DNA of 64,000 bases from Knoellia flava TL1 (GTDB lineage: Bacteria; Actinomycetota; Actinomycetes; Actinomycetales; Dermatophilaceae): the NCBI RefSeq assembly GCF_000768675.1, contig NZ_AVPI01000001.1:248001-312000 (forward strand), given 5' to 3'. Made by a program: the position numbers and the translations under genes. The notes beneath the pieces are model-generated. The model ran no database searches, had not been told where the DNA came from, and saw only the letters and a list, made by a program, of their open reading frames with translations. Positions 1 through 64,000 of this stretch are shown piece by piece. The number at the start of each line of letters is the position of its first letter. Position 1 is the stretch's first letter.

Positions 1-704
1 TAGAAGTGCTGGTCGTAGATCGCCTGCGTCGAGCCGAAGCGGAGCCCGCGCTCACGGTCGGCGTCGTCGCCCCACCACACGAGCGAGCTGTCGCGGCGCA
101 GGCCGTCCCACGGGCCGAGGTCGCCGACGTAGCCGTTGATCATCGTGCGCGACTCGACCGCGGCGCCGGCGCTCGTGCCACCGACGGCGGCTCCGCGCGC
201 GAACGCCGCCTCGAGCCGGTCCTCGGCGGGGGTGTCGGCGAGGACCGACATCGCGAGCCCCTGGTCGCCGCCGAGGATGAAGACGCCGTCGGTCTGCTCG
301 GTGACCATGGCCGAGTTGGCCGGGTCCTCGGCGTCCGCGCGGGCGAGCAGCGGGGCGAGGACGGCCGTGCAGCCGGTGAAGGGCGCGGTGACGACGGCGT
401 CACACGCCGCGTCGACCTCGTCGGTGCGCTGCTGCGCGAGGGTGAGGTTCTCCTCGCGGTCCGCCGGGGCGTCCCCGTAGGACGAGGGCACGACGACGAT
501 GTCGACACTCGGGCCGGTGGCACCGTCGGCCGCCGCACGGGCGAAGCCCTGGAGCGTCTCGAGCGTGTAGCCACCCCCGATGGGTGTCATCGTCGTGGGG
601 TCGGCCGCCCGGGCGGCTCCTCCCCCGAAGACGACGCCGCACGCCGTGACGGCGGCGGCGGTGGACAGGGCGAGGGTGCGTGCAGCGCGCGACATCGGAG
701 CCAT
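1..704 (-). CDS. Secreted S51 (cyanophycinase-like) peptidase, 3' end cut by window
   Basis: The frame stays open from a start at 704 to the window edge (about 234 residues seen). The N-terminus is an export signal ending in either a lipobox-like VTAC or an ARA-AD cleavage site. Peptidase S51 hallmarks are present: GGDQ (about residue 146) and the nucleophile-elbow motif GGTSAGA (about residue 178), whose Ser is the catalytic residue in cyanophycinase and dipeptidase E. Family members hydrolyse cyanophycin or Asp-containing dipeptides; an exported form would act outside the cell. A TAGGTT box 7 bases before the 704 start suggests a leaderless mRNA and favours it over the ATG at 695. The C-terminus lies outside the window. 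Confidence 0.82.
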   Translation of the reverse strand, partial: MAPMSRAARTLALSTAAAVTACGVVFGGGAARAADPTTMTPIGGGYTLETLQGFARAAADGATGPSVDIVVVPSSYGDAPADREENLTLAQQRTDEVDAACDAVVTAPFTGCTAVLAPLLARADAEDPANSAMVTEQTDGVFILGGDQGLAMSVLADTPAEDRLEAAFARGAAVGGTSAGAAVESRTMINGYVGDLGPWDGLRRDSSLVWWGDDADRERGLRFGSTQAIYDQHF

Positions 705-711
705 GGAGCCC

Positions 712-717
712 AACCTA
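712..717 (-). promoter_or_regulatory. Candidate -10 box for a leaderless S51 transcript
   Basis: On the minus strand TAGGTT is followed by 7 bases and then the ATG at 704, the spacing expected when transcription starts at or next to the start codon. No convincing -35 was found. Confidence 0.4.
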
Positions 718-759
718 GGGCGCCGCCGCCGATCCCGCGCGGCGACCGCGCCCCTCCGC

Positions 760-1404
760 TCAGCGGAGCGTGCGCTCGTCGCCCAGCCGGGCGGCGACCT
801 TGTCCGGCAGCCGGCGGTTGAGGGAGAAGAGCCGCCCGAGGACGGGCATGAGGACGATGTTGAGACCGTGCAGGATCCCGATGATGAGAAGGATTCCGCC
901 GATCCGGATGAGCTCGAACTTCACCTGCGCGGCGGTGACGTCGGTGATCGGCTGGGCCAGGGCCCAGTCGGGGTTGGGCGCCACCTGGAGGGTGAAGAGG
1001 ATGAAGGCCGCGAAGATGAGGTAGTAGACGATGTCGGTGAGGACGATGTAGCTCTTGCCCGTGAGCGGGTTGTCGTGGAAGACGTCGGCGGCGTAGGCGC
1101 GGCCGAACCGCTTGATGAACGGCCCGAGCCACAGCGCCATGCCGAGGAGGACGAGGTTCGTGGCGACTTCGAGGATCCACCAGGGCATGGCGAGGGTTCC
1201 GTTCTCTGTGCGGGGGGTGAGGGTGAGGACGAACGTGGCCACCACGACGACGACGAGGACCGCACCGAGCGACCATCGCAGCGCGGCGGAACGTCGGGCA
1301 CGGTCGGCGTCGATGCTGTCGACGACGCGCTCGAAGAGGTCGGGCGAGGGTTCGACGGGGTAGTCGTGCAATGCGCGGGTCAGCCGGTCCTCGAGGTCGC
1401 TCAT
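760..1404 (-). CDS. Four-helix membrane protein paired with ECF sigma factor (possible anti-sigma)
   Basis: 214 residues. A cytoplasmic N-terminal stretch (about 1-45, acidic and helical) precedes four predicted membrane segments near residues 45-62, 75-95, 120-142 and 165-190. Its ATG overlaps the sigma-factor stop by 4 bases, so the two are translationally coupled. Position and the N-terminal helix fit a membrane-tethered anti-sigma factor, but no zinc-binding HxxxCxxC motif is visible. I do not recognise the family; the regulatory role is inferred from context only. Confidence 0.7.
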   Translation of the reverse strand: MSDLEDRLTRALHDYPVEPSPDLFERVVDSIDADRARRSAALRWSLGAVLVVVVVATFVLTLTPRTENGTLAMPWWILEVATNLVLLGMALWLGPFIKRFGRAYAADVFHDNPLTGKSYIVLTDIVYYLIFAAFILFTLQVAPNPDWALAQPITDVTAAQVKFELIRIGGILLIIGILHGLNIVLMPVLGRLFSLNRRLPDKVAARLGDERTLR

Positions 1405-1943
1405 CGGTTGCCCTCCAGGGTCTCGGCGAGGCCGGCGAGGCCGCGCTGCAGATGGGTCTTCACGGTGTTGTTCGACAGGCCGAGGGTCTCGGCGATGTCG
1501 GGGATGGACAGGTCGAGGTAGTAGCGCAGGGTCACGCAGTCACGTTGGCGGCGCGGCAGGTCCCGGAGCGCGTCGATGACCTCCTGGCGTTCGGCCCGCG
1601 TCGCCGCGTCCTCCTCGGCGGAGGGCGCGTCGGGCAGCGCGGGCGGTCGGTGGCGCAGCGAGACCAGTCCCCTGCGGTTGTGGTCGCGCGCGAGGTTGAT
1701 GACGATCGAGCGGAGGTATGCCGCCGCGCTGCCGCCGCGGCGGATGCGACCAGCGTTGCGGGACAACCGGATGAACGCTTCCTGGACGAGGTCCTCGGCG
1801 GCGGTGCGGTCGTCGAGATAGAACCGGGCGAGCCGGGTGAGTGAGGTGGCCTCCTGGGCGAAGAGGGTGATGACGTCGGGGTCCGTCCCAGCACCCACAC
1901 CGGGGTCGGGCGCGGCCGTCCGGCGCTCGGCGAGGGTCTCCAT
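1401..1943 (-). CDS. ECF-type RNA polymerase sigma factor
   Basis: 180 residues from the ATG at 1943. Sigma region 2 is seen in the segment with AAEDLVQEAFIRL, and region 4 in the C-terminal helix-turn-helix with LPRRQRDCVTLRYY and SIPDIAETLGLSNNTVKTH. Region 3 is absent, as in ECF factors. It directs core RNA polymerase to a small regulon, often autoregulated. An upstream extension in the same frame lacks coding character, so the internal ATG is preferred. It is co-transcribed with the following membrane protein and divergent from the SOD-like gene, which may be a target. Which ECF group it belongs to cannot be decided here. Confidence 0.88.
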   Translation of the reverse strand: METLAERRTAAPDPGVGAGTDPDVITLFAQEATSLTRLARFYLDDRTAAEDLVQEAFIRLSRNAGRIRRGGSAAAYLRSIVINLARDHNRRGLVSLRHRPPALPDAPSAEEDAATRAERQEVIDALRDLPRRQRDCVTLRYYLDLSIPDIAETLGLSNNTVKTHLQRGLAGLAETLEGNR

Positions 1944-2089
1944 CGCCCTGACAGACGCGTTCGCAGGGGCATCCGGGTGACCGTCCGGAGAAGGATTTTT
2001 CTGTGCGTTCTCGAGGTCACCCGCCACCGGTCCACGGCCGTCTGCATGGGTGTCGGCACCCTGCCGACCACGTCGAAAGGACACCTGCG
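1944..2089. promoter_or_regulatory. Divergent promoter region between sigma factor and SOD-like gene
   Basis: This 146-base gap holds an AT-rich run (GATTTTTCTG near 1994) flanked by an inverted pair, GGGTGACC at 1975-1982 and GGTCACCC at 2014-2021. The pair could be two face-to-face sigma -35 elements or an operator; nothing firmer can be said. Confidence 0.3.
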
Positions 2090-2617
2090 ATGCTCACCTC
2101 CACCCGCGCCCGGGTCGCCGTCGGAACCACTGCCATCGTCCTCCTCACGGCCACGCCCGCGCTGGCGTTCGGGCCGTTCCTGCGCACGAGCGGCCCGCTG
2201 CGCGACTTCGCCCCCACCGCGGCCGGCCCGTTCGACGGCGCGAGCGCGCGGGTCCAGCTCGTCGAGTCGGCGAGCGGCAGCCACGCCGTCCTCACGGTCA
2301 AGGGCATCGGCGCGGCCGCCGAGGGCCGGACCTTCGGCGCCCACCTCCACGACGGTCCATGCGTCGCGGGCGACGGCGCCGCCGCCATGGGTCACTACAA
2401 CTCCGACGCCCACGCCGGGCACTCCCCCGTTGCCATCAACGACGAGACCGAGATCTGGCTCGACTTCACCGTCGTCGACGGCGAGGGCACCGGCACGGCG
2501 AGCGTCCCGTTCGTCCCGGAGCACGGCAAGCGCTCGGTCGTCATCCACGCCGACCCGACGAACCCGCAGACCGGTGGCGCCGGCGCGCGGCTCGCCTGCA
2601 AGACGGTGGAGTGGTGA
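2090..2617 (+). CDS. Secreted Cu/Zn superoxide dismutase-like protein
   Basis: 175 residues from ATG 2090, which has GAAAGG 10 bases upstream. A classic signal peptide ends in PALA at residue 26. The mature part carries the SOD_Cu family pattern: GAHLHDGPC (two histidines plus a disulfide-type Cys), GHYN, and VVIHADPTN, with the second Cys in RLACKTV near the C-terminus. Such proteins dismutate superoxide outside the membrane, though many actinobacterial relatives lack some metal ligands and may not be enzymes. The stop overlaps the next gene's GTG start by 4 bases, so the two are coupled. Confidence 0.75.
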   Translation: MLTSTRARVAVGTTAIVLLTATPALAFGPFLRTSGPLRDFAPTAAGPFDGASARVQLVESASGSHAVLTVKGIGAAAEGRTFGAHLHDGPCVAGDGAAAMGHYNSDAHAGHSPVAINDETEIWLDFTVVDGEGTGTASVPFVPEHGKRSVVIHADPTNPQTGGAGARLACKTVEW

Positions 2618-3252
2618 CCGTGCGGCTGCTCCGTCACCTCGTGGCCGGCCTCCTCCTCGGCATCGGGCTGGGGGCGGTGGCCCGCGGCTTCATGGCCCTG
2701 CTCACCGCGGACCCTCGGTTCAGCTGGTCCGGGACGGCCTTCATCCTCGGGCTCTTCGGCGTGGCCGGACTGGTCCTCGCCATGGCGCACGCCGCCAAGG
2801 GCCACCACCGCTCGCGGTGGTGGAAGCTCGTCACCCTGCCCGCCGTGCTGCTCTTCCTCGGGCCCGGCCTGCTCCTGGCCCCGGGCGTCCTGGGCATGGC
2901 ACTCGCTGCATCACGCCGGGTCTGGGTGAGGGTCGTGGGCGTCGCCGTCCTCGCCGGGTCGGTCGCACTGCTGGCGGTGCTGTGCGAGACGGAGGACGAG
3001 CCGTTCACCCTCCGCACGGCCGCTGGCTTCGTCGTGATGTATGCCGTGTGCGCGGCGCTCGCGACCGGTGCTCGCGCCGCGCTCACGGGCTGGGCGCCAA
3101 AGGGCTCAGCCGCGGGGGTTCCGGCCGAGCCCCAGCGCCACGGAGGCGACGGCCCCGAGGGCGGCGGCGAGCGCCGCACCGCGGAAGACCCACTCGACCT
3201 GGACGACCGCGGCGTCGAGGAGCGCCTGGGCGTCGGTCTGGTCGGGCAGTGA
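2614..3252 (+). CDS. Integral membrane protein of unknown function
   Basis: 212 residues from GTG 2614 (GTGA overlap with the SOD-like gene); GTG 2620 is an alternative. About five hydrophobic segments fill residues 5-160. The final 45-50 residues are hydrophilic, Gly/Pro/Glu-rich and lie entirely antisense to the 3' end of the opposing transporter gene (147-base overlap). This suggests the original stop was lost and the frame ran on into the neighbour. No family recognised. Coupling to the SOD-like protein hints at a shared envelope role. Confidence 0.65.
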   Translation: MTVRLLRHLVAGLLLGIGLGAVARGFMALLTADPRFSWSGTAFILGLFGVAGLVLAMAHAAKGHHRSRWWKLVTLPAVLLFLGPGLLLAPGVLGMALAASRRVWVRVVGVAVLAGSVALLAVLCETEDEPFTLRTAAGFVVMYAVCAALATGARAALTGWAPKGSAAGVPAEPQRHGGDGPEGGGERRTAEDPLDLDDRGVEERLGVGLVGQ

Positions 3253-4776
3253 CGCCACGGCCGCGTAGTACTGGTGGAGCCCGATCGCGGTGAGCAGGGC
3301 GAGCCCCACCACCATGCCGACCATCCGGGCGACGACCACGAGCGCACTCGCGGTGCCGTGGGCGTCCTCGGGTGAGTCGGCGAGGGCCGCGTTGTTGACC
3401 GGTGCGAGCGCGAGCCCGATGCCGAGCCCGACGAGCGCGAGAACGGGCGTCGCCGTCCACTCCCCGAGCGAACCACGACCCCACGTCGACATGACGACGA
3501 GCCCGACGGCGGCGAGCGCGAGCCCCGTCCCGCTCACGAGGCCGTCACCGAGACGGCGCAGCGACCACCCGCCGAGCAGCGCGCCGACGGGGACGGCGAC
3601 GAGGAAGCGCACGAGGACGAAGGCTGCGACCGTCTCGCTCTCGGTGTGCACGAGGCGGGCGAGGAGCGGCACGTCGACGATGACGGCGACGAGCGCGACC
3701 CCCACGCAGAGCGAGACGACGAGCGCCCAGCGCGTGCGTCCCACGACGACACCGCGAGGCACGAGCGGCTGCCCGGCACGGCGGTGGTGCACGAGATAGA
3801 GGCCGGCGAGGACGGCGGCGACCGGAAGCAGCGCGAGCCCGAGCGGCCCGACGACCTCCTTCTCGGGGTCGGCGGCCGCGAAGGTGAGGACGATGGACCC
3901 GAGCGCTCCCCCGAGGAGGAGTGCGCCGAGCAGGTCGGCCCGCCGCAGCACCGGCCAGGCACCGTGCACCCACAGCGCGACAGCGGCCGCCACGAGGACC
4001 AGCGCCACCACCCCGACCGGTGTCGCGAGGCGTGACGTGGAGTCGCCGAAGGGCACGAACGGCACCCCGAGCGACACCGACGTCACGAGCGCCTCGGGTG
4101 CGGCGAGCGCGAGCCAGGTGGCGGCCGCCGCGAGCAGCGAGACAGCGACGGGGAGCGGGCGGGGACGGGACGGCATACCCCCGCCGGTGGCGACCACGGC
4201 GGCAGCCAGCAGGACACCCAGCACGGCATTGAGCCAGAAGATCGCGCGCCAGTCGGCGACAGCGAGCACCGCCGCGCCGAGCACCGGACCCAGCACCGAG
4301 CCGAGCTCCTGCACCGCGCCGACGACTCCGAGCGGGGTGCCGCGACGGTCACGGTCCCAGAGCTGGGCGACGATCGCGAGCGTCGCGGGCACGAGGCCGC
4401 CACCGCCGACACCCTGGACGACCCGGCCCGCCACGAGCACCGGCAGCTCGACGGCGAGTGCCGTCACGGCGGAGCCGGCGACGAAGACGGCGAGGCAGCC
4501 CAGCAGCACGCGCTGGTGCGAGGCGAGGTCCGCGAGCCGGCCGATGAGCGGCAGCACGGCGATGTAGCCGAGGAGGAAGCCGGAGACGATCGGCGTCGCG
4601 CGCTGGAGCGCGTCGATCCCGATGCCGACACCGGCCATCATGTCGGTGAGCGCGAGCACGACGACATAGGTGTCGGCGGCGGCGAGGGCCACGGCAACCG
4701 ATGCTGTCGCGAGCAGCGCCCGGGGGCGAGCGGTCGTCGTCCGTCGCTCGTCTGTCCTAGGGGCGGGTGATCTCAA
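3106..4776 (-). CDS. MFS transporter, DHA2 type, P55-like partner of LprG
   Basis: 556 residues with about 14 membrane segments. Motif A-like GRLADLASHQR follows helix 2, GRVVQGVGGGG follows helix 3, and a motif C-like ELGSVLGPVLGA lies in helix 5, typical of the 14-helix EmrB/QacA branch. Directly after an LprG-type lipoprotein gene, this order matches the mycobacterial lprG-Rv1410c (P55) operon, whose products export triacylglycerides and affect drug tolerance. The only plausible start is a TTG at 4776 inside the lprG end, giving a 20-base overlap and translational coupling. Substrate is inferred from synteny. Confidence 0.82.
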   Translation of the reverse strand: MRSPAPRTDERRTTTARPRALLATASVAVALAAADTYVVVLALTDMMAGVGIGIDALQRATPIVSGFLLGYIAVLPLIGRLADLASHQRVLLGCLAVFVAGSAVTALAVELPVLVAGRVVQGVGGGGLVPATLAIVAQLWDRDRRGTPLGVVGAVQELGSVLGPVLGAAVLAVADWRAIFWLNAVLGVLLAAAVVATGGGMPSRPRPLPVAVSLLAAAATWLALAAPEALVTSVSLGVPFVPFGDSTSRLATPVGVVALVLVAAAVALWVHGAWPVLRRADLLGALLLGGALGSIVLTFAAADPEKEVVGPLGLALLPVAAVLAGLYLVHHRRAGQPLVPRGVVVGRTRWALVVSLCVGVALVAVIVDVPLLARLVHTESETVAAFVLVRFLVAVPVGALLGGWSLRRLGDGLVSGTGLALAAVGLVVMSTWGRGSLGEWTATPVLALVGLGIGLALAPVNNAALADSPEDAHGTASALVVVARMVGMVVGLALLTAIGLHQYYAAVASLPDQTDAQALLDAAVVQVEWVFRGAALAAALGAVASVALGLGRNPRG

Positions 4777-5461
4777 CCGCGGTCCCGTAGTCCTTGAGGC
4801 GCAGGGTGAAGGTCGACGTCGTCCCGGCGAAGAACGGCCCGGTCATCTCGGCGAGCTGGAGCCGGTCGTCGTCGGTGATGCCGTAGGTCACCTCGAAGGT
4901 GCCCTTGCCGTCACCGAGGTTGAAGAGCTCCTTGATGCGGGAGCCGGGGAGCGTGCCGGAGTACTGCTGGAGGACGGTGGCGCCATCACGGACCTTGTCG
5001 CCGGCCGTGGGCGAGGCGGTGTCGACGAGCAGCTGCGAGATGCCCTTGGCCGGGTCGAAGAAGTTCGACGGGTTGGGGGCGCCGAGCTCCGCGAGGTCGG
5101 TCGGGTTGTAGCCCGGCGTGAAGAACTTCATGTATGCCGTGTCACCGATCGTGATGACCTCGGCCGACCCGCTCACGCCCTTGATCGTCGCCGTGACGCT
5201 GCCCTTGAACTTCGGCTCGGTCGCGCTGATCTCGCCGGTGCCGAGGGCGCCGGTCACGCCGTTCTCGGTCTTCGGCACGTTCTTGCTCGAGAGGGTCAGC
5301 CCGACGAACTTCGCCTTGTCGAACACGGCCTTGGCCTCGGTGAGTGCAGCCTTCGGGTCGGCCTTCGCCTCGGGCTCGGCCCCGCCGGAGCAGCCGGTGA
5401 GGAGTCCGAGGGTGGCGGCGGCGGCCGTGACCGACCCGGCCAGCAGAGCGCGTCGTCGCAT
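4757..5461 (-). CDS. lprG: LprG/LppX-family lipoprotein
   Basis: 234 residues from ATG 5461. Two arginine-rich residues sets precede a hydrophobic stretch and the lipobox LLTGC (Cys 24). The mature domain follows the LppX_LprAFG pattern of alternating beta strands: a helix beginning KAALTEAKAV, then KGSVTATIKG, a conserved tyrosine-rich 'AYMKFF' strand, 'FFDPAKGISQLL', and a final beta strand ending in ITRP. LprG proteins bind acylated glycolipids or triacylglycerol in a hydrophobic pocket on the outer face of the membrane. It overlaps the following MFS gene, supporting a lipid-export pair. The symbol rests on domain plus synteny. Confidence 0.75.
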   Translation of the reverse strand: MRRRALLAGSVTAAAATLGLLTGCSGGAEPEAKADPKAALTEAKAVFDKAKFVGLTLSSKNVPKTENGVTGALGTGEISATEPKFKGSVTATIKGVSGSAEVITIGDTAYMKFFTPGYNPTDLAELGAPNPSNFFDPAKGISQLLVDTASPTAGDKVRDGATVLQQYSGTLPGSRIKELFNLGDGKGTFEVTYGITDDDRLQLAEMTGPFFAGTTSTFTLRLKDYGTAVEITRP

Positions 5462-5501
5462 GGCGCACACCCTACTGGCCGGGTCCTCGGTCATTCGGCA
5501 G

Positions 5502-8066
<2,565 letters not shown>

Positions 8067-8124
8067 CGTGGCTGTCTCCTGAGGATCGTGGGGTCACGGG
8101 TTCGTCAGGTGCAACGAGCACAGA

Positions 8125-8145
8125 GTTGAGTTGATTCCGCTCAAC
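8125..8145 (-). promoter_or_regulatory. HAIR element (HspR operator) of clpB
   Basis: GTTGAGT-N7-GCTCAAC. The known actinobacterial HspR operator is CTTGAGT-N7-ACTCAAG; 11 of 14 arm positions match and the spacer length is exact. It sits in the 97-base gap upstream of clpB. The hspR gene is at 15847-16317 in the same window. Confidence 0.85.
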
Positions 8146-8163
8146 TCCGCGTCGGGGTGCGGG

Positions 8164-9696
8164 TCAGCAGGTGGCCGCGAGGTCCTGCACCTCGTCCGCC
8201 GGCTCGCTGGGGCTGGGCGTGCTCGACGACCGGGTCGGGGTCGGGCTGGGGGCCGGGGCCGAGGTCGAGGGCGCGGCCGACGGGGTGGTGGGCGAGATCG
8301 CGGCCTGCACGAGGGACCGGATCTTGTCGAAGTCCGGCTTCGCGACCCGCACGACCTTGTTGGTGATGGGCAGGCTGCGGATGGAACCGGTGTCCTGGAC
8401 GGTCCCCACGAGCTCGGCCCAGGCCGGGAGCTCGGACGTCGGGATGTCGACGGTGAGGTTCCTCCTGACGACCTTGGCGAGGTCGGGGTAGTTGCGGAGG
8501 AGCTTGACCGGGTCGGCCTGGTCGATGATGGCACCGGCTACGCACCGCTGGCGACGCATGCGGCTGAAGTCGTCGCTGCCCGCGCGTGACCGGGCGTACC
8601 AGAGCGCGTGGTAGCCGTCGAGACGCTGCGGGCCCAGCTCGATCCACTCCCTCTTGTCGCCGACGAAGACGACCCTGCCGTTCACGAGCTTGCACGAGAC
8701 GCAGACGCGCTCCTTGACGTCGATGTCGACACCGCCCATCGCGTCGACGAGCGACTGGAACCCCCGGAGGTTGACGACGAGGGTGCGGTCGATCGTCAGG
8801 CCGAGGATCTCGCCGATGACGTCCCGCGTCGAGGTGAGGCCGGGGTTCGGGTTCCCCGGGAAGAGGTCGGAGTGGTCGGTGGCGAGGGTCCAGATTCCGT
8901 TGAGCAGGCACTCGTCGCCGCAGTCGTAGCCGTTGGGGTACAGCGTCGACAGGGGGTTGCTGTCGGGGATCGGCACCCGCTCGAGGTTGCGCGGGAGGCT
9001 GAAGAGGACGGTGTCGCCGCGTTCGGTGTCGATGCTCGCGACCATCATCGAGTCGGTGCGGACACCGACGCGGCTGTCGGCCGCGTCCGACCCGAGGAGC
9101 AGGACGTTGACTCGCGGCTTGTCCGCCCAGGCGCTGGCGGTCCCGTCGTCGCCCTCGGGGTTGCCGCCGGTGAGCACCCCGACCACGTCATGCTGGATGC
9201 CGAGGTAGCGCACGGCGTTCGCGGCGGGCACCAGGACGAGCAGGCAGCAGACCGCGGCGAAGAGCGCGCGCCAGCCGGTGCCCGGCCCACGCGGAGCGGT
9301 CTCCCGCGCCGTGAGGAGAATGCCTGCACACCAGAGCAGCGCGCCCACGACCGTGGCCACGAGCAGCATGACGAGCATGCGCGGGCGCACGGCGAGGTCG
9401 AGGGCGGCCACGACGACGCCCTTGCGCCACGCGTAGAACACGACGAGCGCGCCCAGCAGCAGGGTCCCCGCGAGCAGGGCCATGCCGAAGCCCCGCCTGC
9501 GAGTGCCGAGGAGACCCGCGCCCGGGAGCACCGTGCTCAGCGCCGTGAGACCGAAGAACCGGCCGGACCCCCCGGTCGTGTCGTACTCGTCGTAGTCGTC
9601 CTCGTCGTGGCCGAGGTCGGAGTGGTCGTCGACCGAGTCGTCGGTGTCCTCGGCGCGCCGGGTGCCGCGGTTGCGGCGGGGGTCGTGGTTCTGCAC
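8164..9696 (-). CDS. LytR-CpsA-Psr (LCP) family cell-wall ligase
   Basis: 510 residues from GTG 9696. An acidic cytoplasmic N-terminus (1-45) precedes four membrane segments (about 48-165), then an extracellular LCP domain. Diagnostic residues are seen: LLLGSDAADSR with RTDSMM, SLPRNL, and the arginines of WYARSRAGSDDFSRMRRQ that bind the lipid pyrophosphate. LCP enzymes transfer undecaprenyl-linked polymers (teichoic acid, arabinogalactan or capsule) to peptidoglycan. The tail (about 455-500) is Ser/Pro/Thr-rich, and the protein ends with a Cys. Four rather than one N-terminal helix is a known actinobacterial layout. Its stop lies just upstream of the clpB operator. Confidence 0.9.
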   Translation of the reverse strand: MQNHDPRRNRGTRRAEDTDDSVDDHSDLGHDEDDYDEYDTTGGSGRFFGLTALSTVLPGAGLLGTRRRGFGMALLAGTLLLGALVVFYAWRKGVVVAALDLAVRPRMLVMLLVATVVGALLWCAGILLTARETAPRGPGTGWRALFAAVCCLLVLVPAANAVRYLGIQHDVVGVLTGGNPEGDDGTASAWADKPRVNVLLLGSDAADSRVGVRTDSMMVASIDTERGDTVLFSLPRNLERVPIPDSNPLSTLYPNGYDCGDECLLNGIWTLATDHSDLFPGNPNPGLTSTRDVIGEILGLTIDRTLVVNLRGFQSLVDAMGGVDIDVKERVCVSCKLVNGRVVFVGDKREWIELGPQRLDGYHALWYARSRAGSDDFSRMRRQRCVAGAIIDQADPVKLLRNYPDLAKVVRRNLTVDIPTSELPAWAELVGTVQDTGSIRSLPITNKVVRVAKPDFDKIRSLVQAAISPTTPSAAPSTSAPAPSPTPTRSSSTPSPSEPADEVQDLAATC

Positions 9697-9726
9697 GTGC
9701 CCATCATGCCGCGCACGGCTGTGGGA

Positions 9727-10451
9727 TCAGTGAGGCTGGACCGAATCCCCGGCCGGATCGTTGCCCGGCCCGAACCAGGGCGCCGAGACGGCCGGCCGGA
9801 CCGGCTCGACCCACTTCGGCAGGACGGTCTCCCGGCGCGAGGCACCCGTGGCCCATCGCCGCATGTGCGGTGCGACGTGAGCGCGCCACCAGAGCAGCTG
9901 CTCGCGGGCCGCGCGCGCGAACCCGGGCCGGTCGTCGGCACCCAGCGTGACCCGGGAAGCGCCGTGCCCCTTGACGACGTCGAAGATGTCCCTCAGCTCG
10001 GCCATCCGGGCGCCCCGCACCTGCTCCTGCTGGGGGTGACCCGGCAGCTGCTGGTAGCCACAGTCCATCGTCCGGATCTGGGCCAGGGTGAGGTTCTTGA
10101 CGTAGTCGCCGACGTAGGGGAACTCCGGATCGCCGGGGAACGCGGGCCCGGTGTCCGCACACTTCGTACGGCTCACCTGGCGGTCGTGCGTCACGACGAC
10201 CTTCTCGTCCTCGGTCACCTGGGTGTCGAGCTCGAGGGTGCTCACGCGAGCTCGAGCGCCTTGGCGAACGCCTCGGGGGTCGACTCGGTCGTGAGGCCCA
10301 GTCCCCCGCGGTGGGCCTGGAGGTCGAAGTGGGTCTTCTGGGGCAGGACGGCGTTGCCCACGGGTGCGTCGGGGACGGCCTGCGCCGGGGCCGCGATCCC
10401 GAACGGGGCGGCGGCCAGGGCCAAAGCGGCCAGTGTCTGGGGTGCTCTCAT
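9727..10451 (-). pseudogene. Broken glycerophosphodiester phosphodiesterase gene
   Basis: From ATG 10451 a signal peptide and the GDPD start (FDLQAHRGGLG, then TPEAFAKALELA) are followed by a TGA at 10242. In the next frame the family continues at once with STLELDTQVTEDEKVVVTHD, the second half of the GDPD active site. A one-base deletion in a codon such as GGC-GTG near 10245 explains the shift. After about 120 more residues the sequence stops resembling GDPD, lacking the metal-binding second half of the barrel, and ends at 9727. Total length is well short of the usual 330-380 residues. A sequencing error could explain the shift but not the missing C-terminal half. Confidence 0.75.
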
Positions 10452-10552
10452 GACCTCGACGCTCCCCCCTTCGGACGGCGCGCACTCGGCAGGGACGTGA
10501 CCGGAAGGCGAACTTCTCGTATGCCGTCGTCCCGGGCTCGCCGGGACTCGCT

Positions 10553-11074
10553 TCAGTCCGCGAGCTCGCCCAGCCGGGCGACGGCCTTGTCGATGAGCTC
10601 CCAGGGCGGGCGTCGCAGGTCCAGCACGACACCGGCCTCGTCCTCGTCCAGCGGCTCCAGCGTGTCGATCTGCGACCGCAGCAGGCTCGTCGGCATGAAG
10701 TGCCCCTCGCGCCCGGCCATGCGCTCGCGGATGACCTCGGCCGGACCGTCGAGGTGGACGAAGGTCACCGACGGCGGGCCGTCGCGCAGGACGTCGCGGT
10801 AGGTCCGCTTGAGGGCCGAGCACGTGATGATCGTCGAGACCCCAGCGGCCGACCTGGCCTCCATCCATTGCGCGAGGGCCGTGAGCCAGGGCCACCGGTC
10901 CTCGTCGGTGAGGGGAACCCCGCGCTCCATCCGGGCGATGTTCTCCGGCGGATGGAACTCGTCGGCCTCCGCGAACTCGTAGCCGGTCGCCTCGGCGATA
11001 CCGCGGGCGACCGTGGTCTTGCCGCTGCCCGAGACCCCCATGACGACGATGTGAGTGGTGTGGCGCTCGCTCAT
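10553..11074 (-). CDS. gntK: Gluconokinase
   Basis: 173 residues from ATG 11074; an upstream extension to 11245 looks non-coding. P-loop GVSGSGKTT begins at about residue 13, and the family features EADEFHPPENIARMERGVPLTDEDRWPWL and CSALKRTYRDVLR are present. It phosphorylates D-gluconate to 6-phosphogluconate with ATP in the cytosol, feeding the pentose phosphate or Entner-Doudoroff route. No gluconate permease is adjacent; the upstream neighbour is a separate sugar ABC operon with its own terminator. Confidence 0.93.
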   Translation of the reverse strand: MSERHTTHIVVMGVSGSGKTTVARGIAEATGYEFAEADEFHPPENIARMERGVPLTDEDRWPWLTALAQWMEARSAAGVSTIITCSALKRTYRDVLRDGPPSVTFVHLDGPAEVIRERMAGREGHFMPTSLLRSQIDTLEPLDEDEAGVVLDLRRPPWELIDKAVARLGELAD

Positions 11075-11244
11075 CCGAGAGTCTCGCACGGGCGGTGCGC
11101 TGCGAGCTCGTCGAGCTTGGAGCACGTCGGCAGGCCGGTCCAATCCCGACGTGCTCGCGCCCCAAGCCCCGGTAGCACGGCGCGGTCGAATTTCTCCGCG
11201 CACGGCATACGGGTCTGAGGGCAGACGCGCCGTCCCACGACGCA

Positions 11245-11279
11245 CCTCGGCCCCGTCACCACGGGTGACGGGGCCGAGG
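11245..11279. terminator. Hairpin terminator after sugar ABC operon
   Basis: Perfect 16-bp inverted repeat (arms 11245-11260 and 11264-11279, 3-base loop ACG), 28 bases past the stop of the substrate-binding protein gene. No T-run follows in either direction. Confidence 0.75.
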
Positions 11280-11306
11280 ACGCGAGTGCCGCCGAAGCGG
11301 CTCGGC

Positions 11307-12413
11307 TCACTGGGTGAGCTTGCTCAGGGTCGGGTCGTTGGCGTAGGCCTCCTTGGCGTTCGCCTTGGTGACGATGAGCGGCTCGAGCAGGTTGGCCGGG
11401 ACGACCTTGACGCCGTTGTCGTAGGACTTCTCGTCGTTGACGGTCGGCTTCTCACCCTTCTGCAGCGCCTGGACCATCTCGATGGTGGCCTTGACGAGGT
11501 TGCGGGTGTCCTTGTTGATCGTCGAGTACTGCTCGCCGGCCATGATCGACTTCACGGACTCGACCTCGGAGTCCTGACCGGTGACGACCGGGACGGGCTT
11601 GCCGGCGGCCTTGACCGAGGTGATGATCGCGCGGGCGAGTGTGTCGTTCGGCGAGAGGACGCCGTCGAGCGCGGCCGAGCTGTAGGACGCCGAGAGCAGG
11701 GTGTCCATGCGCTTCTGCGCGTTCTCGGCCTTCCAGCCCTGGGTGACGGCCTGGTTGAAGTTCGTCTGGCCCGAGGTGACCTTGAGCGTGCCGTCGTCGA
11801 TCTTCGGCTTGAGGACGCTCATCGCGCCGTCGAAGAAGACCTGCGCGTTGGCGTCGTCGGGCGAGCCGGCGAAGAGCTCGATGTTGTAGGGGCCGGACGG
11901 CTTCTTGGCCGCCATGCCCTCGAGGAGCGCGTTGCCCTGGAGAACGCCGACCTTGAAGTTGTCGTAGGCGACGTAGTAGTCGACCGCGTCGGTGTTCTTG
12001 AGAAGACGGTCGTAGGCGATGACGGTCGCGCCGGCGTCCTTGGCCGCCTTGACCTGGGTGCCGAGCTGCGCGCCGTCGATGGCGCCGACGACGATGACCT
12101 TGGCGCCCTTGGTCACCATCGACTGGATCTGGTTCTGCTGTTCGCCGACACCACCGTTGGCGAACTGCACGTCGGCCTTGAAGCCGGCCTTTGCGAGGTC
12201 GTCCTTGAAGAGCTGCTCGGCGAGGACCCAGTTCTCCGACGTCTTTTGCGGCAGGGACACACCGATGAGCGAGTTGGCCTCGAAGCCGCCGGCACCGCCG
12301 GAGGCGGAGCTGTCGGAACCCGAGGCGGGGGTCTCCTCGTCAGCCCGGCCGCAGCCGGTCAGTGCGAGGGCGGCGACGGCGGTGGCCGCCATCAGCTTGG
12401 TGAGGGAACGCAT
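11307..12413 (-). CDS. ChvE/XylF-type sugar-binding lipoprotein
   Basis: 368 residues with lipobox LALTGC (Cys 21) and a Ser/Gly linker. The two-lobed periplasmic-binding fold typical of ChvE and XylF follows: VSLPQKTSENW near the start, VVGAIDGAQL, IAYDRLL, and LSPNDTLARAI in the second lobe. It captures a monosaccharide (xylose, glucose, galactose or arabinose class) outside the membrane and delivers it to the permease encoded next. It is last in the ATPase-permease-SBP operon, which is the reverse of the commoner order. The exact sugar cannot be told from sequence alone. Confidence 0.88.
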   Translation of the reverse strand: MRSLTKLMAATAVAALALTGCGRADEETPASGSDSSASGGAGGFEANSLIGVSLPQKTSENWVLAEQLFKDDLAKAGFKADVQFANGGVGEQQNQIQSMVTKGAKVIVVGAIDGAQLGTQVKAAKDAGATVIAYDRLLKNTDAVDYYVAYDNFKVGVLQGNALLEGMAAKKPSGPYNIELFAGSPDDANAQVFFDGAMSVLKPKIDDGTLKVTSGQTNFNQAVTQGWKAENAQKRMDTLLSASYSSAALDGVLSPNDTLARAIITSVKAAGKPVPVVTGQDSEVESVKSIMAGEQYSTINKDTRNLVKATIEMVQALQKGEKPTVNDEKSYDNGVKVVPANLLEPLIVTKANAKEAYANDPTLSKLTQ

Positions 12414-12499
12414 GTCGTCTCTTTCTTTCGTATGCCGTGGCGCACCCGGGGCGGAAGCGTCACTGTCCTGCCTATTCAGTTGTGCGGTGGCGAGCGGGC

Positions 12500-13750
12500 T
12501 CAGGACTCCTGCTTGACGGTCTCGCCCGTCTCCTTCGTCGCCCGGCCACCGAAGTTCTGCATGAGGAGGCCGGTGATCGAGCGCCGGCCCTGGCTCTTGT
12601 TGTAGACGTCGAACGCGACGGCCGCGAGCAGCACGAGGCCCTTGATGATCTGGGTCATGTCGGCGCCGACGCCGAGCAGCTGCAGGCCGTTGTTGAGCAC
12701 GGCCATGACGAGACCACCGATGACGGCCCCGACGACGGTGCCGACACCACCGGTGACGGCGGCGCCGCCGATGAAGACGGCGGCGATGGCGTCGAGCTCC
12801 CAGCCGACGCCGTCGAACGGGCCGGAGGCGTTGGAGCGCGCGACGAACATCATCCCGGCGAGCGAGGCGAGGACCGACATGTTCATCATCACGAGGAAGT
12901 TGACTCGCTTGGAGCGCACACCGGAGAGCTCGGCGGCGTGACGGTTGCCACCGACGGCGTAGACGTGGCGACCGATGATCGTGCGCGTCGAGATGAACCC
13001 GTAGAGCAGGACGAGGGCGCCGAGGATGAGAGCCGAGATCGGCAGCGACGTCCCCGGGCGACCGGAGGCCATGAGCAACGCCACGGCGAGGATGGCGACC
13101 GAGATGAGGGCGAGCCGGATCCACATGACCGTGCCGTCCTCGAGCTCGGCGCCGATCTTCTTCTGGTTGCGCCGGTTGCGCAGCGTGCCGAGGATGATCG
13201 CCGCACAGACGAGCAGTCCGATGAGCACGGTGAGGTTGTTGTAGCCGGTGTTGGGCCCGACCTCGGGCAGGTAGCCGGCACCGATGGTCTGGAAGTCCTC
13301 GCCCACCGGCACGGTGTTGGACTTGCCGACGTACTGGTTCGCGCCGCGGAAGATGAGCATGCCCGCGAGGGTGACGATGAAGGCCGGGATCCCGACCTGA
13401 GCCACCCAGAACCCCTGCCATGCACCCACGACCACGCCGATGCCGAGGCCGAGCAGGATGCCCAGCCACCACGGGATGCCCCAGTCGCGCATCGCGATGG
13501 CGACGACGATGCCGGCGAAGGCCGCGACCGAGCCGACCGAGAGGTCGATGTGCCCGGCGATGATGACGAGCACCATGCCGATCGCCATGACGAGGATGTA
13601 GCTGTTGCCCTGGAAGATGTTGATGACGTTGCCGGGGTCGAGCGTGAGCCCGTCCGTGAGGACCTGGAAGAGCACGATGAGGAACACCAGGGCGAAGATC
13701 ATCCCGAACTGGCGGGTGTCTCCACCGAAGATTTCCTTGATCTTGTTCAT
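12500..13750 (-). CDS. Sugar ABC transporter permease (MmsB/XylH/GguB type)
   Basis: 416 residues, about ten hydrophobic segments. The BPD_transp_2 signature is present: [16 protein letters not shown] near residue 65, [17 protein letters not shown], and [19 protein letters not shown] in the coupling region, followed by [20 protein letters not shown] single polypeptide forms the homodimeric channel of ribose/xylose-type importers. The large insert (about 170-230) and length above 400 fit the GguB/MmsB group rather than RbsC. ATG 13750 overlaps the upstream ATPase stop by 4 bases. Confidence 0.92.
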
Positions 13751-15306
13751 GCAGCGTCCTTCGGAGTGCTGGACTGCGACGTCCTGGTCATGAGCCGCAT
13801 GAGCGACTCCTGGTTGGCCTCGGCCTTGTCGAGGACACCGGTGACCCGGCCCTCGCTGATCGTGTAGATGCGGTCGCTCAGCCCGAGCAGCTCGGGCAGC
13901 TCGGAGCTCACGACGATGACGCCCTTGCCCTGGCTCGCGAGGCGCTGGATGATCCCGTAGATCTCGTACTTGGCGCCGACGTCGATGCCGCGGGTGGGCT
14001 CGTCGAGGATGAGCAGGTCGGGGTCGGTGAAGAGCCACTTGCTCAGGACGACCTTCTGCTGGTTGCCGCCCGAGAGCTTGGCCACGCCGTAGTCGACCGA
14101 CGGGGTCTTGGTGCGCAGCTGCTTGCGGTAGTCGTCGGCCGCGGAGTGCTCGGCGCGGCGGTCGATGACGAGGTTGTGCGCGATCTTCTTGAGCTTGGCC
14201 GACACCGTCGTCGTCTTGATGTCGTCGAGGAGGTTGAGCCCGAGCGACTTGCGGTCCTCGGTGACGTAGCCGATGCCGGCGTCGATCGCCGCGGGCACGC
14301 TGCGCAGGTCGACCTTCTTGCCGTTGAGCCACATCTCGCCGCCGAGCCACGTGCCGTAGGAGTGGCCGAAGATCGAGCGCATGAGCTCGGTGCGGCCCGA
14401 GCCCATGAGGCCGGCAAACCCGACGATCTCGCCGCGGCGGACGAAGAACTCGGACTGCTTGGCGACGAGCCGCTCGGGGACCTGCGGGTGGGCGACGGTC
14501 CAGCCCTTGACCTCGAAGATCACCTCGCCGATGTCGGGGGTGTGGTCGGGGAAGCGCGACTCGAGCGAACGGCCGACCATGCCGCGGATGATGCGGTCCT
14601 CGTCGACGGCACCCTGGCGCACGTCGAGCGTCTCGACCGTCTGGCCGTCGCGGATGATCGTGATCGCGTTGGCGATGGCCTCGATCTCGTTGAGCTTGTG
14701 GCTGATCATGATCGAGGTGATGCCCTTGGCCTGCAGGCCGCGGATGAGGTCGAGCAGGTGGCGCGAGTCCTCCTCGTTGAGCGCCGCCGTGGGCTCGTCG
14801 AGGATGAGCAGCTGCACGTCCTTGGCGAGGGCCTTGGCGATCTCGACGAGCTGCTGCTTGCCGACACCGATGTTCTTGATCGGGGTCTCGGGGTCCTCGG
14901 CCAGGCCGACGCGGGCGAGAAGGTCGCGGGCGCGGTTGTTGGTCTTGACCCAGTCGATGGCGCCCCGCTTCGTCTCCTCGTTGCCGAGGAAGATGTTCTC
15001 GGCGATGGAGAGCTCGGGGATGAGCGCCAGCTCCTGGTGGATGATGACGATGCCCGCGTGCTCGGAGTCGCGGATGTTGTTGAAGGTGACCTCGGCGCCG
15101 TTGTAGCGGATCGTGCCGTCGTAGGAGCCGTGCGGGTGGACGCCCGACAGGACCTTCATCAGGGTCGACTTGCCGGCGCCGTTCTCGCCGCAGATCGCGT
15201 GGACGTCACCTCGACGGACCGTCAGGTTGACGTCGGACAGGGCCTTGACACCGGGGAATGTCTTGGTGATGCCCGTCATCTCAAGGATGGGTGCCGGATC
15301 GGCCAC
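13747..15306 (-). CDS. Sugar ABC transporter ATPase, two ABC domains (MmsA/XylG/GguA type)
   Basis: 519 residues from GTG 15306, preceded by GAGGAGAC. Domain 1 has Walker [10 protein letters not shown] (about 41-49) and Walker [12 protein letters not shown]. Domain 2 has the usual degenerate P-loop GLMGSGRTE, signature LSGGNQQK and [13 protein letters not shown]. This double-domain form powers monosaccharide import. First gene of the operon; a perfect palindrome about 100 bases upstream is the likely operator. Confidence 0.94.
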
Positions 15307-15407
15307 GTCGTCTCCTCGTCGAATCGCACCGCGGACCTCACTGGCTCGGTGCTTGGATGCTAGACCCAGACCCTGTCAGGAGCGGGATGTTCCGGAGTCG
15401 GACGCGC

Positions 15408-15428
15408 GGCTTGTCCGGTGGACAAGCC
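15408..15428 (-). promoter_or_regulatory. Palindromic operator candidate upstream of sugar ABC operon
   Basis: GGCTTGTCC-GGT-GGACAAGCC is a perfect 9-bp inverted repeat. A further half-site, TGGACAAA, lies at 15433-15440, so TTGTCCAC appears twice in the operon's direction. A LacI, ROK or GntR-type sugar repressor is plausible, but no such regulator is adjacent. Confidence 0.6.
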
Positions 15429-15466
15429 GAAGTGGACAAAACGGGCGTTCGACGACCGCGCTCCGG

Positions 15467-15736
15467 TCAGGGGATCGTCGGCTCCGGGTCGTACCAGCCG
15501 CCCCGCTCCTCGGCGAGCGCGCTGAACCGCTCGCGCAGGCCGCTCTCGACCGGGCCGGACGGGTCGTCGACCATCTCCTCACGGATGTGGACGGCCCACT
15601 CGGCGTCCTCCGCGTCGTCCTCTCCCGCGTGCGCGATCCGCAGGACCCGCACCTCCGTGAAGCCCTCCTCGTCGAGCTCGGTGGCGATCTCGTCGGCGGT
15701 CTCGCGCTCGGGGAAGAGGAGAAGGTGCTCGGTCAC
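15467..15736 (-). CDS. Small acidic protein resembling RraB domain
   Basis: 89 residues from GTG 15736. The pattern FPERETADEIATELDEEGF, then a beta strand EVRVLRI and DAEWAVHIREEM resembles the RraB/DUF695 ferredoxin-like fold, whose E. coli member inhibits RNase E. The assignment is by pattern only and weak. TACGCT lies 7 bases upstream of the GTG (leaderless type), supporting this start and an independent promoter between this gene and the heat-shock operon terminator. Confidence 0.6.
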   Translation of the reverse strand: MTEHLLLFPERETADEIATELDEEGFTEVRVLRIAHAGEDDAEDAEWAVHIREEMVDDPSGPVESGLRERFSALAEERGGWYDPEPTIP

Positions 15737-15743
15737 GAGCCGA

Positions 15744-15749
15744 AGCGTA
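15744..15749 (-). promoter_or_regulatory. Candidate -10 box, leaderless small acidic protein gene
   Basis: TACGCT on the minus strand with 7 bases to the GTG start at 15736. The box overlaps one copy of the dispersed GTATGCC heptamer (15747). Confidence 0.35.
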
Positions 15750-15770
15750 TGCCGTCCGCCGCCTCCCGAC

Positions 15771-15832
15771 CGACTTCTTGCCCGGATGCGACACCTCGCT
15801 GGCGCTCGGTGTCGCATCCGGGCAAGAAGTCG
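15771..15832. terminator. Terminator of dnaK-grpE-dnaJ-hspR operon
   Basis: A perfect 25-bp inverted repeat (15771-15795 and 15808-15832, 12-base loop) begins 15 bases after the hspR stop. The arm includes GACTTCTTGCCCGG. There is no T-tract. The long perfect stem is far stronger than an ordinary terminator. Confidence 0.75.
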
Positions 15833-15846
15833 AAGGTGCCGGGGGG

Positions 15847-16317
15847 TCAGGGGCGCCAGAGGACGAGCGCCTGCGAGGCGCTGCCCGCACCCGAGCCGGA
15901 GCCGGGACGACGGCGGGGGCGCTCACCGAGACGGCTGGCGAAGATCTCGCCGCCCGGGCCGACCGAGAAGATCCGCGAGCCCCCCGACGCCGCGGTCTCG
16001 AGCCGCTCCACCTCGCGGGACAGCTCGGCGACGCGGGCGCGCAGCGCGGCCACGGAGTTCTCGAGCTCGAGGATGCGGGCGATGCCGGCGAGGCTCACGC
16101 CCTCCTCCTGCGATAGCCGCTGGATCTCGCGGAGCAGCGCGACGTCGCGGGCGGAGTAGCGGCGGCCGCCGCCCCGGGTGCGCGACGGGGTGACGAGCCC
16201 GAGCCGGTCGTACTGGCGCAGCGTCTGCGCGTGCATGCCCGCGAGCTCGGCCGCGACCGAGATGACGAAGACGGGTGCCTCGTCGTCCGGTCGCGGCTGG
16301 GCCTGGCGCGCTGCCAT
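15847..16317 (-). CDS. hspR: Heat-shock repressor HspR (MerR family)
   Basis: 156 residues. An N-terminal MerR winged helix (about 17-85) contains VISVAAELAGMHAQTLRQYDRLGLVTPSRTRGGGRRYS, in pieces typical of HspR, then a coiled coil (95-125) and a basic, disordered tail. HspR binds HAIR sites, with DnaK as co-repressor in Streptomyces. Here it is the last gene of the dnaK operon, which carries HAIR sites upstream, and clpB has one too, so the full loop is in this window. It starts 2 bases after the dnaJ stop. Confidence 0.95.
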   Translation of the reverse strand: MAARQAQPRPDDEAPVFVISVAAELAGMHAQTLRQYDRLGLVTPSRTRGGGRRYSARDVALLREIQRLSQEEGVSLAGIARILELENSVAALRARVAELSREVERLETAASGGSRIFSVGPGGEIFASRLGERPRRRPGSGSGAGSASQALVLWRP

Positions 16318-16319
16318 GA

Positions 16320-17351
16320 TCAGGCCCTGGCCCGCTCGGCGAGGTCGGCCCGCGGGTCGGTGCCCTCGGCCTCGGCGCGCAGCACCTCGACGGCCTCGCG
16401 GGCGCGGTCGGAGAGCTCGGAGGGCACGACGACCTGCACCTTGGCGAGCAGGTCGCCCGTGCCGCTCTTGCCTGCGACCCCGCGGCCCTTGACGCGCAGG
16501 ACGCGCCCGGACGGGGTGCCGGGCGCGATGCGCACCCTGACGCTCGACCCGTCGAGCGTAGGCACGGCGACCGTCGCACCGAGCGCGGCCTCCGCGAAGG
16601 TCACCGGGAGGTCGACCGTGAGGTTGTCGCCGTCGCGCCCGAAGACGGGGTGCTTCTCGACGGCGACGGTGAGGATGAGGTCACCCGCGGCCGCTCCCGG
16701 CTCGCCGGGCTGGCCCTTGCCCCGCAGCCGGATCTTCTGGCCGTCCTTGACCCCGGCCGGGATGCGCGCCGTGATCGTGCGACCCTCTGCGGTGCGCAGC
16801 GTCACCGTCGAACCCTCGACGGCATCGCGGAACGGCAGCGTCGTCGAGGCCTGGACGTCGGCGCCCTTGCGGGGACCCCGAGTGGCGCCGTAGCCGGCAT
16901 ACCCCGGTTGCGGACGGCCGCCGCCCCCGGCGGCTCCCCCGAACATCTGGGCGAGGAGGTCGTTGATGTCCTCCCCACCGCCGCCGGGGTAGCCGCCGTA
17001 GGAGCCACCACCGGTGTCGAAGCGGACGCGCTGCCCGCCACCGCCGAAGTGGCTGAAGATGTCGTCGAAGCCGCCGTTGCCCCCCGGCCCCCCCGCGGTG
17101 AAGCGCGCGCCGCCGCGCGCCATCTGGCGCACCGCGTCGTACTCCTCACGCTGCTTGGGGTCGGACAGCACCGCGTGGGCCTCGCCGATGTCCTTGAACT
17201 TCTGCTCGGCGGCCGTGTCCCCGGGGTTCTTGTCGGGGTGGTGGGTGCGCGCGAGCTTGCGGTAGGCCTTCTTGATCGCACCGGAGTCGGCGTCCTTGGG
17301 GACGCCGAGGATCGCGTAGAAGTCCTTCTCGAACCAGTCCTGGCTCGCCAT
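16320..17351 (-). CDS. dnaJ: DnaJ-type co-chaperone lacking the zinc-finger domain
   Basis: 343 residues. J-domain at 9-75 with the HPD motif (HHPDKN), a long Gly-rich linker (about 85-150), then two C-terminal beta domains. The four CxxCxGxG repeats of classical DnaJ are missing, as in CbpA and in the HspR-linked DnaJ of many actinobacteria. It stimulates DnaK ATPase and delivers substrates. Upstream in-frame sequence to 17618 is antisense-like; ATG 17351 begins the J-domain properly. Confidence 0.93.
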
Positions 17352-17430
17352 CAGCGCCTCCTCTCGGACATCGTATGCCGTTGCGCCACAGGGGCGTTCG
17401 GCGTGCGGACCGGCGTCGTGCCGAGCCGCC

Positions 17431-18089
17431 TCACTCGGGGTCGGCGACCGCGACCCGCGCGGGACGCAGGACCTGGTCGCCGGTGCGGTAGCCGGGCTGG
17501 AGCACCTGGACGACGGTCGTCGTCGTCGCGTCGGTGGGCAGCTCGGCGTTGGAGGCGTCCCAGGCGGCGTGCATGAGCGCCTCGTGGTGCATCGGGTCGA
17601 AGGGCTCGCCGACCGCACCGAAGCGGATCAGCCCGAACTTGCCCAGGCTCGACTCGAGCTTGTCGGCGATCGCCGCGAACGGGCCGTCGGTGAGGTCACC
17701 GTGGTCGCGGGCGAGCTGGATGTCGTCGAGGACCGGCAGCAGCGAGTCGAGGACGTCGCGCACCGCACGCTCCTGGACCGCGGCACGGTCCCGGTCGACG
17801 CGGCGCTTGTAGTTGACGTACTCCGCGTTGAGCCGCTGGAGGTCGTCGAGCCGCTGCGCCGCGAGCGCCGTGTCGGGGTGCTCGCCACCGTCGCCGTCGA
17901 CCGGCTCCTCGTCGTCGGCGGGCACGTCGTCGGCGGGCACGTCGCCCGCGGGGGCGGTGGCCCCGGCCGAAGCCGGAGCCACCTCCTCACCGTCGTTGGC
18001 GGACTCGGTGTTGATCGCGTCGTCGGAGGACTCGTCGTCCACGAGCTCGGCGTCGACGACCTCGTCCTCACCCGGCATACGGGGGTCGG

Positions 18090-18093
<4 letters not shown>
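17431..18093 (-). CDS. grpE: GrpE nucleotide-exchange factor
   Basis: 220 residues. A long acidic disordered N-terminus (1-75) precedes the dimerising helix with [17 protein letters not shown] and the C-terminal beta domain with [11 protein letters not shown] and [21 protein letters not shown]. GrpE releases ADP from DnaK. GTG 18093 overlaps the dnaK stop by 4 bases; ATG at codon 6 is an alternative. A 79-base gap separates it from dnaJ. Confidence 0.96.
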
Positions 18094-19991
<1,898 letters not shown>

Positions 19992-20018
19992 GTGACTGTC
20001 TCCTTGCGTTGAGCTTGG

Positions 20019-20039
20019 GTTGAGTTGCTGTCACTCAAG
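20019..20039 (-). promoter_or_regulatory. HAIR element 1 (HspR operator) of dnaK operon
   Basis: GTTGAGT-N7-ACTCAAG matches the consensus CTTGAGT-N7-ACTCAAG at 13 of 14 arm positions. It lies 28 bases upstream of the dnaK ATG, between promoter and ribosome-binding site. Confidence 0.93.
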
Positions 20040-20080
20040 TTAGGAGCCCGTGTGCCGGGTGGCAAATCCGTGCGTCCAAA

Positions 20081-20101
20081 CTTGCGTTCACTCGGCTCAA
20101 C
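20081..20101 (-). promoter_or_regulatory. HAIR-like element 2 of dnaK operon
   Basis: CTTGCGT-N7-GCTCAAC, 11 of 14 arm positions matching, 62 bases (six helical turns) from element 1. Multiple HAIR sites are known upstream of actinobacterial dnaK operons. Confidence 0.7.
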
Positions 20102-20184
20102 TCTCGCCCCGGACCAAATGTTCCCGGGGTCGGGCTCCGACCCGGCTCGCCGCGCTCTGCGGCGCCGCTGTCGGTGGCCCGCCC

Positions 20185-20190
20185 TACGGT
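20185..20190 (+). promoter_or_regulatory. Candidate -10 box, leaderless small protein gene
   Basis: TACGGT followed by 6 bases and the ATG at 20197. The geometry implies transcription starting at the ATG and supports this start over longer upstream frames. Confidence 0.4.
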
Positions 20191-20196
20191 GTCCAC

Positions 20197-20364
20197 ATGG
20201 CTGAGGAGAGCACCACGAGGCGCCTGCGGGTGGTCCGCGAGGCGCGTCCTGTCGACATCTCCAACGACATCGCCGCAGAGGTCGCGGGCGATCTCGAGCG
20301 CGAGGACTACTGGGCGCGGCTCGAGGAGCTGCGGGCGGAGCGGGCCCGCCTGCTCGCGGGCTGA
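20197..20364 (+). CDS. Small charged protein of unknown function
   Basis: 55 residues, basic N-terminal third (RRLRVVREARPVD) then an acidic amphipathic helix (EDYWARLEELRAERARLL) likely to form a coiled coil. No signal peptide or membrane segment. Divergent from dnaK with a -10 box 6 bases before the ATG. Codon use is consistent with coding. No family recognised. Confidence 0.6.
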   Translation: MAEESTTRRLRVVREARPVDISNDIAAEVAGDLEREDYWARLEELRAERARLLAG

Positions 20365-20376
20365 GCGCCCCTGTCG

Positions 20377-20408
20377 GAGCTCGCGCCTCTCAGAGCTCAC
20401 GCCTCTCA
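20377..20408. repeat. Two tandem 16-base repeats between convergent genes
   Basis: GAGCTCGCGCCTCTCA and GAGCTCACGCCTCTCA (15 of 16 identical). The second copy contains the stop codon of the minus-strand gene. Probably a recent local duplication at the end of a gene. Confidence 0.7.
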
Positions 20409-20738
20409 AAGCTGCAGGATGACCGCGCAGACGAGCAGCGAGGAGTGCACGCCCTTGGGGTCGTGCAGGTCCCCGGGTTCGGTGGCGGTCCGGTCCGCAC
20501 GCGCCCGCACCGCCGCGCCGGGGTCCTCGGCGACGAGGTCCTCGCACAGGCCGGCGACGACCGCCGCCGCGTCGTGCTCGTCGAGCCCGTCGAGCGCGAG
20601 CCCGTCGTGCAGCAGCGTCGCCGCCTCGCGGAAGACCTCACGGGCCATCTCGCGGTCGACCTCGGACCGGGCGTCGGCCACCTCCTCGGCAGTGGCGAGC
20701 AGCCGGTCGTAGGGCGGTCCGAAGGCGGCGTCGGTCAT
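20406..20738 (-). CDS. Conserved-looking helical protein of unknown function
   Basis: 110 residues from ATG 20738, almost all alpha-helical and acidic (EEVADARSEVDREMAREVFREAATLL). No membrane segment, signal peptide or metal motif. The C-terminus (LLVCAVILQL) is hydrophobic but too short to span the membrane. Neighbours give no functional hint. Confidence 0.6.
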   Translation of the reverse strand: MTDAAFGPPYDRLLATAEEVADARSEVDREMAREVFREAATLLHDGLALDGLDEHDAAAVVAGLCEDLVAEDPGAAVRARADRTATEPGDLHDPKGVHSSLLVCAVILQL

Positions 20739-20823
20739 CTCCCGAGAGTCCCAGCGAGGCGGGCCCGGGCACAACCGTGTTACGGGGCTTGGCGACGGAC
20801 TGACGGACGGGACCCCACCTCGC

Positions 20824-20829
20824 TAGCGT
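20824..20829 (+). promoter_or_regulatory. Candidate -10 box, leaderless lipoprotein gene
   Basis: TAGCGT with 7 bases to the ATG at 20837. No ribosome-binding site is present in the gap, consistent with a leaderless mRNA. Confidence 0.4.
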
Positions 20830-20836
20830 CGCCCGC

Positions 20837-21304
20837 ATGAGGCGCGTGGCGGTGGGGCTGCTCCTGGCCGGCGGGCTCGCTGGCGCCTTGACCGGGTGCG
20901 GCGAGACGCCCGGACCTGGGCGGCCCGAGCCCGCACCCACGCTCACGCCGACCCCGGCGATCCGGGCGACGACGACCCCGGCGCCGGCACCGACCGGCGT
21001 GCCGCGCGACGGCCGCGGGATCGCCGCGCTCCACCAGGCAGGCGCCTACGCGGTGCAGGTCCAGAGCGCGGTGCAGGCCGAGGTCGACCGGCTCGAGCCG
21101 GGGGTCACCCACGTCGTCGCCTGCCGGCCGGTCCCCATGCAGCACATCCCGGGGGCGAGCACCCGGTGCGACGTCGTCCCGGAGGGCGGGCTTCCGCAGA
21201 TGTGGACAGCCGTGACGATGCAGGGGTCGGCACCGGACGGCGGCCTCGTCGTCGAGGTGAGCAGGGGCGAGCGGACCGACCTGCCGGCCTTCCCACCGGG
21301 CTGA
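20837..21304 (+). CDS. Predicted lipoprotein of unknown function
   Basis: 155 residues with a textbook lipobox (GALTGC, Cys 21). A Pro/Thr-rich linker follows (about 25-55), then a small domain with two cysteines (VVACRPV and TRCDVVP) that could form a disulfide outside the membrane. No family recognised. Ends 3 bases before the stop of the convergent oxidoreductase gene. Confidence 0.7.
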   Translation: MRRVAVGLLLAGGLAGALTGCGETPGPGRPEPAPTLTPTPAIRATTTPAPAPTGVPRDGRGIAALHQAGAYAVQVQSAVQAEVDRLEPGVTHVVACRPVPMQHIPGASTRCDVVPEGGLPQMWTAVTMQGSAPDGGLVVEVSRGERTDLPAFPPG

Positions 21305-21307
21305 GCC

Positions 21308-22327
21308 TCAGCCGAGCGAGACGACCATCTTGCCGGTGTTCTCGCCACGCATGAGGCCGAGGAAGGCGTCGACGCCGCTCTCGATGCCCTCGACCCGGGT
21401 CTCGGCGTAGGTCAGCTCGCCCGAGGCCAGCCAGCCGCCGACCTCCTCGACGAACTGCGGCTGCAGCGCGGCGTGGTCGCCGACGAGCATCCCCTGCAGG
21501 CGCAGCCGCTTGCCGATGACGAGCGCGAGGTTGCGCGGCCCGGGCGTCGGCTCGGTCGCGTTGTACTGCGCGATCATCCCGCAGATGGCCACGCGACCGT
21601 GCACCTTGAGCGACGAGATCGCGGCCTCGAGGTGCTCGCCGCCGACGTTGTCGAAGTAGACGTCGATGCCGTCGGGGGCGGCCTCACGGAGCTGCTGGGC
21701 GACCGGGCCGTCCTTGTAGTTGAAGGCCGCGTCGAAGCCGTACTCCTCGACGAGCAGGCGCACCTTCTCGTCGGAGCCGGCCGAGCCGATGACGCGCGAG
21801 GCGCCCTTGAGCCGGGCGATCTGCCCGACCTGGCTGCCGACGGCGCCAGCCGCCCCCGAGACGAAGACCGCGTCGCCGGGCCGGAAGGACGCGACCTCGA
21901 GCAGACCCGCGTATGCCGTCAGCCCCGTCATCCCGAGGACGCCGAGGTAGGCCGAGAGCGGGGCCCGCGAGGGGTCGACCTTGACGACGGCGGCCCCGTC
22001 GACCTCGGCGTACTCGCGCCAGCCCAGCCCGTGCAGGACGTGGTCGCCGACGGCGACGCCCTCGGCCGCGGACGCGACGACCTCGCCGACGGCGCCACCC
22101 TCCATGGGTCGGTCCAGCTGGAACGGCGGGGTGTAGGACTTCACGTCGTTCATCCGGCCGCGCATGTAGGGGTCGACCGAGAAGTGGAGGTTGCGCACGA
22201 GGACCTTGCCGTCGGCGGGAGCGGAGACCGGAGCCTCGCGCAGCGCGAAGTCATCGGTCGTCGGCCAGCCCTGGGGGCGGGCGACGAGGTGCCACTCGCG
22301 GCTGGTCGTGGGAAGTGCGGCGGTCAT
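21308..22327 (-). CDS. NADP-dependent medium-chain oxidoreductase (leukotriene B4/prostaglandin-reductase type)
   Basis: 339 residues. SVDPYMRGRM and the zinc-free catalytic fold identify the 2-alkenal/prostaglandin reductase branch of MDR enzymes; the nucleotide loop is GAAGAVGSQVGQIARLKG, followed by YKDGP and IDVYFDNVGG. These enzymes reduce activated double bonds (enones, quinones) with NADPH in the cytosol. It is divergent from a MarR regulator across an AT-rich 99-base gap, with a good TTGACA promoter, suggesting induction by electrophiles sensed by that MarR. Confidence 0.9.
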   Translation of the reverse strand: MTAALPTTSREWHLVARPQGWPTTDDFALREAPVSAPADGKVLVRNLHFSVDPYMRGRMNDVKSYTPPFQLDRPMEGGAVGEVVASAAEGVAVGDHVLHGLGWREYAEVDGAAVVKVDPSRAPLSAYLGVLGMTGLTAYAGLLEVASFRPGDAVFVSGAAGAVGSQVGQIARLKGASRVIGSAGSDEKVRLLVEEYGFDAAFNYKDGPVAQQLREAAPDGIDVYFDNVGGEHLEAAISSLKVHGRVAICGMIAQYNATEPTPGPRNLALVIGKRLRLQGMLVGDHAALQPQFVEEVGGWLASGELTYAETRVEGIESGVDAFLGLMRGENTGKMVVSLG

Positions 22328-22374
22328 GTGTGGAGACTCTCCTCGGGCGCGACAGAAACTTCAGAACATGAAAC

Positions 22375-22420
22375 ACCATGCGTTGAGATATTTCAGGTTG
22401 TCAAATAATTCGCCTATCCT
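22375..22420. promoter_or_regulatory. Divergent promoter-operator region of marR and oxidoreductase
   Basis: Minus strand: TTGACA (22399-22404), 18-base spacer, CATGGT (22375-22380). Plus strand: TATCCT (22415-22420) lies 6 bases before the marR ATG. TTGAGATATTTCAG (22383-22396) is an imperfect palindrome inside both promoters and a candidate MarR operator. The segment is strikingly AT-rich for this genome. Confidence 0.6.
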
Positions 22421-22426
22421 CGAGGC

Positions 22427-22864
22427 ATGGCCACCTCGCGCACCGACCCGCTCACCCTCGAGGTCGTCGACCTCATCGGGTCCGTCGTGGCGCGCTACCA
22501 CGCGGAGTACGACCGGGCCGCCGCGGCACACTCGCTCACCGGGGCACAGGCCCGGCTGCTGGCGCTGCTCGCCGTCGAGCCGCTGCCCATGCGCAGGATC
22601 GCGCGGACCCTGCGGTGCGAGCCCTCCAACGTCACCGGCATCGTCGACCGGCTCGAGGCCCGAGGACTCGTCGAGCGCCGGCCCGATCCCGCCGACCGCC
22701 GGGTCAAGGTCGCCGCGGCCACGACCGAGGGCGCCCGCACAGCGCGGCGGCTCCGCGCGTCGCTCGGGTTCGCCCGAGAGCCACTCGCCGAGCTCTCCCA
22801 CAAGGAGCGGACGACCCTGCGCGACCTCCTGCAGCGGATGGTCGGAGACCCGGACGGCTCCTGA
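22427..22864 (+). CDS. MarR-family transcriptional regulator
   Basis: 145 residues. The winged helix has PMRRIARTLRCEPSNVTGIVDRLEARGLVERRPDPADRR, as separate recognition helix and wing in the MarR pattern, flanked by dimerisation helices. It probably represses itself and the divergent oxidoreductase through the AT-rich gap, released by a phenolic or electrophilic ligand or by oxidation of its single Cys in the recognition region. The short distance from the -10 box to ATG suggests a leaderless mRNA. Confidence 0.9.
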   Translation: MATSRTDPLTLEVVDLIGSVVARYHAEYDRAAAAHSLTGAQARLLALLAVEPLPMRRIARTLRCEPSNVTGIVDRLEARGLVERRPDPADRRVKVAAATTEGARTARRLRASLGFAREPLAELSHKERTTLRDLLQRMVGDPDGS

Positions 22865-22887
22865 CCTCACCGGCCCCGACGATTCCC

Positions 22888-22893
22888 TACACT
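22888..22893 (+). promoter_or_regulatory. Candidate -10 box for three-gene exported-protein operon
   Basis: TACACT followed by 7 bases and the ATG at 22901; a leaderless start. No clear -35. Confidence 0.4.
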
Positions 22894-22900
22894 CCCTGCC

Positions 22901-23521
22901 ATGGGGGAGAACGCGACGGCTGGACGAGGCGTGCTCGGGCGCGCCCGCGGCTTCGTCAAGGGCAGGCCGGCGAGCCAGAAGGTGGGTGGCGGCGTCGCCG
23001 CGGCGCTGCTCGCGAGCGCGCCGTTCGGCGGGCTCGCCGCGGTGCCCGAGCCCGGGCCCGAGCCGATCGCCAAGGGCAAGGCCGTCATGGTCGGGCCCTA
23101 CGAGGTCGTCGTCGACCAGGTCGTCGAGCTGCCCGACCTCAAGCCGGCGGTCTCCCCCGAGCCGTCGGAGCGGGTCGTCGTCGTCGACATGAAGGTCACC
23201 CTCACGGGTGACCGACCGGAGTATGCCGTCACGCTCACGAAGAACGTCTCCCTCACCGGTGGTGGCGTCGAGGTCGTCGACGGTCCGGACCTCTACTTCG
23301 TCGAGGACGCCACCCGCATGTCGAACATCAACCCGGGCCTCACCTACCGGCTCGCGCTCACCTACACGACCTCGGGTCCGTGGCAGGGCGACTCGGTCAC
23401 GGTGAGCAGCAACCTCGTGGAGTTCCGCGAGGAGGACAAGCAGACCCTCGATCCCGACGCGTGGGTCGCCCGCGACAAGATCCAGTCGCGCGGGACCTTC
23501 CCCCTCGTGAGGCGCTCATGA
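22901..23521 (+). CDS. Exported beta-rich protein, first of a three-gene cassette
   Basis: 206 residues. A basic N-terminus (to about 27) precedes one hydrophobic segment (28-46), which could be an uncleaved anchor. The rest is beta-rich (YEVVVDQVVELPD, RVVVVDMKVTLTG, RLALTYTT), reminiscent of the DUF4352/immunoglobulin-like fold with a ligand- or partner-binding face. Function unknown. Its stop overlaps the next start (ATGA), and the next two genes have the same layout. Confidence 0.7.
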   Translation: MGENATAGRGVLGRARGFVKGRPASQKVGGGVAAALLASAPFGGLAAVPEPGPEPIAKGKAVMVGPYEVVVDQVVELPDLKPAVSPEPSERVVVVDMKVTLTGDRPEYAVTLTKNVSLTGGGVEVVDGPDLYFVEDATRMSNINPGLTYRLALTYTTSGPWQGDSVTVSSNLVEFREEDKQTLDPDAWVARDKIQSRGTFPLVRRS

Positions 23522-24117
23522 GGCGCAGCATCGCCCTGGCCGCCTTCGTCCTCGCCGCCATGGGGATCGGGCGCCTCATCACCGACCACGTCCCGACGGG
23601 CGACGTCGCCGACAAGCCCTTCACGCACGCCGGCGTCGTGGGCGAGAAGGTCGCCCTCGACTACGCCGACGTCACCGTCACGGGGGTCCACGTCACCCCG
23701 ACGATCATGGGCAACCCCGCCTCGGCCGCGGGGGGCCGCTTCCTCGTCGTCGACACCGAGCTCGTCGCCACCCGCGAGCCGGTCTTCATGGCCGGCTTCT
23801 TCCTCGTCGACGCCAGCGACCACCGTTGGATCTCCTCGACCCGCGGCAGTGAGTGCGTGACCAACGCCAAGCTCTCGACCGGCGTGCGGCACTATGCGAG
23901 CTTCTGCTTCGACGTGCCCAAGCGCGCGCTGTCCGGTGCGCGTCTCGTCGCGACCCGGGGCATGTGGACCTCGCACGAGTCCGAGTTCCGTCGCGACGAC
24001 CTCGCCGACGTGGACCTCGGCATCGCGGCCGCCGAGGCCGACACCCTGTGGGCCGGCACCGACCCGGTCAACGTCAAGGAGAGCGGCCCCGTCCCGCCCG
24101 CGGAGGCCCGCCGATGA
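23518..24117 (+). CDS. Exported beta-rich protein, second of the cassette
   Basis: 199 residues from ATG 23518 (4-base overlap with the previous stop). One N-terminal hydrophobic segment (4-22) is followed by a beta-sandwich-like domain (VALDYADVTVTGVHVTP, GGRFLVVDTELVAT). Two cysteines (SECVTN and SFCFDV) probably pair outside the cell. 'GGRFLVVDTEL' is close to the conserved strand of DUF4352 proteins. No enzyme motif. Role unknown; tight coupling to both neighbours suggests a complex. Confidence 0.7.
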   Translation: MRRSIALAAFVLAAMGIGRLITDHVPTGDVADKPFTHAGVVGEKVALDYADVTVTGVHVTPTIMGNPASAAGGRFLVVDTELVATREPVFMAGFFLVDASDHRWISSTRGSECVTNAKLSTGVRHYASFCFDVPKRALSGARLVATRGMWTSHESEFRRDDLADVDLGIAAAEADTLWAGTDPVNVKESGPVPPAEARR

Positions 24118-24776
24118 GCACCACCGCGACGCCCCCGACCCGCGCCACCCGCCCCCGCCGCCCGAGCCGCTGGTGGATGGCGGCCCTCCCCGTCGCCGTG
24201 GCCGCGATGCTCGTCGCGAACGGCTACCGCGTGCCCGTCTTCTGGTACCAGTCCGGTCAGCACCACGAGCTCGCCTCGGGCGACCGAGGCGAGTGGGTGC
24301 GGGTCACCGAGGAGTACACCGACGCGATCGGCGACACCACGCGGACCTACGAGGTGCGGCTCGCGGGGCTGGGAGGTGAGAGCACGGCATACGAGGACGA
24401 CGGCGGTGACGAGTTCACGCTCGCCGACGGGATGGTCGCGCGCACGGTCGACCTCGACTTCCGCGCCGCGCCGGACCAGGCGCTCAAGAACTGCGCGGTC
24501 ACCCTCGTCGACGACGAGGGTCGGCAGTACCGCGTCGGCCACATCTCCGACGGCATCGGGCCGTCGGTGACCAACTGCGTCCCCGAGGAGACACCCGGGC
24601 CCAGCGTCGTCATCTTCGAGACCGAGCGCCGCGGCGCCCTGCCACCGAAGGAGAAGCCGCGACCGACCGAGTGGTCGTCGTCGCCGACGATCGCCGTGCC
24701 GAAGGACGCGCGGTTCGTCGAGGTGCGGATCTCGTTCGAGAACCCCGACTACGTCACGCTCCGGCTTCCGCGCTGA
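24114..24776 (+). CDS. Exported protein, third of the cassette
   Basis: 220 residues from ATG 24114 (ATGA overlap). A basic N-terminus and a single hydrophobic helix (about 22-38) are followed by a beta-rich domain with two cysteines (KNCAVTL and TNCVPEE) and an 'RFVEVRISFENPDYVTLRLPR' type terminal strand. Like its two partners it looks anchored by an N-terminal helix. Its 3' end overlaps the convergent membrane protein gene by 23 bases. Confidence 0.7.
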   Translation: MSTTATPPTRATRPRRPSRWWMAALPVAVAAMLVANGYRVPVFWYQSGQHHELASGDRGEWVRVTEEYTDAIGDTTRTYEVRLAGLGGESTAYEDDGGDEFTLADGMVARTVDLDFRAAPDQALKNCAVTLVDDEGRQYRVGHISDGIGPSVTNCVPEETPGPSVVIFETERRGALPPKEKPRPTEWSSSPTIAVPKDARFVEVRISFENPDYVTLRLPR

Positions 24777-26046
24777 CCTCTCGCGGCGCGGTCGGCTGCG
24801 GCTCGGCGTCCGCCGGGTGCAGCTTCGGGCCGAGCAGCCAGTCGATGGCGGCGGCGAGCAGGGCTGCGGCGAGCACCATCGTGATCGCGAGGCCGACGGC
24901 CTTCTCCATCGGTGAGAACGCCAGCCACGTGTCGGTCTGGAGCGGCCCGATGGCGAGCCGGAGCAGCTGCCCGACGATCCACGGGATGCGGATGACGAGA
25001 AGGAAGGCCAGGCAGAAGGTGAGCATCGGCAGCAGGCCGGCGGTCGCCATCATCCGCAGCCCGTTCCAGAACGCCGACCACCGCTCGCGCACGTCTGCCA
25101 CGAGCCCGCCACCGAAGCGGCGCACCGGCGCCGGGATGCGCTCCCACCGCGGGTCCGGCTGCCGCGCCGGCTCCTCCGGCCCGGAGAGCTTGTGCCCGAG
25201 GACGACGGCGCCGACCGTGATCCACGCGAGCGGGACGATGACGACGGCGTCTATCGCACCCACGAGCCCGAAGAGCCACGTCGTCGCGGTGTCGACGGGG
25301 TTGGCCAGCGGGCCGAGGGACGTGATGACCTGGTCGTACTCGTCGAGGACGAGTCGTGACGCCCGGCGCTCCTGCACCCAGGCGACACCGTCCTCGCGGA
25401 ACTCGGCGACCTTCTGCGCGACCTGCGAGGTGTAGTAGACCTCGACGAGTGCACCGGCGAACGCGAGCCAGAGGAAGCGGGTCACGCTCTCGAACTTGCC
25501 GAGCGCGTAGCGCACCACCCAAGCGATGACGACGATGGCGAGCACGACCTGCCAGTCGTAGATCGCGAGACGCGAGGCGAAGTCGATGTCGGGCGGCTCC
25601 CCCAGCGTGAACTGGTTGAACTCGTCGTAGGCCGCCTCGTTGGTGAACCGGTAGAGGTCCTCCTTGAGCAGCCCGTAGGACACGTAGACCGCGAGGAAGG
25701 GCACGAGCACACTGACCGCGACGTCGACGAGCCGCAGCTCGCGCTTCTCGGTCGGCGCCTGCCGGGCCTCGCGGCGCGACAGCTCGGCGACGTTGGGCAG
25801 CGCGCCGCGGGTCATCCAGAGCATGGCGATCATCGCGAGGAGGAAGCCGAGAGGCGCGAGCACGAGGATGAGCTGGGCGACGAAGGCGTTGTGGTCGCTC
25901 ACCTCGACGGCGACCCAGAGCGCGCCGCTGCGCAGCGCCAGCCCGAGGCACGCGATGACGACGAAGGGCGCCCAGTAGACGCGGAGCACCCGCCAGGCGG
26001 ACACGAGCACCGCGGGGATGTCGCGCACCCTCATCTCGTCGTTCAT
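24754..26046 (-). CDS. Large polytopic membrane protein of unknown function
   Basis: 430 residues from ATG 26046. About seven to eight membrane segments (for example 30-48, 60-85, 115-140, 180-205, 260-290, 335-365, 375-400) separated by charged cytoplasmic stretches, one being an amphipathic region around QKVAEFREDGVAWVQERRASRL. No transporter or enzyme motif recognised. It converges on the three-gene exported cassette, and lies downstream of a hydrolase gene in the same direction. Confidence 0.72.
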   Translation of the reverse strand: MNDEMRVRDIPAVLVSAWRVLRVYWAPFVVIACLGLALRSGALWVAVEVSDHNAFVAQLILVLAPLGFLLAMIAMLWMTRGALPNVAELSRREARQAPTEKRELRLVDVAVSVLVPFLAVYVSYGLLKEDLYRFTNEAAYDEFNQFTLGEPPDIDFASRLAIYDWQVVLAIVVIAWVVRYALGKFESVTRFLWLAFAGALVEVYYTSQVAQKVAEFREDGVAWVQERRASRLVLDEYDQVITSLGPLANPVDTATTWLFGLVGAIDAVVIVPLAWITVGAVVLGHKLSGPEEPARQPDPRWERIPAPVRRFGGGLVADVRERWSAFWNGLRMMATAGLLPMLTFCLAFLLVIRIPWIVGQLLRLAIGPLQTDTWLAFSPMEKAVGLAITMVLAAALLAAAIDWLLGPKLHPADAEPQPTAPREVSAEAGA

Positions 26047-26094
26047 CGCCCATCCCCCGGTAGTCGCCGCCCTGACGCCCCGGAGCATATCCAG

Positions 26095-26796
26095 TCAGGG
26101 CGCCGGGTCGTTCCCGTCGGCGTCGAGGAACCCGCGCACCGCGGCGACGAACTCGCGCGGACGGGTGGCGTGGACCTCGTGGCCGGCGTCGATGGTGACC
26201 GAGGTGGCGCGGGGCACGACAGCGACGAGGTCGTCGACCCACTCCGGCGGGACGAAGCTGCTCGGGCCACCGCTCACGGCGAGGACGGGGACGGCGATGC
26301 CCGCCAGCACTTCCGGCCAGTCCGCTGCCGGGGTGTCGACCTCGGGTCGCACCTGCTCGACGACGGCCCAGTCGAACGCGAGGTGACCGGCGGGACGGAC
26401 GGGGGCGGCCGGCATACGGGGGCGCAGGAGACCGACGTCCTCGAGGACGAGACGTCGCACGAGGGGTGACCGGGCAGCGACCCGGCACGCGACGAGACCG
26501 CCGAGCGAGTGGCCGACGAGGTCGACGTCCTCCCCCGTCGACTCCAGGAGGGCGAGGACGTCGGCGGTCATGAGCTCGACCGAGTAGGTGCCCGGCCACG
26601 CCGACCGTCCGTGCCCACGCAGGTCGACGGCGTGGACCGTCCGGTCGCTTGAGAGGTCGGTCGCGACCTCCGACCAGTCCTCGGCCGTGAGCCCGGTGCC
26701 GTGCAGGAGGACGACCGGCGGGAGCGCGGGACGGTCGGCGTCCCACACGGCGACGGAGAGGTCGGTTCTGGCGCCGCGTCGCGTCTCCCTCCTCAT
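26095..26796 (-). CDS. Alpha/beta hydrolase
   Basis: 233 residues from ATG 26796. Oxyanion motif LHGTGLTAEDW, nucleophile elbow GHSLGG with the catalytic Ser, and a C-terminal AGHEVHATRP containing the catalytic His; an acid in the 'FVPPEWVDDL' region completes the triad. Cytosolic esterase or lactonase-type enzyme; substrate unknown. Slightly short for the fold (cap domain is small). Confidence 0.82.
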   Translation of the reverse strand: MRRETRRGARTDLSVAVWDADRPALPPVVLLHGTGLTAEDWSEVATDLSSDRTVHAVDLRGHGRSAWPGTYSVELMTADVLALLESTGEDVDLVGHSLGGLVACRVAARSPLVRRLVLEDVGLLRPRMPAAPVRPAGHLAFDWAVVEQVRPEVDTPAADWPEVLAGIAVPVLAVSGGPSSFVPPEWVDDLVAVVPRATSVTIDAGHEVHATRPREFVAAVRGFLDADGNDPAP

Positions 26797-26876
26797 GCCG
26801 ACAGTCTGCCCGTGGGTCCCGCCCCCGCAGCGGCGCGACGGAAAGTTACAGACATGGGTCATTCCTGCGGTAGTTA

Positions 26877-26905
26877 TTGACGGAGCCTTCGGAGCCGTGT
26901 AGACC
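26877..26905 (+). promoter_or_regulatory. Promoter of the peptide ABC operon
   Basis: TTGACG (26877-26882), a 17-base spacer and TAGACC (26900-26905), ending about 70 bases before the first ATG. This is the most canonical sigma-70-type promoter in the window. Confidence 0.65.
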
Positions 26906-26975
26906 TCATCGACAACCGCGCCATCGCGTGGGGCGCGGGGGCGATGCTCCGCGAAGGCCGAAGGATCGAGGACCG

Positions 26976-28808
26976 ATGAAGTTCCGAACGAACCCTGGCG
27001 GCCGGGGGCTGCGAACCGTGCTCTCCGGACTGCTTGTCATGCTGTTGGCCTGTGCCGCAGCACTTTTCGCGGGCAGCGGCGCGCACGCCGAGACCAAGGA
27101 CGAGAAGACGCTGACGATCGCCGTGAGCCAGGAGGTCGACTCGCTGAGCCCGTTCCTCGCCGTGCGACGGATCACGACGGCGCTCGGCCGCCTCTCCTAC
27201 GACTTCCTCACGAACTACGACCCCAAGACGGGCAAGACGATCCCGGCCCTCGCCGAGTCGTGGACGACGTCCGAGGACGGGCTCACGTGGACCTACAAGA
27301 TCCGTGACACGAAATGGACCGACGGCCAGCCGATCACGGCCGAGGACGCCCGCTGGACCTTCGACACGATGATGAAGGACGAGGCCGCCGCGACCGCCAA
27401 CGGCAACTTCGTCGAGAACTTCGAGAGCGTCAGCGCACCCGACCCGCGCACCCTCGAGGTCAAGCTCAAGGCGCCGCAGGCGACGATGCTCGCCCTCGAC
27501 GTGCCGATCCTGCCCAAGCACAAGTGGGAGGGCGTCGGTGACTACTCGAAGTTCAACAACGACCAAGAGTTCCCGATCGTGGGCAGCGGTCCTTGGGTCA
27601 TCAGCGCCTACGAGGTGAACCAGTCGATCACCCTCACGCCCAACAAGGACTTCTGGCGGGGTGCGCCCAAGTTCGACAAGCTCGTCTTCCGCTACATCGA
27701 CGACAGCGACGCCCAGGTGGAGGCGCTCAAGGCCGGCGAGGTCGACTTCGTCTCCGGCCTCACGCCGGCCCAGGCCAAGGCGCTCGAGTCCGCCGACAAC
27801 ATCACCGTCAACAAGGCCAAGGGCAAGCGCTTCCAGGCCATCACCCTCAACCCGGGCGCGAAGCTCCAGGACGGCACGGCCTTCGGCGACGGCAACAAGG
27901 CGCTCCAGGACCCGGTCGTGCGCGAGGCGCTGGTGCGCACCATCGACCGCGAGGCGATCTACAAGACGGCCTACGGCGGCTTCGGCGAGGCCAACGGCGG
28001 CTACATCCCGTCGCGCTACAAGGACTACCACTGGGAGCCCGAGGGCGACGCCGTCATCGGCTTCGACACCGCGAAGGCCGGCGAGCTCCTCGAGGGCGCC
28101 GGCTGGGTCAAGGGCTCGGACGGGATCCGCGCCAAGGGCGGCACGAAGCTCTCGTTCCGCTTCAACGTCCACGCCGACAACCCGCAGTACGTCCAGGCCG
28201 CCGAGATGATGCGCGAGTGGGCCAAGGAGGCCGGCATCGACCTCAAGGTCGAGCCCGTGTCCGAGGTGGGCGCCCTGCTCGACGCGGGCACCTACGACAT
28301 CCTCACCACCGGCTGGAGCGTCAACCCCGACCCCGACTACATCCTCGGCATCAACCGGTGCTCGGGCCTGCCCGCGAAGGTCGGCGGCCCCTACCTGTCC
28401 GACGCGTACTACTGCAACCCGGAGTACGACAAGCTGTATGCCGCGCAGCTCGCCGAGCTCGACCAGCCCAAGCGGGCCGAGATCGTCAAGCAGATGCAGG
28501 AGCAGCTCTACAAGGACAACGTCTTCGTCGTCTGGGGCTACGCCGACCAGCTCGAGGCCTTCCGCTCCGACACCATCGCGTCGATGCAGCCGCAGCCGGA
28601 CCCGGGCGGCAACTACGACAGCCAGGACGGCTACTGGAGCTGGTGGTCGGCGACGCCCGTCGGCGAGGAGGACGAGGCCGCAGGTGACTCCGGCGGCAGC
28701 AGCTCGGGCCTCATGCTCGGTGGCGGCGCCGTGGCCCTCGCGGCCCTTGCGGCCGGCGTCGTCTTCCTGCGTCGTCGGGGCGCCACCGCCGCCGACGACC
28801 GTGAGTGA
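26976..28808 (+). CDS. Peptide/nickel-type ABC substrate-binding protein with C-terminal membrane anchor
   Basis: 610 residues. A long signal peptide ends GAHA (residue 38); a degenerate LLAC lies within it. The SBP_bac_5 domain fills about 45-560: SQEVDSLSPFLAVRR, a PALAESWTTSEDGLTWTYKIR repeat typical of DppA/OppA, and YADQLEAFRSD near the end. Unusually, a Gly/Ser linker leads to a C-terminal hydrophobic helix (AVALAALAAGVVF) and an RRR stop-transfer tail. The receptor is therefore tethered by its C-terminus, not by lipid. First gene of a five-gene importer operon. Confidence 0.9.
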   Translation: MKFRTNPGGRGLRTVLSGLLVMLLACAAALFAGSGAHAETKDEKTLTIAVSQEVDSLSPFLAVRRITTALGRLSYDFLTNYDPKTGKTIPALAESWTTSEDGLTWTYKIRDTKWTDGQPITAEDARWTFDTMMKDEAAATANGNFVENFESVSAPDPRTLEVKLKAPQATMLALDVPILPKHKWEGVGDYSKFNNDQEFPIVGSGPWVISAYEVNQSITLTPNKDFWRGAPKFDKLVFRYIDDSDAQVEALKAGEVDFVSGLTPAQAKALESADNITVNKAKGKRFQAITLNPGAKLQDGTAFGDGNKALQDPVVREALVRTIDREAIYKTAYGGFGEANGGYIPSRYKDYHWEPEGDAVIGFDTAKAGELLEGAGWVKGSDGIRAKGGTKLSFRFNVHADNPQYVQAAEMMREWAKEAGIDLKVEPVSEVGALLDAGTYDILTTGWSVNPDPDYILGINRCSGLPAKVGGPYLSDAYYCNPEYDKLYAAQLAELDQPKRAEIVKQMQEQLYKDNVFVVWGYADQLEAFRSDTIASMQPQPDPGGNYDSQDGYWSWWSATPVGEEDEAAGDSGGSSSGLMLGGGAVALAALAAGVVFLRRRGATAADDRE

Positions 28809-28811
28809 CGG

Positions 28812-29906
28812 ATGACCGAGCTCCCACCCAGTGATGCGGTCCCGCACCTCGACGAGGTGCGGGACCGCGGGGACGCCCCCCGTGGCACGGGCGGTGCTGC
28901 CGTCGCCCTCGCCGACCGGCGCGGGCGTGACGACGACCGCCTGCGCCGCAACGCGGCATACCTCGGGAAGCGGCTGCTCGGCGCGGCCGTCTCCCTCGTC
29001 GCCGTGATCTTCACGAGCTTCTTCCTCTTCCGGATCATCCCCGGCGACCCGGTGCGGGTGATGACCCACGGCCGCCCTGTGACGATCGAGCAGAAGGAGG
29101 CGCTCGCGCGCGAGTTCGGGCTCGACAAGCCGATGCTCGAGCAGTTCGTCAGCTATCTCCTCGGAGTGCTGCGCTTCGACTTCGGCGAGTCCTTCCAGTA
29201 CAACCGGCCGGTCCTGTCGATGGTCGGCGAGCGCCTGGGCCCGACGCTGCTGCTCGTCGGCGCCAGCCTTGCCGTCTCGGCCGCCCTCGGGCTGTGGCTC
29301 GGCGTCCAGGGCGCGTGGAAGCACGGCAGCACGGCCGACCGCGTCAACACCGGGGTGGCCTTGACGCTCTGGTCGGTGCCGAGCTTCTGGCTGGGCCTCA
29401 TCCTCATCGTCGTCTTCGCCTCGGGGCTGGGGTGGTTCCCGACCTCGGGCATGAAGACGCCGGGGGTGACCGGGTTCGACATGGTGCTCGACGTGGCGCA
29501 CCACATGGTGCTGCCGCTCGTCACGCTCGTCGCCGTCGTCTATGCGCAGTACCTCCTCGTCATGCGGTCCTCGCTGCTCGACGAGATGGGCTCGGACTAC
29601 CTCACGACCGCCCGCGCGAAGGGCCTGCGCGACACCGAGGTCAAGCGCCAGCACGCCCTTCCCAACGCGCTGCTGCCGACGACGACGCTCGTCTTCATCA
29701 ACATCGGCTTCGTGCTCTTCGGGGCCGTGCTCGTCGAGACGGTCTTCTCGTGGCCCGGGCTCGGCAAGCTCTTCTACGAGGGGCTGAGCGTGCCTGACCT
29801 GCCGCTCGTGCAGGGGCTGTTCGTCATCTTCTCGGCGGCGGTCATCCTCATGAACCTCGTCTCCGACCTCATCTACCCGCTCATCGACCCCCGGGTGCGT
29901 CCATGA
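28812..29906 (+). CDS. Peptide ABC transporter permease, DppB type
   Basis: 364 residues; six membrane segments after a hydrophilic 50-residue N-terminus. RIIPGDPVRVM, GLDKPMLEQFVSYL and DFGESFQYNRPV are hallmarks of DppB/OppB, and the EAA-loop region reads TTARAKGLRDTEVKRQHALPNALLP in parts. It forms the channel with the next permease. ATG 28812 starts 3 bases after the SBP stop; GTG 28857 is an alternative. The first codons contain a strong hairpin (28836-28868). Confidence 0.93.
   Translation: MTELPPSDAVPHLDEVRDRGDAPRGTGGAAVALADRRGRDDDRLRRNAAYLGKRLLGAAVSLVAVIFTSFFLFRIIPGDPVRVMTHGRPVTIEQKEALAREFGLDKPMLEQFVSYLLGVLRFDFGESFQYNRPVLSMVGERLGPTLLLVGASLAVSAALGLWLGVQGAWKHGSTADRVNTGVALTLWSVPSFWLGLILIVVFASGLGWFPTSGMKTPGVTGFDMVLDVAHHMVLPLVTLVAVVYAQYLLVMRSSLLDEMGSDYLTTARAKGLRDTEVKRQHALPNALLPTTTLVFINIGFVLFGAVLVETVFSWPGLGKLFYEGLSVPDLPLVQGLFVIFSAAVILMNLVSDLIYPLIDPRVRP
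28836..28868 (+). promoter_or_regulatory. Strong stem-loop at the start of the permease gene
   Basis: Perfect inverted repeat, arms 28836-28851 and 28853-28868, so roughly a 15-bp stem with a 3-base loop. Placed between the receptor and channel coding sequences, it could stabilise the receptor mRNA or attenuate downstream expression. Confidence 0.6.
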
Positions 29907-30817
29907 CCTCCGCCGCCTCGACCGCGAACGCGTCCCCCCGACAGCTCACGTGGGCCCGCCGGCGCCGTGCGGTGGGCACGTTCTGGAGCTCCTACCGCCA
30001 GAACCGCGCCGGCCTCTTCGGCCTCGCCGTGCTCGCCGTCTTCGTCCTCTCGGCGCTGCTCGTGCCGTGGATCGTCGGCGAGGAGGCGCTGAGCGTCACC
30101 CGCCCACCCGGCGAGCCGCTGCAGCCGCCGAGCGGCGAGTTCTGGCTCGGCACCGACCGCTCAGGCCGCTCGGTGCTCGACCTCATCCTCTGGGGCTCGC
30201 GGGTCTCACTCACGGTCGGCTTCGCCGCGACCTTCATCTCGATCGCCCTCGGCTCGCTCATCGGCATCCTCGCCGGGCACTTCTCGGGCTGGATGTCGGG
30301 GCTGCTGCTGCGCATCACCGACTGGTTCCTCGTCATGCCGACGCTCGTGCTCGCCGTGGCCCTCGCCGCCGTCCTCGGCCGCAGCCTGTCGACGATCGTC
30401 ATCGCCATCGGTGTGACCTCGTGGCCGACGACGGCGCGGCTCGTGCGCGCCCAGACCCTCGCGGTCGAGGCCCGGCCCTACATCGAGCGGGCCCGCGCCC
30501 TCGGCGGTGGGCACTGGCACGTCATGACCCGACACGTGCTGCCCAACGTCATGCCGATCGTCCTCGCCCAGACGACGCTCATGGTGGCCGGCGCCATCCT
30601 CACCGAGTCGACGGTCGCCTTCCTCGGACTGGGCGACCCGACGACGCCGTCGTGGGGCAGCACCATCCAGGCCGCCCGCGACACGGGCGCGGTGAGCTCG
30701 GGCATGTGGTGGTACATCCTCCCGCCCGGCATCGCGATCGCCCTCGTCGCGCTCGCCTTCACGCTCTGCGGACGGGCCATCGAGGCCGTCCTCAACCCCC
30801 GACTGAGGTCCCGCTGA
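29903..30817 (+). CDS. Peptide ABC transporter permease, DppC type
   Basis: 304 residues, six membrane segments. FWLGTDRSGRSVLDLILWGSRVSL is the typical DppC/OppC pattern, and EAA-loop residues RARALGGGHWHVMTRHVLPN are present in parts. ATG 29903 overlaps the dppB-like stop by 4 bases. Pairs with the preceding permease. Confidence 0.93.
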   Translation: MTSAASTANASPRQLTWARRRRAVGTFWSSYRQNRAGLFGLAVLAVFVLSALLVPWIVGEEALSVTRPPGEPLQPPSGEFWLGTDRSGRSVLDLILWGSRVSLTVGFAATFISIALGSLIGILAGHFSGWMSGLLLRITDWFLVMPTLVLAVALAAVLGRSLSTIVIAIGVTSWPTTARLVRAQTLAVEARPYIERARALGGGHWHVMTRHVLPNVMPIVLAQTTLMVAGAILTESTVAFLGLGDPTTPSWGSTIQAARDTGAVSSGMWWYILPPGIAIALVALAFTLCGRAIEAVLNPRLRSR

Positions 30818-31860
30818 TGACGACGCCCCTGCTCGAGCTCGACGGCCTCACGGTCGGCTACCGCACCCGCGACGGGGTCGTCCCCGCCGTGCGCGGCGTC
30901 GACCTCACCCTGGCCCGCGGCGAGAAGCTCGGCGTCGCCGGCGAGTCCGGGTCGGGCAAGTCGACGCTCGCCCTCGCGCTGCTGCGCCTGCTCCCCCCGT
31001 CGGCGACGGTCACCGGCCGGGTGCTGCTCGACGGCGAGGACGTCCTCGAGATGGGCTGGGGCCGCCTGCGCGCCGTGCGCTGGGCCGGCGCGTCGATCAT
31101 CTTCCAGGGCGCGATGCACTCGCTCAACCCGGTCCAGACCATCGGCGACCAGATCACCGAGCCGATCCTGCGCCACCAGAAGGTCGGTCGCGACGCCGCC
31201 GACGCCCGGGTGCGCGAGCTCCTCGGCCAGGTGGGGATGCTGCCCGACCGCGCCCGCTCCTACCCCCACGAGCTCTCCGGCGGCCAGCGCCAGCGCGTCA
31301 TGATCGCGATGGCCCTCGCGTGCGAGCCCGACCTCGTCATCGCCGACGAGCCGACGACCGCCCTCGATGTCATGGTGCAGGCGCAGATCCTCACGCTCAT
31401 CGACGACCTCGTCGCGAGCCGCGGCATCAGCCTGCTCATGATCAGCCACGACCTCTCGGTCCTCTCCGACGTCTGCGACCGCCTCGCGGTGATGTATGCC
31501 GGCCGCGTCGTCGAGGTCGGACCCGCCGGTGAGGTCTTCCGGCAGGCCCGACACCCCTACGGTGCTGCGCTCGCGTCGGCCTTCCCGACCGTGGGCGACC
31601 CCGCGTCGCGGATGCGGCCGCAGGGGCTGCCTGGCGACCCGCCCGACCCCCAGGCCCTGCCGACGGGGTGCGCCTTCCACCCGCGCTGCCCGGTCCGACT
31701 CGACCACTGCGACGACGTCGACCCGGTGCTGTGGCCGGCGGGGTTGGATGGCGCGGGGCACGAGGCCGCCTGCGTGCGGGTCCTGCCCGACGACGGCCGC
31801 TCGCTCGCAGCCACAGTTGCCCACGCGGCCCCGACCAGTGCCGTGGAGGCCACCCGATGA
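30817..31860 (+). CDS. Peptide ABC transporter ATPase, DppD type
   Basis: 347 residues. Walker A GESGSGKST (about 43-51), signature LSGGQRQR, Walker B LVIADEPTTALD, H-loop SHDLSVL. The C-terminal oligopeptide/dipeptide extension has cysteines in CAFHPRCPVRLDHC and a later AACVR, the pattern that binds an iron-sulfur cluster in some family members. ATG 30817 shares one base with the previous stop (TGATG). Confidence 0.94.
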   Translation: MTTPLLELDGLTVGYRTRDGVVPAVRGVDLTLARGEKLGVAGESGSGKSTLALALLRLLPPSATVTGRVLLDGEDVLEMGWGRLRAVRWAGASIIFQGAMHSLNPVQTIGDQITEPILRHQKVGRDAADARVRELLGQVGMLPDRARSYPHELSGGQRQRVMIAMALACEPDLVIADEPTTALDVMVQAQILTLIDDLVASRGISLLMISHDLSVLSDVCDRLAVMYAGRVVEVGPAGEVFRQARHPYGAALASAFPTVGDPASRMRPQGLPGDPPDPQALPTGCAFHPRCPVRLDHCDDVDPVLWPAGLDGAGHEAACVRVLPDDGRSLAATVAHAAPTSAVEATR

Positions 31861-32915
31861 GCGACGCCCTGACCGACCGCACCCCCGCGTCCGCCCACGA
31901 CGCGGGCACACCGCTGCTCAGCGCGCGCGACCTGCACGTCACCTTCCCGGGCCGCCGCGGGGGCGGGTCGGCGCGCGCCGTCGACGGTGTCAACCTCGAC
32001 GTCGCACCGGGCGAGATCGTCGCGCTCGTCGGCGAGTCCGGTTGCGGCAAGACGACCCTCGCCCGAACCCTGCTCGGGCTCCAGAAGCCGACGTCGGGCA
32101 CGGTGTCCTACCGCGGGACGCCCTTGAGCTACGGCTCCAAGGCGCTCAAGGCCTACCGCCGCGAGGCCCAGCTCGTCCTCCAGGACCCGAGTGGGTCGCT
32201 CAACCCGCGGCACACCGTCTACGAGGCCGTCGCCGAGGGGCTGCGGATCCACGGCGAGGTCGCCGACGAGCGCGAGCGCGTCGCGGACGCCCTGTCGCGG
32301 GCAGGGATGCGCCCGCCCGAGCGCTTCTTCCTGCGCTACCCCCACGAGCTCTCCGGCGGGCAGCGCCAGCGCGTCGTCATCGCCGGTGCGCTCGTCCTCG
32401 ACCCGACGCTCCTCGTCGCGGACGAGCCGGTCGCCTCGCTCGACGCGTCGGTGCGCGGCGAGATCCTCGCCCTCATGCTCCGGCTGCGCGAGGAGCTCGA
32501 CCTCGCCGCGCTCGTCGTCACGCACGACCTCGGGCTGGCGTGGAACATCGCCGACCGCGTCGCCGTCATGTATCTCGGCCGCATCATCGAGACCGGCCCG
32601 GTCGAGAAGATTCTCACCGCGCCCGAGCACCCCTACACGCAGGCCCTGCTCTCGGTGCTGCCCGAGGGCGGGGAACCCGTCGTGCTCAGCGGCGAGCCGC
32701 CGGACCCGTCGCGGGTGCCGGGTGGGTGCCGGTTCCACGTGCGTTGCCAGAGCCTGGCCTCCGGTGCCGCCGAGGCGGCCGGCGTGGCCGACCTGTGCCG
32801 CACGAAGGACCTGCCGGTGCTCGACGGGCGTGGCACGCAGGCCGCCTGCCACCTCGCGCAGGCCCGGCTGCTCGCGACGTCAGGCGAGGGCGGGCACGTC
32901 CAGCACCAGCGTTGA
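31857..32915 (+). CDS. Peptide ABC transporter ATPase, DppF type
   Basis: 352 residues. Walker A GESGCGKTT, signature LSGGQRQR, Walker B LLVADEPVASLD, H-loop THDLGLAWN, then the oligopeptide C-terminal extension with GCRFHVRCQ and a later DLCRTK. ATG 31857 overlaps the dppD-like stop (ATGA). Its 3' end overlaps the convergent LD-carboxypeptidase gene by 36 bases; it is the last gene of the operon. Confidence 0.94.
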   Translation: MSDALTDRTPASAHDAGTPLLSARDLHVTFPGRRGGGSARAVDGVNLDVAPGEIVALVGESGCGKTTLARTLLGLQKPTSGTVSYRGTPLSYGSKALKAYRREAQLVLQDPSGSLNPRHTVYEAVAEGLRIHGEVADERERVADALSRAGMRPPERFFLRYPHELSGGQRQRVVIAGALVLDPTLLVADEPVASLDASVRGEILALMLRLREELDLAALVVTHDLGLAWNIADRVAVMYLGRIIETGPVEKILTAPEHPYTQALLSVLPEGGEPVVLSGEPPDPSRVPGGCRFHVRCQSLASGAAEAAGVADLCRTKDLPVLDGRGTQAACHLAQARLLATSGEGGHVQHQR

Positions 32916-33812
32916 CGCGTCGGCGTCGAGCGTCGCCGGGACGCCGAGCGGGACGGTGATCGTGCTCGGGCAGTGACCGAAGCCGAGGTCGGCGAGCACC
33001 GGCACGCCGAGGTCGCCGAGCCGGTCCTCGAGCAGCTCGGTGACCGGCTCGCAGTCCTGCCACGAGCCGAGCACGACGCCCGCGACGCCGTCGAGCCACC
33101 CGGACCGACGCAGGTGGGTGAGGTAGCCGTCAATACGGTAGGCCTTCTCGTCGACGTCCTCGAGCAGGAGGAGCCCACCGGAGGCGGACGGCATACCGGT
33201 CGGGGTGCCGAGCTCACCGGCGAGGAGACTGAGGCACCCGCCGAGGGTGACGCCCTCCGCGCGACCGCCGACGACCGGGCTTGCCCACTCGGAGGTGAGC
33301 GTCTGCACCGACTCCGGCTCGAAGAGGGTGCGGCGCAGGTGCTCCGCGCTCGCCACGTCGTTGAGGAAGACCTCGGTCGCCGACATCGGCGCGTGCAGCG
33401 TCACGAGGCCGAGGTGGGTCGTCACGGCGGAGTGGAGCGCGGTGATGTCGCTGTAGCCGACGAGCACCTTGGGCTCGGCCGTGCGCAGGGCGTCCCAGTC
33501 GACGCGGTCGACCATGCGCTGCACGCCGTATCCGCCGCGGGCGCAGACGACCGCCGCGACGTCGGGGTCGCACCACGCGGCCTCGAAGTCGGCGGCGCGG
33601 ACGTCGTCGTCACCGGCGAGGTAGGAGAACCGCGGTGACCGCTCGCCCGCGCTCGGGGCGACGGTGACGTCGAGCCCCCAGCCGCGCAGGACCTCGGCCC
33701 CGCTCTCGATCCGGTCACGAGGGGCCGGACCGCTCGGCGAGACGATGACGACGCGGTCCCCCTCGGTGAGCCGTCGCGGACGCTGCAGGGGCTTCACGCT
33801 GGACGCAGTCAC
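32880..33812 (-). CDS. ldcA: Murein LD-carboxypeptidase (peptidase S66, LdcA)
   Basis: 310 residues from GTG 33812; upstream in-frame sequence looks non-coding. S66 features: VIVSPSGP at the N-terminus, RGGYG, nucleophile Ser in GYSDITAL, Glu in LLLEDVDEKAYRIDGYL, and His in GFGHCPS. LdcA removes the terminal D-Ala from murein tetrapeptides in the cytosol during peptidoglycan recycling. Lying tail to tail with a peptide ABC importer, it fits use of imported muropeptides. No signal peptide. Confidence 0.9.
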   Translation of the reverse strand: MTASSVKPLQRPRRLTEGDRVVIVSPSGPAPRDRIESGAEVLRGWGLDVTVAPSAGERSPRFSYLAGDDDVRAADFEAAWCDPDVAAVVCARGGYGVQRMVDRVDWDALRTAEPKVLVGYSDITALHSAVTTHLGLVTLHAPMSATEVFLNDVASAEHLRRTLFEPESVQTLTSEWASPVVGGRAEGVTLGGCLSLLAGELGTPTGMPSASGGLLLLEDVDEKAYRIDGYLTHLRRSGWLDGVAGVVLGSWQDCEPVTELLEDRLGDLGVPVLADLGFGHCPSTITVPLGVPATLDADASTLVLDVPALA

Positions 33813-33844
33813 CGCGCCATTCGACCACGGCGCGGGAGACGAGG

Positions 33845-33865
33845 CGCCGACGACGCGCGTCGGCG
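33845..33865. promoter_or_regulatory. GC-rich palindrome in the ldcA/epoxide hydrolase intergenic gap
   Basis: CGCCGACG-ACGCG-CGTCGGCG, 8-bp arms, in the 119-base divergent gap 33813-33931. Could be an operator for either gene; no regulator is nearby, and GC-rich palindromes arise often by chance here. Confidence 0.25.
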
Positions 33866-33931
33866 GCGGACACGCGTCGCACGGCGGCAGACGGGGTAGG
33901 TGCACAGGACGCCACCCCCGACGAAGGACCC

Positions 33932-34822
33932 ATGATGCTGCTCGAGACCGACACGACCCTTCTCGAACCGGGGTGGCGTGAATCCGCGCACGACGTCGGG
34001 GACGTGCTCCTGCACGTCGTCGAGGCCGGGGATCCCGGCGACCCGGTCGTGGTCCTCCTGCACGGCTTCCCCGAGTTCTGGTGGGGTTGGCGCCACCAGA
34101 TGACGGCCCTCGCCGAGGCGGGTCACCACGTCGTCGTCCCTGACCTGCGTGGCCACAACCTCAGCGACGCACCCAGCGGGGTGGCGAACTACCACCTCGA
34201 CGTCCTCGTCCGGGATGTCGTCGGACTGGTCGCCGGGCTCGGCGCTGACCAGGTGGACCTCGTCGGGCACGACTGGGGCGCCATGGTCGGCTGGCGCTTC
34301 GCCGCGCAGCACCCTGAGCGCCTGCGGCGGCTCGTCGCCTTGGCCGGGCCGCACCCGGACCTGCTGCTGCGCTCGGCGCTGAGCTCACCGCTCCAGCTCG
34401 TGCGGAGCTCGTATGCCGGCCTCTTCCAGCTCCCGTGGCTCCCGGAGTCGGTCCTGCGGGCGGCGGGGTTCGCCCTGCTCCGCCGGACCCTGCGGTCGAC
34501 GTCGGCGCCCGGCACGTTCTCGGACGCGGACCTCGACCGCCACGCCGAGGCCTGGTCCCGGCCGGGCTCGCTCACCGCGATGCTCGACTACTACCGCGCC
34601 CTGCGGCTGCCGCGCGCGTCGCTCGCCGCCGTCCGCGTGACCGCTCCGACCCTGGTGCTCTGGGGCGAGAACGACGTCTTCCTCGACACCGGGGTCGGCG
34701 AGGCCACCCTCGTCCAGTGCACCGATGCCAGGCTCGTGGTGCTCGACGGTGCGACGCACTGGCTGCACCACGAGCAGCCCGAGCGGGTCAACGGCGAACT
34801 GCTCGCGTTCCTCACCGGGTGA
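33932..34822 (+). CDS. Epoxide hydrolase-like alpha/beta hydrolase
   Basis: 296 residues. HGFPEFWWGWRHQ (the HGXP oxyanion motif) and GHDWGA, whose Asp is the nucleophile in epoxide hydrolases and haloalkane dehalogenases, identify this branch. A later acid in WGENDVFLD and His in GATHWLHHE complete the triad. ATG 33932 or 33935, with GAAGGA upstream. Hydrolyses an epoxide or related ester in the cytosol; substrate unknown. Confidence 0.88.
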   Translation: MMLLETDTTLLEPGWRESAHDVGDVLLHVVEAGDPGDPVVVLLHGFPEFWWGWRHQMTALAEAGHHVVVPDLRGHNLSDAPSGVANYHLDVLVRDVVGLVAGLGADQVDLVGHDWGAMVGWRFAAQHPERLRRLVALAGPHPDLLLRSALSSPLQLVRSSYAGLFQLPWLPESVLRAAGFALLRRTLRSTSAPGTFSDADLDRHAEAWSRPGSLTAMLDYYRALRLPRASLAAVRVTAPTLVLWGENDVFLDTGVGEATLVQCTDARLVVLDGATHWLHHEQPERVNGELLAFLTG

Positions 34823-35720
34823 GCAGGTGGGCGATCGCCGAGTTGCCCGCGATCTGTCCTGCGGCCGACGCCTGGACGACCGAGGCCATCGGCATCGGGT
34901 AGGCGGGCAGGTGCGCGAGGTCGCCCCCCGCGAGAACGCCCGGCAGACTCGTGCGCCCGAACTCGTCGACGCGGACCGCCCCCGACGGGTTGCGCTCGAG
35001 GCCGAGCTGGTCGGCGAAGGGCGCGGACTGGTGCAGCGTCGGCACGACGAAGAGGACGGCCACGTCCTCGGTCGACCCGTCGTCGAGGGCGAGCCGGAGG
35101 CCGTCCCCGTGCCGCTCGACCGCGGTGACGCGGGCCGAGACCCGGGGCACGTCGAGGCTGGCGCCCTCGGGCAGCGCCTGCCCCTCGTCGAGGACGACGA
35201 GCTCGCCGGCGACCGGGGCGAGGAGCGCCGAGAGGTGCGGGGCGGCGGCCGCGCCAAGGATGCCGATGCGCTGCCCGGCGAACTCGAACCCGTGGCAGAA
35301 CGGGCACTGCGCCGCGAGGTCGCCCCACACCTCCTGCAAACCCGGCACCGGCGGCAGCTCGTCGCGCACCCCGGTGGCGAGGACGACGGCATACGCACTC
35401 ACGACGTCACCGCTCGCGGTGGTGAGCCGGAAGCCGGTCCCGTCGCGCTCGACCGTCTCGACCCGCTCCTCGCGCACCGAGACGGTGTCGTATGCCGTGA
35501 GCTCCCGCCGCGCGGCCGCGCGGAAGTCGGCGGGTGGGGTGCCGTCGTGGGTGAGGACGTTGTGCATGTGGCTCACCGTCGCGTTGCGATAGGTGCCGTC
35601 GTCGAAGAGCGTCACCTGCCGCCGCACGCGACCGGCGGTGAGGGCGGCCTGGAGACCGGCGGGGCCGCCGCCGATGACGGCGATGTCGGTGTGGTGCCGG
35701 GGTGCTGGAGAGGTCATCAT
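34812..35720 (-). CDS. Thioredoxin reductase-like flavoprotein
   Basis: 302 residues from ATG 35720 (or 35717). FAD motif GGGPAGLQAAL at the N-terminus, redox pair CPFC in the NAD domain, and a C-terminal GDLAHLPAYP closing the FAD site. This is the TrxR-fold with a CxxC, found in thioredoxin, bacilliredoxin and related disulfide reductases. Partner unknown. A perfect MerR-type palindrome ends 15 bases upstream, between suitable -35 and -10 hexamers, so expression is probably MerR-controlled and the mRNA nearly leaderless. Confidence 0.87.
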   Translation of the reverse strand: MMTSPAPRHHTDIAVIGGGPAGLQAALTAGRVRRQVTLFDDGTYRNATVSHMHNVLTHDGTPPADFRAAARRELTAYDTVSVREERVETVERDGTGFRLTTASGDVVSAYAVVLATGVRDELPPVPGLQEVWGDLAAQCPFCHGFEFAGQRIGILGAAAAPHLSALLAPVAGELVVLDEGQALPEGASLDVPRVSARVTAVERHGDGLRLALDDGSTEDVAVLFVVPTLHQSAPFADQLGLERNPSGAVRVDEFGRTSLPGVLAGGDLAHLPAYPMPMASVVQASAAGQIAGNSAIAHLLTR

Positions 35721-35734
35721 GAGTCGATGGTGAA

Positions 35735-35754
35735 CCTTCAGGTCAACCTGAAGG
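35735..35754 (-). promoter_or_regulatory. MerR-type operator of flavoprotein gene
   Basis: CCTTCAGGT-CA-ACCTGAAGG, a perfect 9+2+9 palindrome. On the minus strand TTGCCT and CACCAT flank it with a 19-base spacer, the overlong spacing that MerR activators correct. It overlaps the dinB stop. Arms match those upstream of merR at 36912-36927. Confidence 0.75.
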
Positions 35755-36861
35755 CAAGCCCGGATCGCGGGCGGCCGGACCGCCGCGGCCGGTCGTGCGC
35801 GGCGGCTCGTAGCCACCCTCGGGCGGGACCATCTCGGCGCGCACCCCGAGCAGCCGGATGGGCCGGTCGTCGTCGAGGCCGTGCAGCAGCTCGAGCGCCG
35901 TCGTCGCGATGACGGACGGGTCGAACGTCGGCTCGGTGAGCTTGCGGATCCGGGTCGTCGTGAAGAACGGCGCGAACCTCACCTTGAGGTGCACCCGCGC
36001 GCACGCCCGGTCCTCGCGTCTGATGTCCTCGACGACCTGCTCCGAGAGCGCCAGCACGGCGGCCTCGACGTCGCCCGCGTCGGTGAGGTCGGACTGGTAG
36101 GTCGTCTCGCGGCCGTGCGCCCGCGCGACCCAGGGTGTGTCGTCGACGGTCGTCGCGCCGAGACCGCGACCGAGCCGGCGGTAGTGCGGCCCCATCCGCG
36201 GCCCGAACTCGGCGGTGAGGACGTCGTCCGAGGCCTCCGCAAGCTGCCTCACGGTGTCGTAGCCGTGCGACGCGAGACGGGCGGCGATCCGGTTGCCCAC
36301 ACCCCAGAGCGCCGTCGTCGGCCGCTCCCCCATGACGTCGAACCAGGTGTCGGCCGTCAGGACGAAGGTGCCGCGCGGCTTGCCGAAGTCGGTGGCGATC
36401 TTGGCCCGCACCGTCGTGTCGCCGACGCCGACCGAGCAGTGCAGCTCCGAGGCCTCGAGCACCTCGGCCCTGATCGCATCGGCGTGCGCGACCGCCTCGG
36501 CCACGTCGTCGCCCGCCGTCGTCAGCCCGACGAACGCCTCGTCCCACCCGAGCACCTGCACGACCGCCCCGTCATGAGCGCGCAGGGTCTCCATGACGAC
36601 GGCGGACGCGGCGTCGTAGGTCGGGCCGTCGACGGGCAGGAAAACGGCGTCCGGGCACTTGCGCGCGGCCAGCCGCAGCGGCATCCCGGAGCGCACCCCG
36701 AACTCGCGGGCCTCGTAGGACGCGGTCGACACGACGGCACGCTCGGTCGGGTCGCCGCGACCGCCGACGACGACGGGAAGCCCGGCGAGCTCCGGCCTCC
36801 TCAGCACCTCGACCGCGGCAATGAACTGGTCGAGGTCGACGTGGAGCACCCAGCGCGCCAT
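35743..36861 (-). CDS. dinB: DNA polymerase IV (Y family)
   Basis: 372 residues from ATG 36861. Metal-binding DLDQF near the N-terminus (the usual second Phe is Ile), the catalytic DE in GWDEAFVGL where SxDE is typical, then thumb LWGVGNRIAARLASHGYDTV (helix-hairpin-helix) and a little-finger domain to about 345. Error-prone lesion bypass polymerase. No beta-clamp motif (QLxLF) is obvious at the C-terminus, as in some actinobacterial DinB forms. The 3' end carries a MerR-type operator for the next gene. Confidence 0.9.
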   Translation of the reverse strand: MARWVLHVDLDQFIAAVEVLRRPELAGLPVVVGGRGDPTERAVVSTASYEAREFGVRSGMPLRLAARKCPDAVFLPVDGPTYDAASAVVMETLRAHDGAVVQVLGWDEAFVGLTTAGDDVAEAVAHADAIRAEVLEASELHCSVGVGDTTVRAKIATDFGKPRGTFVLTADTWFDVMGERPTTALWGVGNRIAARLASHGYDTVRQLAEASDDVLTAEFGPRMGPHYRRLGRGLGATTVDDTPWVARAHGRETTYQSDLTDAGDVEAAVLALSEQVVEDIRREDRACARVHLKVRFAPFFTTTRIRKLTEPTFDPSVIATTALELLHGLDDDRPIRLLGVRAEMVPPEGGYEPPRTTGRGGPAARDPGLPSG

Positions 36862-36911
36862 GCGACCCAGTGTGCACGCAGCCACCGACCGGGCGTAGGT
36901 TCGCGCGTGGG

Positions 36912-36927
36912 TTCAGGTGAGCCTGAA
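36912..36927 (+). promoter_or_regulatory. MerR-type operator upstream of merR-lhgO operon
   Basis: TTCAGGT-GA-GCCTGAA, an imperfect 7+2+7 palindrome sharing TTCAGG/CCTGAA arms with the site at 35735-35754. It ends 15 bases before the merR ATG, suggesting autoregulation. Confidence 0.7.
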
Positions 36928-36942
36928 GGAAGGACGGTGGAG

Positions 36943-37368
36943 ATGCGCGACGACGACGCGACGTGGTCGATCAGCGACCTCGCCGGCCGCTTCGACCTGC
37001 CGACGCACGTGCTGCGGCACTGGGAGGACCTCGGCCTGCTCGAGCCCCAGCGCAACGCGTCGGGCTACCGCCGCTACGGCCACGACGACCTCGTCCGCGT
37101 CGCCGTCATCCAGCGCAACAAGCTCGCCGGCATGACCCTCGAGCAGATCGGCGTGCTGCTCGACGCCGACGCCCGCGACCGGCACGAGGTCCTCGAGGCG
37201 CACCTGCGTGACCTCGAGGAGCGGCGCATCGCCCTCGAGCGCTCGCGCGAGATGACCGAGCACGCCCTGCGCTGTCGCGCCCACGACATCACCGCCTGCC
37301 CGCGGTTCGCGTCGGCGGTCGAGGACCTCGTCGAGGGCCGCCGCCACCCGGGGCTCACCCGTGCGTGA
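36943..37368 (+). CDS. MerR-family regulator
   Basis: 141 residues. Winged helix with WSISDLAGRFDLPTHVLRHWEDLGLLEP and RYGHDDLVRVAVIQ, in the MerR order, then a dimer helix with an acidic coiled coil. Cysteines lie at RCRAHDITACPRF, close to the C-terminus, as in MerR proteins that sense oxidants, electrophiles or metals. RBS AAGGA upstream. It is the first gene of an overlapping trio, and its likely operator also occurs upstream of the flavoprotein gene. Confidence 0.9.
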   Translation: MRDDDATWSISDLAGRFDLPTHVLRHWEDLGLLEPQRNASGYRRYGHDDLVRVAVIQRNKLAGMTLEQIGVLLDADARDRHEVLEAHLRDLEERRIALERSREMTEHALRCRAHDITACPRFASAVEDLVEGRRHPGLTRA

Positions 37369-38581
37369 CGTCGTCGTCGTCGGCGGCGGCATCGTCGGTC
37401 TCGCGACGGCATACGAGGTCCTGCGGAGGCGACCGGGGGCCGACGTCCTCGTCGTCGAGAAGGAGGCCGAGGTCGCCCGTCACCAGACCGGGCACAACAG
37501 CGGGGTCATCCACGCCGGCGTCTACTACGCGCCCGGAAGCCTCAAGGCCCGCTTCTGCACGGAGGGCGCCGCGCGGACGCGCGAGTTCTGCACCGAGCAC
37601 GGGATCCCGTTCTCGGACACCGGCAAGCTCGTCGTCGCGACGACTCCGGTCGAGGTCGCGCGCCTCGCCGACCTCACCGAGCGCGCCCGGGCCAACGGCC
37701 TGGCCCTCACCTCCCTCACCGGCGCCGAGCTGCGCGAGCGCGAGCCGCACGTCTCGGGCCTCGCGGCGCTGCATGTGCACGCCACCGGGATCACCGACTA
37801 CGCCGCCGCATGCCGTGCGCTCGCCTCCGAGGTCGTCGCCGCCGGTGGCGAGGTGCACACCTCGACCGCCGTGACGTCGATCGACGAGGGCACCGACGGT
37901 GTGCGGCTCGGTCTCGACGGCGGGAGCGACGGCAGCGGTGCCACGAGCGAGACCGCTCGCCGGGTCGTCGTGTGCGCCGGGCTCCAGGCCGACCGGCTCG
38001 CCGCCATGTCGGGGGTCAACGACGGCCCGGACGCGTTCCGGATCGTGCCGTTCCGCGGCGAGTACTTCCGGCTGCCCGCCTCGCGGGGCGACATCGTGTC
38101 GACCCTCATCTACCCCGTGCCCGACCCCGAGCTGCCCTTCCTCGGCGTCCACCTCACCCGCACCATCGACGGCGGGGTCACCGTCGGCCCGAACGCGGTG
38201 CTCGGGCTGAGCCGCGAGGGCTACCGCAAGGGGTCGGTCGACCTGCGCGACCTCGCCGACCTCGCGCGCTTCCCCGGGACGTGGCAGGTGGCCCGCACCC
38301 ACTGGCGCACCGGCCTCGCGGAGCAGCGCGACTCGTGGAGCCGGCGCGGCTACCTCCGGCTCGTGCAGCGCTACTGCCCAGAGCTCACGCTCGACGACCT
38401 CCTGCCGGAGCCGGCCGGCATCCGCGCGCAGGCGGTGCTGCGCGACGGCACGCTCGTCCACGACTTCCTCCTCCGGCGCACCGAGCGGACGGTGCACGTG
38501 TGCAACGCGCCCTCGCCGGCCGCCACCTCGGCCTTCCCCATCGCCCGCCACATCGTCGACGTCGCGACGGCCGCGGCGTGA
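37361..38581 (+). CDS. lhgO: L-2-hydroxyglutarate oxidase/dehydrogenase
   Basis: 406 residues from GTG 37361 (8-base overlap with merR). DAO-family FAD motif VVVGGGIVGLATAYEV, the LhgO pattern ARHQTGHNSGVIHAGVYY, and HRTERTVHVCNAPSPAATSAF-like C-terminal segment in parts. Oxidises L-2-hydroxyglutarate to 2-oxoglutarate, passing electrons to the membrane quinone pool; flavin is probably covalent-free. Its overlap with merR and with the next transporter gene suggests a coupled unit. Confidence 0.9.
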   Translation: MRDVVVVGGGIVGLATAYEVLRRRPGADVLVVEKEAEVARHQTGHNSGVIHAGVYYAPGSLKARFCTEGAARTREFCTEHGIPFSDTGKLVVATTPVEVARLADLTERARANGLALTSLTGAELREREPHVSGLAALHVHATGITDYAAACRALASEVVAAGGEVHTSTAVTSIDEGTDGVRLGLDGGSDGSGATSETARRVVVCAGLQADRLAAMSGVNDGPDAFRIVPFRGEYFRLPASRGDIVSTLIYPVPDPELPFLGVHLTRTIDGGVTVGPNAVLGLSREGYRKGSVDLRDLADLARFPGTWQVARTHWRTGLAEQRDSWSRRGYLRLVQRYCPELTLDDLLPEPAGIRAQAVLRDGTLVHDFLLRRTERTVHVCNAPSPAATSAFPIARHIVDVATAAA

Positions 38582-39666
38582 CGACGCAGGAGCTCATCGA
38601 CCTCGCCGCCCGGGTCGGACCGGTCATGGTCTTCCTCGTGGCGATGACCGTCGTCGCGGAGGTGGCCGAGATCGCCGGGGTCTTCGACGTCGCGGCGCAC
38701 TGGACCTCGCACGCCGGACGCCACCGGACGTGGCTGCTGTGGCTGCTTGTCGTCGCCCTCGCCACCGCCTGCACCATCGTCCTCAGCATCGACACGACGG
38801 CCGTGCTGCTCACTCCCGTCGTCATCGCGATGACCCGACAGCTCGGCATCCCGGCCATGCCCTTCGCCCTGACGACCGTCTGGCTCGCCAACACCGCCTC
38901 GCTGCTGCTGCCCGTGTCGAACCTGTCGAACCTCATTGCGCTGCACCGGTTCTCGTCCTTGGGCGTCGGCACGCACGAGTACATCGCACTCGCCTGGCGG
39001 CCCGCACTCGCGGCGATCGTCGCGACGGTCGTCGTCCTCTTCCTGCTCCACCGCCGCGACCTGCTCACCCGCTACTCTCCCGACCCGCCGGCCGAACCGC
39101 ACGACCGCGTCCTGCTCTGGGTCGCGGGCGCCGTCTGCATCGCGCTCGGCCCGGCCTTCGTCAGCGGCATGACCCCGGCGATCCCCGCGGCGGTCGGTGC
39201 CGTCGTCCTCGTCGGCGCGCTCGCGTGGCGCTGGCCCGCGCGGCTGCGGACCGTCGCCGTGCCGTGGCCGATGGTGCTCGCGGTGTGCGCCCTCTTCGTC
39301 GTCGTCGAGGTCGCGATGCGGCACGGGCTCGAGGGAGTCCTCGCCGACCTCGTGGGCGGTCCCGACGGCAGCCTGTGGCAGGTCGGTGCCGTGGGCGCTG
39401 CCGGGGCCAACGTCGTCAACAACCTGCCCGCCTACCTCGCGCTCGAGCCGGTGTCCGACACCTCTCCCGAGCACCTCATGGCGCTGCTCGTCGGCGTCAA
39501 CGCCGGCTCGATCGTCACGGTGTGGGGCTCGCTCGCGACCCTGCTGTGGCGCGACCGCTGCCGCCGCGCAGGCCTGACCGTCGACGCCCTCCCGTATGCC
39601 GTCCGCAGCCTCCCGTGCGCCGTCGCCGCGGTCGGTGCGGCCCTGCTCGCGCTCAGCCTGGGCTGA
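38578..39666 (+). CDS. ArsB/NhaD-superfamily ion transporter
   Basis: 362 residues from GTG 38578 (GTGA overlap with lhgO). About ten membrane segments. LSIDTTAVLLTPVV and WLANTASLLLPVSNLSNLIALHRF are the paired re-entrant motifs of the ion-transporter superfamily, and NVVNNLPAYLALE in the second half is its mirror. Family members move arsenite, sodium or dicarboxylates. Coupling with lhgO would fit transport of a dicarboxylate, but the motif is closer to ArsB; substrate unresolved. Confidence 0.85.
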   Translation: MTTQELIDLAARVGPVMVFLVAMTVVAEVAEIAGVFDVAAHWTSHAGRHRTWLLWLLVVALATACTIVLSIDTTAVLLTPVVIAMTRQLGIPAMPFALTTVWLANTASLLLPVSNLSNLIALHRFSSLGVGTHEYIALAWRPALAAIVATVVVLFLLHRRDLLTRYSPDPPAEPHDRVLLWVAGAVCIALGPAFVSGMTPAIPAAVGAVVLVGALAWRWPARLRTVAVPWPMVLAVCALFVVVEVAMRHGLEGVLADLVGGPDGSLWQVGAVGAAGANVVNNLPAYLALEPVSDTSPEHLMALLVGVNAGSIVTVWGSLATLLWRDRCRRAGLTVDALPYAVRSLPCAVAAVGAALLALSLG

Positions 39667-40555
39667 CCGCCGCGCGCACCCACTCGGCCACCTCGGCGGC
39701 GAGGTCGCCGGGGTGGCGTGCCCAGACGAAGTGGTCGATCGCCGGACCGTGCTCCCCCGCCTCGCGTGCGACGAAGCGGTGCTCGACACGGGCGGAGGTC
39801 AGCTTGTCGACGAGCCCGTCGACCGAGCCGCGCGGGGCGAGGTCGTCGTTGTCGAGCGTGAGCGCGAGGACGGGCAGGTCGAGGGCGCCGAAATCGGGCT
39901 CGGCTCGCTCGGACCCGCGCTCGACGACGAGGTCGCCGCGCCGGGCGAAGCGGGCCCACTCGCGCATGAGCCGTCGCGGCTGGCGCCCGCCGAAGCCGAG
40001 CCGGTGACCGGGCCAGTGGCCGCGCACCGCCGCCACCGCACCGACGAGCTGGGTCTGGGCAAGCAGCCGCAGCCGGCGCCGGTAGCCGCGCCAGTGCGGC
40101 GAGCCCGAGCCGACGAGGACGAGCGCATCGGCCGACGAGGGGTCGGCCGCGAGGTGCACGAGCGCGACCTGCCCGCCGAACGAGTGGCCGAGCATCGCGA
40201 CCGGCCGTCCGGGGTGCCGGGATCGGGCCACCGCGACGGTGGCGCCGACGACGGCATCGGACACGACGGCATACCCGAAGTCGTTGCGCCGGCTCGCGAC
40301 CGGCCGGCTGGCGCCCTGCCCCGGGAAGTCCGCGACGAGCACCGCCACCCGCTCGGCGGCGAGCGCGGCGACGAAGGGGCCGTAGTAGCCGGCGGCGACG
40401 CCGAGCGCGGGGAGGAGGAGGACGACCGGGTCCTGGCTCCCGCCCGCGTCGAGACCGACGACGGTCGTGTGCCCTCCGCCGGGGAGGTCCAGGTCGGCGA
40501 CGTGGTCCACGAGGTCACCGTAGGCGGTGGGGACCGGTGCCCATTGCGTCGCCAC
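39653..40555 (-). CDS. Alpha/beta hydrolase (serine hydrolase)
   Basis: 300 residues from GTG 40555. Core strand VVLLLPALGVAAGYY, elbow GHSFGG (Ser), and a C-terminal EHGPAIDHFVWAR that includes the likely catalytic His. This is the 'serine aminopeptidase S33-like' type; substrate unknown. It overlaps the transporter 3' end by 14 bases. Confidence 0.8.
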   Translation of the reverse strand: MATQWAPVPTAYGDLVDHVADLDLPGGGHTTVVGLDAGGSQDPVVLLLPALGVAAGYYGPFVAALAAERVAVLVADFPGQGASRPVASRRNDFGYAVVSDAVVGATVAVARSRHPGRPVAMLGHSFGGQVALVHLAADPSSADALVLVGSGSPHWRGYRRRLRLLAQTQLVGAVAAVRGHWPGHRLGFGGRQPRRLMREWARFARRGDLVVERGSERAEPDFGALDLPVLALTLDNDDLAPRGSVDGLVDKLTSARVEHRFVAREAGEHGPAIDHFVWARHPGDLAAEVAEWVRAAVSPG

Positions 40556-40618
40556 CGGCCGCGGGCCTAGGTTCCCCTCAGCGGCCGCACCGCGCGGCCC
40601 GGGGAGGGGAGTTCCACC

Positions 40619-41626
40619 ATGTCCAGAACCATCACGCGCGCGCGTCGCAGCCTCGCGGCCGGCATCGCCGGAGCCGTCGCGCTCACGGCCGCCACGATCG
40701 TCGCGTCACCGGGGTCGGGGCTCACCGCCCGGGCCGACGCCGCGGCCGCCGTGTGCGCGACCGACGAGACGTCGAGCGAGTTCGGCGGCGCGAAGGTGAG
40801 CGCCACCTACGGCGCCTACTTCAACGCGAGCACGCCGGCCGCCGCCTACCTCTCGACCTACGTCCCCCAGGGCCTCGGCCTCTGGGAGAACTGGCGCGGT
40901 GGCACGAGCACCGAGGACCTCTTCCTCGTCGGGATGCACCACGAGGTCGAGAACTCCAACCGCTCGCGCCTCTACGGCATGACCTCCGGCGGCACCGTGC
41001 GCGGCTACGCCAACCTGCCCGTCGGCTCGCACGCCGGCGGCGTCAAGGTCCACAACGGCTGGGTCTACGTCCAGCACGACAACAGCCGCATCCTGCGCTA
41101 CCCCGTGTCCCGCATCCGTCAGGCGTTCACCGACAGCACGAAGCGCGACCTCGGCTGGGGCACCGCCACCAACACCGTCACCGACGTGAGCTTCTTCGAC
41201 ATCGACGGCGGCTACCTCTACGGCGGCTACCACAACCCCAGCGCGCGGGGTCACATGTTCCGCTACCGCATCCTGTCCGACGGCAACCTCGTCCAGGACA
41301 TGGCCTGGGGGCCGATCCAGATCCCGATGAAGGCGCAGGGCCTCCTGGTCCTCAGCAACACGTGGATCTTCTCGACGTCCCGCTTCCGCGACCACCGGGG
41401 CAACGTCTACGTCGTCCGGCGCGGATACGGCCGGGGCGAGGAGTTCACCTCGGTGCGCTACCGCTGCTTCCAGTCGGTCGCGATGATCCAGGAGCTCGTC
41501 GGGTGGAACGGCCGCACCTACCTGCTCAACGAGAGCGGCGCGGACACGTTCGCGGACGGGCGGATCCACAACATCCGACACCTCCACGTCGCCAACACCG
41601 AGTCGCTGCGCGGCATGGTCTGGTGA
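40619..41626 (+). CDS. Secreted protein of unknown function, possible beta-propeller
   Basis: 335 residues with a signal peptide (basic N-terminus, hydrophobic core, cut near residue 44). The mature domain has repeated aromatic/Gly strands (GGTVRGYANLPVGSHAGGVKVHNGWVYV, RYPVSRIRQAF, GGYLYGGYHNPSARGHMFRY), spaced like propeller blades. Two Cys (VCATDE and YRCFQS) could pair. GGGGAGGGG-type RBS upstream. No catalytic motif recognised; the closest idea is a secreted sugar- or peptide-binding propeller. Confidence 0.7.
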   Translation: MSRTITRARRSLAAGIAGAVALTAATIVASPGSGLTARADAAAAVCATDETSSEFGGAKVSATYGAYFNASTPAAAYLSTYVPQGLGLWENWRGGTSTEDLFLVGMHHEVENSNRSRLYGMTSGGTVRGYANLPVGSHAGGVKVHNGWVYVQHDNSRILRYPVSRIRQAFTDSTKRDLGWGTATNTVTDVSFFDIDGGYLYGGYHNPSARGHMFRYRILSDGNLVQDMAWGPIQIPMKAQGLLVLSNTWIFSTSRFRDHRGNVYVVRRGYGRGEEFTSVRYRCFQSVAMIQELVGWNGRTYLLNESGADTFADGRIHNIRHLHVANTESLRGMVW

Positions 41627-41657
41627 GCCGCCCGGTCGCCTGACCCCAGTGCGTGTG

Positions 41658-41690
41658 CCGGGTCGTCACCCTCGTGGGGTGACGGCCCGG
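41658..41690. terminator. Hairpin terminator after secreted protein gene
   Basis: Arms 41658-41671 and 41677-41690 (14 bp, one G-U pair), 5-base loop TCGTG. No T-tract. Situated 31 bases past the stop. Confidence 0.7.
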
Positions 41691-41799
41691 TGCTCGTTGG
41701 CGACGGTTCGGTCACGAATCCGCGACGCACGCAACCCGGCTCCCGGGGTGCGCGTCTGGACGGGTGGAGGATGTCCGGCAACCACGAGCGGGGAGCGAC

Positions 41800-42750
41800 A
41801 TGACAGGGACGACGAGGCGACGGGTCGCGACGGTGGTCCTCGCGACGGCACTCACCGGCGGGCTCGCGGGCTGCGGTGGCGTGACCTGGACCCCCGATGC
41901 CGAGGCCGTCGCGGATCCGTCGCGCACCCGACCGACGAGCGCGAGCCCGGCTCCCGTCACCCCGGTGCTGCCGACGTCGACACCGACGTCCGCCACCCCG
42001 ACGACGGCGCCGACTCCCCGTGCCACCCCCACACCTCGACCCACATCCACGCCCCGGGCCACGACCACCCCACGCGCGACTCCGACGCCGGCGCCGTCGG
42101 CCTCGAAGCGACCCAAGCCGAAGACCGCACCCACTCCGAAGGCGTCCCAGCCCCGCACCGAGCTGCGCCTCGGCGACCGCGGGCCCGAGGTGCTCGCGCT
42201 CCAGCAACGACTCTCGGCCCTCGGCTACTGGCTCGGGGAGCCGGACGGCCACTACGGCTCCCTCACCCAGCAGGCGGTGTGGGCGCTGCAGAAGACCGCG
42301 GGGATCTCCCGCGACGGTCGCGTCGGTCCGAGCACCCAGCGTGCCCTCGACCGGGGTGTGCGTCCGACGACCCGCCTCGCCGGCAACGGCATCGACATCG
42401 ACCTGCACCGCCAGGTCCTCCTCGTCGTCCGCGGTGGCCAGGTGAAGCACGTTCTCAACACGAGCACCGGCGGTGGCTACGAGTACGAGCGCAAGGACGG
42501 CAGCACCGCGACGGCCCGCACCCCGAAGGGCTCGTTCCGGGTCTACCACTCCGTGGACGGGCGCGACGAGGGCTTCCTCGGCGAGATGTGGCGGCCGCGC
42601 TACTTCAAGGGCGGGTATGCCGTCCACGGCTCGCCGTCGATCCCGCCCCACCCCGCGTCCCACGGTTGCGCCCGGCTCAGCAACGCGGCGATGAACCTCA
42701 TCTGGGCGCGCGACTACATGCCCATGGGCTCGACCGTCCTCGTGCGCTGA
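41800..42750 (+). CDS. L,D-transpeptidase lipoprotein with peptidoglycan-binding domain
   Basis: 316 residues from ATG 41800 with GGGGAG upstream. Lipobox GLAGC (Cys 25); a long Thr/Pro-rich spacer (about 30-115) to cross the wall; a PG_binding_1 domain (about 120-175, LRLGDRGPEVLALQQRL); then a YkuD catalytic domain ending in YAVHGSPSIPPHPASHGCARLSN, whose SHGC Cys is the nucleophile. Forms 3-3 cross-links in peptidoglycan or attaches proteins, and is resistant to most penicillins in this family. Confidence 0.92.
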   Translation: MTGTTRRRVATVVLATALTGGLAGCGGVTWTPDAEAVADPSRTRPTSASPAPVTPVLPTSTPTSATPTTAPTPRATPTPRPTSTPRATTTPRATPTPAPSASKRPKPKTAPTPKASQPRTELRLGDRGPEVLALQQRLSALGYWLGEPDGHYGSLTQQAVWALQKTAGISRDGRVGPSTQRALDRGVRPTTRLAGNGIDIDLHRQVLLVVRGGQVKHVLNTSTGGGYEYERKDGSTATARTPKGSFRVYHSVDGRDEGFLGEMWRPRYFKGGYAVHGSPSIPPHPASHGCARLSNAAMNLIWARDYMPMGSTVLVR

Positions 42751-42806
42751 GGCGACGCGGCGGCGTTCCCTCGACGTGGGGTCGGCGGGCTGCGCCGCCG
42801 GGGCCG

Positions 42807-44036
42807 TCAGCGTGCCGGCTGGTGCGCGAGGATCGCCTCGCGCGGCAGCGTCTCGCGGGCCCGGGCCCACGGGATCGTCGCGAGCAGGCTGAGCAGACCG
42901 GTGACGCCGAAGGCGAGGGCATAGCTGCCCGAGTCGACGAGGGCCCCGGCGACGATGGGTCCGATGATCGCGCCCGCGTCGGCCGACATCTGGAAGGCCG
43001 CGAGTGCCGGGCCGCCGTTGCGGTCGCGCCCGACCACGTCGGCCATGCTCGCCTGCTGGGCGGGGTTGAGCGCGCCCGAGCCGATGCCCGCCACAACCGA
43101 GAAGACGACGAGCACGGGGAACGAGGTCGCGAGCCCGGTGGCGATCGTCGCGACACCGGCGACGGCGAGGCCACCGAGGATGAAGGGACGACGGCCGAGG
43201 CGGTCGCTGAGCCGGCCCGCGATGTTCATGCCGACGGCGTTGGCGCCCGCATAGATCGCGAGGACCGCGCCCGCGAGCCAGGGCTCCTTGCCGATGTTGG
43301 CGGCGACGAAGAGCGGGATGATCGCGTTGCGCACGCCGAAGTTGGCCCACCCGTTGGCGAAGCCCGACACGAGACCGGCACGGAACGCGCTGTCGCGCAG
43401 CCCATCGCGGGCGGTCATCACGGGGAGGACGGGTGCGTCCGGCGCGGGACGCAGCGACTGGCCGCTGATAAAGAACGCGACGAGAGCCGCAGCGACGACG
43501 AGCGCGCCGGCATACGCGAGGAACGGGACGCGCAGGCCGAGCCCACCGAGGAGGCCACCCACCGCGGGTCCGCCGATGCCGCCGATGAGGAAGGCCGAGC
43601 CGTAGGCCGACGAGACCCGGCCGCGGATCGAGGGCGGGGCGAGTCGCACGACGAGGGCCGTCGCCGAGACGGTGAACATCACCGAGCCGATGCCGCCGAG
43701 GCCGCGGAAGACGACGAGCTGCCAGTAGGAGCCCGCGAAGGCCGTCGCGGCGGTCGAGGCGGCCACGATGAGCAGGCCGGCGAGGTAGACCGGACGCTCG
43801 CCGAGCCGGACGATGAGGTTGCCACCGGCCGGCGCGAAGATCAGCCGGAAGAAGGCGAAGACGCTGACGACGACCGCACTCGCCGTCGCCCCGACCCCGA
43901 AGCTCTGCGCGAACTGCGGCAGGACGGGCGTGATGAGCCCGAATCCGAGCGCGATGACGAAGGCGGAGGCGACCAGGACCCAGATCTCACGCGGGATGCG
44001 GACACGCTCGACCGGCGCGGAGGTGGTGGTGGTCAT
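42807..44036 (-). CDS. MFS multidrug-type exporter
   Basis: 409 residues from ATG 44036, twelve membrane segments. Motif A-like region GRLSDRLGRRPFILGG in the second half and RLGERPVYLAG in the first; motif C-like FLIGGIGGPAVGGLLGG in helix 5, marking drug/proton antiporters of the DHA1 type. Exports small amphipathic compounds. Standalone; bounded by long hairpins. Confidence 0.88.
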   Translation of the reverse strand: MTTTTSAPVERVRIPREIWVLVASAFVIALGFGLITPVLPQFAQSFGVGATASAVVVSVFAFFRLIFAPAGGNLIVRLGERPVYLAGLLIVAASTAATAFAGSYWQLVVFRGLGGIGSVMFTVSATALVVRLAPPSIRGRVSSAYGSAFLIGGIGGPAVGGLLGGLGLRVPFLAYAGALVVAAALVAFFISGQSLRPAPDAPVLPVMTARDGLRDSAFRAGLVSGFANGWANFGVRNAIIPLFVAANIGKEPWLAGAVLAIYAGANAVGMNIAGRLSDRLGRRPFILGGLAVAGVATIATGLATSFPVLVVFSVVAGIGSGALNPAQQASMADVVGRDRNGGPALAAFQMSADAGAIIGPIVAGALVDSGSYALAFGVTGLLSLLATIPWARARETLPREAILAHQPAR

Positions 44037-44088
44037 GACAGGGGACAAGTATGCCGTCGCCCTCCGACATTCCCTCCGTGCCGTGCAC

Positions 44089-44153
44089 AACTCGCCAATT
44101 CCTCCCGTTCGGTACGGAGGCCGTGTGTACCGAACAGGAGGAATTGGCGAGTT
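44089..44153. terminator. Terminator after the fused YkoDC gene
   Basis: 27-base arms (44089-44115 and 44127-44153, one mismatch, 11-base loop). The arm contains AACTCGCCAATTCCTCC; the ykoDC TAA stop is embedded in the stem. No T-tract. Confidence 0.75.
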
Positions 44154-46428
44154 ATGCGCGGGTGAGCAGGACCGCGACGACGAGCGGGACGAGGGATCCG
44201 ACGACGAGGAGCGTGTCGGCCCACCGCCACGGTGCCGGCGCGAACCACGTGCGCCGCGAGGCCGACGCGAACCCGCGTGCATCCATCGCCACGGCGAGGT
44301 CGGCCGCCATCCGGAGCGTGCGGACGAGCAGCCCGAAGGTCACCGTGCCGAGGTCGCGGATCAGCGCCAACGGCCGGCGGCGGTCGACGCCAATCCCGCG
44401 GACCCGCCGGGCCAGGGCGATCTCGGACCAGACCTCACCGAGCGTGTGGACCCGCTGCAGTGCCGCGGCGAGAGCGACGACGGGACGGGACGGCATACGG
44501 AGGCGTTGGGCGAGGTGGTCGCCGAGGCGGTCCGGGTCGACGAGCGGGAGGAGGACGGCCGAGGGCAGGACGATGACGAGCACCCGCAGGGCGGCCGTGA
44601 CAGCCGTCGTCGTGTCGTGACCGCCGAGCAGCCACGTCGACCAGCCCACCGACAGCGCGCCGAGAGCCCCGGGCAGCATCCGCAGGGTGACCCGGCGGAG
44701 ACGGCCCCTGGGCCGTGGACCCGACCCGGGAGCCGCCCACAGGGCGACCACGGCAAGAACCGCCTGGACCGCGAAGACGACGAGCGAGGTCCGCCAGTGG
44801 TCCGGGACGATGCCGGCCGGGATCGCGGCGAAGGCACCGAGCAGGAGGGCGAGCGGGCCGGCGCGGGCGGCGAGCACCGGGCGCGGCGGCTCCGGGTCGG
44901 GAGCCTGCGTCGGGGGTTCGAGCGTGACGACGGTGTGCGCCCGCTCGATGAGCGACGCGTCGTGGGTGGAGACGACGACCGCCCCGCCCGCCTCGCGGTA
45001 GCCGGCGAGCAGCCCGACGACCGCTGCCCACGTGTGCCGGTCCTGCCCGACGGTGGGCTCGTCCGCGAGGAGCAGCGGGGGCCGGTGGAGGACCGCCGAG
45101 GCGATCGCGAGACGCCGCTGCTCGCCGCCGGACAGCTCGCGCGGGTCGGCCGCCTGGAGGTGCCCGAGACCCAGGTCGGCGAGGAGCCGGGAGGCGAGGG
45201 CGACCCGCTCGGGAGTCTCCTCACCGAGCGCGCGGCTGGCCACGAGGACCTCGTCGAGCACGCTGCCGGCGAGGATCGTCGAGCTCGACCACTGGGGCAC
45301 CCACCCGAGGCGGCGGGCGAGCGCGGTGGTGCCGAGGTCGGCGACGGGGTCCGAGCCCGCCGTCACCGACCCGGTCGCGGGCTCGAGCGCCCCGGCGAGG
45401 GCGAGGAGCACCGTCGACTTGCCCGAGCCGCTCGGCCCGACGAGGGCGGTCGCACTGCCCGGCGACGGGTGGAGCGGGATGTCGACCGCGGCAGCCGTGC
45501 GGGTGCGGGTCGAGCCGTCGAGCAGGCGGACGGTGCGCTCGACGGTCATCGGCGTCGCGGCGACGTCCTGCGTCCGGCGAGGTGACGGCCCAGCCCCCAG
45601 AGATGCGGACGCAAGGGCTGAGGAGGTGAGAGGGGCAGGTGGCGGCGCACCGGGCACCCAGATGCCCATGTCGAGGAGCCGTTCCCGCTCCTCCCGGATC
45701 ACGTCGCCCACCGGCCCGTCGGCGACGAGTGTCCCCTCGCCGTCGAGGACGAGCATGCGCTCGACGAGGTCGACCCAGGGCCCGAGGACGTGCTCGACGA
45801 CGACCGTCGTCACCGGATGGGAGGCGAGCACCTTCGCGACGCTGCGCCGCACCTGGGCAGCGTGGCCCGGGTCGAGCATCGCCGTGGGCTCGTCGAGCAG
45901 CAGCACGCTCGGGTGCAGGGCGAGCGCTCCGGCGAGCGCCAGCCGTTGGGTCTCGCCGCCCGAGAGCGCCGAGGTCGGGGTGTCGTGCGGGTGCGCCAGG
46001 CCGACGGCGCCGAGCGCCGCCGTCACGGCGGCGGGCATGTCGGCGCGGGGCGTCCCGACGTTCTCGAGGCCGAAGGCGACGTCCCGGCCCACCGTCGCGG
46101 CGACGATGCCCGCGCCGGGTTCCTGGAGGACGAGCCCGACCTCGCCGGCCCGGGTGCCCGGTGCGTGCCCGTCGACGGTCACCGACCCGAGGAGCTCGCC
46201 CGCGTCGGCGGTCTCGAGCAGCCCCGCGATGGCGCGGAGGAGGGTCGACTTGCCCGACCCGGACGGGCCGACGAGCAGCACCCGCTCACCGGGGGGAAGC
46301 GTGAGCGAGACGTCCCGGAGCACCGGCTCGCGACGCCCGAAGGGCCGCCACGTCACCCCCTCGAGGGTGACGTGGCCGCCTGCGACGGGCTCGACGAGCG
46401 GCTCGGGAGCCGGCTCGAGCGGTGCCAC
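44152..46428 (-). CDS. Fused YkoD-YkoC: two ABC ATPase domains plus EcfT membrane domain
   Basis: 758 residues from GTG 46428. Domain 1 (about 20-270): Walker A GPSGSGKST near 55, signature ALSGGETQRL. Domain 2 (about 300-510): second GPSGSGKST near 333, signature LSGGEQRRLAI, Walker B LLLADEPTVG. Then a transmembrane domain (about 530-758) with the EcfT signature AMDARGF and a preceding ARRVRG. The YkoC and YkoD proteins are usually separate. Together with YkoE this is an energy-coupling-factor importer; a TPP riboswitch precedes the operon, so the substrate is hydroxymethylpyrimidine or thiamine. Confidence 0.88.
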   Translation of the reverse strand: MAPLEPAPEPLVEPVAGGHVTLEGVTWRPFGRREPVLRDVSLTLPPGERVLLVGPSGSGKSTLLRAIAGLLETADAGELLGSVTVDGHAPGTRAGEVGLVLQEPGAGIVAATVGRDVAFGLENVGTPRADMPAAVTAALGAVGLAHPHDTPTSALSGGETQRLALAGALALHPSVLLLDEPTAMLDPGHAAQVRRSVAKVLASHPVTTVVVEHVLGPWVDLVERMLVLDGEGTLVADGPVGDVIREERERLLDMGIWVPGAPPPAPLTSSALASASLGAGPSPRRTQDVAATPMTVERTVRLLDGSTRTRTAAAVDIPLHPSPGSATALVGPSGSGKSTVLLALAGALEPATGSVTAGSDPVADLGTTALARRLGWVPQWSSSTILAGSVLDEVLVASRALGEETPERVALASRLLADLGLGHLQAADPRELSGGEQRRLAIASAVLHRPPLLLADEPTVGQDRHTWAAVVGLLAGYREAGGAVVVSTHDASLIERAHTVVTLEPPTQAPDPEPPRPVLAARAGPLALLLGAFAAIPAGIVPDHWRTSLVVFAVQAVLAVVALWAAPGSGPRPRGRLRRVTLRMLPGALGALSVGWSTWLLGGHDTTTAVTAALRVLVIVLPSAVLLPLVDPDRLGDHLAQRLRMPSRPVVALAAALQRVHTLGEVWSEIALARRVRGIGVDRRRPLALIRDLGTVTFGLLVRTLRMAADLAVAMDARGFASASRRTWFAPAPWRWADTLLVVGSLVPLVVAVLLTRA

Positions 46429-46438
46429 CGGCGCTGCC

Positions 46439-47134
46439 TCAGACAGCGCGGGTCTCCCGGTGCTCCTGCCCGGGCGGGAAGGCGTTCAACGCACCCGCCG
46501 CCGCGAGGGCCCGGGTGAGCAGCCAGCCGCCCGCGCCGGCGACGACCGCGCCCGAGAGGGCGAGGACGCCGGCATACGCGACCTTCCACGCGAGCGACCA
46601 GTCCTGGATCCAGGTGAACGACTCGTAGGCCGCGGCGAACGGCCCCGCGAGCGCACCCGCGAGCATCGCGGCAGCGATGCCGAAGGCGCGGTAGCCGAGC
46701 AGCGCGAAGGCGATCTCGGTGCCGAGACCCTGCACGATGCCGGACACGAGGGTCGTCGCGCCCCACTCCGTGCCCGGGATCATCGAGACCAGCGCCGCGA
46801 CGACCTCACAGAAGAGCGCGGCGCCCGGTCGGCGCACGACGAGCCCGCCGACGACGCCCGCGAGGAACCACGGCCCGGCGAAGAGCCCGCCGAGCGGCGC
46901 GAACCCGAACGTGATCGCGCTCAGCGGCCCGTTGTAGAACACGCCCCAGCCCCAGAACGCGATGCCGAGCGCCGCGCCGAGGAAGGCGATGGTGAGGATG
47001 TCGACGGTCCGCCACCCGGTGAGGGGACGGGTCGCCAGGATGCTCCGGCCGCGGGCGGTGCCCGCACCCGTGGTCGTGCCGGTGGTGGCGGTCGTGCCGT
47101 CGGTCGTGGCCGACGTGTCGGTCTGTGCTGCCAT
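46439..47134 (-). CDS. ykoE: YkoE-type thiamine/HMP ECF substrate-binding membrane protein
   Basis: 231 residues from ATG 47134, with CGGGAGA 10 bases upstream. Thr-rich N-terminus (1-35) then six membrane segments including DILTIAFLGAALGIAFWGWG, GPLSAITFGFAPLGGLFAGPWFLAGVVGGLVVR and GTEWGATTLVSGIVQG, in the ECF S-component pattern of YkoE. It binds HMP or thiamine and docks on the YkoDC engine. Expression is gated by the upstream TPP riboswitch. Confidence 0.88.
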   Translation of the reverse strand: MAAQTDTSATTDGTTATTGTTTGAGTARGRSILATRPLTGWRTVDILTIAFLGAALGIAFWGWGVFYNGPLSAITFGFAPLGGLFAGPWFLAGVVGGLVVRRPGAALFCEVVAALVSMIPGTEWGATTLVSGIVQGLGTEIAFALLGYRAFGIAAAMLAGALAGPFAAAYESFTWIQDWSLAWKVAYAGVLALSGAVVAGAGGWLLTRALAAAGALNAFPPGQEHRETRAV

Positions 47135-47197
47135 GTGGACTTCTCCCGTGGTCTCCGGCGCAGGCGCGCCGTTGGATACCTCGGGGAGGTGACCGGC

Positions 47198-47218
47198 CGG
47201 CATACCTCTCGTATGCCG
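47198..47218 (-). promoter_or_regulatory. Hairpin from two facing GTATGCCG motifs, candidate expression platform
   Basis: CGGCATAC-CTCTC-GTATGCCG, perfect 8-bp stem with 5-base loop, between the riboswitch aptamer and the ykoE start. Either a switch stem or two copies of the dispersed heptamer. Confidence 0.4.
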
Positions 47219-47237
47219 CTCAGTCACCTGAGAACTC

Positions 47238-47320
47238 GACTCCCTACGCCGGTGCGAACCGGATCAGGTGTGAGGGTCTGCGGTCTCCCGCACTCTCAGC
47301 GCCGAAGCGCTCCCCTGTCG
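47238..47320 (-). ncRNA. TPP (thiamine pyrophosphate) riboswitch
   Basis: On the minus strand the conserved THI-box parts occur in order: GGGGAGC, GCTGAGAG, GACCCT, ACCTGATCCGG, and a closing GTAGGGAG. It lies 100-190 bases upstream of ykoE. Binding of TPP is expected to shut off translation or transcription of ykoE and ykoDC. Confidence 0.97.
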
Positions 47321-47405
47321 TTGACGTCGCCACCCTACTCCTTCGGTGTGGCAGGGTGGAACGAGAGCAGGAGTGCGTCCCGCACGAGCGATCAGGAGGA
47401 GTCCG

Positions 47406-47684
47406 ATGGGCAGCATGGTGTGGAAGATCCTCGGCACCGGTTCGGCGATCCTCGCCGGCATCGCCGCGACGAAGGTGGCCGACCAGATCTGGCAGAAGGC
47501 GGGCCAGGACGCGACGTTCGACCCCAAGGACCCGGACTCGCCGTTCACGACCGCGCTCGCCTATGCGGCCCTCACGGGTCTCGCCGCCGGTGTCGCGCGG
47601 ACGATGGCGACCCGCAAGGCCGCGCAGTTCTATGCCCGTTCCGCCGGGCACAAGCCGAAGGAGATCGTCGACCGCGACCTCTGA
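47406..47684 (+). CDS. DUF4235 small membrane protein
   Basis: 92 residues from ATG 47406 with AGGAGGAG 10 bases upstream. Two hydrophobic segments (about 5-22 and 47-64), and the family pattern KILGTGSAILAGIAATKVADQIW, then FYARSAGHKPKEI at the end. Actinobacterial DUF4235 proteins have unknown function; some are induced under stress. Divergent from the riboswitch operon. Confidence 0.88.
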   Translation: MGSMVWKILGTGSAILAGIAATKVADQIWQKAGQDATFDPKDPDSPFTTALAYAALTGLAAGVARTMATRKAAQFYARSAGHKPKEIVDRDL

Positions 47685-47731
47685 GCTCGTGGCTCGAGCC
47701 GCTCGGGCGGCGACATGGGTCGTCTTCGCGC

Positions 47732-47771
47732 CGAGTACCTATAGGTGCGCACGAACACCCATAGGTACTCG
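47732..47771. terminator. Hairpin after DUF4235 gene
   Basis: 16-base arms with one mismatch (47732-47747 and 47756-47771, 8-base loop). Relatively AT-rich for this genome (CGAGTACCTATAGGTG). No T-tract. 47 bases past the stop. Confidence 0.65.
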
Positions 47772-47882
47772 AAGGTGAACGAACCCCTTTGGCCGGGACA
47801 CCGCACCCGGGTTCGGGGTCCTGCGCACTGAGCCTGTGGACAAACGGGACGTGCCTGCGCCTGGGCGCGCCATCGTGTGGCC

Positions 47883-48443
47883 ATGACCTCGAACTCCGAT
47901 CCCACGACGGCACGCGACATCCTGCGACTGGCGCGTCGACGACAGCGCCTCACCCAGGCGGAGCTCGCCGAGCGGGCGGGGGTCAGCCAGACGGTGATCG
48001 CCCGATACGAGTCCCGGCGCCAGCAACCCACCGTCGGGGCCCTGCAGCGTCTCGTCGCGGCCTGCGGCTACACGTTGGAGTGGAGCCTCCGGCATGCACC
48101 CGACGAGGCCGCCGCAGCGACCGGTGACACAAGGTTTCCGGGGCCGATCGGGCGGCGTCTCGTCGGTGAGCTCGACACCGTCTTCGCGGCGCTCGATGCT
48201 TTGGGCGCGACCGATGCTCACATCCACGGTGGGGTGGCCGACGGTTCCGAGGGTGTCGGCTGTCCCGTGCTCATCGGGGTGTGCCTGCCGCCGGACGTCG
48301 ACGTCGTCTTGGTGATGGCGGCCGCAGGGCGCATCGGGCTCGCCATCGGCGCCCACGTCACCATCGTTCCGCACGCCAGGGTGGCGGACTACGGCTTCGA
48401 CGACGAGGGTGTGCCGCTCACTCCGCTGCGGAGGGCGTCGTGA
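47883..48443 (+). CDS. XRE helix-turn-helix fused to a degenerate nucleotidyltransferase (MNT) domain
   Basis: 186 residues from ATG 47883 (GTG 47877 possible). HTH domain (about 10-65) has [29 protein letters not shown]. The C-terminal half (about 90-186) has the MNT fold: [15 protein letters not shown], then [18 protein letters not shown] and [16 protein letters not shown]. The catalytic GS...DxD is lost (GG, and no Asp pair in CPVLIGV). The wild-type version resembles the antitoxin/NTase of HEPN-MNT pairs. No HEPN partner is adjacent. Confidence 0.72.
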
Positions 48444-49620
48444 CCAGGGTCCGTGCAATGGGGACGCCCGCCCGGTAGGCAAGGTGCAGGTGGCTGGGCG
48501 CGTCGAGCACGGCGAGGTCCGCAGGTCCGCCGACGGCGATCCGCCCGACGTCGTCGCGCCGGAGGCTGGCGGCCGAGCCGCGCGTCGCCGCCCACACCGC
48601 CTCCCCAGGCGTCATCCCCATCTCGCGCACGGCGAGGGCGATGACGAAGGGCATCGAGCTCGAGTAGCACGTGCCCGGGTTGCAGTCGGTCGCGAGCGCG
48701 ACGGAGACACCGGCGTCGAGAAGCCGACGGGCGTCCGGATAGGGCGACCGGGTCGAGAACTCGACGCCGGGCAGCAGCGTGGCCACCGTCGTGCCGGCGG
48801 CATCGACGAGCGCGTCGACGTCGGCGTCGTCGAGGAAGGTGCAGTGGTCGACGCTCGCGGCACCGAGTTCCACGGCCAGCTGCACGCCCGGCCCCGGGCC
48901 CAGCTGGTTGCCGTGGACCCGCAGCCCGAGCCCGGCGTCGCGGGCCGCGACGAGGACCGCGCGCGACTCCTCCTCGGTGAAGGCGTGCGGCGAGTTCGGC
49001 TCGCAGAAGACGTCGGCCCACCTCGCGTGCGGTGCGCACGCGTCGAGCATCGGCCCGGTCACGAGCTCGACGTATGCCGCCCGCTCACCACGCGCCTCCG
49101 GCGGCACGACGTGCGCACCGAGGAACGTCGTCTCCGGCGTGAGCTCGCGGGCGATGCGCAGCGATCTGGCTTCGTCCGCGACGGTGAGGCCGTAACCGCC
49201 CTTGATCTCGACGGTCGTCGTGCCCTGGGCCCGCATCTCGGCGACCCGGCGCCGGACGAGCTCCCGCAGCCGGTCGTCGTCGGCGGCTCGTGTGGCCGCC
49301 ACCGACACCCCGATGCCGCCGCCGTCGTAGCGCTCCCCCGTCATCCGGGCGGCGAACTCGGCGGCCCGGTCGCCGTCGAAGACGAGGTGGCTGTGGCTGT
49401 CGACGAACCCGGGGAGGACGGCGCGGCCCTCGAGGTCGAGACGCCGGTCGGCGGCGGGGGCATCGGCGGCTGGGCCGAGCCAGGCGACGCGGCCGTCCTC
49501 GACGACGAGCGCGGCGTCGCGCACGATCCCGAGATCGCGGTCGCGCGGCTCGGCGACGCAGGTGACGAGCTCCCCGATCCCGGTGACGAGCGTCGCGCCC
49601 GCGGCTGGGGCAGCCGTCAC
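48418..49620 (-). CDS. hutI: Imidazolonepropionase
   Basis: 400 residues from GTG 49620, overlapping the hutF stop by 4 bases. Metal-dependent amidohydrolase: SHSHLVFDG (two His ligands), [27 protein letters not shown], and the metal Asp region [15 protein letters not shown]. It opens imidazolonepropionate to N-formimino-L-glutamate, step 3 of histidine breakdown. It is the last gene of the M20-hutF-hutI operon and overlaps the XRE-MNT gene by 26 bases. Confidence 0.95.
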
Positions 49621-50939
49621 GAGGACCTCCGGACGGCCTCGATGGACTCAGCGACGACGTCGTCGACCGGGCCCAGCGGGTGCACCCCGCCCGAGAGCAC
49701 CCGGCGGCCGGCGACGACGACGTCGGTGACGTCGGCCCCGGTGGCAGCGAAGACCGCCTGGCCCAGCGCGACACCGCCCGTGCGGCGGCTGTCGGTGCGG
49801 ATGGCGACGAAGTCGGCGAGCGAGCCCACGGCAATCCGGCCGCCGTCCCAGCCGAGGCTGCGGTAGCCGTTCGCCGTCGCCATCTCGAGCAGCCCGGAGA
49901 GGGGGAACCGCCCCCGCTCGTGGCTCTTGAGCCGCTCGTGCATCTCGATGCCGCGGATCTCCTCGAACGGGTCGATGACGGCGTGCTGGTCCGAGCCGAG
50001 GCTGAGCGGCACGCCCCGCTCGGCGAGCTCGCACCCCGGCCCGATGCCGTCGGCGAGGTCGCGCTCGGTCGTCGGGCAGAAGCAGGCTCCCGCGCCCGAC
50101 CGCCCCATGAGCTCGAGGTCGTCCTCGGACAGGTGCGTCGCGTGGACCGCGGTGAACCGCTCCCCGAGCATCCCGGCGTCGGTGAGGTGCTCGACCGGGC
50201 TGGCGCCGTAGACCATCTGGGTCGCGAGGTTCTCGGCGATCTGCTCGCTCACGTGGGCGTGCACCGGCCGGTCGCCGACGACGGTGGCGAACTCGGCGAG
50301 CTGCTCACCCGTGAGGGCGCGCACCGAGTGCGCGGCGGCACCGATCCGCACGAGGTCGCTGTCGCGCAGCGCTTCCACGCGCTCCGCCCACGCCTGCACC
50401 GAGCCGTCGGAGAAGCGGGTCTGCACCTCGTCGAGCGGCAGGTGGCCGTCGGCGGAGAGCCCGCCGGTGAGGTAGCACGTGTCGAGGAGCGTGATGCGGA
50501 TCCCCGCCTCGGCGGCGGCGGCGATGAGCGCCTCACCCATGGCGTTGGGGTCGTCGTAGGGCTTCCCGCCGGGCTGGTGGTGGAGGTAGTGGAACTCGCC
50601 GACGACGGTGTAGCCGGCAGCCACCATCTCGACGAACACCCCTCTCGCGAGGGCGAAGTAGGTGTCCGGCGTGAGGCGCGAGGTCACGGCATACATCTGG
50701 TCCCGCCACGACCAGAAGTTGCCGCCGTCCGCGTGGGTGCGCCCACGCAGCATCCGGTGGAAGGCGTGGCTGTGCGCGTTGGCGAAGCCGGGGAGGACGA
50801 GCCCACGCAGGCGGACGTCCCCGTCGCCCGGCTTGGTCTCGGACGTGACCTCGGTGATGCGTCCACCCTCGACGACGACCCGCACGCCGCGGTGCATCCT
50901 GTCGGGGAGCTGGGCGTGCTCGCACCAGTAGGTCGTCAC
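49617..50939 (-). CDS. hutF: Formimidoylglutamate deiminase
   Basis: 440 residues from GTG 50939. Amidohydrolase motifs: [28 protein letters not shown], and [13 protein letters not shown], the HutF/guanine deaminase-like group. Converts N-formimino-L-glutamate to N-formyl-L-glutamate and ammonia. GTGA overlaps on both sides place it in the middle of the operon. Confidence 0.94.
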
Positions 50940-52150
50940 GCGCGTGCTCCCGCCAGGTCGGTGAGGACGGTCGTGAGCGCCTCGACGCCGGCAAGGCAGT
51001 CCTCGGACGTCGCGAACTCCTCGGGTGAGTGCGAGACGCCGGTCGGGTTGCGCACGAAGAGCATCGCGCTGGGGACGCCGGCGTTGGCGAGGATCCCCGC
51101 GTCGTGCCCCGCCCCGGTCCCGATGACGGGTATGCCGCCGAGCCGGGTCGCGATCCTGCGCGCCAGTCCCGGGTCGAAGGGCGTCGAGCCGGTCCAGGAG
51201 TCCTCCACCACGAGGCCGCCGAACTCGTCGACGACGTCCGTGACGTCGGCGACGACGCGACGGACGGCGTCCTCGTCGGCGCCGCGCGCGTCGAGCCATC
51301 CGGTGACCTCGCTCGGGATCGCGTTGACCCCGCCCGGGGTGACGGCGACCTTGCCGACCGTCGCGACGCAGCCGTGCTCCTCGGCGGCCCGGCGTGCGGC
51401 GATGACGGCGGCAGCGAAGCCGAGCATGGCGTCGTCGCGGTCCTCGAGCCGCGTCGTCCCGGCGTGGTTGGCCTCGCCGAGGGTGCGGATGCGCCAGCGG
51501 CCGTGAGGCCAGATGTCGCTGCCCACGGCGAGGGGGGTGTCGGTGTCGAGGGTGGAGAGGTGGCGGCCCTGCTCGACGTGGAGCTCGACGAAGGTGCCGA
51601 CCCGCCGCACCGTCTCGGAGTCGGGTCCGAGCTCGTCCGGGTCGCGGCCGGCGGCCTTCAGCGCCTCGGCCATCGAGGTGCCGTCGGCGTCGGTGAGCGA
51701 GCGCGCCCGGTCGGCAGTCATCGCTCCGGTGAGCACGCGGGACCCCGAGCAGGCCACCCCGAAGCGGGCGCCCTCCTCGTCGACGAAGTTGACGATGCCG
51801 ATGGGGCGGTCGGGCTCGAAGCCGCTGTCGCGCAGCGCATCCAGAGCGGCGAACGCCGAGACGACGCCGAGCGGTCCGTCGAACGCACCACCGTCGGGCA
51901 CGGAGTCGAGGTGCGAGCCGGTGACGATGCCCGGCCGGCCCGCCGCGAGCGCGGCGTCCGGGTCGCCCCACCACGCCCATTGGTTGCCGACGCGGTCGAC
52001 GGTGAGGTCGAGACCACGCCGCTGCGCCTCGGCCGCGAACCACTCGCGCAGGGTGTCGTCCTCGCGGGTCCAGGCGAAGCGGGAGTAGCCACCCGAGCGG
52101 GCGTCACGGCCGACCGGCGTGAGGTCTCGCCACATCGAGCTGAAGGTCAC
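50936..52150 (-). CDS. M20 amidohydrolase (allantoate/N-carbamoyl amino acid hydrolase type), likely last hut step
   Basis: 404 residues from GTG 52150, preceded by a very strong AAGGAGGAGG. M20 features: GSHLDSVPDGGAFDGPLG (metal His and Asp), the EEGARFGVAC acid/base, ELHVEQG, NHAGTTRL and GAGHDAGI. Annotated by homology as allantoate amidohydrolase, but no purine-degradation gene is near. Within the hutF-hutI operon it most plausibly cleaves N-formyl-L-glutamate, the job of HutG, which is otherwise missing. That role is inferred. Confidence 0.85.
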   Translation of the reverse strand: MTFSSMWRDLTPVGRDARSGGYSRFAWTREDDTLREWFAAEAQRRGLDLTVDRVGNQWAWWGDPDAALAAGRPGIVTGSHLDSVPDGGAFDGPLGVVSAFAALDALRDSGFEPDRPIGIVNFVDEEGARFGVACSGSRVLTGAMTADRARSLTDADGTSMAEALKAAGRDPDELGPDSETVRRVGTFVELHVEQGRHLSTLDTDTPLAVGSDIWPHGRWRIRTLGEANHAGTTRLEDRDDAMLGFAAAVIAARRAAEEHGCVATVGKVAVTPGGVNAIPSEVTGWLDARGADEDAVRRVVADVTDVVDEFGGLVVEDSWTGSTPFDPGLARRIATRLGGIPVIGTGAGHDAGILANAGVPSAMLFVRNPTGVSHSPEEFATSEDCLAGVEALTTVLTDLAGARA

Positions 52151-52301
52151 CGCTTCCTCCTCCTTCCTCGTCGTCGGCTCACGGCCCCATTCCACACCCG
52201 GTCCGTGCCCCGGCGCGCGACGCAGAGCCGAATCGGTGTCTGACATGCCAGACCCTGCTGTGCGCGTGGGGCGTACCCGCAGACGCTGCCCCGCCGAACC
52301 C

Positions 52302-52307
52302 TAGAGT
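52302..52307 (+). promoter_or_regulatory. Candidate -10 box, leaderless ybaK
   Basis: TAGAGT with 6 bases to the ATG at 52314; no ribosome-binding site between them. Confidence 0.4.
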
Positions 52308-52313
52308 CGGTGC

Positions 52314-52814
52314 ATGAGCGACACCGACAGCGCGCACCCCGAGTCCGACGGCGCCCGGCGCGCCCGCGAGGCACTCGAGGCGAGCGGCATCGAGCACCGC
52401 ATCCTCGTCTCGACCGTTCCGGCGCGCTCGCTGGCGGAGGCGGCCGAGCAGCGGGGCATCGAGCCGCGCGACATCGTCAAGTCGCTCGTCGTGCGGCGCG
52501 GGTCGGGCGACTACGTCTTCGTGCTCGTCCCCGGCGACCGCGAGATCTCGTGGCCCAAGCTGCGCGCCCACCTCGGTGTCAACCGGCTGTCGATGCCGCC
52601 GGCCGACAAGGCCAAGGAGGCGACGGGCTACGAGCGCGGGACGATCACGCCGTTCGGCTCGACCACCGCGTGGCCGGTCATCGCCGACGCGACCGTGCCC
52701 GGCCGGACGATCTCGATGGGCGCCGGAGCGCACGGGACGTCCGTGACCGTGGCCGCCGACGACGTCGTGTCCGTCCTCGGCGCCGAGGTCGTCGACGTCA
52801 CCGACCCGGCGTGA
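52314..52814 (+). CDS. ybaK: YbaK/EbsC-family aminoacyl-tRNA deacylase
   Basis: 166 residues, the family's usual length. YbaK fold with ARSLAEAAEQRGI, DIVKSLVVRRGSGDYVFVLVPGDREIS containing the catalytic Lys of the KSL motif, and GTITPFGS near 105 and ISMGAGAHGTSV near 135. Hydrolyses mischarged Cys-tRNA(Pro) or related species. ATG 52314 has a -10 box 6 bases upstream. The gene sits between the two hut blocks. Confidence 0.9.
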   Translation: MSDTDSAHPESDGARRAREALEASGIEHRILVSTVPARSLAEAAEQRGIEPRDIVKSLVVRRGSGDYVFVLVPGDREISWPKLRAHLGVNRLSMPPADKAKEATGYERGTITPFGSTTAWPVIADATVPGRTISMGAGAHGTSVTVAADDVVSVLGAEVVDVTDPA

Positions 52815-52819
52815 AACCT

Positions 52820-52895
52820 CGACATATTGCCCGTTCGGGCGCCGACTGAGGTCGGCGCACCGGAGCTGGAACTCGCCGAAGGGGGCAATAAGTCG
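52820..52895. terminator. Shared terminator of ybaK and EF-G2 genes
   Basis: Outer arms 52820-52832 and 52883-52895 (one mismatch), inner perfect hairpin GCGCCGAC-TGAG-GTCGGCGC at 52839-52858. It lies in the 86-base gap between convergent stops, so it can serve both directions. Confidence 0.7.
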
Positions 52896-52900
52896 GGTGG

Positions 52901-54970
52901 TCAGCGGGTTCCGGCGACGACGTCCTTGACGAGCTGCGGCGGCAGGTAGTCGTAGCGGGCGAACGCCCTGCGGAAGGTGCCGGTGCCGTGGGACACCGAG
53001 CGCAGGTCGATGGGGTAGCGCGAGAGCTCGAGCGCCGGCACCTCCGCGTGGATGACGGTGCGGCCCTCGTGCTCCGACGGCTCGGTGCCGTGGACCTGGC
53101 CGCGGCGGCCACGCAGGTCGGCGAGCACCGAACCCACCGAGGCGTCGGCCACGTCGATGTCGACGGCGTCGATCGGCTCGAGCATCGCGACCGTCGTCTC
53201 GTTCGCGGCCTGCCGCAGTGCGAGCCCGGCGGCGGTCTGGAAGGCCATGTCCGACGAGTCCACGGAGTGCGCCTTGCCGTCGACGAGCGTGACCCGGACG
53301 TCCACGGTGGGGTAGCCCGCGAGCACACCCTTGTCGAGCTGGGCCCGGGCGCCCTTCTCGACCGAGGCGATGAACTGGCGCGGCACGGCTCCGCCGACGA
53401 CCTTGTCGACGAACTCGATGCCGGACCCCCGGGGCAGCGGCTCGACCTTGAGCTGGCACACGGCGTACTGCCCGTGACCACCGGACTGCTTGACCTGCCG
53501 GCCCTGGACCTCGCACTCGCGCACGAACGTCTCGCGCAGCGCCGTCCGCAGCGGCTCAGCCTCGACCGCGACGTGGTGGCGCTCCTCGAGCGACTGGGTG
53601 AGGAGCGCGACGTGCGCCGGCCCCATCGCCCAGATGACGACCTGGTGGGTCTCGGCGTCGAGGACGAGCCGCATCGTCACGTCCTCAGAGACGAGGGACT
53701 GCAGGACGGTGGCCAGCTTGTCCTCGTCGCCCTTGCTCTTCGCGTGGATCGCGACGGGCAGCAGCGGTTCGGGCAGCACCCACGGCTCGACGAGGGCGGG
53801 CCGGGACGGCGACGACAGCGTGTCGGTCGTCTCCGCGACGGCGAGCCGGGCCACGACGACGAGGTCCCCGGCGATCGCGTACGACTTCGGTCGCAGGTCG
53901 TCGCCGAGCGGGGCCGACAGCGCCCCGACGCGGTCGAGGTCGTCGTCGTGGTCGCGGTGGCCGCCGATCTCCTCGCCCGCGAACTGCTGCAGGTGGCCCG
54001 AGACGTGCACCGGGTCGTCGGGGCGCAGCGTCCCCGAGAAGACCCGCACGAGCGACTGGCGCCCCACGAAGGGGTCGGTCGTCGTGCGCACGACCTCGGC
54101 GACGAGGGGCCCGTCGGGATCGCACGACAACGCGCCGAAGTCTCCCCCGTTGGTGCGGTAGACCGTCGGCAACGCGGCGTCGGCCGGCGAGGGCAGGCCG
54201 TGCTCGACGAGGTTGAGCACCTCGTCGAGCCCGATGCCGCTCGTCGCGTGGGTCGGCAGCACCGGGAAGAAGCGCCCTGTCGCCACCGCGGTGTGCAGGT
54301 CCTCGCGCAGGGTCGCGGCGTCGACCTCCTCACCGTCGAGGTAGCGCTCGAGCAGCGTGTCGTCCTCGGACTCCTCGATGATCGCCTCGACGACGTGGCC
54401 GCGCCTTGCGAGCACCTCCTCGGTGGCATCGGCACCGGCGCCGAGCAGGTCGACGAGGCCGGTGACGGTCGTCGCCGGGCCGTCCGGCTGCACCGGGAGC
54501 GCCAGCGGTTGGGCGTCCCCGAAGACGCGCCGGCACGTCTCGACGGTCTCGTCGAAGTCCGCCCGCGCCTGCTCGAGCCGCGTCACGACGATCGCACGCG
54601 GCATACCGACGGTCGCGCACTCGCGCCACAGCATCTTCGTCGCCTCGTCGACGCCGTCCGCCCCCGAGACGACGAAGAGGGCGGCATCCGCCGCCCTCAG
54701 CCCTGCTCGCACCTCACCGACGAAGTCGGGGTTCCCCGGCGTGTCGACGAGGTTGACCACCACCTCCCCGCTCGCGAAGCTGGCCGCCACGAGCCCGGTC
54801 GACGACGAGCGCTCGCCCTCCCTCGGGCGCCGACCCTCCACGCGGGCCGCGACGAGGTGCTCGAAGAGCGTGCTCTTGCCCGCTCCCGGTGGTCCGACGA
54901 GGACGACGTTGCGGATCTGCTGCGGGCTGCTGGGGGCTGGGGCCTCGTCGCCACCTGACGCGCGGTTCAT
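52901..54970 (-). CDS. fusA2: Elongation factor G-like protein (EF-G2/FusA2)
   Basis: 689 residues from ATG 54970. G1 GPPGAGKST, G3 VDTPGNPDF, but G4 reads TRLEQ where TKxD/NKxD is usual, and no classical switch I Thr is evident. Domains II-V follow; domain IV VKQSGGHGQYAVCQLKVEP and domain V with SVGSVLADLRGRRGQVHG. EF-G2 paralogues of actinobacteria (M. tuberculosis Rv0120c, M. smegmatis) bind GTP weakly or lack translocase activity and have no firm role. Convergent to ybaK. Confidence 0.9.
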   Translation of the reverse strand: MNRASGGDEAPAPSSPQQIRNVVLVGPPGAGKSTLFEHLVAARVEGRRPREGERSSSTGLVAASFASGEVVVNLVDTPGNPDFVGEVRAGLRAADAALFVVSGADGVDEATKMLWRECATVGMPRAIVVTRLEQARADFDETVETCRRVFGDAQPLALPVQPDGPATTVTGLVDLLGAGADATEEVLARRGHVVEAIIEESEDDTLLERYLDGEEVDAATLREDLHTAVATGRFFPVLPTHATSGIGLDEVLNLVEHGLPSPADAALPTVYRTNGGDFGALSCDPDGPLVAEVVRTTTDPFVGRQSLVRVFSGTLRPDDPVHVSGHLQQFAGEEIGGHRDHDDDLDRVGALSAPLGDDLRPKSYAIAGDLVVVARLAVAETTDTLSSPSRPALVEPWVLPEPLLPVAIHAKSKGDEDKLATVLQSLVSEDVTMRLVLDAETHQVVIWAMGPAHVALLTQSLEERHHVAVEAEPLRTALRETFVRECEVQGRQVKQSGGHGQYAVCQLKVEPLPRGSGIEFVDKVVGGAVPRQFIASVEKGARAQLDKGVLAGYPTVDVRVTLVDGKAHSVDSSDMAFQTAAGLALRQAANETTVAMLEPIDAVDIDVADASVGSVLADLRGRRGQVHGTEPSEHEGRTVIHAEVPALELSRYPIDLRSVSHGTGTFRRAFARYDYLPPQLVKDVVAGTR

Positions 54971-55114
54971 GTCCACACTGTGCTCCCGCGCCGGGGGGCC
55001 GCACAAGGCTTTCGCGAACCCTGACAGCCCGTATGCCGGCCTCTCCCCTCCGTTCCCCGCGAGGCGTAGCGTCGGAAGGACGCACCTGCACGACACCGCA
55101 GCGACGGAGCAGCG

Positions 55115-55780
55115 ATGAGAGGAACCCCGAACCCGGTGGTGGACCGGGTCGCCGGCTGGCTCGACGGGTCGAACCCGCGCGCCACGCGACGCTTCGGATG
55201 GGCCGCCGTCGCCGCTGTCGCCCTCGCCCTCGCCTGGCCGTTCTCGGCGTCCGACGGAGTGGCGCCCCACGCGGCTGGCCCGGCGAGTGACGTGGGGACG
55301 GCTCCGACCGCTGTCGTCCCGAGGGCGCCGGAGTGCTGGCCCGAGTCCGGTCGGGCGAGCACCCGGCCGCCCGGCCTGGCAGCGGTCTCGACCAGCCCCG
55401 TGGACCCGAACGACGTCGTGGAGTCGACGCGGTGGGGTCGGCTCGGAAGCAGGGGTCTCTGGGGGGTGGCCGCCGTCGCCGAGTGCAACGTCGTGCGGCT
55501 CGACGCCGTCTGGTTCGAGCCCGGCGGGCGCAAGCAGCGCCACCGGATCGACGGCTCCGGCCCGGCCGCCACCGGGGTCGTCGCCGACGGGCTCGACGGC
55601 GCGATCGCGATCTACTCCGTCGGTGTCGACGGGACCGGGCGGCTGGCCGCCCGGCTCCACATCAGCACCGACTGGGGCCGCACGTGGCAGCAGCGCGAGG
55701 TGCCGGCGTCGGCCGAGCCCGACGTGCGGGCCGGCCAGCTCCCGGCCCAGTGGGAGCGCTGGCGAGTCCTCGACGGCTGA
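55115..55780 (+). CDS. Membrane-anchored protein with a BNR/Asp-box-like motif
   Basis: 221 residues. An N-terminal cytoplasmic stretch with one membrane helix (about 27-43) and an external beta-rich domain; HISTDWGRTWQQREVP fits the Asp-box (S-x-D-x-G-x-x-W) seen in sialidases and related propellers. Two Cys (PECWPE, AECNVV) could pair. Function unknown. Sits between fusA2 and hutU. Confidence 0.65.
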   Translation: MRGTPNPVVDRVAGWLDGSNPRATRRFGWAAVAAVALALAWPFSASDGVAPHAAGPASDVGTAPTAVVPRAPECWPESGRASTRPPGLAAVSTSPVDPNDVVESTRWGRLGSRGLWGVAAVAECNVVRLDAVWFEPGGRKQRHRIDGSGPAATGVVADGLDGAIAIYSVGVDGTGRLAARLHISTDWGRTWQQREVPASAEPDVRAGQLPAQWERWRVLDG

Positions 55781-55826
55781 CGAGCGCAGGTCCCACGCTC
55801 TGCGTGGGCCGGCATACGGAGGAAAG

Positions 55827-55867
55827 GTTGAGGGTCCGGAGGGAAATGTTCCCTCCGGACCCTCAAC
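55827..55867. terminator. Shared terminator of the Asp-box gene and hutU
   Basis: Perfect 19-bp arms (55827-55845 and 55849-55867), 3-base loop ATG, between convergent stops at 55780 and 55904. No T-run. Confidence 0.78.
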
Positions 55868-55903
55868 GTTCCCTCATGGGGAGCACAAGCTGGGGCCAGC
55901 GGC

Positions 55904-57562
55904 TCAGTCCTCGCGCATCGGGATGCGCACGCCCTGCTCTGCGGCGGTCCGCTCGGCGATGTCGTAGCCGGCGTCGACGTGGCGGATGACGCCCATCGCC
56001 GGGTCGTTGGTGAGGACGCGGGCGAGCTTCTGCGCCGCCAGGTCGGTGCCGTCGGCGAGCGAGACCTGACCGGCGTGGATGGAGCGGCCCATGCCGACGC
56101 CGCCTCCGTGGTGGATCGAGACCCACGAGGCACCCGACGACGTGTTGACGAGTGCGTTGAGCAGCGGCCAGTCGGCGATGGCATCGGAGCCGTCGGCCAT
56201 CGCCTCGGTCTCGCGGTAGGGCGAGGCCACCGAGCCGGTGTCGAGGTGGTCGCGGCCGATGACGAGCGGTGCGCTCACCTCGCCGGTGCGGACGAGCTCG
56301 TTGAAGGCCAGGCCCGCCTTGTCGCGCTCACCCTGTCCGAGCCAGCAGATGCGAGCAGGCAGTCCCTGGAACGCGATCCGCTCCTGCGCACCCTTGATCC
56401 ACGTGTGCAGCCGCTCGTTGTCGGGGAAGAGGTCGAGCACCGCGCGGTCGGTCGCCGCGATGTCCCTCGGGTCGCCCGAGAGCGCCGCCCAGCGGAACGG
56501 GCCCTTGCCCTCGCAGAAGAGCGGGCGGATGTAGGCCGGGACGAAGCCGGGGAACTCGAACGCACGGTCGTAGCCGCCCTGCCGAGCCTCGTCGCGGATC
56601 GAGTTGCCGTAGTCGAAGACCTCCGCGCCGCCGTCCTGGAACTCGACCATCGCCTGCACCTGCTTGGCCATCGAGGCCCTGGCGCGGTCGGTGAACTCCT
56701 CGGGCTTCCTGTCGGCGAGCTCGTGCCACTCCTCGAGCGAGACCCCCTCGGGCAGGTAGGACAGCGGGTCGTGCGCAGACGTCTGGTCGGTGACGATGTC
56801 GATCGGCACGCCACGGCGCAGCAGCTCGGGGAAGACCTCCGCCGCGTTGCCGACGACACCGACGGACCAGCCGCGCCGCTCGTCCTTGGCGCGCAGCGCG
56901 AGCTCGACGGCCTCGTCGAGCGAGGACGCGACCTCGTCGAGGTAGCGGTGCTCGACCCGGCGCCGCAGCCGCGACTCGTCGACGTCGACGATGAGGCAGG
57001 CGCCGCCGTTGAGGGTGACCGCGAGCGGCTGCGCCCCGCCCATGCCGCCACAGCCCCCGGTGAGGGTGAGCGTGCCGGCGAGCGTCCCGCCGAACCGCTT
57101 CTCGGCGACCGCGGCGAACGTCTCGTAGGTGCCCTGGACGATGCCCTGCGTCCCGATGTAGATCCACGACCCGGCGGTCATCTGCCCGTACATCGTCAGC
57201 CCGAGCTGCTCGAGCCGGCGGAACTCCGGCCACGTCGCCCAGTCGCCGACGAGGTTGGAGTTGGCGATGAGCACGCGCGGCGCCCACTCGTGTGTCTGCA
57301 TGACGCCGACCGGCCGCCCCGACTGCACGAGCATCGTCTCGTCCTGCTTGAGCGTGCCCAGCGTACGCACCATCGCGTCGAAGGAGCGCCAGTCGCGCGC
57401 CGCCCGGCCGGTGCCGCCGTAGACGACGAGGTCGTCGGGTCGCTCGGCGACCTCGGGGTCGAGGTTGTTCATGAGCATCCGCAGCGGCGCCTCGGCACCC
57501 CAGTGGGTGGTCGAGGTCAGCGACGTGCCGCGCGGGGCGCGGACGGGACGAGCACCTTCCAT
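55904..57562 (-). CDS. hutU: Urocanate hydratase
   Basis: 552 residues from ATG 57562 with AAGGAG 8 bases upstream. NAD site [36 protein letters not shown] and the [15 protein letters not shown] stretch near the C-terminus are family hallmarks. Converts urocanate to imidazolonepropionate with tightly bound NAD+. 37 bases downstream of hutH; probably cotranscribed. Confidence 0.97.
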
Positions 57563-57599
57563 GACGTTCTCCTTGACTGCGATTCGGTATGCCGGCTCG

Positions 57600-59165
57600 T
57601 CACGCGAGGCGGCCGGTGACGCCTTCGGCTGCGGTGACGACGGTGCCGTCGAGCACCGCCTCGTAGGCGGCCTCGAGGTCGGGGGCGAGGAAGCGGTCGG
57701 GTCCGGGGGCGACGTCACCTGACTCGGCGAGCGCCCCGATGACGGCCGCGGACGCGGGCGCGGGCTGCAGCGGCGCTCGGAGCTGGATGCCGCGGGAGGC
57801 GGCCACGAGCTCGATGGCGAGGACACGGGTCAGCGCGTCGACCGAGCGGCGCAGCTTGCGGGCGGCGGACCAGCCCATCGACACGTGGTCCTCCTGCATG
57901 GCGCTGCTCGGGATCGAGTCGACGGAGGCCGGGACCGCGAGCCGCTTCATCTCCGAGACCATCGCCGCCTGGGTGTACTGCGCGATCATGAGCCCGGAGT
58001 CGACACCGGGGTCGTCGGCGAGGAAGGGCGGCAAGCCGTTGCTGCGGGCCTTGTCGAGGAACCGGTCCGTCCGCCGTTCGGAGATCGAGGCGAGGTCGGC
58101 CGCGACGATCGCGAGGAAGTCGAGGACGTAGGCCACCGGCGCTCCGTGGAAGTTGCCGTTGGACTCGACGCGCCCGTCCAGGGTGACGACGGGGTTGTCG
58201 ATCGCCGACGCGAGCTCCCACTCGGCCACCCGCGAGGCGTGGTCGATCGTGTCGCGAGCGCCACCGGCGACCTGCGGCGCACACCGCAGCGAGTAGGCGT
58301 CCTGCACGCGCGTGCACGCCTCGGGGTCCCGGTGCGACTCGCGGATGGGGCTGTCCGCCAGCACCTTGCGCATGTTCTCTGCCGACCGCGCCTGCCCGGG
58401 ATGCGGGCGCAGCTCGTGGAGGTCGGGGGCGAAGACGTCGTCGGTGCCGAGCAGGCCCTCGACCGACATGGCGGCCGAGATGTCCGCGGTCGTCACGAGC
58501 CGGCGCAGGTCGGCGATGGCGAGGCAGAGCATCCCGAGCATGCCGTCGGTGCCGTTGATGAGGGCGAGGCCCTCCTTCTCGGCGAGCTCGACGGGCTCGA
58601 TGCCCGCCGCCGCGAGTGCCTCGGCGGCCTCCATGACCTCGCCGCCGTCGTCGCGGACGAGGCCCTCGCCCATGAGCGCCAGGGCGCAGTGCGACAGCGG
58701 GGCGAGGTCGCCGGAGCAGCCGAGCGAGCCGTACTCGTGGACGACCGGCGTGATGCCCGCGTTGAGGATCGCCAGGTAGGTCTCGAGCGTCTCGGCACGC
58801 ACGCCGGTCCGGCCGGTCGCCAGGGTGTTGATGCGCAGCAGCATGAGGGCACGCACGACCTCGCGCTCGACCTCGGGTCCGGCGCCGGCGGCGTGCGAGC
58901 GCACGAGCGAGCGCTGGAGCTGGGCGCGCAGCTCGACCGGGATGTGCCGGGTCGCGAGCGCCCCGAAGCCGGTCGAGACGCCGTAGTGCGCGACCGTGTC
59001 CTCGGCCAGGCCCTCGATCGTCGCGCGGGTCGCGCGCACCGAGTCCAGCGCCGTGGCGCTCAGCTCGACCGGAGCGCCGTGGCGGGCGACGCGGACGACC
59101 TCGTCGATCGTGAGCCGCGCCCCCCCGACGATGACGGGGGTCTGCAAGTGCTGCTCGTTCGTCAT
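57600..59165 (-). CDS. hutH: Histidine ammonia-lyase
   Basis: 521 residues from ATG 59165. The MIO prosthetic group forms from [11 protein letters not shown] (about residue 145), with Cys-Ser-Gly instead of Ala-Ser-Gly, a variant I recall from Streptomyces enzymes. [14 protein letters not shown] and [12 protein letters not shown] are family segments. Deaminates histidine to urocanate, first committed step. Upstream codons to 60392 are an unrelated open frame, not part of the gene. Confidence 0.96.
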
Positions 59166-59990
59166 GTGCCAAGCACACCGCAGGTATGCCGTCCGCGACA
59201 GGCGCGCATCCGGCATACCGTCTCGGATGCGAGACGACAGGGATGGTGGGCTGCTGCCGATGCCGACAACCCGGACCTCGCCGTCGTCGATGCGCGGCGT
59301 CGGGTCGAGCTGGCATGGGAGCAACGGTCGAACGATGACGCGAGCCAGGTGAGCCGGGAGCAGTTCGAGGCCTTCGGCCGCACGCTGGAGGAGGCGATCG
59401 ACTGCATTCGGCAGGCCGTGGCAGGGTCCCCCGGCGACCCGGTGCCGTGGGCGGTCGCGCTGCGCCACTGCCGGGGCAGCGAGGGCGACCGGTCGGTCTT
59501 CGACGAGTGCCTGCGCGAGCTGGACAAGGCCGATCCGCACCACTACGGCGCGCGCTGGGAGGCGATGCAGTTCGTCTGCGCGAAGTGGTTCGGCTCGCAC
59601 GACGAGATGTTCGACTTCGCCCAGCGGACCGTCGAGGCCGCGCCCCGCGAGGCCCGGGTCCAGTCGCTGCTCCTCGACGCCGTCCTCGAGCACCTGGCCG
59701 CCGAGCCGTCCGCGCTGAGGGCGAGCCCCGACCGAGTCGAGGAGGCGATCTCCCGGGCGCAGGGCTGGCTCGACGCCAACCCCGACCCCGGCCACCACCT
59801 CACTTCGCAGACCCGCAACACGTTGGCGCGGGTCCTCTTCCACCTCGAGCGGCCGCGCGAGGCCTACGAGCAGCTCAAGGCCGTGGGTCCGTACGCGACG
59901 GCCTATCCGTGGCGCTACTGGGGCGACGCGCGCGAGGAGTTCCTCACCCACCGCTCGCACATCGTGACGATGGCGGCCGCGTCGTCGTGA
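59166..59990 (+). CDS. Helical (TPR-like) protein of unknown function
   Basis: Up to 274 residues from GTG 59166; a shorter GTG at 59349 is also possible. In a second frame, ATG 59228 begins a plausible start (MRDDRDGGLLPMP) that would need a frameshift to join this one, so the true start is unclear. The protein is helical with TPR-like spacing (QAVAGSPGDPVPWAVALRHC, YEQLKAVGPYATAYPWRY). Function unknown. Stop overlaps the next gene's GTG (GTGA). Confidence 0.6.
   Translation: MPSTPQVCRPRQARIRHTVSDARRQGWWAAADADNPDLAVVDARRRVELAWEQRSNDDASQVSREQFEAFGRTLEEAIDCIRQAVAGSPGDPVPWAVALRHCRGSEGDRSVFDECLRELDKADPHHYGARWEAMQFVCAKWFGSHDEMFDFAQRTVEAAPREARVQSLLLDAVLEHLAAEPSALRASPDRVEEAISRAQGWLDANPDPGHHLTSQTRNTLARVLFHLERPREAYEQLKAVGPYATAYPWRYWGDAREEFLTHRSHIVTMAAASS
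59183..59219. repeat. Facing pair of dispersed GTATGCC motifs
   Basis: GGTATGCCG (59183-59191) and CGGCATACC (59211-59219) form a 9-bp inverted repeat with a 19-base loop in the hutH divergent gap. Two copies of the dispersed heptamer, or an operator. Confidence 0.45.
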
Positions 59991-60610
59991 CCGCGATGGT
60001 CCTCTGCGTCCGGGCGCCGGTGGCCGAGCTCCGGCGTCCTGTCGTGTGGGCGCGCACGAGGGTGCGCCTCGTCGAGAGCGAGCGGCCCGGCTGGTGCCTG
60101 GCCGACGTCGGAGAGCCCAACCAAGCGGCACTGGAGCGGGTGGGCGAGGAGGCGAGCGCGTTCGGGCCGGCCCTGCTCGTCGTCGTGGGCGACCTCCGGA
60201 CCGGGGTGCAGCTGTGGTCGGGCGGGCGCCGAGCCGCTCGCGTGGGATGGACGTCGGGAGAGGCCAACGCCCTGCCGGCCGCCGATGCGGAGGTGACCGC
60301 CCACGCCTTCGCCTCGACCCTCGACGTCGACCCGGGGCCCGTCGGGCGTGTGCTGCGCGAGGCCACGACCCCGGACAGGTCACTGCGTGCACTCATTGCG
60401 TCCCTGGGTGCCCCCCTTCCGCCGACGCTGGCGCGTCACTCACGGGGCCCTCTGGACTCGGAACGCACGACCGAGGTTCGACGCCACGGCATCCTCGATG
60501 CGGTCGTCGAGGACCACTGGGGTCACTCAAGGCAGGCGTGTCTCAGTAGCACCCGGTGGAGGTCGCCGCGAGCGCGTCGACGTCGTCTCGAGCCGCGTTG
60601 GTCGACGTGA
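59987..60610 (+). CDS. Hypothetical protein with run-on C-terminus
   Basis: 207 residues from GTG 59987 (or ATG 59996). A beta-rich core (MVLCVRAPVAEL, GPALLVVVGDLRTGVQLW) is followed by an arginine-rich tail antisense to the 3' end of the opposing dacB (68-base overlap), as in the 2614-3252 case. No family recognised. Coupled to the preceding TPR-like gene. Confidence 0.5.
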   Translation: MTAMVLCVRAPVAELRRPVVWARTRVRLVESERPGWCLADVGEPNQAALERVGEEASAFGPALLVVVGDLRTGVQLWSGGRRAARVGWTSGEANALPAADAEVTAHAFASTLDVDPGPVGRVLREATTPDRSLRALIASLGAPLPPTLARHSRGPLDSERTTEVRRHGILDAVVEDHWGHSRQACLSSTRWRSPRARRRRLEPRWST

Positions 60611-61955
60611 CGCCGTTGACGAGCACCGAGAAGAGCCGTTCCCGACCATCCACGCCGGTGGACACCCCCGAGAGCGCGACGACATCGGCCAAGGTGCCCG
60701 TCTTCGCCCGGATGTCGCCGCGGGCGCACATCGTCGGCGCGGTGTCGTAGCGGCCTGCGAGAGTCCCCGAGACACCCGACGTGGGCATCCCGGAGCCGGC
60801 GAAGACGACGGAGTTGAGTGCGGGGGTCGCGCGGATGGTCGCGATGAGGTCGACCGCGGTCAGGGCTGTCATCCGACCTGTGCGCGACAGTCCCGAACCG
60901 TCGTTGACGACCATGCCGGCGCGGTCCACACCGGCAGCGGCGAGGACCTGGGCGGAGTTCGTCCGCGCGCCCTCCCACGTGGCCGGCAGCCCCCGCCTGA
61001 GCGCCGACAGCCGGTGGAGAGCCTCCGCATAGTCGTTGTGGCTCGCGTTGAGCATGGTCTGCACGAGCTGGCCGACCGTGGGCGAGGTGACGCTGGCGAT
61101 GGCCGAGGCGTCCGCGGGTGTCACGCCACGGGCGACCGACGTCGCCGTGACACCGGCCGCCTTGAGCTCGGTGGCGAACACCTGGCCCGCATGCATCGAC
61201 GTGTCGCTGACGTTGGCCTGGTCGACGACGAGTGCGCGGACCGGGGCCACGGTGCCCGGCACCCACTCCGGCTTCCACCCGGGGGCGTTCGTCGGCGCCG
61301 GGAAGAGCGAGTCGTCGACGACGACGGAGACCGCGCTCATCCCCTGGGACGTGACCCTGCTCGCCACGCTGCGGGCCATCGATCTCAGCTGGGCTGACGA
61401 GAGCGCCGGGTCTCCGGCTCCGCGCAGGTGGACCAGCGCAGGGTTCGTCGGTGCCTGCAAGACCGAGGTCGTGAGCCGCGCGGAGACACCCATGGAGGCG
61501 AGGGCGACGAAGGCCGTGACGACCTTCTGGTTGGAGGCAGGAACTCGGGCGGTGGCGGGGTTCCTGGCCCAGAGCACCCGCCCGGTCGCTGCGTCCACGA
61601 CCTGCCCACTGACCGAGGAACCGAGCTGCGACGTGCTCCCCCGGCTGAACAGCGAGGCCCTGATGCTCCAGGTGAGGTCGGCCGAGGTGCGCTGGGCGCC
61701 CGTCGCCGGTCCCAGCGCGGAGCCCGCCGAGGTGACGAGGGGCACGCCGCGGGTCCACGCGCCCGTGTCGCTGTCGCCGCTGATCGGGACTGGCCGGGCG
61801 GCGAGGGCGCCACGGTGGCCCGTGGCGACGGACTCCCACGGCTGCGGATCGCGCGTGATGCCCGCGGACGCCGGGGACGTGGCGGTCGACAGGGCGAGCG
61901 CGAGGGTTGCGGTGGAGGCCGCCACGAGCGAACGCACGGCGCGACGAGAGCTCAT
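60543..61955 (-). CDS. dacB: D-alanyl-D-alanine carboxypeptidase (PBP4, peptidase S13)
   Basis: 470 residues from ATG 61955. Signal peptide to about residue 30. SxxK at PASNQKVVTAF (Ser nucleophile), SxN in LNASHNDYAEAL, KTG in AKTGTLADVV, and the S13 insert between. Removes or exchanges D-Ala and cuts cross-links in peptidoglycan outside the membrane. Ends in a CY; no C-terminal anchor. Confidence 0.93.
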   Translation of the reverse strand: MSSRRAVRSLVAASTATLALALSTATSPASAGITRDPQPWESVATGHRGALAARPVPISGDSDTGAWTRGVPLVTSAGSALGPATGAQRTSADLTWSIRASLFSRGSTSQLGSSVSGQVVDAATGRVLWARNPATARVPASNQKVVTAFVALASMGVSARLTTSVLQAPTNPALVHLRGAGDPALSSAQLRSMARSVASRVTSQGMSAVSVVVDDSLFPAPTNAPGWKPEWVPGTVAPVRALVVDQANVSDTSMHAGQVFATELKAAGVTATSVARGVTPADASAIASVTSPTVGQLVQTMLNASHNDYAEALHRLSALRRGLPATWEGARTNSAQVLAAAGVDRAGMVVNDGSGLSRTGRMTALTAVDLIATIRATPALNSVVFAGSGMPTSGVSGTLAGRYDTAPTMCARGDIRAKTGTLADVVALSGVSTGVDGRERLFSVLVNGVTSTNAARDDVDALAATSTGCY

Positions 61956-62067
61956 GACAAGGAGGGTGGCACGAAAAGAACTAGTTTGCTCGGTGTCGGG
62001 GACATAGCACCATCGGGTCACCCGGGGCTACGCCATCCTGACGCCGTTCGTGCACCATGACGCAAAG

Positions 62068-62097
62068 TTGCACTGCAGTGCAGGCTAGGCGTACGGT
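62068..62097 (+). promoter_or_regulatory. Promoter and operator of tetR-mmpL operon
   Basis: TTGCAC (62068-62073), 18-base spacer, TACGGT (62092-62097), ATG 8 bases on. The perfect palindrome TGCACTGCAGTGCA (62069-62082) covers the -35 and is a good site for TetR repression of its own operon. Confidence 0.7.
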
Positions 62098-62105
62098 CGG
62101 CTGTC

Positions 62106-62759
62106 ATGAGCACGAAGGACACCAGCTGCGTCATCGGTGGACTGCGCGAGCGCAACCGGCAGCGAACCGCAGCCCGCCTCGAACGGGCCGCCTGGGAGCT
62201 CGTCGCCGAGCAGGGCTTCGACGCCGTGACGGCCGACGCCGTCGCCGAGCGGGCGGAGGTGTCGCGCCGGACGTTCTTCAACTACTTCCCCCGGGTCGAG
62301 ATGGTCCTCAATGAGCGGATGCGCTCGACGATCGCCGCGTTGGCCGAGCGGTACGTCGCCCGGCCCGCCGACGAGCCGGTCCACGCGTCGCTCACGGCGG
62401 TCCTCGACGAGCCGTTCGGCGCGGACCTCCTCGAGAAGGCCGTGCTCGTCCTCGGCCAGGCCTCGGGGTCGGTGGCCGCCCGCCACTTCCTCGTCGAGAC
62501 CCAGCTCGCCGAGACCGCGCAGGTCGAGCAGGCCCTTTTGGACCACACCCCCGGCACCGACCCGATGTATGCGCAGGTCGTCGCCCGCGCCGTCATGGGC
62601 GCCGGTTATGCCGCGACCGAGGCGTGGATCGAGCAGTCGGGCGGCGTCGTCGACGAGGCGTCACGCAGGCTGCACCTCGACCTCCTCCGGCAGGCCTTCG
62701 CCCATCTCTTCACCGCCTTCTCGTCGCCCGCCACCGCCACACCGTCCCGGAAGTCCTGA
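62106..62759 (+). CDS. TetR-family regulator
   Basis: 217 residues. N-terminal HTH with AVTADAVAERAEVSRRTFFNYFP (about 40-65), then a mostly helical ligand domain rich in Leu and Ala. It is 3 bases upstream of an MMPL exporter, so it most likely represses that pump until a substrate binds. Own promoter carries a perfect palindrome. Confidence 0.9.
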   Translation: MSTKDTSCVIGGLRERNRQRTAARLERAAWELVAEQGFDAVTADAVAERAEVSRRTFFNYFPRVEMVLNERMRSTIAALAERYVARPADEPVHASLTAVLDEPFGADLLEKAVLVLGQASGSVAARHFLVETQLAETAQVEQALLDHTPGTDPMYAQVVARAVMGAGYAATEAWIEQSGGVVDEASRRLHLDLLRQAFAHLFTAFSSPATATPSRKS

Positions 62760-62762
62760 ACC

Positions 62763-64000
62763 ATGGCCGTCCTCCTCTACCGGCTCGGCCGGCTCACCGC
62801 CCGCCGTCCCTGGCTCACCCTCCTCGCGTGGGTCCTCGTCCTCGGCGGCCTCGGCGGCACCATGGCCGCCGTCGCCACGCCGCCGAGCTCGGCGATCAGC
62901 ATCCCCGGCGCCCAGTTCCAGTCGGTGCTCGACACCCTCGGCCGCGAGATCCCGCGGGCCGCGGGCGGCATCGGCACGATCACCATCGAGAGCGAGACCG
63001 GGCGGTTCACGCCGGAGCAGCGCACCGCCATCGAGACCACGCTCGCGGAGTGGGAGAAGGCGCCGCACGTCCAGTCGGTCATGGACCCGTTCGAGAACCA
63101 GGCCCAGCTCGACGACGGCCGCGCCAAGGTCGCCGAGGGACAGGCGACGTACGACGACGCGGAGTTCCGGCTGCGCCAGGCGCAGTGGCTCCTCGACCGC
63201 GGTGACGAGGACCTCGCCGCCGCGCGCGCCGAGCTCGCCACCCTCGAGTCCACCGGGCGCGGGTCGAGCGACCGTGCCCGTGAGCTCCGGGTCGAGATCC
63301 CGGCTCGCGAGAAGGGCAACGCAGGCATCCGCGCGCAGGTCGACGACGGCGAGTCGCAGCTCGCCGCGGCCCGCGTCCAGCTGGCGCAGGGCAAGGGCAC
63401 CCTCGCCCTCAGCGACGGCCTCCGCTTCGTCAGCGAGGACGGAGCGACCGTCATGCTGCAGATCCAGTACGACGACGCCATCGCCCAGCTCTCTCCCGAG
63501 GTCCGCGCCCACGTCCCCGAGATCGGCGAGCAGCTCACCGAGGCCGGGATGCGCGTCGACTACAGCGCCGACATCCTCCAGACCCGCAGCATCGTCGGCA
63601 TCGGCGAGGTCATCGGGTTCGCCGTCGCCGCGACCGTCCTGCTCGTCATGCTCGGCAGCCTCCTCGCCGCCGGGCTCCCGCTGCTCGTCGCCCTCGTCGG
63701 TGTCGGCGCCGGGCTCCTCGCGGCAATGGCCTCCACCGCCTTCTTCGACATGAACTCGATGACGCCCGCGCTCGCCCTCATGCTCGGGCTCGCCGTCGGC
63801 ATCGACTACGCCCTCTTCATCGTCAACCGGCACCGCCAGCAGCTGCTCGACGGGGTCGAGGAGCAGCACTCGATCGGGCTCGCGACCGGCACCGCGGGCA
63901 ACGCTGTCGTCGTCGCCGGCGCGACCGTCGTCATCGCCCTCACCGCCCTCACCGTGTCGGGCCTGCCGATCCTCGCCCAGATGGGTCTCGTCGCCGCGGG
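62763..64000 (+). CDS. MMPL-family RND transporter, 3' end cut by window
   Basis: The first 412 residues or so are seen. A membrane helix at 18-40, then a large extracytoplasmic domain (about 45-270) with a coiled-coil hairpin, QATYDDAEFRLRQAQWLL, then the second membrane block with GLAVGIDYALFIVNRHRQ, the MMPL signature Asp-Tyr pair. Exports lipids or drugs using the proton gradient. In one unit with the TetR gene 3 bases upstream. Confidence 0.92.
   Translation, partial: MAVLLYRLGRLTARRPWLTLLAWVLVLGGLGGTMAAVATPPSSAISIPGAQFQSVLDTLGREIPRAAGGIGTITIESETGRFTPEQRTAIETTLAEWEKAPHVQSVMDPFENQAQLDDGRAKVAEGQATYDDAEFRLRQAQWLLDRGDEDLAAARAELATLESTGRGSSDRARELRVEIPAREKGNAGIRAQVDDGESQLAAARVQLAQGKGTLALSDGLRFVSEDGATVMLQIQYDDAIAQLSPEVRAHVPEIGEQLTEAGMRVDYSADILQTRSIVGIGEVIGFAVAATVLLVMLGSLLAAGLPLLVALVGVGAGLLAAMASTAFFDMNSMTPALALMLGLAVGIDYALFIVNRHRQQLLDGVEEQHSIGLATGTAGNAVVVAGATVVIALTALTVSGLPILAQMGLVAA

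Follow-up and report, generated by a model that had tools for sequence, protein, structure and literature searches.

The locus analysed here, on a contig of Knoellia flava TL1, raises the question of whether a short run of genes for exported proteins and the membrane protein gene that faces it encode the parts of one system. The window, by which is meant the whole 64,000-nucleotide stretch of DNA that was analysed, had been given a preliminary description in which three overlapping genes joined by ATGA (here A, B and C) were reported to face a polytopic membrane protein (here M). Both observations stand: there are three plus-strand ORFs with two exact 4-base junctions, and M is a real gene on the opposite strand whose 3' end overlaps that of C (Table 1). 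M had been listed as a neighbour and is in fact a fourth member of the unit.

Gene organization of the locus

Table 1. Coordinates of the four-gene unit and of its junctions and promoter-like box in the window
Feature	Position	Strand	Description
TACACT, -10-like box	22888-22893	+	Ends 7 bases 5' of the A start codon; leaderless-type
Gene A	22901-23521	+	206 aa; ORF with membrane segment and weakly DUF4352-like ectodomain
A/B junction	23518-23521	+	ATGA overlap, exactly 4 bases
Gene B	23518-24117	+	199 aa; ORF with membrane segment and ectodomain remotely paralogous to A
B/C junction	24114-24117	+	ATGA overlap, exactly 4 bases
Gene C	24114-24776	+	220 aa; ORF with membrane segment and predicted MPT63-like beta-sandwich
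C/M overlap of 3' ends	24754-24776	C plus, M minus	23 bases, tail to tail
Gene M	24754-26046	-	430 aa; polytopic membrane protein, about 8 helices

Start codons in related loci were picked by rule and some are wrong, for example those of C in loci L129 and L091. For M of the window, relatives suggest that the true start may be the next ATG, at 26034. With a picker that favours the 4-base overlap, and with eight junctions of each kind unscorable, such overlaps recurred across 74 complete loci at 52 A-B and 61 B-C junctions. The same picker gave 4-base overlaps at 16 of 16 B-C junctions and 15 of 16 A-B junctions in the full loci of a family-level set. The 3' ends of C and M overlapped in 57 of 72 convergent loci.

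The leaderless-type promoter proposed for A finds support in its relatives. Besides the TACACT box of the window, a TANNNT box was located 4-11 bases 5' of the A start at 38 of 73 loci, compared with 2.6 expected from shuffled upstream sequence, and at the same distance from the M start in 24 of 76 (2.3 expected), the window M start not being one of these; both counts rest on approximate, chosen start codons.

A MarR-family regulator, assigned by Pfam, is encoded at 22427-22864 of the window, 36 bases upstream of A. It was considered as a member of the unit and rejected, being found beside it at just 3 of 18 loci, those of the window and two close relatives. Further away in the window, translations indicate a minus-strand group of dnaK with probable grpE and dnaJ (16320-19991) and, downstream of the unit, a peptide-type ABC uptake cluster (26877-32915). 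Across the related loci, a cluster that includes ABC ATPases was present near the unit in 13 of 77.

Linkage of A, B and C with M

A scan of named bacterial genomes seeded with M retrieved 77 loci from many actinomycete families, the genera including Knoellia, Janibacter, Nocardioides, Antribacter, Cellulomonas, Jiangella, Kineosporia, Aeromicrobium, Phytohabitans, Micromonospora, Actinomyces, Propioniciclava and Corynebacterium, among others. A, B and C adjoined M or were located no more than 2.4 kb away in 74 of these loci, with 72 convergent and two co-directional. In the latter (L134 and L143) all four genes run in one direction in the order A-B-C-M. In L114 and L156, A, B and C were judged, from the number and length of the contigs, to lie 8-10 kb beyond M on the same contig, behind inserted genes. 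L128 counts against an obligate complex: no C was detected in the genome at E<=0.01, with a contig that stops about 7 kb past M. Among the other neighbour clusters, none was found at more than 13 of the 77 loci.

Similar linkage was seen at closer range. Single-sequence searches of a family sample of 99 genomes detected A and C in 15 genomes each, B in 16 and M in 18, and the four sets of genomes were almost identical. With family-level profiles, a complete A-B-C set convergent with M was present in 16 of 18 loci, comprising 17 fetched regions and the window; a weak M match in G027 (E 3.2e-4) was left out of this set. An order sample of 149 genomes had M in 20, and the 14 regions fetched from it contained 16 M genes, with A and B at all 16 and C at 14 (profile E<=0.01). 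Order-level M matches in G423, G509, G520 and G522 and a place in G396 lay outside the fetched sets.

The unit is sparse at greater distance. In a phylum sample of 198 genomes, the window's own genome included, M was detected in four and C in three; most sampled genomes are without the unit, which counts against the complex. The odd one of the four, G139, has A and B and a C too diverged for the profile. We take its genus to be Mycobacterium, from the context of arginine genes in the translations. In this Mycobacterium-like genus, 26 of the 118 genomes sampled carried M, at 34 places in total, and A and B accompanied it at 32 of the 33 places examined, the exception (L206) having a partial M without A or B inside the fetched stretch. 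An ORF with a 4-base overlap followed B at all 29 B genes checked, again with a picker that favours the overlap; the ORFs of L191 and L198 look damaged or masked, and this check did not include four of the modules. An alignment of these 29 ORFs, the diverged C, matched window C at 97.5 % (P 6.4e-12).

Co-occurrence had been fixed beforehand as one of two tests on which the idea of a single system would stand or fall, the other being likeness of fold. The genes do occur together, at 74 of 77 loci in the M-seeded scan, at all 16 loci of the family-level set in which M is full and, for A with B, at 32 of 33 distant places.

Remote relationships and predicted fold of A, B and C

The protein alignments comprised 78 rows for M, 74 for A, 69 for B and 57 for C, the window included, once length had been used to exclude rows and three C rows, near-duplicates or at an edge, had been taken out by hand. 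Profile comparison with hhalign gave 94.9 % for A against B (P 4.3e-8; 74 and 69 rows) and 91.8 % for B against C (P 7.5e-7; 69 and 62 rows). No direct likeness of A to C was detected (2.1 %, 74 against 62 rows; 1.5 % in a smaller set). The larger sets gave the higher values, alignments of 16 rows having scored 55.6 % for A-B and 77.6 % for B-C. The diverged C of the Mycobacterium type reached 88.7 % against B and 18.9 % against A. An iterated A profile also drew in B proteins, so that second A matches are B; the paralogy is quoted from the separate comparison. By these profiles, A and B, and B and C, are remote paralogues. The earlier suggestion of divergent paralogues thus stands for two of the pairs, and the third, A-C, was not seen directly.

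Matches to known families were weak. Window A scored 16.1 bits against DUF4352 (PF11611), under the gathering cut-off of 25.9, and window B and C had no DUF4352 match in Pfam. At E<=0.1, weak DUF4352 matches were obtained for 17 of 74 A proteins (best E 2.7e-4), 12 of 69 B proteins (best E 1.1e-4) and none of 57 C proteins. No Pfam match to MPT63/MPB63 was found for window A, B or C or, at E<=0.1, for any row of the alignments (74 for A, 69 for B and 57 for C), and NCBIfam named none of the four window proteins. Searches of PDB sequences with 16-row alignments gave a best value of only E 0.13. With the larger profiles, A matched 4les at E 0.1, B matched ApaG at E 0.8 and C matched a lipoprotein at E 0.37; a match of the A profile to ammonia monooxygenase subunit B (E 0.031) was judged to be chance.

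Structure prediction was more informative for C. Its AlphaFold2 model was confident (pLDDT 91.0, pTM 0.81), and Foldseek returned three matches under E 0.001, namely YxkC (9a4z, an integrative model), 5bxg and 4les, the last being also the entry matched by the A profile. A structural aligner placed the model on MPT63 (1lmi) with Z 9.6 (126 aligned, rmsd 3.2), followed by YxkC at 8.5, YjhA (3cfu) at 7.6, 4les at 6.6 and 5bxg at 6.4, with all remaining structures at Z 5.3 or lower. YxkC and YjhA are presumably members of DUF4352. The predicted ectodomain of C is therefore an Ig-like beta-sandwich of the MPT63/YxkC/YjhA kind. Sequence profiles suggest that A and B share this DUF4352/MPT63-type fold. 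The second test set beforehand, that wholly different folds would refute the idea, thus did not refute it either, and the main inference of the preliminary description is supported. The beta-rich external domains that had been proposed for all three proteins are thus supported by a model for C and by profiles only for A and B.

Membrane anchoring and cysteines

Each of window A, B and C has one N-terminal hydrophobic stretch, as the preliminary description had stated. Mean numbers of lysine plus arginine per 15 residues were higher before this stretch than after it, at 2.9 versus 1.1 for A (74 rows), 3.0 versus 1.5 for B (69 rows) and 3.4 versus 1.7 for C (57 rows). No lipobox cysteine was found in the first 60 residues of any of 74 A, 69 B or 57 C proteins, as a lipoprotein would have. 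Because positive charge precedes the hydrophobic stretch and the lipobox is absent, all three proteins are likely to be anchored in the membrane with the N-terminus inside. The stretch may instead be a cleavable signal peptide, most of all in A. A conserved GG, usually FGG, directly follows the membrane segment of A. In Kineosporia and Micromonosporaceae, B or C carries long Pro/Gln-rich extensions that are predicted to lie in the cytoplasm.

Paired cysteines had been reported in two of the proteins, and in the window they are present in B (C113 and C130) and C (C127 and C155), with none in A. Conservation is seen for C alone, where the pair is near-invariant (57 and 56 of 57 rows). At least two cysteines after residue 45 occurred in 43 of 69 B proteins, and the two positions used in window B were cysteine in just 10 and 11 of 69 rows.

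The membrane protein M

Hydropathy of M showed seven clear segments and a weaker one at about residues 193-209, and its structural model was good (pLDDT 86.8, pTM 0.83). M probably has about eight membrane helices with both termini inside. P116, F117, E202, W223, P272, W275 and A280 were invariant in 78 M sequences, and R179 was present in 97 % of them. The near-invariant R179 and E202 sit in neighbouring predicted helices, so that conserved charges lie inside helices, and in the model the two residues look to be at equal depth in the membrane.

No family was named for M by Pfam, NCBIfam (window M), PADLOC, PHROGs or PDB sequences. PHROGs offered no home for the unit (lowest E 0.072), and a PDB sequence search with the 78-row M profile returned nothing up to E 10. 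Nine of the 78 M proteins had weak matches to DUF1232, the best at E 2.1e-4. Foldseek gave nothing significant for the M model (best E 0.39). The structural aligner ranked yeast PNS1 (9f63) first, with Z 10.2 over 243 aligned residues and rmsd 6.2, and the next structure at 6.1; this Z is below the aligner's caution level of about 13 and may reflect a common helical arrangement. None of the 78 M proteins matched the choline-transporter (CTL/SLC44) family in sequence at E<=0.1.

The idea that three paralogues sit on three repeats of M was also considered. When four helix-pair segments of M were compared as profiles, the best probability was 1.9 %, which did not exceed that of column-shuffled controls (at most 3.1 %). 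Internal repeats were thus undetected, and the idea therefore gets no support from sequence.

Signs of joint transfer and the case for a proposed complex

In a tree of 54 M sequences, Knoellia, Nocardioides and Antribacter formed a clade (support 100/100) apart from other Intrasporangiaceae, and the same clade was recovered in a tree of 47 joined A, B and C sequences (0.999). The trees disagree over Cellulomonas, which forms one clade for M (100/98) and not for A, B and C. Pairwise identities of the four proteins correlated at 0.83-0.89, values that include shared ancestry and stand beside no control gene. There are thus signs in the sequences that the unit has been transferred jointly between families.

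A, B, C and M are best explained as four subunits of one obligate membrane complex of the envelope, a reading to which we give a probability of about 0.6. It is the simplest account because the set is complete, its order is constant, there are signs of shared transfer and two lineages have switched gene direction. Linkage of this kind can also last through horizontal transfer without physical contact between the products. The two remnant loci (L071 and L084), the weak M match in G027, the partial M of L206 and the disagreement of the trees over Cellulomonas also count against the complex. A clear experimental target is provided by the linkage over deep divergence, the apparent movement as a block and an M that lies outside all family libraries searched, and four hypothetical proteins of many actinobacterial genomes become one testable system.

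Comparison with described systems

MPT63 is a lone secreted protein, whereas C is probably anchored and belongs to a four-gene unit. The predicted C ectodomain superposes on MPT63, YxkC and YjhA, but sequence identity is just 8-16 %. The ectodomains of A and B are weakly like DUF4352 proteins and differ from them in that three paralogues are here tied to a polytopic partner. For most MPT63 and DUF4352 domains we know of no assigned role in bacteria, and the unit gives them a biological setting.

The MmpS and MmpL proteins of actinobacteria offer a parallel in layout. MmpS proteins are single-pass helpers with a beta-domain that stand beside a polytopic envelope protein and help MmpL transporters. 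The likeness is by analogy only, since the unit has three helpers and convergent genes, and no MMPL/RND domain was found by Pfam in window M or its 77 relatives, or by NCBIfam in window M. Nor did Pfam detect an ATPase among A, B, C and M, as an ABC system would have.

As for the CTL/SLC44 fold, PNS1 is the sole structure that stands above the rest for M. That fold has ten helices with three amphipathic ones, whereas about eight are predicted in M, and the match is weak and unaccompanied by likeness in sequence.

The four-gene unit fits no described system that we know or found, a statement about the system and not its mechanism. The preliminary description had called it an undescribed system, and no fitting description was encountered in the libraries and literature listings searched; among the matches listed for DUF4352, MPT63, YxkC and PNS1/SLC44, the excerpts concerned contained no description of the module.

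Possible functions

In the complex that we favour, M would span the membrane about eight times, and A, B and C, each with its N-terminus in the cytoplasm, a single membrane helix and an external Ig-like domain of MPT63 type, would together cap M on its outer face; this topology, the physical assembly and the stoichiometry are what we infer. On its outer side the complex would bind and handle an envelope ligand, such as a lipid, lipoglycan or wall precursor, using a membrane subunit unrelated to MmpL and no ATPase of its own. We offer this role tentatively, as one drawn by analogy. It is ranked above transport by M, phage exclusion and sensing because of the parallel with MmpS-MmpL, and no pointer to any particular ligand was found, which counts against it.

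A surface complex could instead exclude or defend, blocking phage adsorption, DNA entry or other attack, as an accessory gained and lost horizontally. The patchy distribution, the signs of movement as a unit, the second modules that lie nearby in the same genome (L093; L202; L216 and L220) and the remnants (L071 and L084) would all suit such a role. One report on K4 mycobacteriophages describes an MPT63-superfamily lipoprotein, gp44, and a seven-helix membrane protein, gp46, which flank the integrase and for which the authors suggest a possible defence function (PMC5679791). This phage pair keeps the exclusion reading alive, but, as described there, it has a lipoprotein and a single ectodomain protein, and the likeness is an analogy of description only (PMC5679791). 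PADLOC matched none of five proteins (window A, B, C and M, and the diverged M), a result that leaves room for defence; tblastn of window B and C against phages gave no match, and no M relatives were found in viral contigs or plasmids. Pfam assigned ordinary domains to 18 of 20 neighbours from six loci and none to the other two. On balance we consider exclusion unlikely.

Transport by M itself is likewise improbable. On this reading M, with a fold like that of CTL/PNS1 proteins, would act as a channel or carrier, and A, B and C would bind substrate or act as gates; PNS1 is the best structural match by a clear step in Z, and conserved charges lie within predicted helices. However, that match is weak in rmsd and in Foldseek, no PDB sequence matched to E 10, and PNS1 may be no transporter. 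The paper on PNS1 describes ten helices in an unusual fold with threefold pseudosymmetry and argues against transport (PMC13160678).

It is quite unlikely that the unit is an envelope sensor, in which ectodomains would sense the state of the wall or membrane and M would signal to the cytoplasm through its tail and the cytoplasmic N-termini. Pro/Gln-rich extensions, predicted to be cytoplasmic, on B, C or M in Kineosporia and Micromonosporaceae are consistent with it, as is a two-component pair with an ABC transporter upstream of M (kinase cluster at 6 of 77 loci, regulator cluster at 8 of 77). Yet Pfam and NCBIfam show no signalling domain in any of the four proteins, the two-component neighbours occur in few, related loci and the extensions are lineage-specific.

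We give little credence to a bolder form of the complex, a new envelope machine of actinobacteria (corynebacteria among them, and probably mycobacteria too), in which an M of a new family with a bacterial CTL/PNS1 bowl fold would be roofed by three MPT63-fold paralogues, one per pseudo-repeat. If true, it would be a self-contained device that handles or guards an envelope molecule, and a tractable model of the CTL fold.

That four independent envelope genes are together only through joint travel is very unlikely, since, although the trees indicate horizontal transfer, the set stays intact across deep divergence, all four genes share one direction in two lineages and M is rarely alone (74 of 77 loci with the set, and A with B at 32 of 33 and 16 of 16 places).

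Variant loci

Several loci depart from the common layout. In two Cellulomonas loci (L114 and L128) the same set of genes is located downstream of M, and in L114 it separates C from M. The insert in L156 (9290-17233; Ornithinimicrobium) looks, from its translations, like sugar uptake with a galactosidase. Three Corynebacterium loci (L153, L154 and L160) have a 674-base gap between M and C with an extra gene. Both B and M are split across frames in L143 (5921-9146; Acidipropionibacterium timonense), by decay or sequencing error. Remnant modules were seen in L071 (7661-9236), which has A, B and a truncated C but lacks M, and in L084 (7776-9008), which has A and fragments of B and M.

Very long Pro/Gln-rich extensions of low complexity were present on B in L106, L113, L129 and L131, on C in L131, L132, L133 and L139, and on the tail of M in L129 and L158. 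Paired modules lie close together in L093 (4526-11219), L202 (3124-9255), L216 (3819-18542) and L220 (3668-11142). The two modules of a pair point the same way in Antribacter gilvus, G384 and G533 and are mirror images in G494; G384 and G494 have three M matches in all.
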